From Nitrosospira sp. (lineage in GTDB: Bacteria > Pseudomonadota > Gammaproteobacteria > Burkholderiales > Nitrosomonadaceae), in the NCBI GenBank assembly GCA_026399575.1, contig JAPLQS010000059.1:25443-89442 (forward strand): 64,000 nt of DNA. Direction: 5' to 3'. Below, piece by piece: positions 1-64,000 of the stretch. A program made the position numbers and the translations under genes. Each line of letters opens with the position of its first letter. The stretch's first letter is position 1. The notes under the pieces are model-generated. The model was not told where the DNA came from and searched no databases. It was given only the letters and a program-made list of their open reading frames with translations.

Positions 1-230
1 GACAGATCGAAAATAAAACCGGGGTCGGCCAGATATGCCTGCAACTGCTGACAGACTTCCCTGGCCAGCGAATTCTGCGGTACCAGCGAGGGGGTATCGA
101 GAGGCAGATACTCGATATCGGTCAACCAGTCTTCTTCGGTGCGAATGCCGAGCAGCGCGAACGGCGTGGCAAGTTTCGCCTGGTAATCATTTGCTGGCCT
201 GGCTTTCAAAATGGTTTTGGCTGTAGTCAT
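1..230 (-). CDS. ogt: Methylated-DNA--protein-cysteine methyltransferase, N-terminal part (runs off window)
   Basis: Only the first 76 codons are inside the window; the reading frame is open to the edge. The translation begins MTTAKTILKARP and contains AKLATPFALLGIRTEEDWLT, then LPLDTPSLVPQNSLA and a helix LQAYLADPGFIFDL. This matches from memory the N-terminal domain of betaproteobacterial Ogt-type O6-alkylguanine-DNA alkyltransferases, which move alkyl groups from guanine to an active-site cysteine. The catalytic PCHR segment would be outside the window, so activity cannot be judged. It is divergent from pepA, with about 160 bp between the two starts. Confidence 0.7.
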   Translation of the reverse strand, partial: MTTAKTILKARPANDYQAKLATPFALLGIRTEEDWLTDIEYLPLDTPSLVPQNSLAREVCQQLQAYLADPGFIFDL

Positions 231-301
231 GCTGACGCTGATCAATATCCTCGATATATCCAGGGAAGCGCTGTTGCTGATCGGATTATTTTTTGTCGAC
301 T

Positions 302-331
302 TTGACTTTGTGCGAACAGTCCGGCGATAAT
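302..331 (+). promoter_or_regulatory. Probable sigma-70 promoter of pepA
   Basis: TTGACT at 302-307 and GATAAT at 326-331 are separated by 18 bp. A transcript would begin near 338, leaving a leader of about 50 nt before the GTG start at 389. This supports the GTG start over the in-frame ATG at 293, which lies upstream of the promoter. Confidence 0.5.
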
Positions 332-388
332 CGGTTGTTACCCGGCTTGAGCAATCTGATAGCAACACAACGATTTAAGGAGCAAGAA

Positions 389-1906
389 GTGAAATTTAGC
401 ATAAAAAGTGGGAACCCGGAGAAGCAGCGCAGTGCCTGTGTGGTAGTGGGCGTGTTCGAGCCGCGCAAACTGACCGAAGCGGCGGAAGCCATGGATAAAA
501 TCGCCAAGGGATATATCAGCGGCATCCTGCGCCACGGCGACATGGAAGGTAAGGCAGGTTCGACCCTGCTGCTGCACAATGTGCCGCATGCACTGTGCGA
601 GCGGATATTGCTGGTGGGGCTGGGCAAAGAACGGGAATTTCATGACAAGGAATATCGCGATGCAGTGCGTGCCGCTTTCAAGGCGCTGCAGGAAACCGGT
701 GCGGCGGATGCCACCCTGTATCTGGCTGAAATTCCGCTGAAAAAACGCGACGCTGCGTGGAAAATTTCCCAGACCGCGATTGTGGCGCTGGAAAGCACCT
801 ACCGTTCCGATCGCCTCAAAAGCAAACCTGGGGAAAGCAAGCCACATTTGCGCAAGATCACGCTGGGCATGACCAGTCCGGCGGAGTCTGCCAGCGGTGA
901 AACAGCCCTGCAACAAGGACTCGCCATCGCCCACGGCATGAATCTGGCCAAGGATCTGGGCAACCTTCCACCCAACATCTGCACTCCCACCTATCTGGCG
1001 CAACAAGCCATGAACCTGGCCAAGACCTATAAACTCAAGGCCACCATTCTTGAGCAGAAGGATATGGAAAAGCTGGGCATGGGCTCGCTGCTGTCGGTCG
1101 CGCGCGGCAGTCGTCAGCCTGCCAAACTGATTGCGCTGGAATACTATGGCCGGGGAAAAACGGAAAAACCCATCGTGCTGGTGGGCAAAGGCGTCACCTT
1201 TGATACCGGTGGCATTTCTTTGAAGCCCGCAGCGGAAATGGATGAAATGAAATACGACATGTGCGGAGCTGCCAGTGTGCTGGGCACTCTCGCAGCGATT
1301 GCACAAATGCGGCTGCCGATCAACGTGGTTGGCATCATCCCCACCACTGAGAACATGCCGGACGGCAACGCCACCAAACCCGGTGACGTCGTCACCAGCA
1401 TGTCCGGGCAGACCATCGAAATTCTCAACACTGATGCTGAAGGGCGGCTGATCCTGTGCGATGCGCTGACTTATGCAGAACGCTATGAGCCGGAAGCGGT
1501 GATCGATATCGCCACCCTCACCGGCGCCTGTGTCATCGCGCTGGGACATGTGGCGTCCGGTCTGCTCAGCAATGATGACGAACTCGCGCAGGAGCTGCTG
1601 CAGGCCTCAGAGCAAGCCGTAGATCGTGCCTGGCATCTGCCGCTGTGGGACGATTACCAGGAACAACTGAAAAGCAATTTTGCCGATATGGCCAACATCG
1701 GTGGACGCGCTGCGGGGACCATCACTGCCGCCTGTTTCCTGTCACGCTTCACCAAAAAGTATCGTTGGGCACACCTGGACATTGCCGGCACTGCGTGGAA
1801 ATCCGGCAAGGACAAGGGTGCAACCGGCCGGCCGGTGCCGCTGCTGACGCAGTTTCTGATCAGTCGCGCGGCGCAATCGGTCAAAAAGGCGAAAGAAGCT
1901 TCATGA
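389..1906 (+). CDS. pepA: Leucyl aminopeptidase (M17 family, PepA)
   Basis: A 505-residue cytosolic aminopeptidase that removes N-terminal residues, typically as a hexamer with two metal ions per subunit. The M17 signature NTDAEGRL lies near residue 347, and [16 protein letters not shown] with the downstream MKYDMCGAA segment carries the metal-binding and catalytic lysine region. Length agrees with the family (about 500). I chose the GTG at 389 because an AAGGAG-like ribosome site sits just upstream and the protein then begins MKFSIK as in relatives; an in-frame ATG at 293 would add 32 unrelated residues. holC follows after 7 bp, so the two are probably co-transcribed. Confidence 0.95.
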
Positions 1907-1913
1907 CGTCAAT

Positions 1914-2336
1914 ATGACCCAGATCGACTTCTATTCCGACACCGACGACAAGCTGCACACCGCTTGCCGTTTGAGTGCCAAAGCGGTGCAGCAAGGTCGC
2001 AAAGTGATGATCTATACGCCTGATAGCACTATCGTCGAGCGCCTCGACAAGCTGCTGTGGACATTCTCTCCCATCGGCTTCATTCCCCACTGCCATACTG
2101 ACGACAAACTGGCTGACGTAACCCCGGTGATATTAGGCCATCAGGCCGAGCAGCTCCCGCACGATGATGTGCTGCTCAATCTGCACATCGAATACCCGCC
2201 TTTCTTCAGCCGCTTCCAGCGCTTGATCGAGATCACTGGAACTACGCCGGAAGACATGCAGGCAGCACGCAAGCGCTACCGTTTCTACCATGACCGGGGA
2301 TATGAAATTCGCCATCACAAGCTTGGGGGCGCATAG
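1914..2336 (+). CDS. holC: DNA polymerase III chi subunit
   Basis: This 140-residue protein begins MTQIDFYSDTDDKLHTACRL and has the family pattern of a short alpha/beta protein: RKVMIYTPD, then LWTFSPIGFIPHC and LLNLHIEYPPFFSRFQRL. Chi is a clamp-loader accessory that binds single-stranded DNA-binding protein and psi at the replication fork. It lies 7 bp after pepA and 45 bp before the valS reading frame, the usual pepA-holC-valS order of beta- and gammaproteobacteria. Confidence 0.93.
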   Translation: MTQIDFYSDTDDKLHTACRLSAKAVQQGRKVMIYTPDSTIVERLDKLLWTFSPIGFIPHCHTDDKLADVTPVILGHQAEQLPHDDVLLNLHIEYPPFFSRFQRLIEITGTTPEDMQAARKRYRFYHDRGYEIRHHKLGGA

Positions 2337-2381
2337 CATCGAACAGTCGCATCCACCGTTCTCCGATCACTTTTCTCCGCC

Positions 2382-5300
2382 ATGACAGACGACAACGAAA
2401 TTCCACCAGAACCCGATCATGATGAAGTTCTGGACAAGCTCGATGCGTTGCTGAGCAAACACCAGGGCAAGCCCGCGGTAGTGACTGAGCCGGCAGTGGA
2501 GGACAAGGTGATAGCTGTTCCGGTTCTCACCCAGGTCTTCGACGCCATGCTGGAGCAAACCATATCTCCAGTAACCGGTGACATCCCGACCCTCACGGAA
2601 GTAGTATTTCTCCCTACAGCATCCCAACCCGAGACCACACCACCGCTACGACAGATTGTGGATGCTGCGCTGAAGGAAACGGGGATAGAGCTGGATAACA
2701 CGGCACAAGCAGCGCTGGTTCAGGCGCTGGAACGTCATTTACAAGAATCCATGGTTGCACCCGACTCGAATCGTGCTGAAAACTATAATTCCGGCACAGA
2801 CGCTGACTTCTCGCAGAGTGTATCTCAACCAGCCGTGACGCCGGCACCTGCGCCTTCCTCTATAATGACTGACTTTCCAGCACCAGCAGATTCAAACCCG
2901 ATCTCCATGGACCTCGCAAAAAGTTTTGATCCTCAACCTATCGAAAACCACTGGTATTCCATCTGGGACTCCGCCGGTTATTTCAAACCCATAGCGGCTG
3001 AAGGGATTGCTGCACCAGCGCCCGCCTACTGCATCATGCTGCCGCCGCCCAACGTTACCGGCACACTGCACATGGGGCATGCGTTCCAGCATACGCTGAT
3101 GGACGCGCTCTCGCGCTACCACCGCATGCTCGGCGACAACACTTTATGGCAAGCGGGAACCGACCACGCCGGCATCGCCACCCAGATCGTGGTGGAGCGA
3201 CAACTGGATCAGCAGAACATCAACCGCCGTGACCTGGGACGCGAGGAATTCCTCAAGCGCGTGTGGCAGTGGAAAGAGGAATCCGGCTCCACCATCACCC
3301 GCCAGATGCGGCGACTGGGTGCTTCCTGCGACTGGTCACGCGAGCGTTTCACCATGGACGAAGGCCTGTCCCGCGCCGTCACCGAAGTGTTCGTACGGCT
3401 TTATCGCGAAGGAGCGATCTACCGCGGCAAGCGGTTGGTGAACTGGGATCCGGTGCTGCAAACTGCGGTATCCGATCTGGAAGTGGCATCAACCGAAGAA
3501 GACGGCTCTCTCTGGCATATCCGCTACCCGCTGGCCGAACCGGATCTGCAAAATGGCTTGACCTGTCTTGTCGTTGCCACCACCCGCCCCGAAACCATGC
3601 TGGGGGATATGGCGGTTGCCGTGCATCCGGATGACCTGCGCTACCGCCACCTGATCGGTCGCGCTGTGCGCCTGCCGTTATCGGCCAGCACCCCTGCGGC
3701 CTGGCACAGCATTCCGATCATCGCCGACACCTATGTGGACCCGAAATTCGGCACCGGCTGCGTGAAAATCACCCCGGCACACGATTTCAACGACTACCAG
3801 ATGGGCCTGCGGCACAAGCTGGTTCCACTCAATATTCTCACGCTGGATGGGAAGATAAATGATCACGCACCGGTTGAGTATCAAGGCATGGATCGGTTTG
3901 CGGCGCGCACCAAAATCATCACCGACCTCGGCGCACTGGAGTTGCTGGCTGAGATCAAGCCACACAAACTGATGGTGCCGCGCGGTGACCGCACTCATGC
4001 AGTGATCGAACCGATGCTCACTGACCAGTGGTACGTGGCGATGGAGGGTCTGGCCAAACGCGGACTGGAAGTGGTGGCGAGCGGCGAGGTGAAATTCGTC
4101 CCGGAAAACTGGAGTCACGTTTATAACCAGTGGCTGGAAAACATCCAGGACTGGTGCATCTCGCGCCAATTATGGTGGGGGCACCGCATCCCGGCATGGT
4201 ATGACGAGAGTGGCAGAATTTACGTTGCCCACAGCCTGGAGGAAGCACAACAGCAAGCTGGCGAGCGCAAGCTCATGCAGGATGAAGACGTACTCGATAC
4301 CTGGTTTTCTTCCGCATTGTGGCCGTTCTCGACGCTGGGCTGGCCGGAAGAGACGCCGGAACTCAAGACTTTCCTGCCGACCTCGGTGCTGGTTACTGGC
4401 TTCGACATCATCTTCTTCTGGGTGGCGCGCATGGTGATGATGTCGCTGCATTTCACCGGCAAAGTGCCTTTCCGCGAAGTCTATGTGACCGGCCTGATCC
4501 GCGATTCGGAAGGCCACAAGATGAGCAAGTCTAAAGGCAACGTGCTGGACCCGCTGGATCTCATCGATGGCATCGCGCTGCCGGATCTGATCGCCAAGCG
4601 CACCACCGGATTGATGAATCCCGCGCAAGCCGAGTCGATCGAAAAAATCACCCGCAAGCATTTCCCAGAAGGCATTCCCGCATTCGGCACTGATGCATTG
4701 CGCTTCACTTTCGCCAGCCTCGCCTCGCATGGCCGCGACATCAAATTCGATATGCAGCGCTGTGAAGGCTACCGCAATTTCTGCAACAAGCTGTGGAATG
4801 CCACACGCTATGTACTGATGAATTGCGAAGGCAAAGATACGGCTCTGGATGCGAGTTCGGCCAGTGAACTGCCGCTGGAGCTCTCCGATGCCGACCGCTG
4901 GATCATCGGCCGCTTGCAGCAGGCGGAAAGTGCGGTGGCGCAGGCATTTCACGATTACCGCTTCGATACCGCAGCACGCGAAATCTATGAATTCGTCTGG
5001 GACGAATATTGCGACTGGTACCTGGAACTTGCCAAGGTACAACTGACCGGCAGCAGCGACGCCGTGCAGCGCGCCACCCGCCACACCCTGGTACGGGTGC
5101 TGGAAACCACGCTGCGGCTGGCCCATCCCATCATTCCGTTCATCACCGAAGAGTTGTGGCAAAAAATTGCGCCGCTGGCGGGCAAGCAAGGTGCAAGCAT
5201 CATGCTCCAGCCCTACCCCCATGCCGATGCAGCGCGCATTGACGAGAATGCCAGCCAGCGTATCGCCGCACTCAAGGAAATAATCAACGCCTGCCGTACC

Positions 5301-5705
5301 CTGCGCAGCGAAATGAACCTGTCGCCAGCGGCAAGAGTCCCGCTGCTGGTGGCGGGAGATCAGCAGATACTGACTGACTTCTCTCCTTACTTAATGGCGC
5401 TGGCCAAATTATCCGGGGTGGAAATCATGCAGGATAAACTGCCCGATGCCGATGCGCCGGTAGCGATCGTTGGCGAATTCAGATTGATGCTGAAAATCGA
5501 GGTGGATGTGGTCGCTGAACGCGAGCGTCTGGCCAAGGAAATTGCCCGCATCGGAAACGAAATGACCAAGGCCGAAATCAAGCTTGCCAATCCCAGCTTC
5601 GTCGAACGCGCCCCGGCCAAGGTAGTGGAGCAGGAAAAAGAACGTCTCGCCAATTTTGCCGCGACGCTGGAGAAGCTGCAGGAACAGTTGCGGAAACTGG
5701 GTTGA
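2382..5705 (+). CDS. valS: Valyl-tRNA synthetase with unusual in-frame N-terminal extension
   Basis: A class I synthetase that charges tRNA-Val. The conventional protein starts at the ATG at 2907 ([13 protein letters not shown]; 932 residues). From there HMGH (HIGH box) is near residue 55, KMSKSKGN near residue 538, and a coiled-coil arm with heptads of E/K/R closes the protein. The frame is open without a stop from an ATG at 2382, adding about 175 residues rich in Pro, Thr and Glu, with two related motifs VPVLTQVF and IPTLTEVV. These resemble short hypothetical proteins (DUF2486-like, from memory) near valS in other betaproteobacteria. Internal ATGs at 2865 and 2907 are alternative starts, and two TATAAT hexamers (2784-2789, 2861-2866) could be internal promoters. 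Synthetase identity is sure; the true start is not. Confidence 0.92.
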
Positions 5706-5926
5706 GCAGCTCTTTAAGTTGCGATGGCCTATTCCCGACATAATTGAGACCTTCGGTGCTATGCACATTTGAATAACTGCTAATCTGGAACTGAGAAATT
5801 TCAATGAAAGCGGGCAAAGTTCAGAACTAGACATACTGGACGTGCAATCGTCTGATCATCGTTCCGCTGGCATAAATAGCCAATTTTCAACCGGCGGCAA
5901 TATCCGCCCGTTCCGCACAGGGTAAA

Positions 5927-7258
5927 ATGCCCTTGATGAACCAGCCAACCCGTAACCCAAATCCGACGTTGCCACCTGACGACCCGCAACGTGAAGTGCT
6001 GCACAACGAGGTGCACGCTCGTCCGGCGGCACGCATTCGCCTGCCGGCGCTTGTAGTTTTCATTGCCGTGCTAAATGATGGCGTCAGCCGTGAAGCGGAA
6101 TGCCAACACTTGAATCGCCTGCCTGGACAGGGAAAGTTAACGCCTACCGATCTGCAAGAGAACTTCCTGCGTCTGCGTTTCGCGGATCACACGCTGAAGT
6201 GGGAACGCCATAGCGAATTTACCCGTTACTCGCTAGTGCAGGCACTCCCACCACATGCATCGCTGGATGCAACCAATCCTGAACTGCTCTCTTCATTATC
6301 ACTGGATGCCGCCTGGCTACGAGCCATTCCTGGCCGAACTGTAGCAGCCATCAAGCTCGTGATGCTGGCCGAGAACTTGGCGAATCCGGAAATCTTGCTG
6401 GATCGTGCGCACCACTGGTTCGGCGACCATGCTGTGGTGGCATCAATGATGGGGCATGGCCATTCGATCGTTGTCACTGACTTCCGCTTGCGGGACAGCG
6501 GTTTTGAACGCATGTTGGTGCTGGCCCCAGCTGATACTAGCGAGACCCGCGCAGGACGGATCTCGTCACGGCTCCTGGAGTTGGAAACATATCGCCTGAT
6601 GGCATTGCGTGGTCTGCCGGTTGCCAAAGCACTTGGACCGATGCTGACCGAATCCGAGGCCGTGCTGTCAACCATCACCGCACGCCTTGAAGGTAAACAC
6701 GATAGCGACCAAGATCTGCTGGACACACTGGTAGCGTTAGCGGCGCGGGTGGAGCGGGTGACTGCCGAACACATGTATCGCTTTTCTGCCACGCAGGCTT
6801 ACGATGCGCTGGTACTCCAACGCATCGCTGAGCTGCGCGAAAAACCTATCCCCGGCACGCAAACAGTAGGCGAGTTCATGCAGCGCCGGTTGTCTCCGGC
6901 TATCGCCACGGTGGCGGCCACAGCGCAGCGGCTAGCATCGCTGTCGCAGCGCATCGAACGCGCCGGCGGGCTGCTACGCACGCGCGTGGACATCGCCACA
7001 GAGGCGCAGAACCAACAGTTGCTGGCTAAGCTGACACGTGGGCAGGAACTGCAGCTACGCCTGCAGAAAACGGTGGAAGGGCTTTCGATCGCGGCGATCT
7101 CGTACTACGTGATCAGCCTTGTGCTTTACGCGGGGAAGGCGGCTAATGCAGCAGGATTACCGATCAACCCGGAAATTGCTGCGGGTGCGATGATCCCGGT
7201 GGTATTGTGGGGCGTGGCGTGGTTGACGCGGCGGATTCAGAGACGCTTTCAAGCCTGA
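5927..7258 (+). CDS. DUF3422 family membrane protein
   Basis: A 443-residue protein of unknown function. After a Pro-rich start comes REVLHNEVHARPAARIRLPA, the hallmark opening of DUF3422 proteins; the middle is soluble and helical, with EAQNQQLLAKLTRGQELQLR as a probable coiled coil. Two hydrophobic segments near residues 385-400 and 412-430 are separated by a short loop, ending in basic TRRIQRRFQA, so the bulk probably faces the cytoplasm. The start at 5927 follows an AGGG; the ATG at 5936 is equally possible. It stands alone, convergent with the operon to its right. Confidence 0.8.
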   Translation: MPLMNQPTRNPNPTLPPDDPQREVLHNEVHARPAARIRLPALVVFIAVLNDGVSREAECQHLNRLPGQGKLTPTDLQENFLRLRFADHTLKWERHSEFTRYSLVQALPPHASLDATNPELLSSLSLDAAWLRAIPGRTVAAIKLVMLAENLANPEILLDRAHHWFGDHAVVASMMGHGHSIVVTDFRLRDSGFERMLVLAPADTSETRAGRISSRLLELETYRLMALRGLPVAKALGPMLTESEAVLSTITARLEGKHDSDQDLLDTLVALAARVERVTAEHMYRFSATQAYDALVLQRIAELREKPIPGTQTVGEFMQRRLSPAIATVAATAQRLASLSQRIERAGGLLRTRVDIATEAQNQQLLAKLTRGQELQLRLQKTVEGLSIAAISYYVISLVLYAGKAANAAGLPINPEIAAGAMIPVVLWGVAWLTRRIQRRFQA

Positions 7259-7517
7259 GCATGGAGTGTCTCCCAGTCGACTGTCGTGTATGTGTGAAGG
7301 CGGTTTCTGAGCTGAAGTCTGACCGTCTCTTCTTGGCACATTGGTTTTACACCGTTTCCACGGACTCTTAATTAAGAGTGGGTTGATGAATCTTATCACT
7401 GTTTAGTGGCTGCTTTGGAGCAGATGCTCAACCGTCTCTTCCTGGCACCAAGCTGACATTGGTAAAAACCGGAAATGGCCGCTTCAAGCAGTCGCAGCAT
7501 CTGTCTGTCCGTTGAAA
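7259..7517. other. Intergenic region with a palindrome and an 18-bp direct repeat
   Basis: This gap lies between two convergent transcripts. It has a perfect 16-bp palindrome (7364-7379, ACTCTTAATTAAGAGT) and two near-identical 18-mers, ACCGTCTCTTCTTGGCAC at 7322-7339 and the same with one change at 7431-7448. No ORF with a ribosome site was seen. The palindrome could end transcription from either side, but there is no adjacent T run. Confidence 0.4.
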
Positions 7518-8150
7518 TCATTTGTAAGGCACCACTACTTCGGCTTTCAACTGGTAACCGGCCTGCCCCATTTCAGTATCGACCTTGCCGGCATGCATGA
7601 CGCCGCTGACCCACATGGTATCCATCGTGCGCATGCCGGTGATGGGTTTTGATACCGTCACATGAATGATCTGGTTGGACGGCGGTGGCGGCGTATGAAT
7701 GCAGGCCCCGAAATAAGGCACGAATAAAAATTCTCTGACCTTGTCACCCACTTTATCCAGAGGAATCACGAATCCCGGCAGACGAATGCGCGCGCCATTC
7801 AGGGCAGGCTCGATCGGCGCATTGCTCCATGCTTCGCGTATTTTCTCCAGTGCCTCGATCGCGCGCGGATCACCGTCCCTGAGATTGTCGAGCTTCAACC
7901 CTTTCAACGGCGCCATCGGGTCCCAGTTCTTGGGCATCAGGTCATCCCAGGTTATTTCCTTGTAAGTAGTTGCCGAAGTTGTCGAGGGGGTTGCTGCAGG
8001 CGCTGTTTTGCCAGCGTTCTTCGCAGGAGCAGTCGGCAGCCGCTCACCCACACTGTAGTCGCGCGCAATTGCTGCCGGTGCAGTAAAAATCAACAAACCG
8101 GCCAGCAGCAGAGTCTGCTTGAGGCGTGAATGGATGGTCATGTTTTTCAT
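7518..8150 (-). CDS. DUF3299 periplasmic protein of a metal-uptake operon
   Basis: A 210-residue exported protein. The N-terminus MKNMTIHSRLKQTLLLAGLLIFTAPAAIA-RD is a signal peptide. A low-complexity Ala/Pro/Thr linker (about 40-65) leads to the conserved core TWDDLMPKNWDP, RLPGFVIPLD and FLFVPYFGACIHTPPPPSNQ, typical of DUF3299. The Cys and His of GACIHTPPP are plausible metal ligands. Its ATG overlaps the stop of the permease gene in an ATGA (8147-8150), so it is translationally coupled and is the last gene of the operon. The same association occurs in ZrgABCDE-type zinc uptake loci, from which I infer a role in metal import or trafficking. Confidence 0.75.
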   Translation of the reverse strand: MKNMTIHSRLKQTLLLAGLLIFTAPAAIARDYSVGERLPTAPAKNAGKTAPAATPSTTSATTYKEITWDDLMPKNWDPMAPLKGLKLDNLRDGDPRAIEALEKIREAWSNAPIEPALNGARIRLPGFVIPLDKVGDKVREFLFVPYFGACIHTPPPPSNQIIHVTVSKPITGMRTMDTMWVSGVMHAGKVDTEMGQAGYQLKAEVVVPYK

Positions 8151-9409
8151 AATCTCGGTGTCAAGCCATCGGCCAGGGACATGCGATAAGCGCGGTAACC
8201 CGGTATCAGGCTGACCAGGAATCCCGTCGCCATCACCAGCAGCAGCAGTTGCCAGGCTTCAGCCGATAACGTCCATGCTGCCAGAGAGATCCCCAAGTGT
8301 GTTTCCAGCATCGGCGTAACAAATACGCCGAGTGTGATCAGACCCAGCAAGCCGAGCAGCGAACCTGCCACCACCACCATCAGTCCTTCAATCGCCAGCA
8401 GCATGAACACCACGCGCGGGCCGGCGCCTACCGAGCGCAGAACCGCGAGTTCACGCCGACGCTCGCCGAGTCCGGCCAGCACCACAGCCACCAGACCGCT
8501 GAGGCCAACCGCGACCACCAGCGCGGAAATCGCCAGCAGCGATTTCTCGACGATGCTGACGATGGACCACAGCTCATCCAGTGCCACTCCCGGCAGAACT
8601 GCCAGCAACGGCTCGGCCTTGTACTGATTGATATGGCGTTGCATCTGGAACACCCCTGCCCGGCTTTTCAGTCCGATGAAGGCCGCGGTGATTTCCTTGG
8701 GAGCCAGATCGAATTTGCGCACATATTCGGCCGGGATCGATAACCCTGGCATCGGCGCCCCGCCCTGCCAGTCAAGATGAATCGCCTCAATCGCCTCCAG
8801 GCTGATGTGGACGCTGCGATCCACCGCCAGGCCGGTGCGCTTGAGAATACCGCTCACCTTGAACGGCTTGTCGGCGTGCTCGGCCAGGCCGATGCCGCCC
8901 GCGCCATGATTGAGAACAATGCTGTCACCCAGTTGGTAGCCAAGCTGCTCGGCGACATCCGCGCCCACCACTGCATCGAAAATGTCGGCAAACGGTTTGC
9001 CGGAAGAAAACGCCAGCAAGCGGCGATCGGCATACTGGAAATGCTTGAAATAATCAGTTGTGGTGCCAACCACGGCAAAACCGCGATGCGAGTCTCCCAG
9101 TGAAATCGGCACTGCCCATGCCACGGCCGGATGCTCTGCCATCATCTGAAAACTTGACCAGCGGATGTTATGGGTTGCATCCCCCAGGCGGAATACGGCA
9201 TAAAGCATGAGCTGGATCGGGCTGGTGCGCGCACCCACCACCAGATCGGTTCCCGAGACGGATTGCGAAAAACTCTCGCGTGCCTGGGTGCGCAACTGCT
9301 CGACCCCCAGCAGCAGCATGACGGAAAGTGCAATGCTGATCGCCATCAATCCCAGTGTGGCGCGCCGGTTCCAGGCACTGGCGAAGGCGAGGAACAGCAG
9401 CGGCCTCAT
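8147..9409 (-). CDS. ABC transporter permease (FtsX/MacB-like)
   Basis: A 420-residue inner-membrane permease with the MacB/FtsX layout: one N-terminal membrane helix (LGLMAISIALSVMLLLGV), a large periplasmic domain (about 45-280), then three helices near residues 290-415. The FtsX core has GLGERRRELAVLRSVGAGPR, the coupling region for the ATPase. I place the start at 9409 (MRPLLFLAFASAW) because it forms an ATGA overlap with the stop of the upstream ATPase gene; a longer frame begins at 9433. The DUF2796 neighbour suggests zinc, but FtsX-type permeases often act as mechanotransducers rather than channels. Confidence 0.85.
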   Translation of the reverse strand: MRPLLFLAFASAWNRRATLGLMAISIALSVMLLLGVEQLRTQARESFSQSVSGTDLVVGARTSPIQLMLYAVFRLGDATHNIRWSSFQMMAEHPAVAWAVPISLGDSHRGFAVVGTTTDYFKHFQYADRRLLAFSSGKPFADIFDAVVGADVAEQLGYQLGDSIVLNHGAGGIGLAEHADKPFKVSGILKRTGLAVDRSVHISLEAIEAIHLDWQGGAPMPGLSIPAEYVRKFDLAPKEITAAFIGLKSRAGVFQMQRHINQYKAEPLLAVLPGVALDELWSIVSIVEKSLLAISALVVAVGLSGLVAVVLAGLGERRRELAVLRSVGAGPRVVFMLLAIEGLMVVVAGSLLGLLGLITLGVFVTPMLETHLGISLAAWTLSAEAWQLLLLVMATGFLVSLIPGYRAYRMSLADGLTPRL

Positions 9410-10113
9410 GCCGCCTCCGCAGTGACTGCGCACAATTCGCTCAAGTTGACGCTGCGGTTGAAGTGCTGCGCCAGACGCTGGTCATGGCTGACAAAGATCA
9501 GAGTCACATCCTCATCATTGCAGCGTCCCAGCAGCACATCGAGAAATTCTGCCTGCCGGTCTGCATCCAGTGCCGAAGTGGGTTCATCAGCAATGATCAG
9601 CTCGGGATGCCCCATCAAGGCACGAGCCGCCGCTACGCGTTGCTGCTGCCCGACCGACAATGCCGTTACCGGTTGCCGCGCCAAAGTCAGATCCAGCCCC
9701 AGTTGACTGAGCAGCCGGTCGGCGGATTGTTCGAGTGTATCGGCCGCTTCCAGTGCACGCTCCCGCCTGCGCTGCGAGAAGCGGCAGGGCAACAGCACGT
9801 TCTCGCGCACCGACAGATAAGGCACCAGGTTGAACTGCTGGAACAGCAAGCCCACATGATCAACGCGGAAGCGGTCACGCGTGCTCGACGTCAGTGCCGT
9901 CAAGTCGGTATCGAGCACCTGCAATTGCCCATGCTGCGGCGCCAGTACGCCACCCAGCAGGCTCAACAGCGTGCTCTTGCCGCTACCGCTCGCACCCTGC
10001 AAAAAAACGCGTTCGCCACGTTCCACCTGAAACTTCGGAATCGAAAGCCGAAAGCCTTGTCTGCCGGGCCATTGGAAAATCAGGTTCTGAATGTCGATCA
10101 CAAGCTGGCGCAT
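9406..10113 (-). CDS. ABC transporter ATP-binding protein (LolD/MacB class)
   Basis: A 235-residue nucleotide-binding subunit. Walker A is GASGSGKST (about residue 40), the Q loop is GLLFQQFNLVPYL, the signature is ALSVGQQQR and Walker B is LIIADEPTSALD, followed by the H-loop in FVSHD. All catalytic residues are present. The signature carries VGQQQR where SGGQ is canonical, a mild deviation also found in some LolD relatives. It pairs with the permease through a 4-bp stop/start overlap (9406-9409) and lies 9 bp after the DUF2796 gene, so it should power the same complex. Confidence 0.88.
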   Translation of the reverse strand: MRQLVIDIQNLIFQWPGRQGFRLSIPKFQVERGERVFLQGASGSGKSTLLSLLGGVLAPQHGQLQVLDTDLTALTSSTRDRFRVDHVGLLFQQFNLVPYLSVRENVLLPCRFSQRRRERALEAADTLEQSADRLLSQLGLDLTLARQPVTALSVGQQQRVAAARALMGHPELIIADEPTSALDADRQAEFLDVLLGRCNDEDVTLIFVSHDQRLAQHFNRSVNLSELCAVTAEAA

Positions 10114-10122
10114 GCCAGAATC

Positions 10123-11541
<1,419 letters not shown>

Positions 11542-11664
11542 TTGCAATCAGAGGTACAGGTAGATTTTTCGTAACCGGATTTCGATTCGGAAATGGATCA
11601 ATACAATGCCGGCATTTATGTCGGCAAGACTGCCAAAGATTTGGATAAATCAGGAGAAAACATT

Positions 11665-12924
11665 ATGGTTGCAAAAAATGCTTTTTATGCCCAATCCGGC
11701 GGGGTCACCGCAGTCATTAATGCATCTGCCGCCGGTTTGATTGAAGCTGCGCGCAAGCAGAAAGGCAAAATCGGTAAAATTTATGCTGGCCGTAACGGCA
11801 TTATCGGCGCCCTGACCGAAGACCTGATCGATACCGGCAAGGACTCCATTGCGGCGATCAGAGCGCTGCGTCATACACCCTCCGGCGCATTCGGCTCCTG
11901 CCGCTACAAATTGAAAAGCCTCGAGCAGAACCGGCGCGAATATGAACGCCTGATCGAGGTATTCAAGGCACATAACATCGGTTATTTCTTTTATAACGGC
12001 GGCGGCGATTCCGCCGATACCTGCCTGAAGGTATCGCAACTCGCCGACACGCTGGGTTATCCGATCCAGGCCATTCATGTTCCCAAGACTGTGGATAATG
12101 ATCTGCCGATTACCGATTGCTGCCCCGGTTTTGGTTCGGTGGCGAAATACATCGCCGTATCCACACGCGAAGCGAGCTTTGACGTAGCCAGCATGTCGAA
12201 AACCTCGACCAAGGTATTCGTGCTGGAAGTGATGGGGCGCCATGCCGGATGGATTGCAGCAGCAGGCGGACTGGCATCGAGCAAGGACTGTGAAATTCCC
12301 ATTGTCATCCTGTTTCCGGAAATCGCCTTCGATAAGGCAAAATTTCTCGCCAAGGTGGACGGCTACGTCAAGAAATTCGGCTACTGCTCAGTGGTGGTGT
12401 CGGAAGGCGTGAAAGGCGCAGATGGCAACTTTCTCTCCGACCAGGGACTGCGCGACGCTTTTGGCCATGCCCAATTAGGTGGCGTTGCACCGGTGGTGGC
12501 AAACATCATCAAGGATGGCTTGGGACTCAAATATCACTGGGGTGTAGCCGACTATCTGCAGCGCGCAGCACGCCACATTGCGTCCAAAACCGACGTTGAA
12601 CAGGCTTATGCAATGGGCAAGGCTGCCGTGGAGTTCGCCGTCAAAGGACATAACTCGGTGATGCCCACGATAGAGCGCCTGTCCAACAAACCTTACAAGT
12701 GGAAAGTCGGCATGGCGCAACTGTCCAAAGTCGCCAATGTGGAAAAAATGATGCCTGGCAACTTTATCACCAAGGATGGTTTTGGCATTACTGACAAATG
12801 CCGTGAATATCTGACTCCGCTCATCAAGGGTGAAGACTATCCGCCTTACAAGGATGGTCTGCCTAATTACGTGCGGCTGAAGAACGTGGCAGTCAAGAAA
12901 AAATTGGGTGATTTCAAGATTTGA
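11665..12924 (+). CDS. pfp: Pyrophosphate--fructose 6-phosphate 1-phosphotransferase
   Basis: A 419-residue PPi-dependent phosphofructokinase that reversibly phosphorylates fructose 6-phosphate with PPi. Visible motifs are GGGDSADT (the phosphoryl-donor loop, with Asp in the position typical of PPi enzymes), PKTVDNDLPITD (catalytic Asp) and EVMGRHAGW (substrate binding). The ATG at 11665 follows an AGGAG; an upstream in-frame ATG at 11593 has no such site. hppA follows after 105 bp, so two PPi-using enzymes are neighbours, as in several methanotrophs and ammonia oxidisers. Confidence 0.93.
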   Translation: MVAKNAFYAQSGGVTAVINASAAGLIEAARKQKGKIGKIYAGRNGIIGALTEDLIDTGKDSIAAIRALRHTPSGAFGSCRYKLKSLEQNRREYERLIEVFKAHNIGYFFYNGGGDSADTCLKVSQLADTLGYPIQAIHVPKTVDNDLPITDCCPGFGSVAKYIAVSTREASFDVASMSKTSTKVFVLEVMGRHAGWIAAAGGLASSKDCEIPIVILFPEIAFDKAKFLAKVDGYVKKFGYCSVVVSEGVKGADGNFLSDQGLRDAFGHAQLGGVAPVVANIIKDGLGLKYHWGVADYLQRAARHIASKTDVEQAYAMGKAAVEFAVKGHNSVMPTIERLSNKPYKWKVGMAQLSKVANVEKMMPGNFITKDGFGITDKCREYLTPLIKGEDYPPYKDGLPNYVRLKNVAVKKKLGDFKI

Positions 12925-13029
12925 GTCTTATCAGGTTTGTTTTGATTTACGCACAAGCTGTTATGCGGAGTTATTGGGCCGAAATTTCGCATGCATTCTC
13001 AGACGGTCTGACTTTAACTGGAGATTTTA

Positions 13030-15072
13030 ATGGGTACTGGTCTAATCATCGCAATCAGTTGCGCGATGGCCGCGCTTCTGTATGGAGCGCTTTCGATTAA
13101 ATGGATTCTGAGTTTGTCAGATGGCAACGAACGCATGCGCGAGATCGCCACTGCGATTCAAGAAGGCGCTTCCGCTTACCTGAATAGGCAATACACCACC
13201 ATCAGCATCGTCGGCGTGATTCTGCTGGTGGCTATTTTTGTCGCCTTGGGCTGGCAAACTGCTGTTGGTTTTGCTCTCGGTGCAGTTCTGTCAGGTCTTG
13301 CCGGTTATATCGGCATGAACGTGTCGGTACGTGCCAATGTGCGTACCGCAGAAGCTGCCAGAGACGGCCTTAACGCCGCACTCAATGTTGCCTTCAAAGG
13401 TGGGGCGATCACCGGCATGCTGGTAGTTGGCCTGGGTCTTCTGGGCGTGGCGGGCTACTACGCTTTTCTTACCGTCGGTCTCGGCGCTAGCGCATCGGAT
13501 GCAACCCATGCGCTGGTAGGTCTGGCCTTCGGCAGTTCGCTGATTTCCATTTTTGCTCGTCTGGGCGGCGGCATCTTTACCAAAGGCGCCGACGTCGGTG
13601 CTGACCTGGTCGGTAAAGTCGAGGCCGGAATTCCTGAGGATGATCCGCGCAACCCGGCGGTTATCGCTGACAATGTGGGCGATAACGTGGGTGACTGTGC
13701 CGGTATGGCAGCCGACCTGTTTGAAACCTACGCTGTGACCATCATCGCCACCATGCTGCTGGGCGGATTATTGATTACAGACCCGGTTGTGAGTGCAAGC
13801 GCAGTGATCTACCCACTGGTACTGGGTGGATTTTCCATCATCGCCTCTATCATCGGTTGCGCCTTTGTCAAAGCGCGTGAGGATGGCAAGGTCATGAATG
13901 CGCTTTACCGCGGCCTGGCAGTCGCCGGCATATTGGCAGCAATCGTCTACTATCCGATTACCACCACAATGTTGGGCGACGGTATCGTAATTGACGGCAA
14001 GAATATCTCGGCGATGAATTTGTACCTTGCCGGACTGGTCGGCCTGGCGCTAACCGCCGCGATGGTATGGATCACCGAGTACTACACCTCCACCGAATAT
14101 GGGCCAGTGCAGCATATTGCGGAAGCATCCAGTACCGGTCACGGCACCAACGTGATTGCCGGTCTCGGTGTTTCCATGAAATCGACCGCTGCCCCGGTGC
14201 TGGTCGTATGTCTTTCGATCTGGTGTTCTCATGAACTGGCAGGGCTGTATGGCATTGCCATTGCCGCGACTTCGATGCTGTCCATGGCCGGCATTATCGT
14301 GGCGCTGGACGCTTATGGCCCGATCACCGATAACGCCGGTGGTATTGCACAAATGGCTGGTTTGCCAAAAGAGATCCGCGACATCACCGATCCTCTGGAT
14401 GCCGTGGGCAACACCACCAAAGCGGTAACCAAAGGTTATGCCATCGGTTCAGCTGGCTTGGCTGCATTGGTGCTGTTCGCCGATTACACGCATGCCCTTT
14501 CCAGCGGCGGCAAGCTAGTGGTCTTTGATTTGTCCGATCACATGGTGATTATCGGCCTGTTTATCGGCGGCATGGTGCCCTACCTGTTCGGAGCGATGGC
14601 GATGGAAGCGGTCGGTCGTGCGGCCAGTTCAGTGGTGGTGGAAGTACGCCGCCAGTTCAAGGAAATCCCGGGCATCATGGCAGGCACGGCCAAACCGGAT
14701 TATTCCAAAGCGGTGGACATGGTGACCAAAGCAGCCATCAAGGAAATGGTTGTTCCTTCGTTGCTGCCGGTGGCGGTACCGGTACTCGTGGGTCTGCTGC
14801 TTGGCCCGGTGGCTTTGGGTGGGGTGCTGATCGGTGCCATCATTACCGGTATTTTCGTCGCCATTTCCATGACTGCCGGTGGCGGCGCTTGGGATAATGC
14901 CAAGAAATACATTGAAGACGGCCATTTCGGCGGCAAGGGTTCGGAAGCGCACAAAGCCGCCGTAACCGGTGACACCGTGGGCGATCCCTACAAGGACACC
15001 GCCGGACCTGCGGTCAATCCGCTGATCAAGATCATGAACATTACTGCGTTGTTGATCGTGCCACTGCTGTAA
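13030..15072 (+). CDS. hppA: Membrane H+-translocating pyrophosphatase, K+-independent type
   Basis: A 680-residue integral membrane pump with about 16 hydrophobic helices that couples PPi hydrolysis to proton transport. The substrate-binding segment [19 protein letters not shown] and the Asp-rich [18 protein letters not shown] are intact. The segment [15 protein letters not shown] carries Lys where K+-dependent enzymes have Ala, so I call the K+-independent subclass. The ATG at 13030 follows CTGGAG. With pfp upstream, PPi made by biosynthesis could feed either glycolysis or the proton gradient. Confidence 0.95.
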
Positions 15073-15086
15073 TCTGTGTCATTCCG

Positions 15087-15118
15087 CGAAGCACGCCGAG
15101 AAACTCTGGCGTGCTTCG
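15087..15118 (+). terminator. Hairpin terminator after hppA
   Basis: CGAAGCACGCC (15087-15097) pairs perfectly with GGCGTGCTTCG (15108-15118) around a 10-nt loop that can itself pair GAG with CTC. The following T run is weak. It sits 15 bp after the hppA stop. Confidence 0.6.
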
Positions 15119-15173
15119 TTACTGGCGGAAATTGAATTTGCTCAATTACTAACTTGTCTCCCGGATATTTCAG

Positions 15174-15584
15174 ATGAACAGCAAGATTGCTCTCACGCTG
15201 GATGATGCCAAGAAGATTGCCACTGCTGCCGAAGCGGAAGCCCGGCACAACAACTGGCCGGTGGTGATCGCGATTGTCGATGATGGCGCCCACCTGCTCC
15301 ACCTGCTACGCTTGGATGACGCCCAGTTTGGCAGTATCGAAGTGGCATTGCAGAAAGCCCGCGCTGCCATCGCCTTCCGCCGTCCTACCAAAGTATGGGA
15401 GGAACATGTTGCGGAGGGGCGCATGCGCTATCTTGCCCTGCCCGGAATCCTGCCGATCGAAGGAGGCCTACCCATCATGGTGGATGGCCAGTTCATCGGC
15501 GCAATCGGCGTTAGCGGTGTGCGTTCCAATCAGGATGCACAAATTGCTCAGGCGGGAATCGATGCACTGCTGAAATCCGGTTGA
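15174..15584 (+). CDS. GlcG/HbpS-family protein (DUF336)
   Basis: A 136-residue single-domain protein with the GlcG/HbpS pattern: LTLDDAKKIATAAEAEA, PVVIAIVDDGAHLLHLLRLD, ALQKARAAIAFRRPT and ending GAIGVSGVRSNQDAQIAQAG. Family members bind haem or cobalamin or accompany glycolate oxidase, but the exact role is unknown in most genomes. No signal peptide is seen, so it is probably cytosolic. It stands between the hppA terminator and the porin gene with no clear partner. Confidence 0.75.
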   Translation: MNSKIALTLDDAKKIATAAEAEARHNNWPVVIAIVDDGAHLLHLLRLDDAQFGSIEVALQKARAAIAFRRPTKVWEEHVAEGRMRYLALPGILPIEGGLPIMVDGQFIGAIGVSGVRSNQDAQIAQAGIDALLKSG

Positions 15585-15708
15585 CATGTCTCTGCTCAGT
15601 CGTTATTGTTCTGCCAATTTAATTTTGTATTTACATACCTGCTTATCCTGTTTATATTTAATCTGCCGTGCAACATAACTACCTGACGACTCCATTGGAA
15701 TCTTAGCC

Positions 15709-17397
15709 ATGAACCCGCCCTCTTCAACCATGATCAGTGTGAAACCCTTAGAACGTTACACAGCAGGGGCGCGTTGCTGTCTACCGAAATTCTGCCTGGG
15801 CATGGCAATCCTGGGACTGTCCTTTCAAGTTCTGGCAAATCCAACCGCCCCCCCAAAAGACGCAGCAGCAGTCCCGGCGGTCGAAAGCAAAGTTGATTGG
15901 TCCAAAGTTCCGCCGGTGACGCCCATGCCGCGCCCAGGATTATTCATCGTGCCCCCCTCCGGAGTTGGCTACTATTCCCTGTGGGACTTACTCACCGGCA
16001 ATGAACGTAAAGCTCCGCCCGTCGCCCCGTATGCCCCCTTTGGCCTTCTCCCCGTCTCCTCATTTGACGTGGATTTCCGTTATATGGAAAAACCGGGCTA
16101 TGAAAAAGATATCTTCGACCCCGTCAAGCGCATCCATATGGGCAACGACTGGCTCCTGTCTTTTGGCGGCAGTTTCTGGTTCCGGAATATGCGCGAGTCT
16201 GGGAGCCGACTTGAACCGGGGGACAACACTTACAACCTGATACGGACTCGACTCCACGCCGATCTATGGTATCGGGATAAGGTCCGGCTCTTTGCCGAGG
16301 GGATAGATTCCCGCAGCTTTTCGCAAGAAAAGAATCCGCTTGGTATCGACGTAAACCATACTGACATGCTGAACCTGTTTGCGGACATCAAGATAGCGGA
16401 TGTGAAGGATGGCCAGGCCTATGTTCGTGTCGGCCGGCAGGAATTGCTGTACGGCTCGCAGAGATTGATCTCCACCCTGGATTGGGCCAATACGCGGCGT
16501 ACCTTCCAAGGTGTCAAAACTTTCTGGCGTAGCCCGAAATTGGATCTGGACGCGTTCTGGGTACGCCCGATGAATATATCGCAACAATCTCGGACTAACT
16601 TCGACAATTGGGATGAGAATCGGGATTTTTACGGTCTGTGGGGAACCTATAAACCCCAAAGAGGCCATTTCGCCGATCTCTACTTTCTGAGCCTGGATGA
16701 CAGCCGCACCAAGGCCATAGCCCCCACATTCAACAATATAACAGGGGGGGTCGTACATACCGTGGGTAGCCGCTACGCAGGCAACACCAACCAGTACCTG
16801 TACGAACTGGAGGCTATGTACCAGTTTGGCCGCTCAATCAACCAGAGTCTTACTCCTACAGATATTTCTGCCGGTGCGGTGGCTGCCGGCGTCGGCTATC
16901 AATTCTCTCAGTTGCCCATGAATCCGCAGTTATGGCTGCGCTATGACTACGCTTCGGGTGACAAGAATGCCAATGATGGTCAGAGCAACACCTTTAACCA
17001 GCTTTTCCCGTTCGGACACTATTACATGGGTTTCCTGGATCGGGTAGGCCGACAGAATATCCACGACTTCAACGCCCAATTTACTCTGCATCCGCAGCCA
17101 TGGTTCACATTCATTGCCCAATACCATCGGTTCTTCCTGGCGAATTCACATGATGCCTTGTACAACGCTGCCGGTGTAGGCTATCGGCGGGACTCCACTG
17201 GTCAGGCAGGCAGGGATGTGGGCGATGAACTGGACTTGCGCTTCAATATCCACGTTAACCGCCATCAGGATGTCCTGCTCGGTTATTCCAAGCTATGGGC
17301 CGGCGACTTTATCAAGCATACCTCGACCACGGGTGGCAGTGGCAGTAGCAATATCTCGCCGAGTCTCATCTACGTTCAGTATGTCGTTCGCTTCTGA
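15709..17397 (+). CDS. Outer-membrane porin of the alginate export (AlgE-like) family
   Basis: A 562-residue protein with a long N-terminus ending in a signal peptide (FCLGMAILGLSFQVLA-NP, cleavage near residue 45). A Pro-rich segment follows, then many alternating aromatic/polar strands such as LSFGGSFWFRNMRESG, RLHADLWYRDKVRLFAEGID and RVGRQELLYGSQRLI, and a C-terminal strand ending IYVQYVVRF with a terminal Phe, as expected for BAM-inserted barrels. The pattern RVGRQEL..GSQRL fits the alginate_exp domain. The substrate is unknown; no alginate synthesis genes are nearby, so a general porin role is at least as likely. Confidence 0.75.
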   Translation: MNPPSSTMISVKPLERYTAGARCCLPKFCLGMAILGLSFQVLANPTAPPKDAAAVPAVESKVDWSKVPPVTPMPRPGLFIVPPSGVGYYSLWDLLTGNERKAPPVAPYAPFGLLPVSSFDVDFRYMEKPGYEKDIFDPVKRIHMGNDWLLSFGGSFWFRNMRESGSRLEPGDNTYNLIRTRLHADLWYRDKVRLFAEGIDSRSFSQEKNPLGIDVNHTDMLNLFADIKIADVKDGQAYVRVGRQELLYGSQRLISTLDWANTRRTFQGVKTFWRSPKLDLDAFWVRPMNISQQSRTNFDNWDENRDFYGLWGTYKPQRGHFADLYFLSLDDSRTKAIAPTFNNITGGVVHTVGSRYAGNTNQYLYELEAMYQFGRSINQSLTPTDISAGAVAAGVGYQFSQLPMNPQLWLRYDYASGDKNANDGQSNTFNQLFPFGHYYMGFLDRVGRQNIHDFNAQFTLHPQPWFTFIAQYHRFFLANSHDALYNAAGVGYRRDSTGQAGRDVGDELDLRFNIHVNRHQDVLLGYSKLWAGDFIKHTSTTGGSGSSNISPSLIYVQYVVRF

Positions 17398-17474
17398 AAC
17401 CAGCTCAAGTTCATTATCCGTCGGATAGCTGAGCTAGCTGAGACTGAGGCACTGATATTTTCCGCAGATGGTGC

Positions 17475-18218
17475 ATGGATGACTGCATAGCTCATGTCGA
17501 AGTGACCAACCCCACTACTCTCGCACAGTGCCGCTGGCATGCAGTCGCCGATCTGTCGGCACTGCACCACGCAGCACTGAATGCAATCCTCGACAGTGCG
17601 ACGCTGGCAATCCAGCAACGCGGACAGTTTCATCTGGTGCTTTCCGGCGGAGAGACGCCACGTGAGATCTATCGGCAATTGCGCACCGCCCACAGCGAGT
17701 GGTCCGCATGGCATATTTATTTCAGTGACGAACGCTGCCTGCCGCCAACCGATGCAAATAGAAATTCGTGCATGGCCGGCGAGGCTTGGCTCGACCACGT
17801 GCCAATACCCGTGACCCAAGTGCACATAATCCCGGCTGAACTTGGAGCAAACCAGGCAGCTCGCATATATGCCGAAACGCTGCGCACTGTCGGCATGTTC
17901 GACGTGGTACTGCTGGGACTGGGTGAAGATGGTCATACTGCAAGCCTGTTTCCCGATCGTGAATGGGGTAGCGCACCCGATGCACCGGATACGCTGGCAG
18001 TGCTTGATGCGCCCAAACCACCACCGCAACGCGTGTCGCTGAGTGCGGCACGATTGAGCCGTTCGCAGCAAGTTATATTTCTGGTCGCTGGCGAATCCAA
18101 ACGTAAGGCAATGGCTGAGTGGCGTAACGGGAAAAATATTCCGGCACAAGCAATAGCACCGGCAGCAGGCGTTGATGTGTTGGTAGAGACTGCACTGTTG
18201 ATGCCGCTGTCTGTCTAG
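17475..18218 (+). CDS. pgl: 6-phosphogluconolactonase
   Basis: A 247-residue enzyme that hydrolyses 6-phosphogluconolactone in the oxidative pentose phosphate pathway. Motifs are LVLSGGETPREIYRQL (phosphate binding), HIYFSDERCLPP and VVLLGLGEDGHTASLFP, the DevB-type active-site signature. No zwf or gnd is nearby. ppk2 starts 23 bp downstream and a helicase gene follows, so the three may share a transcript. Confidence 0.9.
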   Translation: MDDCIAHVEVTNPTTLAQCRWHAVADLSALHHAALNAILDSATLAIQQRGQFHLVLSGGETPREIYRQLRTAHSEWSAWHIYFSDERCLPPTDANRNSCMAGEAWLDHVPIPVTQVHIIPAELGANQAARIYAETLRTVGMFDVVLLGLGEDGHTASLFPDREWGSAPDAPDTLAVLDAPKPPPQRVSLSAARLSRSQQVIFLVAGESKRKAMAEWRNGKNIPAQAIAPAAGVDVLVETALLMPLSV

Positions 18219-18241
18219 AATCTCTGAATAGGTGCTCAGCC

Positions 18242-19048
18242 ATGCGCGGGAAAATCGGTACAAATAATTTGAGCCAGTCCTCGCCCGCTATATCTCGTGA
18301 AATCTACGAAAACAGTCTGCGCAAGCTTCAGATCGAGCTTGTCAAGCTGCAGCGGCATTTCATAAAGCACAACGAAAAGATTCTGGTCATCTTTGAAGGC
18401 CGCGACGCATCTGGCAAAGACGGCACGATCAAGCGCATCGTCCAGCATTTAAGTCCGCGTGAAACACGGGTCGTGGCCCTCGGCAAACCATCTGATCGAG
18501 ACTGCAGTTCGTGGTACTTCCAGCGTTATGTCCCGTATCTGCCCATAGCCCAGGAACTGGTGCTGTTCAACCGCAGTTGGTACAACCGCGCAGGTGTCGA
18601 GCGGGTAATGGGCTTTTGTACCGCAGCCGAATACGAGGAATTCATCGGTTCGGTGTCAGAGTTCGAACATATGCTGGTTCGTTCCGGGATCAAGCTCATC
18701 AAGTACTACCTCGACATCAGCAAAACCGAACAGAAAAAACGCCTGGACAAACGCAGATCTGACCCACTCACACAGTGGAAAATCAGCGCACTTGACAATC
18801 AGGCGCTCAAAAAATGGAAACAATACAGCTTGGCGCGCGATGAAATGCTGGTACATACCCACAACCTCATAAGCCCCTGGACGATTGTGCGTGCCGATGA
18901 CAAACAGTTGGCACGGCTCAATATCATCAAGGATATGCTCAGCCGGTTGGATTACGCAGACAAAGCCAAACGGCTGATCCTGCCGGACCCGCGGATTATA
19001 TCGACATACGATGCCACCCAGCCAGAGAAGGGTTTACTGGCACCGTAG
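18242..19048 (+). CDS. ppk2: Polyphosphate kinase 2
   Basis: A 268-residue PPK2-family enzyme using polyphosphate to phosphorylate nucleotides. Walker A is FEGRDASGKDG (about residue 50); the lid/Walker B region has KPSDRDCSSWYFQRYVPYLP and LFNRSWYNRAGVERVMGFC. Length and the late segment AKRLILPDPRI fit single-domain class I PPK2. Substrate preference (GDP versus ADP) cannot be read with confidence. With pfp and hppA upstream it adds a third phosphate-energy enzyme within 8 kb. Confidence 0.9.
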   Translation: MRGKIGTNNLSQSSPAISREIYENSLRKLQIELVKLQRHFIKHNEKILVIFEGRDASGKDGTIKRIVQHLSPRETRVVALGKPSDRDCSSWYFQRYVPYLPIAQELVLFNRSWYNRAGVERVMGFCTAAEYEEFIGSVSEFEHMLVRSGIKLIKYYLDISKTEQKKRLDKRRSDPLTQWKISALDNQALKKWKQYSLARDEMLVHTHNLISPWTIVRADDKQLARLNIIKDMLSRLDYADKAKRLILPDPRIISTYDATQPEKGLLAP

Positions 19049-19063
19049 CCGGTAACTCTCTCC

Positions 19064-21004
19064 ATGCCCGATCTCGACTCTTTTTTCTCCAGCAGCGGCA
19101 CACTGGCACAAGCCGTGCCGGGTTACCGTGCGCGCGCGCAACAACTCGCAATGGCACAGGCGATAGCCGACACCATCGCCGGCAACCGCATTCTGGTGGC
19201 AGAAGCAGGTACTGGTACCGGCAAGACCTTCGCTTATCTGGTGCCGGCATTACTGGCGGGCGGCAAGGTAATCATTTCCACCGGCACCAAGACACTGCAG
19301 GACCAGCTTTTTACCCGCGATATCCCCACCGTGCGCGCCGCACTCAAGGCACCAGTCACAGTGGCATTATTGAAGGGGCGCGCCAACTACGTGTGCCATT
19401 ATCATCTGGAACGCACTCTGCAGGATGGACGCACCAGTTTCGCTAGTCGCGACGAAGTTAAGTATCTTAAATTGATCGAGCGCTACGCGGGTGTCAGCAA
19501 AAGTGGCGATAAAAGCAGCCTGAGTGAAGTGCCGGAAAACGCCGCGGTCTGGCAGCAGGTAACTTCCACGCGTGAGAATTGTCTCGGCTCGGATTGTCCC
19601 AATTACAAGGATTGTTTCGTGATGGAAGCACGCAAACAGGCATTGGCAGCGGATGTGGTGGTGGTTAATCATCATTTGTTCTTTGCTGATGTGATGCTGC
19701 GCGACGAAGGCCTGTCGGAGCTGTTACCCGCCTGCAATACGGTAATTTTTGACGAAGCCCACCAGTTGCCGGAAACTGCCAGCCTGTTTTTCGGCGAGTC
19801 AGTAAGCACCAGCCAATTGCTGGAACTTGCGCGCGATGCCGAGACCGAAGCATTGCTGGGCGCCAAAGACTTTACTGCATTGCCTGATGCCATTGCGGCG
19901 ATGGAGAAAGCTGCGCGCGATTTACGCCTGACCATCGAAGGCGAGAACACCCGCCTGCCGCTGGCTGCGGTATTGAAGAATCCGAAATTTGGCAGTGCGC
20001 TGGATGAGTTGCTGGAGAAACTTGATGCGCTGGCGGCGCTGCTGGAGAGTCAGGCAGAGCGTTCTGATGGACTGGAAAACTGCTGGCAGCGAACGCGCGA
20101 AATTGCTGCCCGCATAAGGCACTGGCGCGATCAGGCGGAGGCCGAAGGATTCGTGCGCTGGCTGGAAGTGTTCAGTCACGCGCTGCAGCTCAATGCCACG
20201 CCATTGTCCATTGCGGAGATATTCAACAAACAATTGAATGCCTCGCCGCGCGCATGGATATTCACTTCTGCGACATTGGCAGTGAAAGGTGATTTCTCGC
20301 ATTACAACGGTGAAATGGGTCTGGCTACAGCACAATCTGCCTGCTGGGACAGCCCGTTTGATTTTGCCAACCAAGCCCTGCTCTACGTACCACCCGGCTT
20401 GCCAGAACCTGGCAGCCGCGAATACACCGAGGAGGTGGTGAAAGCCGCATTACCAGTGCTGAAGGCCAGTCGCGGCCGCGCCTTCTTCTTGTGCACCAGC
20501 CTGCGGGCAACTCGGCGGGCGCATGAATTGCTGCTGGAAGCATTCGAGCGCGAACAGCTCGATTATCCCCTATTGCTGCAGGGACAGAGTTCACGTTCTG
20601 ATATGCTGGAACGTTTTCGCAAGCTGGGCAATGCGGTACTGATCGGCAGCCAATCTTTCTGGGAAGGGGTGGACGTGCGCGGCGAAGCGTTATCGCTGGT
20701 GGTGATCGACAAACTGCCATTCGCACCGCCCGATGACCCGGTACTGTCGGCACGCATCGAAAAAATCAACAAGGAGGGGCGCAATGCTTTCATGGAATAT
20801 CAACTTCCTCACGCCGTCATCAACCTGAAACAAGGTGCGGGGCGATTGATCCGCGACGAAACCGATCGCGGGGTATTGATGATCTGTGACCCACGCCTCA
20901 TCACCAAGTCCTACGGCAAGAAAATCTGGCAAAGCCTGCCGCCGATGAAACGCACGCGCGATCTGGCTGAAGTGGAACGGTTCTTTGCTGAACCATCTCC
21001 CTGA
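19064..21004 (+). CDS. dinG: DinG/YoaA-type ATP-dependent DNA helicase
   Basis: A 646-residue superfamily 2 (XPD-like) 5'-3' helicase. Walker A is AEAGTGTGKTFAY, the DEAH box is VIFDEAHQLPE, and the C-terminal motif is GSQSFWEGVDVRGEALSLV with GAGRLIRDETDRG (motif VI). Four cysteines at residues 111, 173, 178 and 184 match the XPD-type 4Fe-4S cluster spacing. Family members resolve R-loops and replication blocks. It starts 15 bp after ppk2 and converges with ygfZ after only 14 bp. YoaA and DinG are hard to separate by eye; the length fits YoaA. Confidence 0.9.
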   Translation: MPDLDSFFSSSGTLAQAVPGYRARAQQLAMAQAIADTIAGNRILVAEAGTGTGKTFAYLVPALLAGGKVIISTGTKTLQDQLFTRDIPTVRAALKAPVTVALLKGRANYVCHYHLERTLQDGRTSFASRDEVKYLKLIERYAGVSKSGDKSSLSEVPENAAVWQQVTSTRENCLGSDCPNYKDCFVMEARKQALAADVVVVNHHLFFADVMLRDEGLSELLPACNTVIFDEAHQLPETASLFFGESVSTSQLLELARDAETEALLGAKDFTALPDAIAAMEKAARDLRLTIEGENTRLPLAAVLKNPKFGSALDELLEKLDALAALLESQAERSDGLENCWQRTREIAARIRHWRDQAEAEGFVRWLEVFSHALQLNATPLSIAEIFNKQLNASPRAWIFTSATLAVKGDFSHYNGEMGLATAQSACWDSPFDFANQALLYVPPGLPEPGSREYTEEVVKAALPVLKASRGRAFFLCTSLRATRRAHELLLEAFEREQLDYPLLLQGQSSRSDMLERFRKLGNAVLIGSQSFWEGVDVRGEALSLVVIDKLPFAPPDDPVLSARIEKINKEGRNAFMEYQLPHAVINLKQGAGRLIRDETDRGVLMICDPRLITKSYGKKIWQSLPPMKRTRDLAEVERFFAEPSP

Positions 21005-21018
21005 ACCCTTGTACTGCC

Positions 21019-22047
21019 TCAGAGCGAATAGGGTAGCGGCATAATCTCCAGCGTGGGACCATCCAGCGCCTGCCAGTGAATTTTACCGGCCTCGACACTG
21101 CTTGTCTGTATCACCGCCAGCACATCGAAACCACCATCAGGTGATGGTGCTGCGTTGACCACCATGCCGCTGGATTGCTCTGCCATGTCAGCGCTGAATA
21201 ACTCGTCCCCGGCCGCAACGGGCTGGAGTGACTGGATATTGGCCAAGTACATGCGGCGCTTGATCTTGCCCAGATACTGGGTGCGCGCGACGATTTCCTG
21301 CCCCGGATAACATCCTTTCTGAAAACTCACCCCACCGATAGCCTGTAAATTCGCCATTTGCGGGATGAATTGCTCCTGCGTGGCGGGCGTGATCACGGGA
21401 ATGCCCGCTTTAATTTCCAGCCAGTCCCAGCAAGGCGCCCCCACCGGCATGGCCTCTTTGCTTAAACGCTGCCACAGCGCAGGCGCCTGCTCCGGCAGAA
21501 CAACGAGTTCAAAACGATCCTGCCCAAGACGGATGGCGCTGCCCCGTTCACCATGAATCACGCCCAGATGCGCAGTGGGAACTGCACCCATAATCTCTGC
21601 CAGCAGCGCTGCGGCACAGCTTCCCGCTACTCCCATGCGCACCAGTGTGTCGCTGTTGTCGGTCAACTCTACCTTGGCGCGCAATACAAACATGGCAAGG
21701 CGCTTGCGAATGGCCACCTGCAGCGCTGCTGGCAATTGCATGGTGTAGCCGCCACCATCATGCCACAGCAGAAAGCTAGCCAGCATGCGGCCCTTGGGAG
21801 TGCAATAGCTGCCGTACTGGGAAGTGCATGAGTCTACTTTTCTGACATCACAACTCAATTGCCCCTGCAAGAAAGCTTGTGCATCCTCACCGGAAAAATG
21901 GATCAGACGAAAATGCGAGAGATCGGCCAGCACCGTACCCGAACGAGTGCATTTGAGTTCGGCAGCGGCATCGCCATAGTGGATAACGCAGTTGTCTTGA
22001 ATAACCGCGTTGTGGGCTTGCAGGTAGGCCTGCCAAGTAGAGTTCAT
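21019..22047 (-). CDS. ygfZ: Folate-binding protein YgfZ (iron-sulfur cluster repair)
   Basis: A 342-residue GcvT-like protein with the defining motif KGCYPGQEIVARTQYLGK near residue 240, in which the Cys is functionally important. The N-terminal part VLADLSHFRLIHFSGEDAQA and FLQGQLSCDVRK match the tetrahydrofolate-binding fold. YgfZ helps maintain some Fe-S enzymes under oxidative stress. It diverges from the ygfX-like gene, with only about 67 bp between the starts. Confidence 0.9.
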   Translation of the reverse strand: MNSTWQAYLQAHNAVIQDNCVIHYGDAAAELKCTRSGTVLADLSHFRLIHFSGEDAQAFLQGQLSCDVRKVDSCTSQYGSYCTPKGRMLASFLLWHDGGGYTMQLPAALQVAIRKRLAMFVLRAKVELTDNSDTLVRMGVAGSCAAALLAEIMGAVPTAHLGVIHGERGSAIRLGQDRFELVVLPEQAPALWQRLSKEAMPVGAPCWDWLEIKAGIPVITPATQEQFIPQMANLQAIGGVSFQKGCYPGQEIVARTQYLGKIKRRMYLANIQSLQPVAAGDELFSADMAEQSSGMVVNAAPSPDGGFDVLAVIQTSSVEAGKIHWQALDGPTLEIMPLPYSL

Positions 22048-22114
22048 GCGGGAGAGTATATGGCTGGTAAGGAAAGCTAATTATACGATCAATCAAGGGA
22101 GTAAAATAATTGAC

Positions 22115-22555
22115 ATGGCTATCCCCTTGCTCACTGCCCGCCTCGAACCTTCCATGCACCTTGCCGTGATACTGGGCTGCGCCCATTTCGCTGCTATTGG
22201 CATGTTGTGGCCGCTGGCATTGCCGCTGGCAGTCAAGCTGCTGGCTACCGCCCTACTCGCCGCCAGCCTGTTTTTCTATTTACGATCTTATGCATTACTG
22301 CGCTCACCACGATCGATAGTAGCTCTTGAGCTGTCGGAAGAAATGGCTTGCACGCTTGAAACGCAGCACGGTGAGCGCATGATCTGCACGTTGCAGGGCA
22401 GCAGCTTTATTGCGCCTTATCTGACCGTGCTGAACCTGAAGCTGTCTGGCAAATTCTTTACCCGCAGCGTGGTGATTCTGGCAGACAGCATAGATGCCGA
22501 GCAGTTCAGACAGTTGCGGGTACTGTTACGCTGGAAATGGAAAGATCCGGCTTGA
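22115..22555 (+). CDS. YgfX-like small membrane protein
   Basis: A 146-residue protein: a short cytosolic N-terminus (MAIPLLTARLEPS), two adjoining hydrophobic helices (HLAVILGCAHFAAIGMLW; LPLAVKLLATALLAASLFFY), then a soluble beta-rich tail with GERMICTLQGSSFIAPYLTV and ending LRVLLRWKWKD. This is the topology of YgfX (CptA family), in E. coli linked to toxicity and to the succinate dehydrogenase assembly factor. I took the ATG at 22115; the frame opens at 22046, which would overlap the ygfZ promoter region. It converges with nadB. Confidence 0.7.
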   Translation: MAIPLLTARLEPSMHLAVILGCAHFAAIGMLWPLALPLAVKLLATALLAASLFFYLRSYALLRSPRSIVALELSEEMACTLETQHGERMICTLQGSSFIAPYLTVLNLKLSGKFFTRSVVILADSIDAEQFRQLRVLLRWKWKDPA

Positions 22556-22560
22556 GGTAA

Positions 22561-24147
22561 TCAGCGTTTCAACACCGTATTCCGCGCTTGCGGCAGGATG
22601 GCGGGATAATCCCGGCTAAAGTGCAGACCGCGGCTCTCGTGGCGCAGCATGGCACTTTGTACGATCAGATCGGCGCTATCCACCAGGTTACGCAGTTCCA
22701 GCAGATCGCTGGTCACACGGAAATTAGCGTAATACTCGCTGATTTCTTCGTGCAGCAGCTTGATGCGATGCTGAGCACGTTGCAGACGTTTGTTGGTGCG
22801 AACTATGCCTACATAATCCCACATGAAACGCCGCAATTCATCCCAGTTATGCGAGATGACGATCTCCTCATCGGCATCGGTAACACGGCTTTCATCCCAT
22901 TGCGGCAGTTGTGCAGTGGGCATGGACGGTAGCCGCAGGATATCTGTGGCTGCCGCCTGCCCGAATACCAGACACTCCAGCAGCGAATTGCTCGCCAGAC
23001 GATTGGCACCGTGCAATCCGGTGTGGGCGGTTTCGCCGATGGCATAGAGGTTGTCCAGATCAGTCTTGCCGTTCCAGTCGGTGACGACACCGCCGCAGGT
23101 GTAATGAGCCGCGGGTACTACCGGAATTGGCTGTTTGGTTATATCGATACCCAGTTCCAGACAGCGGGCATGAATATTGGGGAAATACTCCTGCAGGAAA
23201 TTTGCAGGCTTGTGGGAAATATCCAGGTAAACGCAATCCAGACCGCGTTTTTTCATTTCAAAATCGATGGCACGAGCGACAATATCGCGTGGCGCAAGCT
23301 CCGCGCGCTCATCGTGCCAAGGCATGAAACGCGAGCCATCGGGGAGTTTCAGCAAACCGCCTTCACCACGTACTGCCTCGGAAATAAGAAACGATTTGGC
23401 ATGGGGATGATAAAGGCAAGTAGGGTGAAACTGGATAAACTCCATATTGGCGATGCGGCAACCCGCACGCCAACCCATGGCGATACCATCACCGGTAGCC
23501 GTGTCGGGATTGGTGGTGTAGAGATAGACCTTGCCAGCGCCGCCAGTCGCCAGCACCGTACTGTGCGCGGCGATAGTATCGACCCTGCCTGCGGTGCTAT
23601 CCAGCACATAAGCGCCATAGCAGCGATTGTCACTTTTGTCAGGGTGAACCAGTTTCACACCAGTGATGAGATCAATCGCGATATGACGCTCAAGTACGGT
23701 AATATTCGGGTGGATACGGGCCTTTTCACTCAGCGTCAGCTGTACCGCCTGCCCAGTGGTATCGGCTGCGTGTATCACCCGGCGCACGCTATGACCGCCT
23801 TCCCTCGTCAGGTGGTAACCGGTTGCGTTGTTCAGGTCGCGGGTGAAGGGCACTCCCTGGGTAATCAGCCATTGAATGGCTCGCGGGCCGTTTTCTGCCA
23901 CATAGCGAGTAACCGCCTCATCACACAATCCTGCCCCTGCAGCAAGGGTGTCGCGGATATGCGCATCGGGGGAATCTTCCTGCGACAGCGCTGCGGCAAT
24001 ACCGCCTTGAGCCCAGCCGCTGGCACCGTCAAGCAAGGCTCGTTTGGTGACAAGACAAACTTTTTTAGTTTGCGCTAAGTTGAGTGCGAGCGTAAGACCC
24101 GCAAGACCACTGCCAATAATAAGCGTGTCAAAATCAAGTTGGGCCAT
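22561..24147 (-). CDS. nadB: L-aspartate oxidase
   Basis: A 528-residue flavoprotein that oxidises L-aspartate to iminoaspartate, the first step of NAD synthesis. The FAD-binding [16 protein letters not shown] opens the protein; [29 protein letters not shown] and [19 protein letters not shown] with [20 protein letters not shown] are characteristic of NadB and separate it from the related succinate and fumarate flavoproteins. A C-terminal helical domain is present. No nadA or nadC is nearby. Confidence 0.94.
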
Positions 24148-24240
24148 TCTGATCCTGGTTAACTACATTCACCATCAAGCGAAAATCATAACAGACTTGG
24201 TATTCCCAGCCTGATTTTTTAGAATACCCACTTTATCAAG

Positions 24241-24268
24241 TGAACTAATCCAGGGTATCCGTTGTCTC
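24241..24268 (+). promoter_or_regulatory. Weak sigma-E-like promoter upstream of rpoE
   Basis: TGAACTA (24241-24247) resembles the -35 GGAACTT at five of seven positions, and GTCTC starts at 24264. The spacing is near the sigma-E norm. Autoregulation of rpoE is common in the family, but the match alone is modest. Confidence 0.3.
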
Positions 24269-24336
24269 TTGGTTCAGACTATGCGTGTTAAACCGCGTGC
24301 AGTTCCCGGATCAACCCTTGAGCGGGTATACTTGAT

Positions 24337-24358
24337 CTGCTGCTTCATGAAGCAGCAG
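24337..24358. other. Perfect 22-bp palindrome in the rpoE leader
   Basis: CTGCTGCTTCATGAAGCAGCAG is a perfect inverted repeat of 11 + 11 bp, about 40 bp before the rpoE ATG. There is no T run, so a terminator is unlikely. A dimeric regulator site or a leader RNA stem masking the start region are both possible. Confidence 0.6.
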
Positions 24359-24398
24359 TATTCACAAGTGCGAACCATAATATTCAGGGAACGGCAGC

Positions 24399-25004
24399 AT
24401 GGGTGACCGGGAAATTGATCAGCAACTGGTAGAACGCGTACAGCGTGGGGACAAACAAGCCTTCGATCTACTGGTGATCAAGTACCAACGCAAGCTGGCC
24501 CGGTTGCTATCGCAGTTTATCCGCGATGCCGCCGAAGTAGAAGATGTCACCCAGGAGGCTTTCATCAAAGCTTACCGGGCATTACCGTCGTTCCGGGGCG
24601 AGAGTGCGTTTTATACCTGGCTGTACCGGATTGGCATTAATACCGCAAAGAATTTCCTGGTAACTCAAGGGCGGCGGGCACCCACCACTACCAGTGGTGG
24701 CTTCGACAGTGAGGACGCTGAGAACTTCGAGGAAGGTAGTCAGTTACGGGAAATGAACACGCCTGAAAGCGAGCTGATGAGTAAACAGATCGCCGAAACG
24801 GTGAACCAGACTTTACAGGAATTGCCCGAAGAATTACGCACGGCAATTACCCTGAGAGAAATCGAGGGACTGAGCTATGAAGAAATTGCCAGCATCATGA
24901 ACTGTCCCATCGGCACAGTGCGATCGCGAATATTTCGTGCTCGTGAAACGATAGCAGAGAAATTACGGCCCATGTTGGGAACCGGTAAAGACAAGAGGTG
25001 GTAG
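24399..25004 (+). CDS. rpoE: RNA polymerase sigma factor RpoE (AlgU)
   Basis: A 201-residue ECF sigma factor. Region 2 covers DLLVIKYQRKLARLLSQFIR, VEDVTQEAFIKAYRALPSFR and FYTWLYRIGINTAKN; region 4 covers LPEELRTAITLREIEGLSYE and EIASIMNCPIGTVRSRIFRA. It directs the envelope-stress regulon and is held at the membrane by RseA. Its stop (25002-25004) lies two bases before the rseA ATG, so the genes are coupled. The leader carries a 22-bp palindrome. Confidence 0.95.
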   Translation: MGDREIDQQLVERVQRGDKQAFDLLVIKYQRKLARLLSQFIRDAAEVEDVTQEAFIKAYRALPSFRGESAFYTWLYRIGINTAKNFLVTQGRRAPTTTSGGFDSEDAENFEEGSQLREMNTPESELMSKQIAETVNQTLQELPEELRTAITLREIEGLSYEEIASIMNCPIGTVRSRIFRARETIAEKLRPMLGTGKDKRW

Positions 25005-25005
25005 C

Positions 25006-25545
25006 ATGAAAAGTAAAATATCGGCGTTGATGGATGGCGAACTGGACTCTGAAGATGTTGCTGGCATGATCACGCAACTCAAAAAAACAGATGAATTACG
25101 CGATGAGTGGGCAACTTACCATTTGATTGGTGATGCCTTGCGACAATCGACGGCGTCCATCGACATCACTCAGCGCGTCAACATAAGGCTGGCTGCGGAA
25201 CCAACCATACTCGCACCACAGTCGCCGATGGAACATAGATTTAAAGTATTCGCTCTCTCAGCGGCAGCCTCGGTAGCGGCAGTAGTCGTGGTTGGATGGA
25301 TGAGTCTGCAAAACATGGATCGGCCACAAGAAAATCTTGCCAGCAATAAACCAGTTCTTCAGCCAGCTGTACAAACAACCTCCGTCGCCATTTCCGTCCC
25401 CGTCTCAGGCCCAACCTCAGCTCCTGCCCAGATTAACGATTACCTGCTGGCACACCGGGAGTTTTCGTCCACTACAGCGATACATGGTGGTGTAACACCC
25501 TATATGCGCGCAGTTGCAGAATCGCGGGGAAACCCCGCCAGATGA
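25006..25545 (+). CDS. rseA: Anti-sigma-E factor RseA (MucA)
   Basis: A 179-residue single-pass inner-membrane protein. The N-terminal cytosolic part MKSKISALMDGELD and WATYHLIGDALRQS is the RseA_N sigma-binding domain; one membrane helix follows (VFALSAAASVAAVVVVGWMS, about residues 82-102), then a periplasmic tail. RseA is destroyed by regulated proteolysis on envelope stress. The stop overlaps the rseB start in an ATGA (25542-25545). Confidence 0.9.
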   Translation: MKSKISALMDGELDSEDVAGMITQLKKTDELRDEWATYHLIGDALRQSTASIDITQRVNIRLAAEPTILAPQSPMEHRFKVFALSAAASVAAVVVVGWMSLQNMDRPQENLASNKPVLQPAVQTTSVAISVPVSGPTSAPAQINDYLLAHREFSSTTAIHGGVTPYMRAVAESRGNPAR

Positions 25546-26531
25546 CAAGAGCTGCACTGGCTGCTTTATTGCTGCTATCTGGCGTTATACAGCCCATATT
25601 CGCGCAGAGTTCATCTGATCCTTCCGCAGAAGTATTAAACTTGCTGCAAAAAATAGCTGCTGCCCCCCGTCAGCATAACTACATCGGCACCTTCATATAT
25701 TCCTCCGGCAACCATATTGAGACGTCCCGCATCATCCACATGCTGGATCAGGAAGGCGAGCATGAAAAAATCGAGGTGCTGGATGGCTCGCCGCGCGAGA
25801 TCATCCGCAACAATGATGAGATGCGGTGTTATTTGCCGGAGAGCAAAACCATTGTGACCGAGAAACGCTGGCTGCGAAAAGTCTTCCCTGCACTTCTGCC
25901 TGAACCACTGAGCAGCCTCCATGATAGTTACATTGTCAGCAAAGGCGAATCGGAGCGCATCAGCGATTATGAATGCCAGGTAATTATGCTAGAACCCAAG
26001 GATGACATGCGCTATGGCCATAAACTGTGGGTAGATGCCCACACTGGCCTGCTGCTTAAAGCTGCGGTAATGGACAAGGGGCGTGTGGTGGAACAATTTG
26101 TTTTTACCCAGCTAAAGATTGGTGGCGAAATAGACAGGGAAATGTTGAAATCAAAATATTCTGCGAAAACCGGCGAGTGGCGTATCACCAATTTGGTATC
26201 TTCCACGATGGGAAGCGGCAAACTCGGCTGGCAGGTGAGCAATCCTCCAGCAGGATTCAAGAAAGTCATTGAGATGAAACGTACTCTTTCCGGAAAATCA
26301 ATACCGGTCGGCCACATTGCGCTGTCAGATGGCTTCGCTGCGGTGTCAGTATTTATCGAACCCGTGGAGAAAAATTCCGCACCGCCAGTTCAAGGACTCT
26401 CCTCTGGCTACGGTGCGATCAATATTTATATCCGCACAGTGGCAGACAATATGGTGACAACTGTGGGTGAAGTCCCGCCAGCAACGGTAATGCAAATCGG
26501 CAACTCGGTAATCAACTACAAAGTCAAATGA
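25542..26531 (+). CDS. rseB: Sigma-E regulatory protein RseB (MucB)
   Basis: A 329-residue periplasmic protein with an N-terminal signal peptide (MTRAALAALLLLSGVIQPIFA-Q). The MucB/RseB core includes NYIGTFIYSSGNHIETSRII, HMLDQEGEHEKIEVLDGSPR and HKLWVDAHTGLLLKAAVMD, and the C-terminal domain has HIALSDGFAAVSVFIEPV. RseB shields RseA from DegS-type cleavage and senses mislocalised lipoproteins or LPS. Its stop overlaps mucD by four bases (26528-26531). Confidence 0.92.
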   Translation: MTRAALAALLLLSGVIQPIFAQSSSDPSAEVLNLLQKIAAAPRQHNYIGTFIYSSGNHIETSRIIHMLDQEGEHEKIEVLDGSPREIIRNNDEMRCYLPESKTIVTEKRWLRKVFPALLPEPLSSLHDSYIVSKGESERISDYECQVIMLEPKDDMRYGHKLWVDAHTGLLLKAAVMDKGRVVEQFVFTQLKIGGEIDREMLKSKYSAKTGEWRITNLVSSTMGSGKLGWQVSNPPAGFKKVIEMKRTLSGKSIPVGHIALSDGFAAVSVFIEPVEKNSAPPVQGLSSGYGAINIYIRTVADNMVTTVGEVPPATVMQIGNSVINYKVK

Positions 26532-27946
26532 TGCATAAATTTATTCTGATGATGTTGTTCGGACTGTCTTCGGTCGCCTCTGCGCAAACCAGAGAATTGC
26601 CCGATTTCACCGATCTGGTTGAAAAACAAGGCGCTGCGGTAGTAAATATCAGTACTGTCCAAACACAAAGTACACTCACTAACCGGGCTTTCCCGGGAAT
26701 GCCGAATATTCCGGAGGATGATCCATTCTTTGAATTTTTCCGCCGCCATATGCCGCCCAATACTGCTCCGCGAGAATTCGAGTCCAGATCACTGGGCTCC
26801 GGGTTTATTATCAGCACCGATGGCCACATTCTGACAAACACACATGTAATTGAATCTGCTGATGAAATTACTGTCAAGCTGACTGACAAACGTGAATTCC
26901 GCGCTAAAGTAATTGGTACCGACCGCAGGACCGATGTCGCTCTCCTCAAAATCGAAGCCACTGGTCTGCCTAAAGTGACCCAAGGTGACCCCAACAAACT
27001 CAAGGTTGGCGAATGGGTGGTGGCAATTGGTTCACCCTTCGGATTTGATAACAGCGTGACCGCCGGTATCGTCAGCGCCAAGGGGCGCTCACTGACGCAG
27101 GAAAATTTCGTGCCCTTCATCCAGACAGATGTAGCCATCAATCCAGGAAATTCCGGCGGACCCTTGTTTAACATGAAGGGCGAAGTAGTCGGCATCAACT
27201 CGCAGATATACAGTCGCACCGGCGGTTTCATGGGATTGTCATTTGCCATCCCCATTGATGTGGCCACCGAAATCTCCAATCAGTTAATCGCCAGTGGCAA
27301 AATAAGTCGCGGCAGGATCGGTGTGATGATTCAGGAGATGACCAAGGAACTGGCCGAATCGTTCGGCTTGGCCAAACCCGGCGGTGCGCTGGTGGCCGCA
27401 GTGCAGAAAGACGGCCCGGCAGAGAAGGCAGGGATAGAGGCAAGGGACGTGATCCTGAAATTCGATGGCAAAGCCATAACCACCTCCAGTGACTTGCCAC
27501 GCATTGTAGGTGCCACCAAACCAGGGTCCAAGGTGCCGGTACAGGTATGGCGTAACGGTTCCACCAAGGAAATGACCGTGACGGTGGACGAAATTCCAGC
27601 GGATGAGAAAGCTGCCAGTCGCGGCGGTAAACGAAGCAGCAAAGCACCCGAAACATTCAATCGCATCGGGCTTGCGCTCAGCGAACTTAACACTGAGCAG
27701 AAAAAACAACTGGAAATAGACAATGGTCTGCTGGTGGAAGACATGCAGTCGGGTATTGCCAGCCGTGCCGGCATGCGCCCGGGTGATGTGATTCTCAGCA
27801 TCAATAATCAGGGTGTAAAAACAGTTGAACAATTCAACCAACTACTCGGAAAAGTCGAGAAAGGGCGCAACATTGCGTTGCTGGTGCGGCGTGGCGGTAC
27901 CGCCACCTTCATTACCATGAAGCTCAATGACAATGACAACAAGTAA
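26528..27946 (+). CDS. mucD: Periplasmic serine protease/chaperone MucD (DegP/HtrA family)
   Basis: A 472-residue HtrA protease with signal peptide MHKFILMMLFGLSSVASA-Q. The catalytic triad is visible: His in ILTNTHVIESADE, Asp in RTDVALLKIEA and Ser in NPGNSGGPLFNMKG. Two PDZ domains follow (from RGRIGVMIQEMTKELAESFG, and from RIGLALSELNTEQKK to the end). It degrades misfolded envelope proteins and in Pseudomonas dampens sigma-E signalling. It is the fourth gene in the operon. Confidence 0.93.
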   Translation: MMHKFILMMLFGLSSVASAQTRELPDFTDLVEKQGAAVVNISTVQTQSTLTNRAFPGMPNIPEDDPFFEFFRRHMPPNTAPREFESRSLGSGFIISTDGHILTNTHVIESADEITVKLTDKREFRAKVIGTDRRTDVALLKIEATGLPKVTQGDPNKLKVGEWVVAIGSPFGFDNSVTAGIVSAKGRSLTQENFVPFIQTDVAINPGNSGGPLFNMKGEVVGINSQIYSRTGGFMGLSFAIPIDVATEISNQLIASGKISRGRIGVMIQEMTKELAESFGLAKPGGALVAAVQKDGPAEKAGIEARDVILKFDGKAITTSSDLPRIVGATKPGSKVPVQVWRNGSTKEMTVTVDEIPADEKAASRGGKRSSKAPETFNRIGLALSELNTEQKKQLEIDNGLLVEDMQSGIASRAGMRPGDVILSINNQGVKTVEQFNQLLGKVEKGRNIALLVRRGGTATFITMKLNDNDNK

Positions 27947-27953
27947 GCTGACC

Positions 27954-28205
27954 ATGCCGGGGCCTGTCGTCCTGGTTGTGTATGGCCGTGAACACTGTCA
28001 TCTGTGCCAGGACATGGTTGCCAGGCTGCATGAATTGCAGGCACGGCTTCTCTTTCGGCTCGAAGTGGTGGATATAGACAGCAATGCCGAACTGGTGGCA
28101 CGTTACGGCGAGCGGGTTCCTGTGCTGGCAGCAAACGGGGAGGAAATCTGCCATTATCATCTCGACCCTATCGCGCTAGATGCTTATTTCTCCAGAATTC
28201 GCTAG
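27954..28205 (+). CDS. Glutaredoxin-like protein (DUF836)
   Basis: An 83-residue thioredoxin-fold protein with a CxxC redox motif in VYGREHCHLCQDMVARL and the cis-Pro segment GERVPVLAANGEE. It is common at this place, between mucD and lepA, in betaproteobacteria. The start is uncertain: the frame opens at 27927, inside the end of mucD, and ATG 27954 gives a compact domain. It is the last gene before the operon terminator. Confidence 0.75.
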   Translation: MPGPVVLVVYGREHCHLCQDMVARLHELQARLLFRLEVVDIDSNAELVARYGERVPVLAANGEEICHYHLDPIALDAYFSRIR

Positions 28206-28277
28206 AATGCGCACTTCTTGAGTAAACCACCATAGCTGAATTTTGGCGGTACTTGCGGGATCAAGCCAGAAACTTTC

Positions 28278-28305
28278 AAAAGGGCACAGCAGGTGCCCTT
28301 TTTTA
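28278..28305 (+). terminator. Rho-independent terminator of the rpoE operon
   Basis: AGGGCAC (28281-28287) pairs with GTGCCCT (28293-28299) over a 5-nt loop and is followed by a run of six T. It lies between the glutaredoxin-like gene and lepA, so lepA must have its own start downstream. Confidence 0.85.
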
Positions 28306-28362
28306 GTTTCCCTGATGCAACTCTCGATCAACACTTTCCTGATTACCGGCTTCTGAACCCTG

Positions 28363-30156
28363 ATGCAACACATCCGTAATTTTTCCATTATCGCCCACAT
28401 CGATCACGGCAAATCCACTCTGGCGGATCGTATTATTCAGCTATGCGGCGGTCTGTCAGAGCGAGAAATGGGGGCGCAAGTACTGGATTCGATGGATCTG
28501 GAACGGGAACGCGGCATCACCATCAAGGCACAGACTGCTGCGCTGAAATATACAGCACGCGATGGCAATACCTATTTACTGAATCTGATCGACACTCCTG
28601 GCCACGTCGATTTTTCTTATGAGGTGTCGCGCTCTCTGGCAGCTTGTGAAGGCGCTTTGCTGGTAGTAGACGCCTCGCAAGGCGTGGAAGCTCAGACTGT
28701 GGCCAATTGCTACACCGCCATCGAGCAAGGCGTGGAAGTAGTGCCGGTACTGAACAAAATTGATCTGCCCGCAGCCGAACCGGAACGCGTGATTGCAGAG
28801 ATAGAAGACATTATCGGTATAGATGCTCAAGACGCACTGCGTGCCAGCGCCAAAACCGGCGAAGGCGTACAGGACATTCTGGAAGCAGTGATTACCCGTA
28901 TTCCCGCACCGAAGGGAGATCCTGCTGCCCCGCTCAAGGCGCTCATCATCGACTCATGGTTTGACAATTATGTCGGGGTGGTGATGCTGGTGCGGGTAGT
29001 GGATGGGATACTCAAACCAAAAGATAAAATTCTGCTCATGGCCAGTAAAACCGTTCACCTGTGCGAGCAGGTCGGCGTGTTCACACCCAAATCCCAGCCA
29101 CGAGAATCGTTAAGCGCAGGCGAAGTTGGCTTCATTATTTCCGGCATCAAGGAACTGAAATCCGCCAAGGTGGGTGATACCGTGACCCTGGCAGATCGCC
29201 CTGCCATTCAGCCGCTGCTTGGCTTCAAAGAAATCAAACCACAGGTTTTTGCCGGACTTTACCCGATTGAGTCCAACCAGTACGATGCTTTGCGTGACGC
29301 GCTGGAGAAGTTGAAACTCAATGACTCCTCACTGCACTACGAACCGGAAACATCCCAAGCGCTGGGATTTGGTTTCCGTTGCGGCTTTCTTGGCTTGTTG
29401 CATCTGGACATCGTGCAGGAACGACTGGAACGAGAATACGATATGGATCTCATCACTACTGCGCCGACAGTGGTGTATCAGATAGTGATGCGCGATGGCA
29501 CCGTGACCGAAATTGAGAATCCATCAAGAATGCCCGATCCTTCCAAGATAGAGGAAATCCGCGAACCAATCATTACCGCTACCATACTGGTTCCGCAGGA
29601 ATATGTCGGCTCGGTCATCACGCTCTGCATCAGCAAGCGCGGGTTGCAGAAAAATATACAATACCTGGGCAGACAGGTGATGCTCACTTATGAAATGCCA
29701 CTCAACGAAGTCGTTATGGATTTTTTTGATAAACTCAAATCCACCAGTCGCGGCTACGCCTCGCTGGATTATGAGTTCAAGGAGTTTCGTGCCTCCGATC
29801 TGGTAAAGCTGGATATACTCATTAATAGTGAGAAAGTGGACGCATTATCACTGATCGTGCACCGCACCAATAGCCAATACCGCGGACGGGCGCTGGCGCA
29901 GAAAATGCGTGAACTGATTCCGCGGCAGATGTTCGATATTGCAGTGCAGGCCGCTATCGGTGCACACATCATTGCTCGGGAAAGCATCAAGGCGTTGCGC
30001 AAGAATGTGCTTGCCAAGTGCTATGGTGGCGACATCAGCCGCAAACGCAAACTGCTGGAGAAGCAGAAAGCGGGGAAAAAGCGGATGAAACAGGTAGGTA
30101 ATGTGGAAATTCCACAGGAAGCATTTCTGGCGATTCTGCAGACAGGCGACAAATAG
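28363..30156 (+). CDS. lepA: Elongation factor 4 (LepA)
   Basis: A 597-residue translational GTPase. G1 is [10 protein letters not shown]2 to G3 span RERGITI and DTPGHVDF, and G4 is NKIDLP. The C-terminal LepA-specific domain ends with [20 protein letters not shown] and [17 protein letters not shown], the family hallmark. EF4 acts on ribosomes under stress and in initiation. lepB follows after 83 bp, the usual lepA-lepB order. Confidence 0.96.
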
Positions 30157-30239
30157 CACAGCGAATATCGGGTAGTTAATATGGCTACAGACACTTCCAT
30201 TATTTATTAGATTCAGGATATTGTTCTGAAGGATACGGA

Positions 30240-31043
30240 ATGAATTTCCCTCTCATCATGCTGATTCTGCTGGTTTTCACCGGTGGTATCTGGCTGCTTG
30301 ATCATTTCATGCTGCGCCGCAAACGTGCACCGGATGCGCGCGAACCGTGGTGGGTAGAGTATCCCAAAAGTTTTTTCCCGGTAATCCTGATCGTATTCGG
30401 CCTGCGCTCCTTTCTGGTGGAGCCTTTCAAGATTCCGTCCGGCTCAATGATTCCAACTCTGCTGGTGGGGGATTTTATTCTGGTGAACAAATATACCTAC
30501 GGCGTCAGGCTACCAGTCATCAATCTCAAGGTAATGGACGTGAACGAACCCAAGCGTGGTGAAGTGATGGTATTCCGTTACCCGGAGAACCCGTCCATGG
30601 ATTACATAAAACGCATAGTCGGCCTGCCCGGTGACTCCATCACTTACCGCAATAAACAGCTGATCGTGAATGACACCCCGGTAAAAATGGAAGCGGTGGG
30701 TGAATACACCTATATCGAATCTGGATTAAGCTATGTATACAACCAGAGATTTATAGAATCCCTGAATGAACGTGGTCATGACATCATTATCAACCCGGAG
30801 GTGCCCGGCTTGCAGCTTTCCGGAGTACGCCAGTTCCCATTCCAGGAAAACTGCACCTATCAGTATTCCGAATTCACCTGCACAGTACCCACCGGGCATT
30901 ATTTTACGATGGGCGATAATCGCGACAGCAGCAGTGACAGCCGCTATTGGGGATTCGTGCCGGAACGCAATATCGTCGGCAAGGCATTCATGATCTGGTG
31001 GAATTTCAGCGACTTCAAACGAATCGGATTGTCAATTGAGTAG
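30240..31043 (+). CDS. lepB: Signal peptidase I
   Basis: A 267-residue inner-membrane peptidase that cleaves Sec and Tat signal peptides. Two N-terminal hydrophobic segments (LIMLILLVFTGGIWLLDHFM and FFPVILIVFGLRSFLVEPF) anchor it. The catalytic Ser is in PSGSMIPTLLVGDFILVNK, the Lys in YIKRIVGLPGDSITY, and box E is MGDNRDSSSDSRYWGFVP. In many relatives a DUF4845 gene lies between lepB and rnc; here only 85 bp separate them. Confidence 0.95.
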   Translation: MNFPLIMLILLVFTGGIWLLDHFMLRRKRAPDAREPWWVEYPKSFFPVILIVFGLRSFLVEPFKIPSGSMIPTLLVGDFILVNKYTYGVRLPVINLKVMDVNEPKRGEVMVFRYPENPSMDYIKRIVGLPGDSITYRNKQLIVNDTPVKMEAVGEYTYIESGLSYVYNQRFIESLNERGHDIIINPEVPGLQLSGVRQFPFQENCTYQYSEFTCTVPTGHYFTMGDNRDSSSDSRYWGFVPERNIVGKAFMIWWNFSDFKRIGLSIE

Positions 31044-31128
31044 CCAGCCGCTTCCACTTTTCGGTACCAACCCGTTATAAATAGCGGCATGACGACCATA
31101 CGCAGATAGCATTCAGGCTTATTGGAAA

Positions 31129-31803
31129 ATGGATAGCGCCACACTTTGCCGGAAAATCAACTACACCTTCAATCAAGCGGAATTGTTGCGCCAGGCACTA
31201 ACTCACCGTAGCCATAGTTTTCCACACAATGAACGACTTGAATTCCTCGGCGATAGTGTCCTCAACTGTGCGGTTGCCGGATTGATCTTCAGGAGTTTCC
31301 CCAATCTTCCCGAAGGTGAGTTGTCTCGACTCCGGGCCAACCTGGTTAACCAGCAGGCATTGTTTGCGTTAGCACAAACACTTGATTTAGGGGAACAAAT
31401 AAGGCTGGGTGAAGGAGAGCTTAAAAGTGGCGGGCATCGTCGCCCTTCAATTCTCGCGGATACACTGGAGGCGGTGCTGGGTGCGGTTTATCTGGATGGA
31501 GGGTTTGCACGGGCAGAGGAAGTTGTGGCCACTCTTTTTATGCCGCTGCTGCAGCAGCTGAATCCACAGACCCTTGACAAGGATCCCAAGACCCTGCTGC
31601 AGGAATACCTGCAAAGCCGCAAGCTGGGGCTGCCGCAATACTCCGTTGTCGCCACCAGCGGCGAAGCCCATCAGCAGCAATTCCTGGTGGAATGCATTAT
31701 TGGCAAACTCGATATTCGTACGATTGGCGAGGGCGCCAGCCGCCGCAGCGCCGAACAGGGAGCAGCAAAGCAAGCATATGAGCAAGCACAAGCACATGGT
31801 TGA
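31129..31803 (+). CDS. rnc: Ribonuclease III
   Basis: A 224-residue double-stranded RNA endonuclease. The signature [12 protein letters not shown] is present, with the second acidic site in [18 protein letters not shown]-terminal dsRNA-binding domain runs from [20 protein letters not shown] to [19 protein letters not shown]. It processes rRNA precursors. era follows after 72 bp, as in most proteobacteria. Confidence 0.95.
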
Positions 31804-31875
31804 AGAATATCAAAAACATAAACCCCCGGTTTTCCTGCTGATAGGTTCTGCACCTTCCATTGAACATTTCACGAG

Positions 31876-32769
31876 ATGACAGCCAATCCCAACTATCACA
31901 CCGGCTACATCGCCATCATCGGGCGCCCCAACGTCGGCAAATCCACACTGCTTAATAATCTGGTCGGACAGAAAGTCAGCATCACCTCGAAAAAAGCGCA
32001 GACTACCCGCCACCGCATCAACGGCATTCTAACTGACGAGCAATCCCAGTTTATTTTTGTCGATACGCCCGGTTTCCAGACCCGGCACACGAATCGGCTG
32101 AACAGTCTGATGAACCGTACCGTCACCCAAAGTATGCGGGATGTGGACGTGGTGATATTCGTGATTGAAGCGCTCCACTTTGATGAGCGCGACCGGCTGG
32201 TGTTGAAGCTGCTGCCAACTGACAGACCAGTGATCCTTGTCATTAACAAAATAGATCAACTGGCCGACAAATCACGACTGCTTCCGTTCCTAGGGAAAAT
32301 GGCCAAGGAGTTTGCCTTCGCGGCAATGGTGCCAGTAAGCGCGCAGGACGGAATGCAGCTACCGGAACTGCTGAGCACAATCCGGCCATATCTGCCGGAA
32401 AACCAACCATTGTTCGACCCGGATGAAGCCACTGATCGTAGCGAACGCTTCATCGCTGCGGAATTGATACGTGAAAAGCTGTTTCGCCTGACAGGAGAAG
32501 AAATCCCCTACTCCGCCAGCATCACCATAGACAAATTCACGACCGAAGGTGAGCTACGCAAGATTCATGCTTGCATCATCGTGGACAAGGCCGGCCACAA
32601 GGCGATTATCATTGGCAAAGATGGTGAGAAACTCAAGGTAATCGCTACCCAGGCGCGTAAAGACATGGAAAAAGTTTTCGGTGGCAAAGTATATCTTGAA
32701 GTCTGGGTGAAGGTGAAAACGGGCTGGGCTGATAATGCGCAAATGTTGAAAAGCCTGGGCTACGGATGA
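31876..32769 (+). CDS. era: GTPase Era
   Basis: A 297-residue GTPase that binds the 3' end of 16S rRNA and aids 30S maturation. G1 is [10 protein letters not shown]3 is DTPGF, G4 is NKID. A C-terminal KH domain contains [20 protein letters not shown] and ends [21 protein letters not shown]. The N-terminus before G1 ([15 protein letters not shown]) is short and normal. recO follows after 34 bp. Confidence 0.96.
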
Positions 32770-32803
32770 TCTAAGTGCCATAGACCGACTTTAGACGAAA
32801 CTC

Positions 32804-33532
32804 ATGATTGTGGAAAAACACCGGCAAGACGCCCAGCCAGCTTTCGTGCTGCACACCTACCCTTACCTGGAAACCAGTCTGGTGGTCGAGACCTTCACCC
32901 AGAATTTCGGGCGGGTGCCGCTGGTAGCGAAGGGCGCAAGGCGTCCCAGATCGGCACTCCGAGGATCATTGCGGGCATTTCAGCCATTGCAGCTTTCCTG
33001 GGCAGGGAAATCGGAACTACGCACTCTGCACAAAGTGGAGTGGCAGGGAGGGCAGCCGTTTTTGCAGGGAATGAGCCTGATCTGTGGGTTTTACTTGAAT
33101 GAACTGCTGGTACGGTTACTGCACCGTGACGATCCGCATGAACAATTGTTCCTGTATTACCAGCAAACGCTGGCAGCATTGAGTATTCAGAAAGATTACA
33201 CTCCGGTATTACGGCACTTTGAGCAACGCATGCTGCAGGAACTGGGTTATGCCCTGACGCTCAATCATGACGTTGCATCGGGCAAGCCGATGAACCCGAA
33301 TAAAGAATATCGCTATGAAATCGAGCGTGGACCCGTGGCGCTGGAGGCCGGCGTTAACAGCTACGGCCTGCAACTGCGTGGGAAAACCTTACTGGACATG
33401 GAGCAGGATGATTATTCCGATGCCACCACCCGGCAACAGAGCAAAGCGTTGATGCGTTACATTCTCAATCATTATCTTGGTGACCAACCGCTGCACACAC
33501 GACAATTGCTCAAGGATTTGCAACAACTATGA
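32804..33532 (+). CDS. recO: DNA repair protein RecO
   Basis: A 242-residue recombination mediator that helps RecR load RecA on SSB-coated DNA. The N-terminal OB fold is recognisable from [20 protein letters not shown] and [17 protein letters not shown]; the helical part has [20 protein letters not shown]. The C-terminus is divergent, as usual. Its stop overlaps the pdxJ ATG in an ATGA (33529-33532). Confidence 0.92.
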
Positions 33533-34254
33533 TCGAACTGGGCGTTAACATCGACCACGTCGCCACCTTGCGGCAAGCGCGCGGCACAATCTACCCCAAC
33601 CCGGTGGAAGCAGCGCTGATTGCGGAATCTGCCGGGGCAGATGCAATCACTCTGCATTTACGCGAAGACCGCCGCCATATTCAGGATCAGGATGTAGAAG
33701 TTCTGCGCGGTCTGCTTAAAACCCGCATGAATCTGGAAAGCGCAGTGACTGACGAAATGATAGCTTTTGCATTGCGCATCAAACCCGAGGATGTCTGTCT
33801 GGTGCCGGAACGGCGTGAGGAGCTGACCACTGAAGGTGGCCTCGATGTGGTGCGGCATTTCGAGCAGGTGAAATGCGCTTGTAGCAGACTGGCGGAAGCA
33901 GGTATTCGTGTCTCGCTGTTCATCGATGCGGATCACGCGCAGATTGATGCGGCGGTAAGGGCCGGCGCGCCCGTAATTGAAATTCACACCGGCCACTATG
34001 CTGACGCCGGCAGCGCAAGCGCACAACAAAGCGAACTGGAGCGGATCCGTGTCGCAGTCACCGCCGGCATCGATCAGGGATTAAAAGTCAACGCGGGTCA
34101 TGGATTACATTATCATAATGTCCAGTCTATCGCGGCACTGCCCGGCATATCCGAATTGAATATCGGCCATGCGATCGTGGCGCATGCCTTATTCATCGGC
34201 TTTGAACGGGCAGTACGGGAAATGAAAACATTGCTACTGGCAGCACGCAAATGA
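33529..34254 (+). CDS. pdxJ: Pyridoxine 5'-phosphate synthase
   Basis: A 241-residue TIM-barrel enzyme that condenses 1-deoxyxylulose 5-phosphate and 3-amino-2-oxopropyl phosphate in vitamin B6 synthesis. Diagnostic stretches are [36 protein letters not shown] and [12 protein letters not shown], which hold catalytic His and Glu residues and phosphate-binding loops. It is coupled on both sides by four-base ATGA overlaps (recO before, acpS after). Confidence 0.96.
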
Positions 34255-34628
34255 TTTATGGCATCGGCACCGATCTGGTCGAACCCTCGCGCATTGCGCG
34301 ACTACTGGAGAAGTATGGCGAACGCTTCGCCAAACGCCTGCTGACGGAAAGCGAGTGGCCCGAATATCTCGTTAGCAGTCAGCCGGCGATGTTTCTGGCT
34401 AAACGCTTCGCCGCCAAGGAGGCGCTTTCCAAGGCCATCGGTACTGGTCTTCGCTATCCTGTGAGCCTGAGCCACATCGGCATAACCCATGATCAGCGCG
34501 GTAAGCCGTGTTTCGAATTTCACCCTGAACTGAGCGCTCTGGTAAAGAACGAAGGCATCACCAGCCATCATCTTTCCATCAGTGACGAGCTGAATCTTGC
34601 CTGCGCTTTCGTTATTCTGGAAAAATAA
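34251..34628 (+). CDS. acpS: Holo-[acyl-carrier-protein] synthase
   Basis: A 125-residue phosphopantetheinyl transferase that activates acyl carrier protein from CoA. The magnesium-binding Asp is in [12 protein letters not shown], and [15 protein letters not shown] carries the second acidic residue and the family motif. The pdxJ-acpS pairing with an ATGA overlap is conserved in proteobacteria. nagZ begins 2 bp after the stop. Confidence 0.95.
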
Positions 34629-34630
34629 TC

Positions 34631-35680
34631 ATGTCGCTCGGGCCCATTATGCTCGATATCGAAGGCACGCAACTTACTGCCTTTGATAGAAAAAGACTGC
34701 AGCATCCGCTGACCGGCGGCGTGATTCTATTCAGCCGCAACTATTCATCCCTCAGACAACTGACTGAACTGACCACTGAAATTCACTCGCTGCGTAGCCC
34801 GCCACTACTGGTCGCAGTGGATCATGAAGGTGGCAGAGTGCAGCGTTTCCGCGAGAATTTCACGCGCCTGCCTGCAATGCGCGAACTGGGCAGGATCTGG
34901 GATGGACACCCCGCTCAGGCACGACATCTGACACAGCAGACGGGCTATGTGCTGGCAGCAGAGCTGCGTGCATGCGGTGTGGACATGAGCTTTACGCCGG
35001 TACTCGATGTGGATCATGGGCAGAGTTGCGTCATTGGCGACCGTGCTTTCCACCGCAAGCCGCAGGCGATCGCCGAACTGGCTCACAGCCTGATGCTGGG
35101 ATTGAAAACTGGCGGGATGATGGCAGTCGGCAAGCATTTTCCTGGCCACGGCTATATCAAAGCAGACTCCCACATTGAGATGCCAGTGGATAAGCGCACT
35201 TACGCCGATATCGCAATGGACGACCTGGTTCCATTCCGGCAAATGATTGACTTCGGCCTCGCCGGTATCATGCCGGCACACGTCATTTACCCCAGTGTAG
35301 ATACGCATCCTGCAGGTTTCTCCAGGATTTGGCTGAAAGAAATCCTGCGTGGTGAACTGGGTTTTGATGGCTGCATCTTCAGTGATGACTTGAGCATGGA
35401 AGGTGCGGCGGTCGCGGGGAATATTGTGCAACGGGCACAAGCTGCTCTCAGTGCCGGCTGCGATATCGTGCTGGTGTGCAACAATCCGCAAGCAGCAGAT
35501 GAATTACTTGCAGGACTGCAATGGGATATCCCAGCCATCAGTCTGGCACGTCTCGCCCGCATGCGTGGACGGCCCCACCCTGATTCAATGGTAAAGCTGC
35601 ATGAAGACGCACATTTTGTAAAGGCAGTAAAGGAAATCGGCGGGGTCGGGATCAGCAGCGGCGAGTTGCCGTTGGGATAG
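34631..35680 (+). CDS. nagZ: Beta-N-acetylhexosaminidase NagZ
   Basis: A 349-residue cytosolic family 3 glycosidase that removes GlcNAc from recycled muropeptides. [20 protein letters not shown] and [14 protein letters not shown] (His-containing mobile loop) are diagnostic, and the catalytic Asp sits in [11 protein letters not shown]. It is the last gene of the lepB-nagZ series and converges with cysS after 30 bp; a 6-bp hairpin there (35696-35714) may help end both transcripts. Confidence 0.94.
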
Positions 35681-35710
35681 AGCAAGCTCCCGTTCGTAGG
35701 TGTCCCTTAC

Positions 35711-37087
35711 CTACTTGCGCCGCCAGGTAGTGCCCTGTGGACCATCTTCCAGCAGGATGCCGGCATCGGATAGCTCCTTGCGAATACGATCTGCCTCGGT
35801 AAAATTCCTGGCAGTACGCGCAGCAAGGCGCTGCTGTATCATTTGTTCGATGCATTCCGGCGTGAATGTGGCATCTCCCACGATCGCTTCATCCTGCAGA
35901 TGCTGTTGCGGATCCCGTTGCAGCAGACCCAGCAAACCACCCAGCGCTTTGAGTAATGCCATATCCGCTAGTGCCCCGGTCCTATTGGCTTCATTGGCAA
36001 GATCAAACAGTACAGCAACCGCTTCAGGGGTGTTGAAATCATCATTCATCGCTTCCATGAACCGCCGGGCATGGGGTTCGTTCCAGTCGATTGCAGCCAC
36101 AGGAGCCTCACCTCCCTTTAATGCGATGTAGAGTCGAGCGAGCGCGTGTCTGGCATCTTCCAGATGCTGGTCGGAATAGTTCAGCGGACTGCGATAATGC
36201 GCGCGCAGGATGAAAAACCGTACCACCTCCGGCTGGTAGCGGGCAAGCACCTCACGCACCGTGAAGAAATTGCCCAGCGATTTAGACATTTTTTCATCAT
36301 CGACCCGCACGAACCCATTGTGCATCCAGTAATTGACGAAAGAATGGTCGTGTGCGCCCTCACTTTGCGCTATCTCATTTTCGTGATGAGGGAACTGCAG
36401 GTCCTGTCCACCGCCATGTATGTCGAAGTGCTCGCCAAGATAATGCTCGCTCATCGCGGAGCACTCAATATGCCAACCGGGGCGCCCCTTCCCCCAGGGC
36501 GAGTCCCATTGCGGCTCACCGGGCTTGGCTGCTTTCCATAGTACAAAATCCAGTGGATCTTTCTTGTGCGGGTCAATGATGACCCGCTCCCCAGCACGCA
36601 AATCGTCGAGCGATTTTCCGGAAAGCTTTCCATAACCAGGAAATTTATGCACGGCATAGTAAACGTCGCCGTTACTCGCGGGGTAGGCAATGTCTTTATC
36701 CACCAGGGTGCGGATCATGGCAACCATGTTTGCCACGTAGCAGGTGGCACGTGGCTCGTGCGCTGGCGGCACCACACCAAGTGCGGCAGCATCTTCATCC
36801 ATTGCCCGGATGAAGCGGTTGGTCAGTACCTCTATGGATTCGTTGTTTTCCTGCGCACGTCTGATTATTTTGTCGTCGATATCGGTAATATTGCGCACGT
36901 AGGTCACAGCGAAACCACTCGTCTGCAGCCAGCGCACCACCATGTCAAACACCACCATCACGCGCGCGTGCCCCAGATGACAATAGTCATACACTGTCAT
37001 GCCACAGACATAGATGCCGACCTTGCCCGGATTCAGCGGAACAAAGCTTTGTTTTGCCTTGGCGAGAGAATTATAGATCTTGAGCAT
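35711..37087 (-). CDS. cysS: Cysteinyl-tRNA synthetase
   Basis: A 458-residue class I synthetase. The HIGH-like box is [12 protein letters not shown] preceded by [11 protein letters not shown] (zinc Cys), with further zinc ligands in WHIECSAMS and [25 protein letters not shown] appears as [12 protein letters not shown]. The C-terminal helix bundle ends TTWRRK. It is divergent from the TPR protein gene. All catalytic motifs are intact. Confidence 0.96.
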
Positions 37088-37174
37088 TCAACGAGATTGT
37101 TAACTGGGCAGGCTTCTTGGTAGAATGTTGAATATTCTGGAATAACCTAACAAAAACCGGAGAAGTATAGCACA

Positions 37175-38200
37175 ATGAAAATACCAACCTTTCACCAGGT
37201 TCTCGCACCCGTTGCAGCTTGTGTCGCCGCTCTGTTACTGGTGGCGAGTCCATTTGCGTATGCCGATGAAAGCCAAGAAGTTGTCAAATTGTACCGGCAG
37301 GGTAACCTCTCCCAGGCGTTGCAACGAGCGGATGCCTACCTTGCCAGCAAGCCGAAAGATGCGCAAATGCGTTTCCAGAAGGGGCTGATACTCACCGAAC
37401 AGAATAAAATTGCTGATGCCATCCGGATATTTTCCTCCCTGGCGGCAGATCATCCCAACCTGCCTGAACCGTATAATAATCTCGCGGTGCTCTACGCCAG
37501 TCAGGGCCAGTATGAAAAAGCCAAAGATGCACTGGAGCAGGCAATACGCACACACCCCAGTTACTCTACCGCTCACGAAAACCTGGGCGACATCTACGCA
37601 AAAATGGCAAGCCAGGCTTATGACAAAGCGTTGCAGTTGGACAAGAGTAACGCCGCCGCACAGACCAAGCTGGCGCTGATCAAGGATCTATTCACGGATG
37701 GGTCCAAAGGTGTCAGAATCGCCGCTGCCAAATCGGCAAGCACCCCACCAGCAAGACTCCCGGAAAAAGTTGCCGAAAGAGTGGCTGCACAGAAGCCCGC
37801 ACCAGAAAAACCGGCCGTGATCGAAAAACCGGCAGCAGAAATAGCCGCTGCTCCAGCTGTCCCCGAAGAAATTATCAAAGCTGTGAACGACTGGGCCAAA
37901 GCATGGTCTACTAAGGATATAGCAGGTTATCTCGGTTTCTATGCGAATGATTTCCAAACCCCCGGTGGCGTACCACGTGCGGCTTGGGAAAAAAGTCGCC
38001 AGGAGCGCATTGAAAAGCCAAAATCAATCCAAGTGTCGATTACCAATCCAAAAGTTACTATTGCCGATGCCACCCATGCCAGGGTGACTTTCAAACAGTC
38101 GTATCACTCTGATACACTCAAAAACCATACTGTCAAGACGCTGGTGCTAGTCAAGGCTGGGGGGAAATGGACCATTCAGCAAGAACAAGTTGGACAATGA
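37175..38200 (+). CDS. Exported TPR protein with C-terminal NTF2-like domain
   Basis: A 341-residue secreted protein. The signal peptide is MKIPTFHQVLAPVAACVAAL-LLVASPFAYA. TPR repeats run from about residue 32 to 160 (for example PEPYNNLAVLYASQGQYEKA), then a Pro/Ala/Lys linker (about 180-228). The last ~110 residues (IIKAVNDWAKAWSTKDIAGY onward) look like an NTF2/SnoaL-type domain. The stop overlaps the L,D-transpeptidase start (38197-38200), and that partner ends in a similar domain, so the two probably act together in the envelope. Confidence 0.78.
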   Translation: MKIPTFHQVLAPVAACVAALLLVASPFAYADESQEVVKLYRQGNLSQALQRADAYLASKPKDAQMRFQKGLILTEQNKIADAIRIFSSLAADHPNLPEPYNNLAVLYASQGQYEKAKDALEQAIRTHPSYSTAHENLGDIYAKMASQAYDKALQLDKSNAAAQTKLALIKDLFTDGSKGVRIAAAKSASTPPARLPEKVAERVAAQKPAPEKPAVIEKPAAEIAAAPAVPEEIIKAVNDWAKAWSTKDIAGYLGFYANDFQTPGGVPRAAWEKSRQERIEKPKSIQVSITNPKVTIADATHARVTFKQSYHSDTLKNHTVKTLVLVKAGGKWTIQQEQVGQ

Positions 38201-39423
38201 GGCCATATAACCTTTGCATCAACCACGGTCGACTGATTGTCGCCGTCATGGCAGGAACATTCTGCTTCGCCGCTACGGGCGCCATGGCGCGTGACCTATC
38301 GACTTTGCCAGAATTGGCTATTGCCGGTCCGGAAAGCATGCTGGTCAAGAGCCTGCACGAAATCAGCGATCGTCGCATAGATTCTGCTTTGAACGGAATT
38401 GAACACCTGCTCAAAACCAATCCGAATTTCCGGCTTGCTCATCTCATCAGGGGTGACCTGCTTCTGGCTCGCTCTCGCCCCATCAGTAATATGGGTGACG
38501 CTGCCGGGGTGTCGCCGGAACGCATTGCCGATCTGCGCGCGGAAGCGCGGGTAAGGGTGCAGCGCCATCAGGAGCCAGTCCCGCGTGACATGGTGCCGAA
38601 GTATCTGCTACAGATGAGTTCGGATCAGAAATATGCTGTGGTTACTGACACGGGTAAATCGCGGCTTTATATCTATCAGAATGTTCAGGGCAAGGCCCGC
38701 TACCTTGCTGATTACTACATCAGCAGCGGCAAAAATGGCTCGCAGAAACTGAAAGAAGGCGACCAGAAAACTCCCCTCGGCGTATATTTCATTACTGCCA
38801 ACCTGCCACGGGCAAAACTTACTGATTTTTACGGCAGCGGCGCATTCCCCATTAATTACCCCAATGAATGGGACAAACGGCACGGGCGCAGCGGTTATGG
38901 CATCTGGCTGCACGGCACTCCCTCCGACACCTACAGCCGTCCGCCCCGCGCCAGCGATGGTTGCGTAGTGCTGGCCAACCAGGACCTGGATGCCGTGGCA
39001 ACAACCCTGCAAGTTGGCATAACGCCCGTCCTCATCAGCGATAAAGTGGAATGGGCAAGTCCTGATGAGGTGATTGCGCAGCGCAACGAACTTGCCCCGC
39101 ATCTGGAAAACTGGCGACGTGACTGGGAGAGCAGGAATGCAGATAACTATCTCGCGCACTATGGCCGCGATTTCTCCAGTGGCGGACAGGATCTGGCAAA
39201 ATGGTCACAGCACAAACGCCAGGTAAATGTCGCCAAGAGCTGGATCAAAGTCGATATCAGCAATGTCGGCATGCTTCTTTATCCGGGCAGAGACGATCTG
39301 ATAGTGGTCAGCTTCGACCAGGATTATTCCAGCAGCAATCTTTCCAACAAAATGAAAAAACGCCAGTACTGGATGAAAGAGAAAAATGGGCGCTGGAAAA
39401 TAATTTATGAAGGCGCGGCGTAA
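38197..39423 (+). CDS. L,D-transpeptidase (YkuD family) with C-terminal NTF2-like domain
   Basis: A 408-residue exported protein. The signal region is LIVAVMAGTFCFAATGAMA-R. The YkuD core starts near KYAVVTDTGKSRLYIY, with KTPLGVYFITANLP, IWLHGTPSDTYSR and ASDGCVVL, giving the catalytic HxG and SxGC features. Such enzymes make 3-3 crosslinks or attach proteins to peptidoglycan. The last ~120 residues (LENWRRDWESRNADNYLAHY onward) form an NTF2-like domain, resembling that of the TPR partner. I start at 38197, an ATGA overlap; a frame opening at 38167 lies in the upstream gene. Confidence 0.85.
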   Translation: MRPYNLCINHGRLIVAVMAGTFCFAATGAMARDLSTLPELAIAGPESMLVKSLHEISDRRIDSALNGIEHLLKTNPNFRLAHLIRGDLLLARSRPISNMGDAAGVSPERIADLRAEARVRVQRHQEPVPRDMVPKYLLQMSSDQKYAVVTDTGKSRLYIYQNVQGKARYLADYYISSGKNGSQKLKEGDQKTPLGVYFITANLPRAKLTDFYGSGAFPINYPNEWDKRHGRSGYGIWLHGTPSDTYSRPPRASDGCVVLANQDLDAVATTLQVGITPVLISDKVEWASPDEVIAQRNELAPHLENWRRDWESRNADNYLAHYGRDFSSGGQDLAKWSQHKRQVNVAKSWIKVDISNVGMLLYPGRDDLIVVSFDQDYSSSNLSNKMKKRQYWMKEKNGRWKIIYEGAA

Positions 39424-39467
39424 TCACCCCCGGCCAATAACCATCTCCGCTTTCTACAGGAATCATC

Positions 39468-40061
39468 ATGCGTATCGTCAAGCTGCTTGTCACCGCCCTT
39501 TCATTACTATTTAGCATCACGGTATTCGCTGCCGGCCCGCAGGTCGAAATAAAAACCAATTTGGGCAGTATCCTGCTGGAACTCTATCCCGCCAGAGCAC
39601 CCAAGACCGTTGAAAATTTTCTGCAGTATGTGAAGGAAGGCCACTACAAATCCACGGTTTTCCATCGTGTCATTCCGGGATTCATGATTCAGGGAGGTGG
39701 ACTCGACCAAGCACTCAGGCAGAAACCGACCAGACCACCCATTGAAAATGAGGCGGCTAATGGCCTGAAGAATACTATTGGGACAATTGCGATGGCTCGC
39801 ACCTCCGATCCGCACTCGGCATCGGCGCAGTTCTTCATCAACGTGGCGGATAATGCGTTTCTCAACTATTCTGCGCCCACTGACCGGGGCTACGGCTATA
39901 CCGTATTCGGAAAAGTTACGGGGGGTATGGAGATCGTCAACAAAATTGCCGCCACACCTACCGGCTCTGGTGATGTGCCCAGAGAAACCATAATAATTGA
40001 AGAAATCAAACTCATCTCGACCGCAGAACCTGCTCCTGCAGCCGGACAACCCGCAAAATAA
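39468..40061 (+). CDS. ppiA: Peptidyl-prolyl cis-trans isomerase, periplasmic cyclophilin
   Basis: A 197-residue cyclophilin with signal peptide [22 protein letters not shown]. The active-site Arg is in [15 protein letters not shown], and [20 protein letters not shown] with [17 protein letters not shown] completes the fold. It speeds proline isomerisation in the periplasm. A cytosolic paralogue follows after 8 bp, so the pair is probably co-transcribed. Confidence 0.93.
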
Positions 40062-40069
40062 GGATAAAC

Positions 40070-40561
40070 ATGATCAAACTACATACCAATTACGGCGTCA
40101 TCACTCTCGAACTCGATAGCGAGAAAGCGCCACTTACCGCCCAGAATTTCCTTGACTACGTGAACAGCGGACATTACGACAATACGATATTCCATCGGGT
40201 GATTAACGATTTCATGATCCAGGGTGGTGGTTTCGAACCGGGCATGCACCAAAAACAATGTCTTGCCCCGATTCAAAACGAAGCTGCCAACGGCCTCAAG
40301 AATGAGGTCTACACCATCGCCATGGCGCGCACTTCCGATCCACACTCAGCATCGGCACAATTCTTCATTAATATTGCCGATAACGGCTTTCTCAACTACA
40401 CCTCATCCACTTCGCAGGGTTTCGGCTACTGCGTGTTTGGCAAAGTAGTGGAAGGTAAAGATGTGGTGGACATGATCAAAAAAGTGAAAACCGGCAATCG
40501 CAGCGGTCACCAGAATGTACCCGTGGAAGACGTGGTAATCGAGAAAGCGGAAGTGGTTTAA
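40070..40561 (+). CDS. ppiB: Peptidyl-prolyl cis-trans isomerase, cytosolic cyclophilin
   Basis: A 163-residue cyclophilin without a signal peptide. [20 protein letters not shown] carries the active-site Arg; [20 protein letters not shown] is nearly the same as in the preceding gene, so the two arose by duplication. The C-terminus [14 protein letters not shown] is typical of PpiB. It converges with metZ after about 78 bp. Confidence 0.94.
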
Positions 40562-40639
40562 GACAGACTGGAATAGCTGGATTGAGTTGACCAGAGTGGG
40601 CGTATTTGCAGTGAAGTGCGTACGCCAACAAATGCATCT

Positions 40640-41821
40640 CTACAATCCCTGCAACCCTCTTGCCAAATCCGCTTTGATGTCTCGCACCGCTTCCAGTCCC
40701 ACCGCAATACGCAACAAGCCTTCGGTGATACCTGCCGCATCTCGTGCTTCCTGAGTGATACGGGCATGGGTAGTGGTGGCAGGATGAGTGAGCGTACTCT
40801 TGGTATCGCCCAGATTGGCAGTAATCGAAATCAGACGCGCGGCATCCACTACCTGCCATGCCGCTTCTTTCCCACCCTTCATTTCAAACGAAACGATACC
40901 ACCTCCTGTTTTCTGCTGCTGCCGGGCAAGCTCGTACTGCGGATGCGATGCCAAGCCAGGATAATAAACTCGCGCCACATTGGCTTGCTTCTCCAGCCAG
41001 CGGGCAATTTCCAGGGCATTGGCAGAATGAGCCTCCATCCGGATTTTGAGAGTCTCCATTCCCTTCAGAATTACCCAGGCATTGAATGCGCTTAAGGTCG
41101 GACCGGCGGTACGCAGGAAACCATGTACGCCTTTTTCCATTACCAGCTCCCGATTCCCCAGCACTGCGCCACCCAGCACCCTGCCCTGACCATCGAGATA
41201 CTTGGTAGCAGAGTGGATCACCAGATCTGCGCCCAACTCCAGCGGCCGTTGCAGTATCGGCGAACAGAAGCAGTTATCGACTGCCAGCCATGCTCCAGCT
41301 TTTCTCGCAACTGCCGCCAATGCTCTGATGTCGGAAATTTCAGTGAGCGGATTTGATGGGGTCTCTATGAACAAGAGCTTCGTATTGGCTTTTACTGCTG
41401 CCTGCCATGCCGCAACATCGGTGGCCGAAACAAATGTGGTCTCAACGCCAAAACGTTTGAGAATGTTGTTAAACAGGTTTACCGTGGCGCCAAACAGACT
41501 GCGTGAGGCGATCACGTGATCACCTGCGGACAGCAGCCCCATTACGCAGGAAAGTATTGCCGACATGCCGGAAGAAGTGGCAACACAAGCCTCTGCGCCT
41601 TCCAGTGCGGCAAGCCGCTCCTCGAAAGCGGTAACCGTAGGGTTGGTGAAACGCGAATATATGTTTCCCGGCTCTGCGCCGGAAAAGCGTGCGGCAGCCT
41701 GGGCAGCATTATCGAACACATAGCTTGAGGTAAGATACAGAGCCTCGGAGTGCTCGTTGAATTGGCTACGGTGTATGCCCGTATGCAGCGCCAGTGTTTC
41801 CAGTTCAAAATCGTCAGACAT
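40640..41821 (-). CDS. metZ: O-succinylhomoserine sulfhydrylase
   Basis: A 393-residue PLP enzyme of the Cys/Met family that makes homocysteine from O-succinylhomoserine and sulfide. The PLP Lys lies in LVIHSATKYLDGQGRVLGG; YSRFTNPTVTAFEERLAALE and ATSSGMSAILSCVMGLLSAG are family signatures. I place the start at 41821 (MSDDFELETLALHTG) behind a GGAGGGG site; the frame opens at 41878 but that part overlaps the purF terminator. MetZ and cystathionine gamma-synthase are similar; the pairing with purF fits MetZ. Confidence 0.9.
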   Translation of the reverse strand: MSDDFELETLALHTGIHRSQFNEHSEALYLTSSYVFDNAAQAAARFSGAEPGNIYSRFTNPTVTAFEERLAALEGAEACVATSSGMSAILSCVMGLLSAGDHVIASRSLFGATVNLFNNILKRFGVETTFVSATDVAAWQAAVKANTKLLFIETPSNPLTEISDIRALAAVARKAGAWLAVDNCFCSPILQRPLELGADLVIHSATKYLDGQGRVLGGAVLGNRELVMEKGVHGFLRTAGPTLSAFNAWVILKGMETLKIRMEAHSANALEIARWLEKQANVARVYYPGLASHPQYELARQQQKTGGGIVSFEMKGGKEAAWQVVDAARLISITANLGDTKSTLTHPATTTHARITQEARDAAGITEGLLRIAVGLEAVRDIKADLARGLQGL

Positions 41822-41842
41822 GGGAGATCCCCTCCAAATAAA

Positions 41843-41873
41843 AAACCCGTTCAGCCTTTGCCAAAACGGGTTT
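41843..41873 (-). terminator. Rho-independent terminator of purF
   Basis: Read on the minus strand, AAACCCGTT (41865-41873) pairs with AACGGGTTT (41843-41851) and runs into a T-rich tract. It follows the purF stop by about 100 bp and precedes metZ, so metZ likely starts its own transcript or depends on read-through. Confidence 0.75.
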
Positions 41874-41971
41874 CCCACGCTTTAGCCGTATTTATAACGC
41901 GCCCGCAAGCTGAATATCAAATCGGCGCACAATCGGCAAATTACGCTTGGTAAATGTTTTTGTCAAATCTC

Positions 41972-43492
41972 CTAGTCCGCAGTCACCAGATTCAGATCCA
42001 ACTGCGTGCTGGATCTGGCTTGCGCCAATGCCAGACCACCATTGCGCTGCGCCTCGACAATAGCCAGGTATTCCGGTGTAACGTCGCCGGTAATGTAATT
42101 GCCATCGAAACAGGAAGTCTCGTAACGTGTAATCGCTGGATTGACCCGGCACACATCTTTCTTGAGGGAATCGAGATCCTGGTAAATAAGGTGATCCGCA
42201 CCGATCTCCCGGCAGATATCATCGTCATCGCGGCCGGTAGCAATCAATTCCTGGCGTGTCGGCATATCAATCCCGTAAACATTGGGAAATCTTACTGGTG
42301 GCGCAGCCGAAGCAAAATACACTTTATGCGCCCCGGCTTCCTGCGCCATTTGCACAATTTCCCGGCTGGTGGTACCACGCACAATGGAGTCATCCACCAG
42401 CAGCACGTTCTTGCCGCGGAATTCCACACTCATCGCATTGAGCTTCTGCCGTACCGATTTACGCCGTTGCTGCTGCCCCGGCATAATGAAGGTGCGGCCG
42501 ATATAACGGTTCTTGACGAAACCCTCGCGGAAATTCAGCCCCAGACGGTTGGCAAGCTGCAAGGCACTGGGGCGGCTGGAATCCGGAATTGGAATCACCA
42601 CATCAATGTCCAGATGCCGCATGGTTTTGGTGATCTTGTCGGCCAGACTCTCACCCATGTTCAGCCGCGTCTCATATACCGAAATGCCATCCATTACCGA
42701 ATCGGGGCGCGCCAGATAGACGTACTCGAAAATACACGGATTAAGCGTAGGATTGGCGGCGCACTGTTTGCTATAAAAATTGCCGCTCTCGTCAATAAAA
42801 ACCGCTTCTCCCGGTGCGATATCACGTACCAGTTTGAACCCCAGGGTATCGAGCGCCACACTTTCGGATGCCACCAGATACTCGACTCCCTGCTCGGTAT
42901 CGGCACAACCGAACACTAGTGGACGAATGCCGTAAGGATCGCGAAAAGCCAGCAACCCATAACCCGCGATCATCGCCACGACTGCATAGGCGCCGCGGCA
43001 CCGCTGGTGGACGCCAGCAACTGCGGCAAAAATGGCGGCGGGATCGAGCTGATGATTTTTTGTGCTTCTCTGCAGCTCATGTGCCAGCACGTTGAGCAGA
43101 ACCTCGGAATCGGAATTGGTATTGACGTGACGCAAGTCCTCGCGAAACAACTCCTGGTTGAGCTGTGCCGCGTTGGTGAGATTGCCATTGTGCCCCAGCA
43201 CGATGCCAAACGGCGAGTTGACATAAAATGGCTGCGCTTCAGCGGTGGATTCAGCAGAACCCGCCGTTGGATAGCGCACATGGGCAATACCCATATTTCC
43301 GGCTAATGCGCGCATGTTACGGGTTCTGAACACATCCCGTACCAGGCCGCCGCCCTTTTGCATGTGAAAAGTGTTGCCCTGTGCCGTGACTATGCCGGCG
43401 GCATCCTGGCCACGGTGCTGCAACACCAGCAATCCGTCATACAGCAACTGGTTGGCAGGAGATTGTGCGACTACACCCAGAATTCCACACAT
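41972..43492 (-). CDS. purF: Amidophosphoribosyltransferase
   Basis: A 506-residue enzyme that makes phosphoribosylamine, the first step of purine synthesis. The N-terminal nucleophile is Cys2 (MCGILGVV), with [11 protein letters not shown] and the glutaminase fold; the PRPP loop is [18 protein letters not shown]. There is no propeptide, so it is the E. coli-like form. cvpA lies 116 bp upstream in the same direction, the classical cvpA-purF pair. Confidence 0.95.
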
Positions 43493-43608
43493 GATTGCAT
43501 CCCGGAAAGAGCGTACAGATTAATGCTGCATGAAAAACATGTAAAGAAATTTACTTCGCATCCTGCCCTGCACTACAGCTTGCATCATGGCCATTTATCT
43601 GGTTATTC

Positions 43609-44103
43609 CTATTTTCCATAATGAATATGCGCAGATAAATCCTGCGGCAGCCAGGGCATCATCATCGTCACCGCTATTTCAAGCGGTTTACTCAATAAGG
43701 CTTTCTGCCAGAATGGTTCTCGCGGTAGCGTAGTCAGCCCCGCGGCCAATACAATCAGTAGCACTACCAGCAACCCACGCACAAGGCCGAACAGTGAACC
43801 CAAAAACCTGTCAACAAATCCCAGTCCCACGGTCTTTATCATGGCTGAGGCGAGGATGGCAACCAGGCCCATTGCCAACAATGTCGCTAGAAATATCGCA
43901 ATAAATGCCACCGACATGCGGATCGATTCATCCTCGATACTCGCTGGCAGCAGCGGTGCAAAACTCGCCGCCATGGATTTTGCCGCCATGAATGCGACTA
44001 CCCAGCCCGCCAGCGACAATAGCTCGCGTACCGCGCCACGCATCACGCTCAGCAGAATCGATACAGCCAATACGCCCAGAACAGCGTAATCGAAGATGGT
44101 CAT
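43609..44103 (-). CDS. cvpA: CvpA family membrane protein
   Basis: A 164-residue inner-membrane protein with four hydrophobic helices (for example YAVLGVLAVSILLSVMRGAV, FIAIFLATLLAMGLVAILAS, GLVRGLLVVLLIVLAAGL). GAVRELLSLAGWVVAF and DRFLGSLFGLVRG are typical of the CvpA/colicin V production family. Its role is linked to envelope stress tolerance in enterics. It precedes purF, as in E. coli. Confidence 0.9.
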   Translation of the reverse strand: MTIFDYAVLGVLAVSILLSVMRGAVRELLSLAGWVVAFMAAKSMAASFAPLLPASIEDESIRMSVAFIAIFLATLLAMGLVAILASAMIKTVGLGFVDRFLGSLFGLVRGLLVVLLIVLAAGLTTLPREPFWQKALLSKPLEIAVTMMMPWLPQDLSAHIHYGK

Positions 44104-44196
44104 TTACAGGCAGCAGAATTGCCAGGGCAAGTCTGCCCCACACGACCGTTGCTATTGCTTCTTCGCTGTATCCTGGTCATCAATTCCATCATGGAA

Positions 44197-44826
44197 TTAT
44201 TGTGCGGTCACCACACCGTCGAGTCCCAGCTTCTTCAATTTATCGCGCATTTCCTCCGCCTCCCCGCGCGCCGGGAATGGGCCAATACGCACACGGATTA
44301 CTTCGCCCTTGGCGGTGTGAAGATTCTCCGTATAGGTATTGATGCCGTTCGAGGTGAGGCTCTGCTGCTGTTGCCTGGCCTTGGCCGGATCAGAAAATGC
44401 GCCCAATTGCACCACAAAAGTACCCGTAGCAACGACCGGTTTTTCGGCCCGAGATTCAGTCTTGGCCTCAGATTTATGCTCGACCGGCTTCTCTACCGAT
44501 TTTTCTGCAGTCCGCACCGACTGCGGCAGCGTCTGCGATATTGCCTGCTCTGTTTGCTCTGCTTGTTGTTGTGCCACGGGTTCAGGCTCTTCAACCACAG
44601 CGATGGCTGGCACCTCTACTTCGGGAACAATCCTGGGAGCAAACTCGCCCGCAGAATTTTCTGCGGGAATGCGGATGTCGATCTCATGGCTTCCCTGCTT
44701 CGGTTCGCTGTCGAGCGCCATCGGCAGAATCACAACTGCAGCGATCACCAGCGCAACCGCCCCGACCAGGCGTCTTCTGGCACGTTTCCTTAGTTGAATT
44801 TCTTCTTCGCTGACGGTTCTTGCCAT
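44197..44826 (-). CDS. SPOR-domain membrane protein (DedD-like)
   Basis: A 209-residue bitopic protein: basic cytosolic N-terminus (RKRARRRL), one membrane helix (LVGAVALVIAAVVILPMAL, about residues 20-38), a Glu/Pro/Ala-rich periplasmic linker and a C-terminal SPOR domain (TFVVQLGAFSDPAKARQQQQ to the end). SPOR domains bind denuded septal peptidoglycan, so a role in cell division is likely. It lies between folC and cvpA, the usual place of DedD. Confidence 0.88.
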   Translation of the reverse strand: MARTVSEEEIQLRKRARRRLVGAVALVIAAVVILPMALDSEPKQGSHEIDIRIPAENSAGEFAPRIVPEVEVPAIAVVEEPEPVAQQQAEQTEQAISQTLPQSVRTAEKSVEKPVEHKSEAKTESRAEKPVVATGTFVVQLGAFSDPAKARQQQQSLTSNGINTYTENLHTAKGEVIRVRIGPFPARGEAEEMRDKLKKLGLDGVVTAQ

Positions 44827-44854
44827 TTGAGCCTGCCCATTTTACTACTCACCA

Positions 44855-46159
44855 CTATCTGGGTTTAACTGCATTCCGGTATCGCAATACTTCACCCACA
44901 GTATGGAACGAGCCAAACACGCAGATTCTATCATTTTCACTCGCTCGCTCACAGGCATATGCATAAGCCGTAGCAATATCAGGAAAAGTGCAGATTGTTG
45001 CCCCTGCCTCCGCTACATTTACGCTTTGCAGAACCTGCAATAATTCCTCAGCAGAAGCCCCGCGTGGCGCATTGATGCCTGCCGCCAGCCACACATCCAC
45101 TGCGGGCATGAGCGCCCGCACCACCCCGGCCATATCCTTATCCCCGAGCATGGCAAATACCGCATAAGTCCTGGGGTAGCGACCCATATTGCCGAGGTTG
45201 GCGGCCAGAACCAGCGCTGCAGCCGGGTTATGTGCCACGTCCAGCACTGTCAGCGGCTGGCCCGGCAACACCTGGAACCGTCCCGGTAATGCCACTTCCA
45301 GCAGGCCCTGGCGTATGGCGCCCATGGTGACCGGCAAGCTGTCTTTGAGCGCATCCAGCGCAGCGAGGCAGGCACTGGCGTTGCGCAATTGATAGCTACC
45401 ACGCAGGGCAGGATGAGGGAGCGAGTGGCGTTTGCCTCCTGCTCCCCAATAACTCCATGAAGTCGCATCGATTGAGTAACCGAAATGCTCGCCGATATGC
45501 ATGAAATTTGCGCCAACTGCTGCTGCCTGCCGGCAGACGGCTGCGGGGACATCCGGTTCCGAACAGATTGCAGCTCTGCCGTTCCTGAAAATCCCCGCTT
45601 TCTCGAACCCGATTTCTTCCCGCGTATCGCCGAGATAATCCATATGATCGAGGTCAATGCTGGTCAGTACTGCGCAGTCGGCATCAAAGATATTGACCGC
45701 ATCCAGACGCCCGCCCAGTCCCACTTCCAGAATCGCGACGTCCACTCCGGCTTGGCTGAACAATTGCATCGCCGCCAGAGTTCCGAACTCAAAATAAGTC
45801 AGGGAAATGCCGCTGGCTTCCCGTGCTGATTCGACCTCTGCAAAAGCTTTACATAAATCAGTGTCGCTTGCCTCCAACTGATTTATTCGCACCCGCTCGT
45901 TATAACGCAGCAAATGCGGTGAAGTGTAGCAAGCGACGCGATACCCGGCACGACTCAGGATCGCTTCCAGCATGGCGCAAGTCGAACCCTTGCCATTGGT
46001 GCCGCCAACAGTGATGATGGGAAAAACTGGCACAAGACCTAGCATGATCCTGACCTGGTCGACACGCTCCAACCCCATCTCAATGGTTACGGGATGGAGT
46101 TGCTCGAGATGGCTCAACCAATCGGACAGAGTCCCGGGTTTTGAATTGGATTCAATCAT
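44855..46159 (-). CDS. folC: Folylpolyglutamate synthase / dihydrofolate synthase
   Basis: A 434-residue Mur-ligase-like enzyme that adds glutamate to dihydropteroate and folates. The P-loop is TVGGTNGKGSTCAML, followed by YTSPHLLRYNERVRIN; EVGLGGRLDAVNIFDADCAV and TSIDLDHMDYLGDT hold the catalytic residues, and VLDVAHNPAAALVLA is in the C-terminal domain. It sits 47 bp after accD and 28 bp before the SPOR gene, a conserved cluster. Confidence 0.94.
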   Translation of the reverse strand: MIESNSKPGTLSDWLSHLEQLHPVTIEMGLERVDQVRIMLGLVPVFPIITVGGTNGKGSTCAMLEAILSRAGYRVACYTSPHLLRYNERVRINQLEASDTDLCKAFAEVESAREASGISLTYFEFGTLAAMQLFSQAGVDVAILEVGLGGRLDAVNIFDADCAVLTSIDLDHMDYLGDTREEIGFEKAGIFRNGRAAICSEPDVPAAVCRQAAAVGANFMHIGEHFGYSIDATSWSYWGAGGKRHSLPHPALRGSYQLRNASACLAALDALKDSLPVTMGAIRQGLLEVALPGRFQVLPGQPLTVLDVAHNPAAALVLAANLGNMGRYPRTYAVFAMLGDKDMAGVVRALMPAVDVWLAAGINAPRGASAEELLQVLQSVNVAEAGATICTFPDIATAYAYACERASENDRICVFGSFHTVGEVLRYRNAVKPR

Positions 46160-46206
46160 TTGCCGTCACGTGCGGTTCTGGCAATGAAGCCACGATACGG
46201 ATTGAA

Positions 46207-47076
46207 TCAGGATGTGGGAGCGGGCACCCGCATCAGCAGCGTGCACAGATTGGCAAGCTTGTCGCGCATCTGCCTGCGATCCACGATCATGTCGATCGCC
46301 CCATGTTCCAGCAGGAACTCGGCGCGCTGGAAGCCTTCCGGCAGGGTTTGCCGCACTGTCTGCTCGATCACGCGCGGTCCGGCAAAACCGATCAACGCTC
46401 CCGGTTCAGCGATTACCACATCGCCGATGAAGGCAAAACTGGCCGATACGCCGCCCATGGTGGGATCGGTAAGCACCGAGATGAAAGGGATCTTTTCCTG
46501 GCTTAACTGGGTAAGTGCCGCCGATGTCTTGGCCATTTGCATCAGCGATAACAGCCCCTCCTGCATGCGTGCCCCGCCACTGGCAGTAAAACATATAAAC
46601 GGCAGATGCTGTTCAACGCATACCTGCACGCCGCGTGCAAAACGCTCGCCCACCACCGAACCCATCGAGCCGCCCATGAAACCGAACTCGAACGCTGCCA
46701 CCACCACGGGAACGGTCTTGACGCTGCCCTGCATTACCACCAGTGCGTCGTCTTCGTCGGTATCTACTTTCGCCTGCGATAAGCGATCACTGTAACGTTT
46801 GCTGTCTTTGAATTTGAGTGGGTCCAATGACTGCACTTCTGCGCCGATCTCGTAACGCCCCTCGGCGTCCAGCAACAAATCGAGGCGTACTCTGGCAGAA
46901 ATGCGGTTGTGATGATTACACTTGGGACAGACGTTGAGATTGTTCCCCAGATCGGAGTAATACAGCACCGCTTCGCAGGAAGCGCATTTGCTCCACAGTC
47001 CTTCGGGAACGATTTTTTTATCGCCGCTTTCCTTGCGCTTTATTTTCGGAGGGAGAAGTTTCTGGAACCAGCTCAT
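46207..47076 (-). CDS. accD: Acetyl-CoA carboxylase carboxyltransferase subunit beta
   Basis: A 289-residue subunit that transfers carboxyl from biotin to acetyl-CoA in fatty-acid synthesis. The N-terminal zinc ribbon is visible as CASC and, 15 residues later, CPKC. The carboxyltransferase core includes [35 protein letters not shown] and [20 protein letters not shown]. It follows trpA by 17 bp, as in many beta- and gammaproteobacteria. Confidence 0.96.
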
Positions 47077-47093
47077 AAGTCTGCATTCAACCT

Positions 47094-47906
47094 TTAATGT
47101 TTGCTGCTGACTTCATCAATCGCGCTACGCAGGTCCCTTACCAAACGACCCACACTTGCCAGCACTTTTGTTTTGGGTGACTTCTCGATTTCCTCGATGA
47201 TGCGGCTACCCACCACCACCGCATCCGCCAATCCAGCCACCGCCTTGGCCGTCGCGCCATCGCGAATACCGAAACCGACACCGATGGGGATGGAAATATG
47301 CGACCGCAGTTGATCCAGTTTACTGGCCACCTCACCCAGATCAAGGTGTGATGCGCCGGTCACGCCTTTCAGCGAAACGTAGTACACATACCCCTGCGCC
47401 ATTTCTGCCACCTGCTCAATACGGGCCTGTGGTGTGGTGGGCGACAACAAGAAAATTGCATCCAGTTTCTGCTGCCTGAGATGTTCCACCCATTCCGCAC
47501 ATTCTTCCGGTGGATAATCCACCGTCAGCACTCCGTCCACGCCGCATTCTTTTGCCTTGGCTGCAAATTTTGCATAGCCCATCGCTTCCACCGGATTGGC
47601 ATAACCCATCAATACTACGGGCGTACTCATATCGCTTGTTCTGAATTCTGCCACCATGGCCAGTACATCCTTCAAACCCACGTGATGCTTCAACGCTCGT
47701 TCGGAAGATCGCTGTATAGTCGGCCCATCCGCCATCGGATCAGAAAATGGCACCCCCAGTTCGATGATGTCGGCGCCCGCTTGCACCAGTTCATGCATCA
47801 ATGGAACCGTCATGGTCGGGTCCGGATCACCGGCGGTGATGAAAGGGATCAGGGCTTTCTTGTTTTGCTGGCGCAGGCTGGCAAATATTGTTGCAATACG
47901 GGACAT
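47094..47906 (-). CDS. trpA: Tryptophan synthase alpha chain
   Basis: A 270-residue TIM barrel that cleaves indole-3-glycerol phosphate. The catalytic Glu is in [20 protein letters not shown], and the catalytic Asp in [15 protein letters not shown] (usual ligand D60 region). The phosphate loop [20 protein letters not shown] is intact. It lies 17 bp after trpB, and its product indole is channelled to TrpB. Confidence 0.95.
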
Positions 47907-47923
47907 GAATATCTCGGGTTTGG

Positions 47924-49123
47924 TCAGAATGTGATGCCGGAGGCTTGCGCCACGGTGGCCATGTCCTTGTCACCGCGCCCGGAGAGATTTACCAGCAGCA
48001 ACTTGTCCTTGTCGAGCGTAGGTGCAAGCTTGGCAGCGTAAGCCAGCGCGTGGCTTGATTCCAGCGCCGGCATGATGCCCTCGTAACGACACAGGGTATG
48101 AAACGCTGCCAGCGCTTCGGCGTCGGTTATCCCCACGTATTCGGCGCGGTTGCTGTCCTTGAGCCAAGAGTGTTCCGGACCGACACCGGGGTAGTCGAGG
48201 CCAGCGGAAATGGAGTGGGTCTCGACGATCTGTCCGTCCTCATCCTGAATCAGGTAGGTGCGATTGCCATGCAGCACACCAGGCCTTCCTGTCATCAGAG
48301 TGGCGGCATGTTGCCCGCTTTCGATGCCATGACCTGCCGCTTCCACGCCTATCATGCGTACATTGCTGTCGTCTATATAGGGATAGAACAGGCCAATGGC
48401 ATTTGATCCACCACCGACGCAGGCGATCAGCGCATCCGGCTGGCGTCCATATTCTTCCTGCATCTGCACCTTGGCTTCACGTCCGATGATGGCCTGGAAA
48501 TCACGTACCATCATCGGATAGGGATGTGGCCCCGCTACCGTGCCGATGATGTAAAAAGTATTTTCAACGTTGGTGACCCAGTCGCGCATGGCTTCATTGA
48601 GCGCGTCTTTCAGTGTCCGGGAACCGGACTCGACTGGCACCACTGTCGCACCCAGCAGCTTCATCCGGTAAACATTGGTGGCCTGACGCTTTACATCCTC
48701 GGAACCCATGTAGACCACGCACTCCATCCCGTAGCGTGCGGCTACCGTGGCACTGGCAACGCCATGCTGGCCCGCCCCGGTCTCGGCAATCACGCGGGGC
48801 TTGCCCATGCGTTTGGCCAACAGTGCCTGACCGATGGTATTGTTGATCTTGTGCGCACCGGTGTGATTCAGGTCTTCCCGCTTCAGCAGAATCTGCGCTC
48901 CCCCCAGAAGTGCCGACCATCTCTTTGCATGATAAATGGGGCTGGGCCGGCCCACGTAATGCTTCAACTCATAGGCAAATTCCGCCTGAAAATCGGCATC
49001 ACTGCGGTAGTGCTCATACTGGCTGCGCAATTCCTCCAGCGCCGCGATCAGCGTTTCAGCTACAAATATCCCGCCATAAGGGCCAAAATGACCGCGCTTG
49101 TCAGGAAGATCATAAACTTTCAC
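47924..49123 (-). CDS. trpB: Tryptophan synthase beta chain
   Basis: A 399-residue PLP enzyme that joins indole and serine. The PLP Lys is in [20 protein letters not shown], and the phosphate loop is [15 protein letters not shown]. The best start is GTG at 49123 (protein [17 protein letters not shown]), which has AAGGAG 9 bp upstream; a longer frame opens at 49165. This start places the first 14 bases inside the end of trpF, so translation of the two is coupled. Confidence 0.95.
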
Positions 49124-49736
49124 TATTTCGAACTCCTTGCATGAAAGCGGCAATTTTCTCCGCATCCTTGATACCCTTGGCGACTTCCACCCCGCTCGAC
49201 ACGTCCACCGCCCAGGGTTGCACCTGTTTAATCGCCGCCATCACGTTGCCGGGATGCAGGCCGCCGGAAAGAATCAGCGGCAACGGCATGCGCTGCGGAA
49301 TCAAGCTCCAGTTGAACGCATCCCCAGTCCCACCTGGCGTACCGTCGACATAGCTATCCAGCAGCAGTCCCCTGGCACTGGAATAACGAGTTGCGTATTG
49401 TAGCAAATCTACACCGGCCCTGACTCGCACGGCCTTAATATATGGCAGTGAAAATTGGCTGCAGAACTCCGGAGATTCATCGCCGTGAAATTGCAACAGA
49501 TTCAAGCCAGCGACAGCGGCGGTTTCTTCTACCCATTCCGCTTCCGGATCAACATATACACCTACTGAACTGATGAATGGCGGCAGCGCGGCTACAATTT
49601 CACGCGCCCTGGCAGGCGTGATGGAACGTGCGCTTTGCGGCCAGAACACAAGACCAATGGCGTCTGTGCCCAGATGTGCTGCCGCCAGCGCATCTTCAAT
49701 GCGGGTAATGCCGCAGATTTTTATTCGAGTGGGCAT
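49110..49736 (-). CDS. trpF: Phosphoribosylanthranilate isomerase
   Basis: A 208-residue TIM barrel of tryptophan synthesis. [20 protein letters not shown] carries the catalytic Cys, [15 protein letters not shown] follows, and [21 protein letters not shown] holds the catalytic Asp; the phosphate site is [13 protein letters not shown]. It overlaps trpB by 14 bases and starts the trpF-trpB-trpA-accD-folC series. Confidence 0.94.
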
Positions 49737-49782
49737 AAGTCAAAATGAATCTGTTGAACACAAATGCAGAACAAGCTTGCTG

Positions 49783-50607
49783 TTATTCGTAATTAAATTT
49801 TCCCTGGCGCGACTGAATCCGTGGCAGCAGGCCTGTGATGAGTGGCTCTGTGAATCCCGGCAACCCCCATTTTGGATCATAGGCAACCCCCGTCAAGTAT
49901 AACCCGGCAGCGGGAAAAGTCGGTGCAGCATGAGTACGGTCACGACCTTCCAGCAAGGTTTGCATCCATTCGGATTGGTATTTGCCCTTGCCCACATAAA
50001 CCAGGCAACCCACAATATTGCGTACCATGTGATGCAGAAACGCGTTGGCACGCAACTCAAACGCAATGATGTCACCTTGCTGCGTGATTTCCAATTTAGT
50101 CAGATTGCGCACCGGAGACTTGGCTTGACATTCGGCTGCACGGAAGGCACTGAAATCGTGCTCACCCGCCAGCATATGTGCGGCAATTCGCATCCGTTCC
50201 AGATCAAGGGGCTGATGGAACCAGCCGACTTTGCCATGATGGAGCCCGGGGCGCACTGGATGATTCAACAGCAGGTAGAGATAACAGCGCTCACTGGCGC
50301 TGTAGCGGGCATGAAAGTCATCGGGAACTTCAGATGCCCACAGCACTGCCATACTGTCAGGCAACAGTGCATTGACGCCACGTACCCAGGCACTTGGCGG
50401 CCGCTGTGCCTGTGAGTCGAAATGCACCACTTGATACAGGGCATGCACACCGGTATCAGTACGTCCCGCCGTGACCACCCGGATATCGCCACCGGCTATT
50501 TTCGACAACGCCTTTTCCAGTGCATCCTGTACTGATCTGCCCGAAGGCTGGCTTTGCCAACCACAGAAACCGTTGCCATCGTACTCCAGTATCAGTGCGA
50601 TTCTCAT
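49783..50607 (-). CDS. truA: tRNA pseudouridine synthase A
   Basis: A 274-residue enzyme that makes pseudouridine at tRNA positions 38-40. The catalytic Asp is in TAGRTDTGVHALYQVVHFD; RIALILEYDGNGFCGWQSQP and FLHHMVRNIVGCLVYVGKG are conserved. I use the ATG at 50607; a longer frame opens at 50634. It lies between fimV and trpF, the usual place in betaproteobacteria and pseudomonads. Confidence 0.94.
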   Translation of the reverse strand: MRIALILEYDGNGFCGWQSQPSGRSVQDALEKALSKIAGGDIRVVTAGRTDTGVHALYQVVHFDSQAQRPPSAWVRGVNALLPDSMAVLWASEVPDDFHARYSASERCYLYLLLNHPVRPGLHHGKVGWFHQPLDLERMRIAAHMLAGEHDFSAFRAAECQAKSPVRNLTKLEITQQGDIIAFELRANAFLHHMVRNIVGCLVYVGKGKYQSEWMQTLLEGRDRTHAAPTFPAAGLYLTGVAYDPKWGLPGFTEPLITGLLPRIQSRQGKFNYE

Positions 50608-50760
50608 AGGATATAGACTGTCAAAACGATCCAAAACTGAACCGTGGCAACTGAACTCATGGATGGAATTACTACAGGGAAAATGCTGGAAACATGAAAC
50701 CCTTCAAAATGATGCCGCAGGGATTTCCAGTCAGACTTCGAATTAACATTGGGAAGGGGA

Positions 50761-53358
50761 TTACAGGCTCGCCAGCATCGTCCTTGCGCTTTCCTGCTGC
50801 TGGGCATCACCTTCACGCACCACTTCCTCGAGAATCTCTCTGGCGCCATCATTATCACCCATTTCTTGATAGGCTCTGGCCAAATCAATCTTGGTAGCAA
50901 TTTCATGCCAGTGGGCACTTTCCGCAGGTTTGGTGTCAGCTGATAAGTTAGGTAGTGGTTCGCCCAGGTTCAAATCAATATCAACCAGATCAGATTCTGG
51001 CAGTGGAGCAAAATCCAGTCCTGACACTGCAGCCGGCTTGGATTCGGGTTCGGACTCAGGTGTAGCAGGAAAATCAATGCTGAAAGCCAATCCCGTGTCT
51101 TCAGCCGGTGGAGTTTCCACAGCAGCATTCGTCGCAGGAGCATCAAGATCAGCCGGCATGACTTTTTCCAGGCCCTCCTCCGCCGGCATTGTTGATGCAG
51201 CAGCTGCGGTAGATTGGGTGTCGATCACAGAAGCTTTGTGATCATCGCTGCCATACTCTGCATCAAATCCCATTCCGGAATCAGGCTCAGCCATCTGCTT
51301 CCATGCCGCTGATTGGTTTGCTGGCGTGGAAGCGCTGTCACCCATGTCAAAATCCATGGCAGAAATCATTTCCGTTGCGGTTACATTCTGCGGTGAATCA
51401 GAAATAGGTGCAGGTACCTCATCCCTGGTCGCACCGGTATTTGTCGCGATCGCGTCGCCGTACAAAGGGTTCCCCGGATCAATCCCGGCTCCCAATCCGG
51501 CGGCCCTCTCCCACAATGGGCTTGAAGGGGCCACGGCTTTCAGTGTCCGGGCGGTGGCTTCAAATGCAACCTTGTCCTTGCGTTGGACATACACTTCAAG
51601 CAACTTGGCCAATATTTCCGGACGATTCGGATCCTTTACCAGGGCTTCCGTGAGCGTTTTCTCGGCCTGGGTATCGCGTCCATAATCCAGATAAATTTCC
51701 GCTTCGGCAACCGGATCGACATCTCCGGTACTTATAACTGCTTCCGGCACGACTGCGGGCACTGGTGTCGCCACTACGGGCAACGCTTCATCGTGCAGTT
51801 GAGTTTCTGTTATAGGCGGCGTTGCGATCACATCGGAACTACCAACTGGAATTTCTTTTTTCCGACGCATCATGGATGCACCAAGTATTCCGGTCAGCAG
51901 AAGCGCAAGCACACCCCCCACATATTCGATGTTCTGCATGAGGTCATCCATCAGCGAGGATTCCACTGGAACGGATGGTGGCGCAATCGGTGTAACGGTG
52001 GAATCCGCCGCAGGCTTGGTTGGTTCGACTGCTGCTACTGCAGGTGTATCCGATTCTGCAGGTGCTGCGCTTATGTCCTCCGATTCGGCTGACACGACAG
52101 GTACCGGAGCAGGCTGAGGTGAGGTCGTCGGGGCTGAAGACTGGGTCGCAGCATCCGGTTTGAGGCCTTCGGCCCGTTTTTGCGCTTCCACCATGGTGGC
52201 GGATTTCAATTCCAACAGATGCTGCATTTCCTTGATGTTCTTTTCCAGCAGCACAATTCTTTCGTTGGCTTCGGTTAATGCTTTATTCCTGGCAATAGCA
52301 TCCTCTTCCATGGCGCGAATGCGATCCTGCGATGCGTTTACTCCCTTGCCACCTGCCCCGCTCAGATCTTCGCCTTTGGAAAGTTTCAGCACTTCCTTGG
52401 ATGGTTCTCTGGCTGCAGCGGAATTGTCCTCAACAATGGTGGTAATCTTGCCGCTAGCCGTTTGTTTTGGTGCCCCAGTCGCCGGAGTTGCACCGGTGGC
52501 CGCAGCCAACTTCTGCCGGTAAGCATTCCAGTCAGCTATTTGCGCTTTTACTTCTATGGCCGCTTCTGTCGAAGAAATTTTGGCAATTTCATCGCTGTCC
52601 GGCACTCGCAAAATTGGCCCTGCCTTAAGCCGATTTATATTATTACCGGAGAAGGCATCACGGTTGGCACGATGCAACGCAACCAGCATCTGATTGAGAT
52701 TTACCCCATCGGGGGCAACCTGCCGGGCGATCCTGCTTAAAGTATCGCCGCTCCTTATCGGACCATAGGTAGTGCCACCAGTTCTGCCAACCGGGACTGG
52801 TTCTGGTATCGCCGGCTTCTTGTCACTGATGAAATCTTTAATCGGGGCATCCGGTTTTTCCACCATAACCGGTTCAGTTTCGACGGCAGGCGGCTCAGTG
52901 GGCACACTTTGAATTACCGGCGCAGCCTGGATCACCGGCGCCACCGGCTGAGGTCTGTCAGTTTCCGGTAGATCCAGCAGCACGGTATATTCACGCAGCA
53001 ATCTTCCCGATGCCCAGTTCAATTCGATCAGCATGCTCAGGAACGGTTCAACAACGGGTTGCGAGGAGATAATTCTGATGTAGGGTTGGCCGTCGGAGCG
53101 GGCTTCGACGCTGACTGTGAACGTAGACAGGAATGGCGCATAATCGACATCTGCCTTACGAAAAGCATCGCGTGAGGCAAGACGCGCTGCCAAAGAGGAG
53201 ATCTCCTCTTTTTTTACCGCAACCAGGTCAATCTCTGCCTTGAACGGCTGTCCCAGAGCAGAATTAACCGTCAGCTTTCCCAGTCCCGCCGCCTGCACAG
53301 CCCACGGCGACATCAGCACGATCAGGAACAACCCTAGTTTAAAAATCGATTTGCACAC
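50761..53358 (-). CDS. fimV: FimV-like polar hub protein
   Basis: An 865-residue inner-membrane protein. It opens with a GTG start and signal-like segment (FKLGLFLIVLMSPWAVQA-A), then the conserved FimV N-terminal domain (LGKLTVNSALGQPFKAEIDL), a LysM peptidoglycan-binding module (IRSGDTLSRIARQVAP, near residue 200), a Pro/Ala linker, one membrane helix (about 475-495, followed by MRRKKE), an acidic cytosolic region with TPR-like helices and the C-terminal FimV motif (KIDLARAYQEMGDNDGAREI). FimV organises the pole, type IV pili and motility. The start codon has no clear ribosome site. Confidence 0.9.
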   Translation of the reverse strand: MCKSIFKLGLFLIVLMSPWAVQAAGLGKLTVNSALGQPFKAEIDLVAVKKEEISSLAARLASRDAFRKADVDYAPFLSTFTVSVEARSDGQPYIRIISSQPVVEPFLSMLIELNWASGRLLREYTVLLDLPETDRPQPVAPVIQAAPVIQSVPTEPPAVETEPVMVEKPDAPIKDFISDKKPAIPEPVPVGRTGGTTYGPIRSGDTLSRIARQVAPDGVNLNQMLVALHRANRDAFSGNNINRLKAGPILRVPDSDEIAKISSTEAAIEVKAQIADWNAYRQKLAAATGATPATGAPKQTASGKITTIVEDNSAAAREPSKEVLKLSKGEDLSGAGGKGVNASQDRIRAMEEDAIARNKALTEANERIVLLEKNIKEMQHLLELKSATMVEAQKRAEGLKPDAATQSSAPTTSPQPAPVPVVSAESEDISAAPAESDTPAVAAVEPTKPAADSTVTPIAPPSVPVESSLMDDLMQNIEYVGGVLALLLTGILGASMMRRKKEIPVGSSDVIATPPITETQLHDEALPVVATPVPAVVPEAVISTGDVDPVAEAEIYLDYGRDTQAEKTLTEALVKDPNRPEILAKLLEVYVQRKDKVAFEATARTLKAVAPSSPLWERAAGLGAGIDPGNPLYGDAIATNTGATRDEVPAPISDSPQNVTATEMISAMDFDMGDSASTPANQSAAWKQMAEPDSGMGFDAEYGSDDHKASVIDTQSTAAAASTMPAEEGLEKVMPADLDAPATNAAVETPPAEDTGLAFSIDFPATPESEPESKPAAVSGLDFAPLPESDLVDIDLNLGEPLPNLSADTKPAESAHWHEIATKIDLARAYQEMGDNDGAREILEEVVREGDAQQQESARTMLASL

Positions 53359-53412
53359 AGCGGCGCGCTCTGGTTTTTTGAAAGAAGAAATAGACTAACA
53401 TCATGTAGTTAT

Positions 53413-53444
53413 CGAAGCAAGCTGAGCTTACCTCTGATGCTTCG
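53413..53444. other. Nested inverted repeat upstream of fimV
   Basis: CGAAGCA (53413-53419) pairs with TGCTTCG (53438-53444), and AAGCT-G-AGCTT lies inside. It is about 55 bp upstream of the fimV GTG in a 230-bp gap after asd. It could be a leader hairpin or regulator site; no T run follows on either strand. Confidence 0.35.
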
Positions 53445-53588
53445 TATCAATTCGGTTATTTCTTAACTGAAATTTTTGATTGTGACATGAGGTTTTTATA
53501 GAAAACCGCAGGCTGACCGCGTAATGGCCAACTATCCAAAGAGCCATTGCAGTATGCTGTGATTACTCAAACCTCTTCAATGAGGGTA

Positions 53589-54701
53589 TCAGGCCTGTAC
53601 CAGAATTCTCAGCATCCTGCGCAATGGTTCTGCTGCGCCCCATAGCAACTGATCCCCCACCGTGAATGCGGACAAATACTCCTTGCCCATGGCGAGTTTG
53701 CGCAACCGCCCCACCGGTATATTGAGTGTTCCCGTAACTGCGGCTGGCGTCAACTCCTTCAAAGTGCTCTCGCGGTCATTGGGAACAACCCGCACCCAAC
53801 TATTCGCTGCCGCAAGAATGTCTTCAATCTCATCCAGCGGAACATCCTTTTTCAATTTGATGGTCAACGCCTGGCTATGGCAGCGCATGGCACCAACACG
53901 AACGCAGATACCATCCACCGGGATTGCCTGATCACTGCGTCCCAGAATTTTGTTGGTCTCGGACTGGCCTTTCCATTCCTCCCGGGTCTGGCCATTGCCA
54001 AGATCGCGGTCTATCCACGGAATCAGACTGCCCGCCAGCGGCACACCAAAATTCGCTATGGGGAATTTATCGTCACGCAGCGTCCCCGCCACTTCCCGGT
54101 CGATGTCGAGTATGCTCGCAGCCGGGTCATCCAGCATGGTCTTCGCTACCCGATGAGCCTCACCCATCTGTTGCAGCAATTCACGCATGTTTTGTGCACC
54201 CGCACCGGAAGCTGCCTGATAAGTCATGGCACTCATCCATTCCACCAGATCTTCTTCGAACAATCCACCCATCGCCATCAGCATCAGGCTCACGGTGCAA
54301 TTGCCGCCGATGAAATCTTTTCCGCCATCATGCAGCGCCTGTTCGATGACCGGCAGATTGATCGGGTCGAGTATGATTACGGCATCTTTGCCCATGCGCA
54401 ATGTTGAAGCTGCATCAATCCAGTAACCTTGCCAGCCTGCCTGACGCAGCTTGTCAAATACCGCAGTGGTATAGTCGCCTCCCTGGCAGGAAATGATAAT
54501 ATCCATCGCCTTGAGTTCGTCGATATTGTATGCATCCCTGAGCGGCGGCGTTTCTCTGCCGATATCCGGACCCTGGCCGCCCTTTTGCGAGGTGGTGAAA
54601 AACACCGGTTCCACCAGCGCAAAATCATTTTCTTCCCGCATGCGCTGCATCAGCACCGAACCCACCATGCCGCGCCAGCCAACAAATCCCACTCGTTTCA
54701 T
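53589..54701 (-). CDS. asd: Aspartate-semialdehyde dehydrogenase
   Basis: A 370-residue enzyme that reduces aspartyl phosphate, leading to Lys, Thr, Met and diaminopimelate. The NADP loop is [18 protein letters not shown], the catalytic Cys is in [17 protein letters not shown], and [17 protein letters not shown] holds the catalytic His. Sequence and length fit the long proteobacterial form. It starts 19 bp after leuB, as in relatives (leuB-asd). Confidence 0.95.
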
Positions 54702-54720
54702 CTGATCGTCTCTCTTCTAT

Positions 54721-55644
54721 CTATAAATTCGCCAATACCGCATTGCCCATTCCAGCGGTGCCGACTTTTTTCATCCCTGACTCATAAATATCGCCGGTGC
54801 GATAACCTTGCGCCAGCACTTTTTTTACTGCCTTCTCAATGCGTGCCGCCGCCGATTCCTGATTGAATGTATAGCGCAGCATCATCGCCACCGACAATAT
54901 CGTTGCCAGCGGATTGGCCACATCCTTGCCGGCAATATCCGGAGCTGAGCCATGTATCGGTTCATACAGTCCTTTGTTCTTGTCATCCAGTGATGCCGAT
55001 GGCAGCATACCGATGGAACCGGTCAGCATTGACGCTTCATCCGACAGGATATCGCCGAACATGTTGCCCGTCACCATTACGTCGAATTGTCTGGGATTGC
55101 GTACCAACTGCATCGCCGCATTATCCACCAGCATGTGCGTAATTCTGCGTATCTCCGCTTCGCTATAAATCATGGTATTGAAACCAACGCGCTGACCATC
55201 GCGCTGCTCGATGCCACGCGGCTCGCCGAAATAAATATCACCGGTCAACTCGCGCACAATCAGAATATCCAGCCCTGCGACCACTTCGGGTTTCAGCGTC
55301 GAAGCGTTGGCAAGCTCGGGGTAAAGCACCGCTGGACGAAGATTAGCGAATAGATTCAAAGCCTTGCGGATATCAAGCAAGCCCCGTTCCGGACGCTGCG
55401 CGCGCGGCAGCGTGTCATACTGCGGACCACCCACCGCGCCCAGCAGTACGGCATCGGCGGCGGCAACCAGCTTGTGCGTCACCTCCGGAAATGGTTCCCC
55501 GGTCGCATCTACCGCGCATCCACCCAGTAAACCCGGTTCCAATTCAAATTTCAGCCCGTCACTTCTCAGCGCTTCCAGCACCTGCACCGCTTGGGCGACG
55601 ATTTCAGGACCGATGCCGTCACCGGCTAGAACTGCAATTTTCAT
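54721..55644 (-). CDS. leuB: 3-isopropylmalate dehydrogenase with internal deletion
   Basis: A leucine-pathway oxidative decarboxylase. Normal landmarks are present: [32 protein letters not shown] (substrate Arg), [31 protein letters not shown] and [15 protein letters not shown]. The protein is 307 residues, about 49 short of the usual 355. After YSEAEIRRI (residue 168) the chain jumps to [13 protein letters not shown], which in complete enzymes comes after the segment carrying SVDKANVL. The catalytic Lys and its Asn neighbour are therefore missing, while the frame is kept. The enzyme is probably inactive unless a second leuB exists or the sequence is wrong. Confidence 0.9.
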
Positions 55645-55677
55645 AAAACCTTTTTCTGAGCCACAGTAAAATAATTT

Positions 55678-56316
55678 TTATGCGAATAACCACGGCTGTT
55701 CCGTACGCCGCTTTTCTTCGAATACCTTGATCTTGTCCGCATCCTGCAACGTCAGACCAATTTCATCCAAGCCGTTCAGCAGGCAATGCTTGCGGAACGG
55801 GTCAACATCGAAGGTACAGATTTCGCCACTGGGCGTAGTCACCGTCTGCTCCTCCAGATTTACTGTCAGGCAATAACCTTCGGTTGAGCTTACTTCGTGG
55901 AATATCCGATCAACAATGCTTGTATCAAGCACGATGGGCAACAGGCCGATCTTGAAGCAGTTGCTGAAAAAGATATCGGCGAAACTGGGGGCGATGATCA
56001 CCCGGAAACCATAATCCTGCAAAGCCCAGGGCGCATGCTCCCGGCTCGAACCACAGCCGAAATTTGCGCGCGCAAGTAATATTTGCGCGCCACGATAACG
56101 CAGCTGATTAAGGATGAAGTCCGGGTTGAGCCTGCGTTGGGTCACGTCCATCCCCGGCTCACCGTGATCCAGATAACGCCACTCGTCAAACAGATTCTGA
56201 CCGAAGCCGGAACGTTTGATGGATTTTAGAAACTGCTTGGGAATAATGGCATCGGTATCGATGTTAGCGCGGTCCAGCGGCGCCACCAGCCCCTTGCAGG
56301 AATGAAATTTTTCCAC
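55678..56316 (-). CDS. leuD: 3-isopropylmalate dehydratase small subunit
   Basis: A 212-residue swivel-domain subunit that pairs with LeuC to isomerise isopropylmalate. Diagnostic stretches are [40 protein letters not shown] and [17 protein letters not shown]. It lies 33 bp before leuB and is separated from leuC by a small entericidin-like gene. Confidence 0.95.
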
Positions 56317-56330
56317 TCGCTAGTCGGGGG

Positions 56331-56456
56331 TTATTTTGCCGTTCTCTCAATCGCCTCGCCACTCCTCTGCAGGTCTTTACCAAAACCCTGAAAGGTATTG
56401 CATGCAGACAAGCAAAAAGTGGCAATCAACAAGATCATTACAGGCAATGTTTTCAT
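56331..56456 (-). CDS. Entericidin-like small lipoprotein
   Basis: A 41-residue protein read directly from the sequence: signal MKTLPVMILLIATF, lipobox LSAC (Cys19), then NTFQGFGKDLQRSGEAIERT and a final AK. The short charged amphipathic tail after the lipobox is typical of entericidin EcnA/EcnB lipoproteins. A GAGGG lies about 6 bp before the ATG. It sits inside the leu operon between leuC and leuD, an arrangement I recall from other betaproteobacteria. Function in the outer or inner membrane is unknown. Confidence 0.85.
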   Translation of the reverse strand: MKTLPVMILLIATFCLSACNTFQGFGKDLQRSGEAIERTAK

Positions 56457-56501
56457 AACACCCTCTTTATTTAAAAATACACAAAAACGCCCTTGCGCAG
56501 T

Positions 56502-57911
56502 TTAATATATTTCCCGCACATCCACAAAATGTCCCGCCACTGCTGCTGCGGCCGCCATCACCGGACTCACCAGGTGAGTACGTCCGCCCGGTCCCTGCCT
56601 GCCCTCAAAATTGCGGTTGGACGTAGAAGCGCAGCGCTCCCCTGGCGCCAGTCGATCATCATTCATCGCCAGACACATGGAACAGCCCGGTTCACGCCAT
56701 TCAAAACCGGCATCACGGAATATCTTGTCGAGTCCTTCCTGCTCCGCTTGATGCTTCACCAGACCGGAACCCGGCACCACCATGGCAAGCTTGATGTTTG
56801 CGGCAATATGCCTGCCCTTCACCACTTCTGCCGCCGCCCGCAAGTCTTCAATACGCGAGTTGGTGCAGGAGCCAATGAATATCTTATCCAGGCGAATTTT
56901 ACTGATCGGCATATTGGGAGTCAGTCCCATGTATTTGAGCGCACGCTCCATGTCATGGCGCTTCACTACATCGTCAATCTGCGAGGGATCGGGCACTCTG
57001 CCGTCAACCGTTGTCACCATCTCGGGTGAAGTTCCCCAGGTTACCTGCGGTTTAACTTGCGCCGCATCCAGCCTTACCACCTGCTCGAAGGTTGCCCCCT
57101 CGTCACTTTTGAGAGTGCGCCAATAAGCGACCGCTTTCTCCCATAATTCGCCTTTTGGTGCAAAAGGGCGTCCCTTAATGTAATCGATGGTGATGTCATC
57201 CACCGCTATCATGCCGGCGCGCGCCCCCGCCTCGATCGCCATATTGCACAGTGTCATGCGCGCTTCCATGGAAAGCGCGCGAATGGCACTGCCGGCAAAT
57301 TCAATGGCATAGCCGGTACCACCTGCGGTACCGATCTTACCGATAACAGCAAGTGCAATGTCCTTGGCAGTGACGCCATGGCCGAGCTGGCCTTCAACCA
57401 GAACCTGCATTGCCTTGGCTTTTTTTAGTAGCAGACATTGGGTCGCAAGCGCATGTTCCACTTCCGAGGTACCAATACCGAAAGCGAGACAGGCGAATGC
57501 ACCATGCGTGCTGGTATGCGAATCTCCGCATACTACCGTCATACCGGGCAGTGTGGCGCCCTGCTCCGGACCGATTACGTGAACGATCCCTTGGCGCAGA
57601 TCGTTCATTTTGAATTCGGTGATACCCAGATCTGCGCAATTCTGGTCGAGAGTCTCCACTTGCAGACGCGATATCGGGTCGCTGATACCGTGGCTGCGCT
57701 CGGTGGTGGGCACATTGTGGTCGGCTACCGCAAGAATTGAGTCCAGGCGCCAAGGCTTGCGTCCAGCCAGCCTCAATCCCTCAAACGCCTGTGGACTAGT
57801 AACTTCATGCACCAGGTGGCGGTCGATGTAGAGCAGTGCCATCCCATCCGGCTTATCGGATTCTTCATGCACCACATGGCTTTGCCAGAGTTTGTCGTAA
57901 AGGGTCTGCAT
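56502..57911 (-). CDS. leuC: 3-isopropylmalate dehydratase large subunit
   Basis: A 469-residue aconitase-family subunit with a 4Fe-4S cluster. Its cysteines are visible in [20 protein letters not shown] and [20 protein letters not shown]; the early DHNVPTTER and [20 protein letters not shown] are signatures of LeuC. It is the first gene of the leuC-ecn-leuD-leuB-asd run. A GATAAT on the minus strand (57938-57943) about 27 bp upstream could be its -10 element. Confidence 0.96.
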
Positions 57912-58058
57912 CTTGCAAGGTTCTGGAGAAATGCGAAATTATCCCATAATGCAGTCAGCAGAAGTAGGCTATGTCTTGATGAACGTCAGATGCACGCAGT
58001 TGAATTAACTTGAATCTCGCCATGATTTGGCGGAAATGGGTTAGGAGGAGGCTCTCAT

Positions 58059-58099
58059 CAAAAGAAAAATGGGTTAGGTCATTTCTGACTTAACCCATT
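58059..58099 (-). terminator. Rho-independent terminator after the lprI-like gene
   Basis: On the minus strand AATGGGTTA (58091-58099) pairs with TAACCCATT (58068-58076), with GTCA/TGAC inside and a GAAA loop, and is followed by TTTTTCTTTT. It ends transcripts from the LprI-like gene before they reach leuC. The rest of the gap 57912-58194 holds only a small 5-bp hairpin (about 58018-58033). Confidence 0.75.
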
Positions 58100-58194
58100 A
58101 ATCTTATAGCACGCCCGAAAAGATAAATCCGGGCACTGGCAGGTGATAATTTTAGTGTGAATCCACCACCAAATGACACACCTCATCACCCGCT

Positions 58195-58521
58195 TCATTG
58201 CAGCGGTCTATTTTCCAGTCGATCTTTGAGGTGTTGCGTGCGTTCTTTGGTTCTCAAACCAAGACAGCCAAAGGTATCTGCCCCCTCATAAGTACAATCG
58301 ACATTTCTAAACATATTCCACTGCCGCTGAGATTCTCTTAAATTTTCCTTATCTTTCGTGCTCAGCTTCTCTATCAATTGTTTTTGAATATTTTTCAATT
58401 CAGCCTCGGCAGCTTGATACTCCATCACCTTTATGTCTTTAGCATAGATCGAACCTGCCAATGACGATCCTATCAAAATGATAAGAAGTCTAAGCGCGTT
58501 TCCAGAAAGATTTTTTTTCAT
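58195..58521 (-). CDS. LprI-like exported protein (DUF1311)
   Basis: A 108-residue secreted protein. The signal peptide is LRLLIILIGSSLAGSIYA-K. The mature part has EYQAAEAELKNIQKQLIEKL, then LRESQRQWNMFRNVDCTYEG and FGCLGLRTKERTQHLKDRLE; the pattern of W, two Cys and a closing R-x-x-L helix fits DUF1311/LprI lysozyme-inhibitor proteins. AGGAG precedes the ATG. It may protect against host or protist lysozyme, but that is inference. A strong terminator follows. Confidence 0.75.
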   Translation of the reverse strand: MKKNLSGNALRLLIILIGSSLAGSIYAKDIKVMEYQAAEAELKNIQKQLIEKLSTKDKENLRESQRQWNMFRNVDCTYEGADTFGCLGLRTKERTQHLKDRLENRPLQ

Positions 58522-58586
58522 CTCTGTTTTCTCCTAATTTATGTAGCGAAAGTAGAACACGTGACTTCTCTTTAGAGAATCAAGCC

Positions 58587-58802
58587 CTACGCCCCAGTAC
58601 GGTAAGTAGTCTTACTATTACGGTGTGGTATAAAGCTGAAAAGAGCGGGGTGAGCGTACCCTAGGTAGGCCCCCACCAAGATGACGAACTCTATAGCAGC
58701 CCAACCCAGATCGAATTCACTCGATGTGAGGACAGGAATAGCCCACAGCAAAACAAGTACTATAGGTATGATCAGAACGTGGGCAAATGGAATTTTTTTC
58801 AT
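58587..58802 (-). CDS. Small two-helix membrane protein, function unknown
   Basis: A 71-residue protein: MKKIPFAHV, a hydrophobic helix (LIIPIVLVLLWAIPVL), a short loop TSSEFDLG, a second helix (WAAIEFVILVGAYLGYA) and a basic tail FIPHRNSKTTYRTGA. I chose 58802 because AGGAG lies 8 bp upstream; the frame opens at 58820. I do not recognise the family. A sigma-E-like promoter about 65 bp upstream suggests an envelope-stress link. Confidence 0.55.
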   Translation of the reverse strand: MKKIPFAHVLIIPIVLVLLWAIPVLTSSEFDLGWAAIEFVILVGAYLGYAHPALFSFIPHRNSKTTYRTGA

Positions 58803-58869
58803 GGGATATGCTCCTAACAAGTTGTTATTTAAAGAATTCTACGTAGACTGTAAAAGTCGGCGTTACAAA

Positions 58870-58897
58870 TAAGATCCTTAATTTCACAAAAAGTTCA
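58870..58897 (-). promoter_or_regulatory. Sigma-E-type promoter candidate
   Basis: Read on the minus strand, TGAACTT (58891-58897) matches the sigma-E -35 GGAACTT at six of seven positions, a 16-bp spacer follows, then TCTTA (58870-58874), close to TCTAA/TCTGA. Transcription would start near 58863 and reach the small membrane protein ATG at 58802. Confidence 0.45.
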
Positions 58898-59011
58898 CAC
58901 TTTTTTAACATTTTAATCACGCTACAATTGAATTTTCATTGGGCATTCGTATCCCCCACTACGAACCAGCTTGGTCGCAGAAGTCTCGAGAAGTGATGTA
59001 TTTTTTGCTGC

Positions 59012-59052
59012 AGGAAAAGAACAAGGGGCTAGACTTTTAGCCTAACCCCTTG
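59012..59052 (-). terminator. Terminator of the tRNA-Arg remnant
   Basis: On the minus strand CAAGGGG (59046-59052) pairs with CCCCTTG (59022-59028), with further partial pairing inside, then TTCTTTTCC. It lies directly behind the CCA of the tRNA fragment, as a native tRNA terminator would. Confidence 0.65.
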
Positions 59053-59058
59053 ATTTAA

Positions 59059-59103
59059 TGGTGCGCCCGGACGAATTCGAATCGCCGACCCCTTGGTTCG
59101 TAG
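59059..59103 (-). tRNA. tRNA-Arg(ACG) 3' half, remnant; likely attachment site
   Basis: The minus strand reads CTACGAACCAAG (right half of an anticodon loop with ACG, and the 3' anticodon stem), then a variable loop, a T arm GGCGA-TTCGAAT-TCGTC that pairs with one G-T, then the acceptor half CGGGCGC and ACCA. The 5' half is absent: the bases upstream do not give CTTGG for the anticodon stem, a D arm or GCGCCCG. It is not a working tRNA. A break exactly in the anticodon loop, with CCA and terminator kept, is what tyrosine-integrase insertion into a tRNA leaves at the far end. Confidence 0.75.
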
Positions 59104-59230
59104 AGGATCACTGTAACTAACTGTTTTTATTGATAAACAGCAGCTTGCAGCGCTTGCCATTTTTGTATATCAACTGCATCCAATCTCACTTGCATCATAC
59201 CCAACGTGAGCGAGGCTCAAGGAACTTAAA

Positions 59231-59292
59231 ATCCCCACAGTCTGGCCCTGCCAGTCTGTATCCATGCCTTCACAAGTGCGCAGCATTTGTGA
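59231..59292. repeat. Two-hairpin intergenic repeat, copy 1 (short form)
   Basis: This 62-bp copy starts ATCCCCACAGTCTGG and ends CAGCATTTGTGA. It has two inverted repeats: CACAGTCTGGC/GCCAGTCTGT with a central mismatch, and TCACAA/TTGTGA around GTGCGCAGCAT. It lacks the left 32 bp present in copies 2 and 3. It lies downstream of the relB-like gene. Confidence 0.85.
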
Positions 59293-59355
59293 TCATCTGC
59301 TTCCGCTACAATCCAAGTTCGCTATGCGAGCCAAGGCGCACCTGAAAAACTTCCC

Positions 59356-59616
59356 TCACGCCTTGTGCCATTCATCCGCAAGTTGATCAAGCGTGACTTT
59401 CTCCATTCTTTTACCACTGCGTGCATCTTTTATCGCTTGCATGGTTTTTTCATTAGGGATCAGCGGTTCAAACGGCAACGCCTTCTCCCTCGCCACGCGG
59501 GTCAGCATGATGCGGAAAGCATCAGAAACAGTCAACCCCATCGCTGCCAGAACAACGGTAGCCTCTTCTTTGATTTGCTCATCAATACGCGCACGAACAA
59601 CGGTGTTAGTAGCCAT
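59356..59616 (-). CDS. RelB/DinJ-family antitoxin without a visible toxin
   Basis: An 86-residue protein with the RelB/DinJ ribbon-helix-helix start MATNTVVRARIDEQIKEEAT followed by VLAAMGLTVSDAFRIMLTRV and a charged C-terminus that normally wraps the toxin (RMEKVTLDQLADEWHKA). GGAGG precedes the ATG. DinJ-type antitoxins are followed by a yafQ/relE toxin; downstream here (minus direction) there is only repeat copy 1 and the tRNA fragment. It is therefore an orphan, either a relic or a neutraliser of a toxin elsewhere. Confidence 0.8.
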   Translation of the reverse strand: MATNTVVRARIDEQIKEEATVVLAAMGLTVSDAFRIMLTRVAREKALPFEPLIPNEKTMQAIKDARSGKRMEKVTLDQLADEWHKA

Positions 59617-59637
59617 ATCTCAGCCCTCCTGAATTGA

Positions 59638-59671
59638 GCTACAATGTAGCCCAATTTACAATCGCCGTCAA
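59638..59671 (-). promoter_or_regulatory. relB-like promoter with palindromic operator
   Basis: On the minus strand TTGACG (59666-59671) and TACATT (59643-59648) are 17 bp apart; the -35 lies in repeat copy 2. GCTACA-A-TGTAGC (59638-59650) is a palindrome overlapping the -10, as expected for antitoxin autoregulation. Confidence 0.5.
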
Positions 59672-59740
59672 CTCCATCAATCCCCACAGTCTGGCCTGCC
59701 AGTCTGTGTCCACACCCTCACAATTGCGCAGCATTTGTGA
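59648..59740. repeat. Two-hairpin intergenic repeat, copy 2 (long form)
   Basis: This 93-bp copy starts AGCCCAATTTACAATCGCCG and ends GCAGCATTTGTGA. It is closely similar to copy 3 over its whole length and to copy 1 over the last 61 bp. It fills the space between the divergent relB-like gene and the 56-residue gene and supplies the relB -35. Confidence 0.9.
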
Positions 59741-59744
59741 CTTG

Positions 59745-59773
59745 TTGAATTATCGCGCCATATCCCTTATAGT
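59745..59773 (+). promoter_or_regulatory. Promoter candidate of the 56-residue gene
   Basis: TTGAAT (59745-59750) and TATAGT (59768-59773) are 17 bp apart, starting 5 bp after repeat copy 2. The ATG at 59783 is only 10 bp after the -10, so the message would be nearly leaderless. Confidence 0.45.
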
Positions 59774-59782
59774 AGTGCGGTC

Positions 59783-59953
59783 ATGGCTTCGAAATCTCTG
59801 TTTCAACATAATCCGCACTTGCGCAATGCGCAGGAATATCAGCGTGCCTTGCGTGCCGGTGTGCTTTCCTCGATTGCGATTGAAGGTGTCAGAAAAGCTG
59901 CGGAACGCGCACTTACACCCAAGCGCAACAAGCAACCCATCAAAGCCCGCTAA
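59783..59953 (+). CDS. 56-residue protein with SxxxEG motif, function unknown
   Basis: A small basic protein: MASKSLFQHNPHLRNAQEYQ, then RALRAGVLSSIAIEGVRKAA and a Lys/Arg-rich end. It is clearly related to the last ~45 residues of the HigA-type protein at 61756-62199 (NPHLR, QRALR, VLSSIAIE shared). The part S30-I-A-I-E34-G35 fits the S/TxxxE-G/N pattern of Fic-inhibiting antitoxin helices, though no Fic gene is seen. No ribosome site; a promoter sits directly upstream, so leaderless expression is possible. Being duplicated as a domain argues that it is a real gene. Confidence 0.5.
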   Translation: MASKSLFQHNPHLRNAQEYQRALRAGVLSSIAIEGVRKAAERALTPKRNKQPIKAR

Positions 59954-60097
59954 CTGCTGGCTTTCACCACTTTCCTGAAAATCTCGATCACCGACCAGAA
60001 ATAAAGAAAGGATTAGATTGGATTGTTTCAACCTCTTGATTATCCTTGCGTACTCGGCAGGATAAGTCTGGACACTGGAAGCACAGATCCCTATAAC

Positions 60098-60394
60098 CTA
60101 GGAAAAATATTCCGCATCAATGTCTCGGGCGTGGTGCAACACCCGAACAATCAGTAACCCATCTTTATCTGGCACATAGAAAATGATGTATGGCGTACGA
60201 GTCGAAAAGCTTCGCAGCCCATCGGCCAGTTCCGGGCGCACCCTGCCCATTTCAGGCTGACCGGCCAGTAATGAAACCGTTGATTGAATTGAATCCAGGG
60301 ATTTATCTGCTGCAACCAGATTATCTTCTGCAATAGTCAACCAAAGCTCTAGAAGATCGGCTTCTGCTGACTGGGTATAGCGGACGTGAGGCAT
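60098..60394 (-). CDS. ParE-family toxin
   Basis: A 98-residue RelE/ParE-fold protein: VRYTQSAEADLLELWLTIAE, then a long helix with a GQPEMGRVRPELADGLRSFS turn and strands YIIFYVPDKDGLLIVRVLHH followed by ARDI, the ParE signature. ParE toxins poison DNA gyrase. The start shares one base (60394) with the stop of the upstream ParD-type gene, the standard coupled TA layout. It appears complete. Confidence 0.88.
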   Translation of the reverse strand: MPHVRYTQSAEADLLELWLTIAEDNLVAADKSLDSIQSTVSLLAGQPEMGRVRPELADGLRSFSTRTPYIIFYVPDKDGLLIVRVLHHARDIDAEYFS

Positions 60395-60669
60395 CAGATA
60401 GTTGCGCGGCGGGTTTTTAGCGACTGACGGCCTTGTTGCTTCAGACTTGCAAAATCAACCTCTTTTACACGTCCATTCTTTATATCGTCCAGGCCTTTGG
60501 CAATGTCCTGGCGTAAACTATCAAGCTTGGCCGTTTTAACCTGCTCATATGCTTCGAATAGCCGCAACGCCTCACGAATGACCTCGCTGGCGGAACCATA
60601 CATACCGGATTCAACGCGCTGACGAACGCGCGCTTCTAATTCGGGTGGCAAAGATACGTTCATGGACAT
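60394..60669 (-). CDS. ParD-family antitoxin
   Basis: A 91-residue ribbon-helix-helix antitoxin: NVSLPPELEARVRQRVESGM, then YGSASEVIREALRLFEAYEQ, the CopG/ParD fold that binds operator DNA, and a disordered toxin-binding tail. It precedes parE and overlaps it by one base. A palindrome 30-50 bp upstream (60701-60719) is a likely operator for the ParD-ParE complex. Confidence 0.88.
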   Translation of the reverse strand: MSMNVSLPPELEARVRQRVESGMYGSASEVIREALRLFEAYEQVKTAKLDSLRQDIAKGLDDIKNGRVKEVDFASLKQQGRQSLKTRRATI

Positions 60670-60700
60670 GGCAATTCTCCCAAAGGAATATCAATAATAG

Positions 60701-60719
60701 TATGGCAGTTTATGCCATA
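60701..60719. promoter_or_regulatory. Palindromic operator of parDE
   Basis: TATGGCA-GTTTA-TGCCATA is a perfect inverted repeat with 7-bp arms, 32 bp upstream of the parD ATG. A TACTAT/TATTAT region lies between it and the gene. Such sites are bound by ParD dimers in autoregulation. Confidence 0.55.
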
Positions 60720-60792
60720 AATTGCCAGTTTAGTGACAGCGCTCAGCACATCTTTCAGGTTGTGTCAGCTTATGACTGCATTTCACAAGAGT

Positions 60793-60821
60793 ATATTATG
60801 CAACAACAGGTTGCATAATAT
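60793..60821. other. Strong 12-bp hairpin
   Basis: ATATTATGCAAC (60793-60804) pairs perfectly with GTTGCATAATAT (60810-60821) around AACAG. There is no U run on either strand, so it may be a protein site, a mobile-element end or an RNA stem. Confidence 0.6.
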
Positions 60822-60829
60822 TGCCTTGA

Positions 60830-60893
60830 AATAACATAGCTGATGCTTCGGTCAATAACATAGTTGACGCCTCGCTCAATGACATATTCGGTC
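60830..60893. repeat. 24-bp tandem repeat, about 2.7 copies
   Basis: Units are 60830-60853 (AATAACATAGCTGATGCTTC + GGTC), 60854-60877 (four base changes) and a truncated third unit from 60878. The unit length is a multiple of three, so on the minus strand it would encode an 8-residue repeat around YVI-D/E-R. Confidence 0.65.
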
Positions 60894-60923
60894 GATAACA
60901 TAATCTCCTTTGAGCCACGATTC

Positions 60924-61017
60924 AGCCCAATTTACAATTGCCGTCAACTCCATTCAATATCCACAGTCTGGCTTGCCAGTCTGTGTCCATGCCTTCATAA
61001 GTGCACAACATTTGTGA
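60924..61017. repeat. Two-hairpin intergenic repeat, copy 3 (long form)
   Basis: This 94-bp copy starts AGCCCAATTTACAATTGCCG and ends CAACATTTGTGA. It matches copy 2 almost base for base apart from short indels and transitions. The higB -35 begins 4 bp after its right end, the same arrangement as copy 2 and the 56-residue gene. Confidence 0.9.
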
Positions 61018-61020
61018 TAC

Positions 61021-61048
61021 TTGACATAGTACGCCAGTGGCGTATAGT
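61021..61048 (+). promoter_or_regulatory. higB promoter with operator palindrome; leaderless start
   Basis: A perfect TTGACA (61021-61026), a 16-bp spacer and TATAGT (61043-61048). Between them TACGCCA-G-TGGCGTA (61030-61044) is a perfect palindrome. The higB ATG at 61055 is 6 bp after the -10, about where RNA would start, so the mRNA has essentially no leader. Confidence 0.65.
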
Positions 61049-61054
61049 TAAAAT

Positions 61055-61366
61055 ATGATTTTCATTGAGACCCCGACATTCACCCGTTTGATTGTAGAAC
61101 TGTTGGCCGATGACGAATACTCAAAGCTGCAAACAGAGTTGTCTAATCGTCCGGATGCTAGCGATCTCATCAAGAATGGCGGTGGCATCCGCAAGTTGCG
61201 TTGGAAACGAGCCGGGACGGGCAAGAGCGGCGGCATACGGGTGATTTATTACTGGCTCACCGAAGATAACCAGATTTTCATGCTGGTGGCGTATCCCAAG
61301 AGCGTTAAAGACAATCTGACAGATAAGGAAACCGCAATTTTGCGCAGCCTCGTAAAGGAATTATAG
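61055..61366 (+). CDS. HigB/RelE-type toxin
   Basis: A 103-residue RelE-fold protein: MIFIETPTFTRLIVELLADD, YSKLQTELSNRPDASDLIKN, then GGGIRKLRWKRAGTGKSGGI and RVIYYWLTEDNQIFMLVAYP followed by KSVKDNL, all typical of the HigB-2/RelE mRNA interferases encoded before their antitoxins. The basic residues of RKLRWKR would contact RNA. The antitoxin gene starts 3 bp after the stop. Toxin-first order supports the HigBA type. Confidence 0.87.
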   Translation: MIFIETPTFTRLIVELLADDEYSKLQTELSNRPDASDLIKNGGGIRKLRWKRAGTGKSGGIRVIYYWLTEDNQIFMLVAYPKSVKDNLTDKETAILRSLVKEL

Positions 61367-61369
61367 ACA

Positions 61370-61660
61370 ATGGACAAAACACTTTTTGAATCTCTCAAGC
61401 AAGGCTTGAAAGAAGCTATAGCAATTCAACGCGGTGAGCTTGCGCCCGGAAGAATAACGAAGATCAGCTCACCCGATGCAAAGTCCGTGCGTGCCAAGAT
61501 TGGATTGAGCCAAAGCGAATTTGCCCAACTGATTGGAGTAAAAGTGGCAACACTCAGAAACTGGGAGCAACATCGCCGCCAACCCACTGGTCCCGCTGCT
61601 GCCCTGCTGACTATCGTCGAGAAAGAACCGGAAGCAGCACTTCGCGCATTGCACTCGTAA
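61370..61660 (+). CDS. HigA/NadS-type antitoxin (XRE HTH)
   Basis: A 96-residue DNA-binding antitoxin. The N-terminal half (FESLKQGLKEAIAIQRGELA) is the toxin-binding part; the C-terminal XRE helix-turn-helix is VRAKIGLSQSEFAQLIGVKV followed by ATLRNWEQHRRQP. It probably represses its own operon through the palindrome at 61030-61044. A 7-bp hairpin (ACTGGAC/GTCCAGT, about 61661-61680) follows the stop. Confidence 0.88.
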   Translation: MDKTLFESLKQGLKEAIAIQRGELAPGRITKISSPDAKSVRAKIGLSQSEFAQLIGVKVATLRNWEQHRRQPTGPAAALLTIVEKEPEAALRALHS

Positions 61661-61699
61661 CTGGACAACATAGTCCAGTGGCATACCTGCTTCAAGTGA

Positions 61700-61744
61700 T
61701 CAGGTGGCGATATTTATGATATGAAGATTGTGGATTATCACTAA
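61700..61744 (+). pseudogene. HigB toxin C-terminal remnant
   Basis: The frame SGGDIYDMKIVDYH-stop, directly after an in-frame TGA, matches the usual C-terminal end of HigB toxins that precede HigA antitoxins (form ...YDVEIVDYH, from memory). It ends 11 bp before the next HigA-type gene. Everything upstream of this ~14-codon piece is gone. Confidence 0.6.
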
Positions 61745-61755
61745 AGAAAAACACC

Positions 61756-62199
61756 ATGGCCAAAAAATTACTCGGCCCTATTCCGCCAGGCGAAATCTTG
61801 CTGGAAGAGTTCATGAAGCCACTAGACATCAGCATCAATGCGCTATCGAGAGCGGTAAGCGTACCACCCAACCGCGTCAGTGAGATCGTAAACGGCAAGC
61901 GCTCAATTACTGCTGATACCGCCTTGCGCCTTGGCAAATATTTCGGCGTATCTCCAGAAATCTGGCTCGATCTACAAAGCGGTTATGACATCCGTATTGC
62001 ACAGCGCACCATCTGGCCAAAGATTGAACCGCTTGTCCGTACACATCATAAGACTGGAAAAACTCTGATTCAGAGCAACCCACATTTACGCGACCCGCAG
62101 GCGCACCAGCGCGCCCTTCGCATAAATGTGCTTTCTTCAATCGCAATTGAGGTTGTCAGAGAACCCGCTGACCATACGTTCACTCTAGAAATTATTTAA
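61756..62199 (+). CDS. HigA-family antitoxin fused to a 56-residue-protein-like tail
   Basis: A 147-residue protein. Residues 1-95 are a HigA addiction-module antitoxin: MAKKLLGPIPPGEILLEEFM, an XRE helix-turn-helix with SVPPNRVSEIVNGKRSITAD and then TALRLGKYFGVSPEIWLDLQ and SGYD. Normal HigA proteins end soon after. Here residues ~101-147 (GKTLIQSNPHLRDPQAHQRA onward) resemble the free 56-residue protein at 59783-59953; the SxxxEG motif has become SxxxEV. The toxin gene before it is reduced to a remnant, so this antitoxin is orphaned and may have a new role. Confidence 0.75.
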   Translation: MAKKLLGPIPPGEILLEEFMKPLDISINALSRAVSVPPNRVSEIVNGKRSITADTALRLGKYFGVSPEIWLDLQSGYDIRIAQRTIWPKIEPLVRTHHKTGKTLIQSNPHLRDPQAHQRALRINVLSSIAIEVVREPADHTFTLEII

Positions 62200-62428
62200 C
62201 GTATTGCGGTGGGCCGCGCGAGGCATGAACCCAGCTCGAGCTGAGCTTCGGTGGGGTGATCGGCAGAAATTGGCATCGGTATGTTTCCGAGTCTTTATAC
62301 ACAATATCCCAAAAACAGTCATTTAATGGATCGTCGAATAGCGCCAGACTGAGCAAGGGGATATGCTACCGAAGACGAGGGGAAATTTGGTAGCTACCAA
62401 TTAGTAGTTCAATGGAACAAAATATCAA

Positions 62429-64000
62429 ATGGATGAACCTGGGCTTCCCCCATTCCTGACCAATATGCAAGGTCAAATGGGCCACTCTAAGGCCAAGCTA
62501 CTCGCATCGATTCTCAAGAGCTATGACATCCACATTGTTGTAGCACAGGTAGCTGGGCTGGCAATGGCACCTTGTTTTCAGACGAACAGCTATCGTATTG
62601 AACTTCTTTCTCAGCTTGCCGTTGCCTGCTGCAACGGCAAGACGCATTCCACTTGGAAGCACTTAGATCATTGGTTAAACCGCCATCTCGGAGTCTTCGA
62701 TATCGCCTGCTTGGAGGACCCCGCGGAGGACGTATTTGTTGTCAATGTGGTGACAGCGGAGGGTGATTTTCGTGTGCTCGGTGGCCTTTGGGAAGCCGCT
62801 GACAGTGCAACGACGTTACTTATCGAGACATTGGCTAAGAGTGGTGGACATACACAGCGATCTTGGTTGCGCCCAGCCATGGCCCTGCTCCAACTTTCTG
62901 ACACGATGATAGAACGAGCCGGCCTTGTTCGATGGCAAGAAGGGCCCTCAATCCCTAAGAGAGAGATACCCATTGTACCCATCACACCTCTCGCCCGCTG
63001 GGCTCACTATACGACTTTCCATGTTGATAAGTTAATTACGATGGGAATATGCCATACAGAGTTGGAACCGTTTGTATTTGATCTGACGAAACGGAAAGAA
63101 CTGCTGGATCAGAACAATCAGGAATCTGACCTTCATCGCTGGCCACTACTTCGTTTTGGGGACGAGTACGTTATTGCACTACCAAATGCGCTCACATATG
63201 CCATACGACGATACTTGCTCGATTGTTCAGCCAATGCTCGCCAGATAGGGCAGTTGCAGGCTGTGCTGATGATGCATGTCCATCATCGACTCTTACAGAT
63301 TGCTCAATGTGGAAGTCGCCATCGGATGGAAATCGTCAAAGTTCCAACTGAGGTTGGCGATATGCAAGGGATTTGTCAAAGTATCGTTGTTCGGGTCGGT
63401 AGCCGACGTTTCCTACACTTCCTTGTAGTGGCCGATGATCTAAAGCAATTAGCTTTGACGGGCTTCCTTGCTCCAAGCCAATTCTCGTCTCTAGCTGAGG
63501 TGAAGCTCCAGAAACATATAGATGGGCTTCGTGATTATCTCGAATTAACCTATGAAATCGATTCTGCACATACGCTGTGGTTAATGGGTCATCTTGGGCA
63601 GGCGTTTATTGGTGATCCACCAGCGGAGCGCCCTCTCTGGACATTTGGGACTGCACGTCTTAACGATCTGGAGATATTATTCCGTGATCCTGATGATCCC
63701 GTGGACAGGCTCATTTTGTTACTGAATCAAGAAAAGCAATGCTTGCAGGAAGGATTAGTGCTTCCTTCCCAAAATGGTCTTCTAAACCTCTATGCGTTCT
63801 GGTTAAAACAGAATTTCTGCCTTCGCATCCCCGATGTGCCTCACAGCCAGAAAGCCTACCTGGTTTTACCCCGATTTAACGGATACCTCATTAAGGGTGA
63901 TAATACACTCGGAGGTAGACCATGCACATACGCAGAAAGTACAGTCAAGAATACAAACAGGAAGCTGTCCAGCTTGTTCGACAGTCTGATATTCCACTAG
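62429..64000 (+). CDS. Unrecognised protein, truncated at its 3' end by an IS3-family element
   Basis: An open frame of 523 codons whose last ~45 codons are IS sequence. The authentic part runs to about 63860 (residue ~477, ...PHSQKAYL). It has no signal peptide or membrane helix and mixes alpha/beta features, with W-rich stretches such as STWKHLDHWLNRHLGVFD and LGGLWEAADSATTLLIETLA. I do not recognise a family. The ATG at 62429 has no good ribosome site, and the 230 bp upstream show no clear promoter, so the 5' end may be incomplete too. Its length suggests a large accessory protein. Confidence 0.6.
   Translation: MDEPGLPPFLTNMQGQMGHSKAKLLASILKSYDIHIVVAQVAGLAMAPCFQTNSYRIELLSQLAVACCNGKTHSTWKHLDHWLNRHLGVFDIACLEDPAEDVFVVNVVTAEGDFRVLGGLWEAADSATTLLIETLAKSGGHTQRSWLRPAMALLQLSDTMIERAGLVRWQEGPSIPKREIPIVPITPLARWAHYTTFHVDKLITMGICHTELEPFVFDLTKRKELLDQNNQESDLHRWPLLRFGDEYVIALPNALTYAIRRYLLDCSANARQIGQLQAVLMMHVHHRLLQIAQCGSRHRMEIVKVPTEVGDMQGICQSIVVRVGSRRFLHFLVVADDLKQLALTGFLAPSQFSSLAEVKLQKHIDGLRDYLELTYEIDSAHTLWLMGHLGQAFIGDPPAERPLWTFGTARLNDLEILFRDPDDPVDRLILLLNQEKQCLQEGLVLPSQNGLLNLYAFWLKQNFCLRIPDVPHSQKAYLVLPRFNGYLIKGDNTLGGRPCTYAESTVKNTNRKLSSLFDSLIFH
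63861..64000 (+). mobile_element. IS3-family insertion sequence, left end (runs off window)
   Basis: The sequence from about TGGTTTTACCCCGATTTAAC (63861) looks like an IS3-family terminus starting with TG, followed by a short leader, a GGAGGT ribosome site (63911-63916) and the transposase OrfA start at 63922. The exact left end cannot be fixed without the right end or the target duplication. It breaks the gene to its left. Confidence 0.6.
63922..64000 (+). CDS. IS3-family transposase OrfA, N-terminal fragment (runs off window)
   Basis: The first 26 codons read MHIRRKYSQEYKQEAVQLVR followed by QSDIPL. The pattern KYS-x-E-(F/Y)-K-x-EAV-x-LV is the classic start of IS3-family OrfA helix-turn-helix proteins, which bind the IS ends and are fused to the OrfB integrase by frameshifting. 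GGAGGT lies 5 bp upstream. The rest is outside the window. Confidence 0.8.
   Translation, partial: MHIRRKYSQEYKQEAVQLVRQSDIPL

Follow-up and report, generated by a model that had tools for sequence, protein, structure and literature searches.

Does the leuB gene of this Nitrosospira genome still encode a working 3-isopropylmalate dehydrogenase, and if a piece of it is missing, was that piece lost in the cells or in the data? The window, by which we mean the whole 64,000-nucleotide stretch that was analysed, carries leuB in the order leuC-leuD-leuB-asd, all on one strand, with the genes around leuB named from their Pfam matches and context:

53589..54701, minus strand: asd-like gene (aspartate-semialdehyde dehydrogenase; name inferred), 370 aa, intact, directly downstream of leuB; PF01118 and PF02774
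54721..55644, minus strand: leuB (3-isopropylmalate dehydrogenase), 307 aa, with an internal loss of 46 codons; TIGR00169 matched in two pieces
55140..55143, minus strand: deletion junction from an in-register comparison of six loci, 138 bp missing, breakpoint ambiguous within TT (55142-55141)
55678..56316, minus strand: leuD-like gene (isopropylmalate isomerase small subunit; name inferred from context), 212 aa, intact; PF00694, Aconitase_C
56502..57911, minus strand: leuC-like gene (isopropylmalate isomerase large subunit; name inferred from context), 469 aa as in the nearest relative, gap-free; PF00330, Aconitase

The missing segment of LeuB

In the nearest relative (G001), the DNA around leuB is 93-95% identical to that of the window. 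The leuD-like protein aligns with its counterpart there over 212/212 residues without a gap, the asd-like protein is likewise gap-free and of the same length, and the BLASTN alignment breaks at the same place as the junction (55143-55140). LeuB is 307 aa long in the window versus 353 aa in close relatives; the loss amounts to 46 codons, or 138 bp, keeps the frame, and corresponds to residues 169-214 of the intact form. A jump of the chain at residue 168 with the frame kept, as the earlier note had described it, is exactly what residues 166-179 of the protein read ([14 protein letters not shown]), with the segment carrying the catalytic lysine gone. The same note was right about an in-frame loss of that segment, while its estimate of about 49 residues (147 bp) comes down to 46 residues and 138 bp against the 353-aa relatives, and the motif that it gave as S-V-D-K-A-N-V-L reads SVDKMNVLE in this group. 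The distance between the flanks is 46 residues in all 91 loci with printable flanks, which belong to the 102 motif-bearing loci out of 109 fetched from relatives; the seven loci outside the motif-bearing set are intact as well.

Within SVDKMNVLE lies Lys188 of the intact form, which aligns with position 190 of the 1a05 chain and, in structural alignment rows, with position 232 of Arabidopsis IPMDH2 (chain 3r8w). According to passages of a review, Lys232 takes a proton from a bound water, which then acts as the general base, and Asp292 together with Asp264 of the adjacent monomer apparently sits in the metal site (PMC8468904); 5j34 is, by its title, the structure of the K232M mutant. The lysine motif in its general form, SVDKxNVL, is absent from the window's LeuB and present in 118 of the 119 other homologues among the best 120 of 8000 scored. 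Outside the gap, the window's LeuB retains Tyr138 and the two aspartates that correspond to Asp264 and Asp292 in the alignment, so that both the tyrosine and the metal aspartates are in place: IYFG stands at 137, VDNAAMQ at 173 and [10 protein letters not shown] at 196, with the catalytic tyrosine presumably the one within IYFG.

In a model of the intact relative, the lost residues comprise the second half of a helix (162-177), a strand (182-187), a helix (192-206), and the first residues of a further strand (213-218). AlphaFold2 predictions from matched alignments (37 rows deep for the window's LeuB, 36 for the intact relative) gave mean pLDDT/pTM values of 53.1/0.51 and 74.9/0.74, respectively, values to be read in the light of the fact that the method was not made for deletions and that the intact model itself is moderate (74.9). 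Foldseek TM scores, normalised by query, run from 0.44 to 0.50 at 14.5-17.1 Å rmsd over the 50 listed chains for the window's LeuB and from 0.70 to 0.82 at 4.7-5.7 Å over 50 for the intact form, a comparison that for the same two reasons is supporting evidence only. In the prediction, the 307-aa protein does not form the complete two-domain fold, which supports a loss of its stable fold.

Judged by profile score, the gap would pass. The TIGR00169 leuB model scores 421.4 bits against the window's LeuB, above its curated cut-off of 353.2, with the match split into profile positions 1-170 and 215-347 (of 349). Since the broken gene scores so well above the cut-off, an automated annotation pipeline would probably list the step as present.

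Two other places in the window differ from G001 in ways of their own. A 108-aa frame at 58195-58521 (minus strand) is 81.5% identical to its counterpart, against 96.7-98.7% for leuC, leuD, leuB and asd nearby. The layout of 5194-7440 is unlike that of G001: 5194-5745 also matches a second place, and at 1e-20 BLASTN aligned nothing in the fetched 100 kb to 5746-7439.

Relatives, and the search for a replacement

We surveyed 125 genomes of the family with the protein of an intact relative as query. A leuB match was found in 121 of these, in two pieces in the window's genome; of the other 120, 118 match in one piece from residue 1 to at least residue 350, and two lose only the 3' part of the gene (G020, residues 1-255; G085, residues 1-231). 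All four genomes without a match are 74-83% complete, and every one of the 99 family genomes that are 90% or more complete and no more than 5% contaminated, the window's genome included, has one. The two genes cut at the 3' end lie at G085:C1:2729799-2730491 and G020:C88:1164-1928; G085 is a single-contig genome, 89% complete, in which a frameshift in leuB is possible. Among the nine genomes of the genus, the deletion was found in no other than the window's own: six of the remaining eight have leuB, full length in each case, and the two without it are 74% and 80% complete.

Locus by locus, residues 160-230 are spanned in one piece in all 109 fetched leuB loci, a number that includes probable duplicates from the same genome (L004/L032 and L005/L033, for example). 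Among the best 120 of 8000 scored homologues, 119 are 353-385 aa long and a single one, the window's own, is 307 aa. Any close relative with the same gap should have ranked high among the 8000, which makes the best 120 informative on the deletion; the nine best matches after the window's own (P0002-P0010) are full length and 97.7-98.4% identical over the 307 common residues. The earlier note had named active close relatives with the same deletion as the case that would speak against its reading, and no such relative turned up in the 125 family genomes, the nine genus genomes, the 109 loci, or the best 120 of 8000 homologues. With 118 of 120 matching genomes full length, two cut otherwise, and 109/109 loci intact, the disabling change is peculiar to the window, as in a pseudogene.

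The window's genome is a 93-contig assembly of 2.09 Mb, estimated to be 95.15% complete with 2.34% contamination. No second leuB was found in these 93 contigs with the window's protein, TIGR00169, PF00180, the intact relative's protein, or the missing 138 bp as queries, in an assembly from which about 5% of the genome may be missing. The sole other Iso_dh match is a 419-aa frame resembling isocitrate dehydrogenase. The relative's 138 bp was matched in all four relatives given (G001, G003, G004 and G007), and not in the window's assembly (G000). One leuB per genome is the rule in the family, with a single match at E 1e-60 or better in 117 of the 118 full-length genomes. The only genome of the 125 with two full-length copies at that threshold is G098 (C1:472857-473915 and C9:5873-6931). 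The earlier note had put the matter as an alternative, the step being lost unless another gene supplies it, or else the gap being an error; that framing holds, and within the assembly its replacement branch came up empty.

Origin of the gap

At the breakpoints in G001, two exact common bases (TT) are followed by an imperfect match. Exact matches of 2 bp or more occur at 18% of positions in G001's gene, and matches as good as that at the breakpoint (at least 7/10) at 1.2%. In six loci, which probably represent four genomes, as two pairs look identical, the two breakpoint regions of 60 nt have no word longer than 5-7 nt in common. A direct repeat of C-G-C-A-C, suggested earlier from the junction, is possible and weakly supported: a more distantly related locus (L046) has CGCAC on both sides, but the closest relatives carry GCACAC or GCGCAT as the left copy, which is not an exact repeat and leaves, in the nearest one, 2 bp of exact homology within an imperfect repeat. 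Directly after the junction comes the codon ACG, which G001 has in its right-hand copy.

What remains of leuB bears the marks of a gene under selection. Against G001, dN/dS is 0.041 at a dS of 0.175, strong purifying selection; a parsimony count puts 2 nonsynonymous changes and 13 synonymous ones on the window's branch and 2 and 18 on that of G001, with six sites unresolved. None of the remaining residues is rare (<5%) among 111 relatives of 353 aa. By these three measures, no decay was seen elsewhere in leuB, and the relaxed selection that usually marks a pseudogene is not apparent. At 46 aa, the gap in LeuB exceeds every other internal gap, the next being 6 aa, among the ORF pairs of the window and G001 with at least 60% identity and a dN/dS below 0.45, antisense frames included and up to six gaps considered per pair. 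Together with the intact pathway genes (see below), the absence of decay means that the deletion is recent, or is a minority allele, or is an artefact.

We believe that the first of these is the best reading, and give it a probability of about 0.58: the gap would be a recent in-frame deletion that leaves a null allele, fixed or not; the enzyme would be dead, and cells with the allele would likely be leucine auxotrophs. The 138 bp would have been lost spontaneously at the short imperfect repeat, by slipped mispairing or by end-joining at 2 bp, and in cells rather than in the data. Without Lys188, one strand, one helix, and part of a second helix, the enzyme would be inactive. With the frame kept across the deletion and the genes on either side intact, the downstream asd would still be translated. 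In kind, this type of deletion is ordinary.

That leuB is normal and that a chimeric read, a local misassembly, or low-coverage scaffolding skipped 138 bp is possible, if on balance doubtful. The deletion is known from a single 93-contig assembly, no other 307-aa form occurs among the best 120 of 8000 homologues, and the rest of LeuB is strongly constrained with the pathway genes sought otherwise present, all as an artefact would have it. Usual assembler k-mers, however, are far above 5-7 nt, and breakpoint words of that length speak against a simple repeat collapse, there being none longer to mislead an assembler; the loss is exactly in frame, for which the chance is one in three, and the missing 138 bp appears on no other contig. 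We regard it as unlikely, though well worth weighing, that the allele belongs to a minority or a single strain in a mixed population, most of whose cells are intact; this shares its mechanism with the recent null allele, so the confidences of the two overlap. Signs of a mixture do exist. Two contig starts (C11:1-423, L137, and C79:1-423, L138) overlap inversely over the start of ilvE with 10 mismatches in 423 bp (97.6%), as two alleles would, which suggests that the assembly combines more than one strain of a population or holds a contaminant, and an intact leuB allele may accordingly coexist in the population without showing in the assembly. The contamination estimate of 2.34% and the full-length metagenomic LeuB proteins (P0002-P0010), so nearly identical to the window's outside the gap, point the same way. 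Against a minority allele stand the absence of an intact leuB piece from every other contig and the tendency of assemblers to keep the commoner path.

That a dehydrogenase shortened to 307 aa still functions, or has been repurposed, we find hardly credible. The frame is open, purifying selection extends across the remainder, and the protein still has Tyr138 as well as the aspartates that align with Asp264 and Asp292, but the gap takes away the lysine together with the strand, one whole helix, and part of a second, the predicted fold loses confidence (with the lower TM scores over the 50 listed chains each given above), and none of the relatives searched has the same form.

Leucine supply and comparison with known systems

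The rest of the route to leucine appears to be in order. Above their cut-offs are leuA (726 bits, cut-off 599) and ilvC (463 bits, cut-off 226), both on contig C46, and ilvE, with its neighbours on C11 (451 bits, cut-off 246); leuA, leuC, leuD, ilvC, and ilvE all look intact. For uptake, contig C31 has a cluster consisting of a substrate-binding protein, a LivM-like permease, and LivG- and LivF-like ATPases, for which Liv models are the best NCBIfam match, below their curated cut-offs, while the Pfam matches are above theirs. Two further binding proteins resemble UrtA, below its cut-off, and a BrnQ-type carrier was sought in the window's genome and not found. Judging from these similarities, leucine uptake through the Liv-like ABC transporter is possible, and cells with the null allele would take up their leucine, presumably by this cluster. 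Going further, a free-living member of the Nitrosomonadaceae may just have lost leucine synthesis and now live on its neighbours' leucine by way of the Liv-like transporter, the first step of a dependency taken with the other leucine genes intact; so much we consider quite improbable.

Should the deletion prove real and fixed, auxotrophy would have arisen only lately in a family whose good-quality genomes (99/99 searched) all have a leuB match, and dependency would have begun with one step of a pathway that is otherwise intact. Should it not be real, it illustrates how a pathway call based on one assembled genome may err either way.

A literature search on natural leuB deletions or pseudogenes, auxotrophy in the Nitrosomonadaceae, and assembly errors with strain heterogeneity brought up no matching case among titles and the openings of abstracts, a statement about those and not about all that is in print. 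Twelve passages of PMC9239080 contain nothing on leucine synthesis.

Set beside the LeuB family as represented by TIGR00169 and the structures 1a05, 4iwh, and 5j32, the window's LeuB matches on both flanks of the gap and stands in the gene order leuC-leuD-leuB-asd; unlike the family, it is 46 residues short, having lost the catalytic lysine along with one strand, one complete helix, and half of a second. Loss-of-function alleles of leuB are known in leucine auxotrophs, the laboratory leuB markers among them. Like those null alleles, the window's gene is broken within an otherwise intact leucine pathway; unlike them, it is broken by an in-frame internal deletion, and the case is known here from an assembled environmental genome alone.
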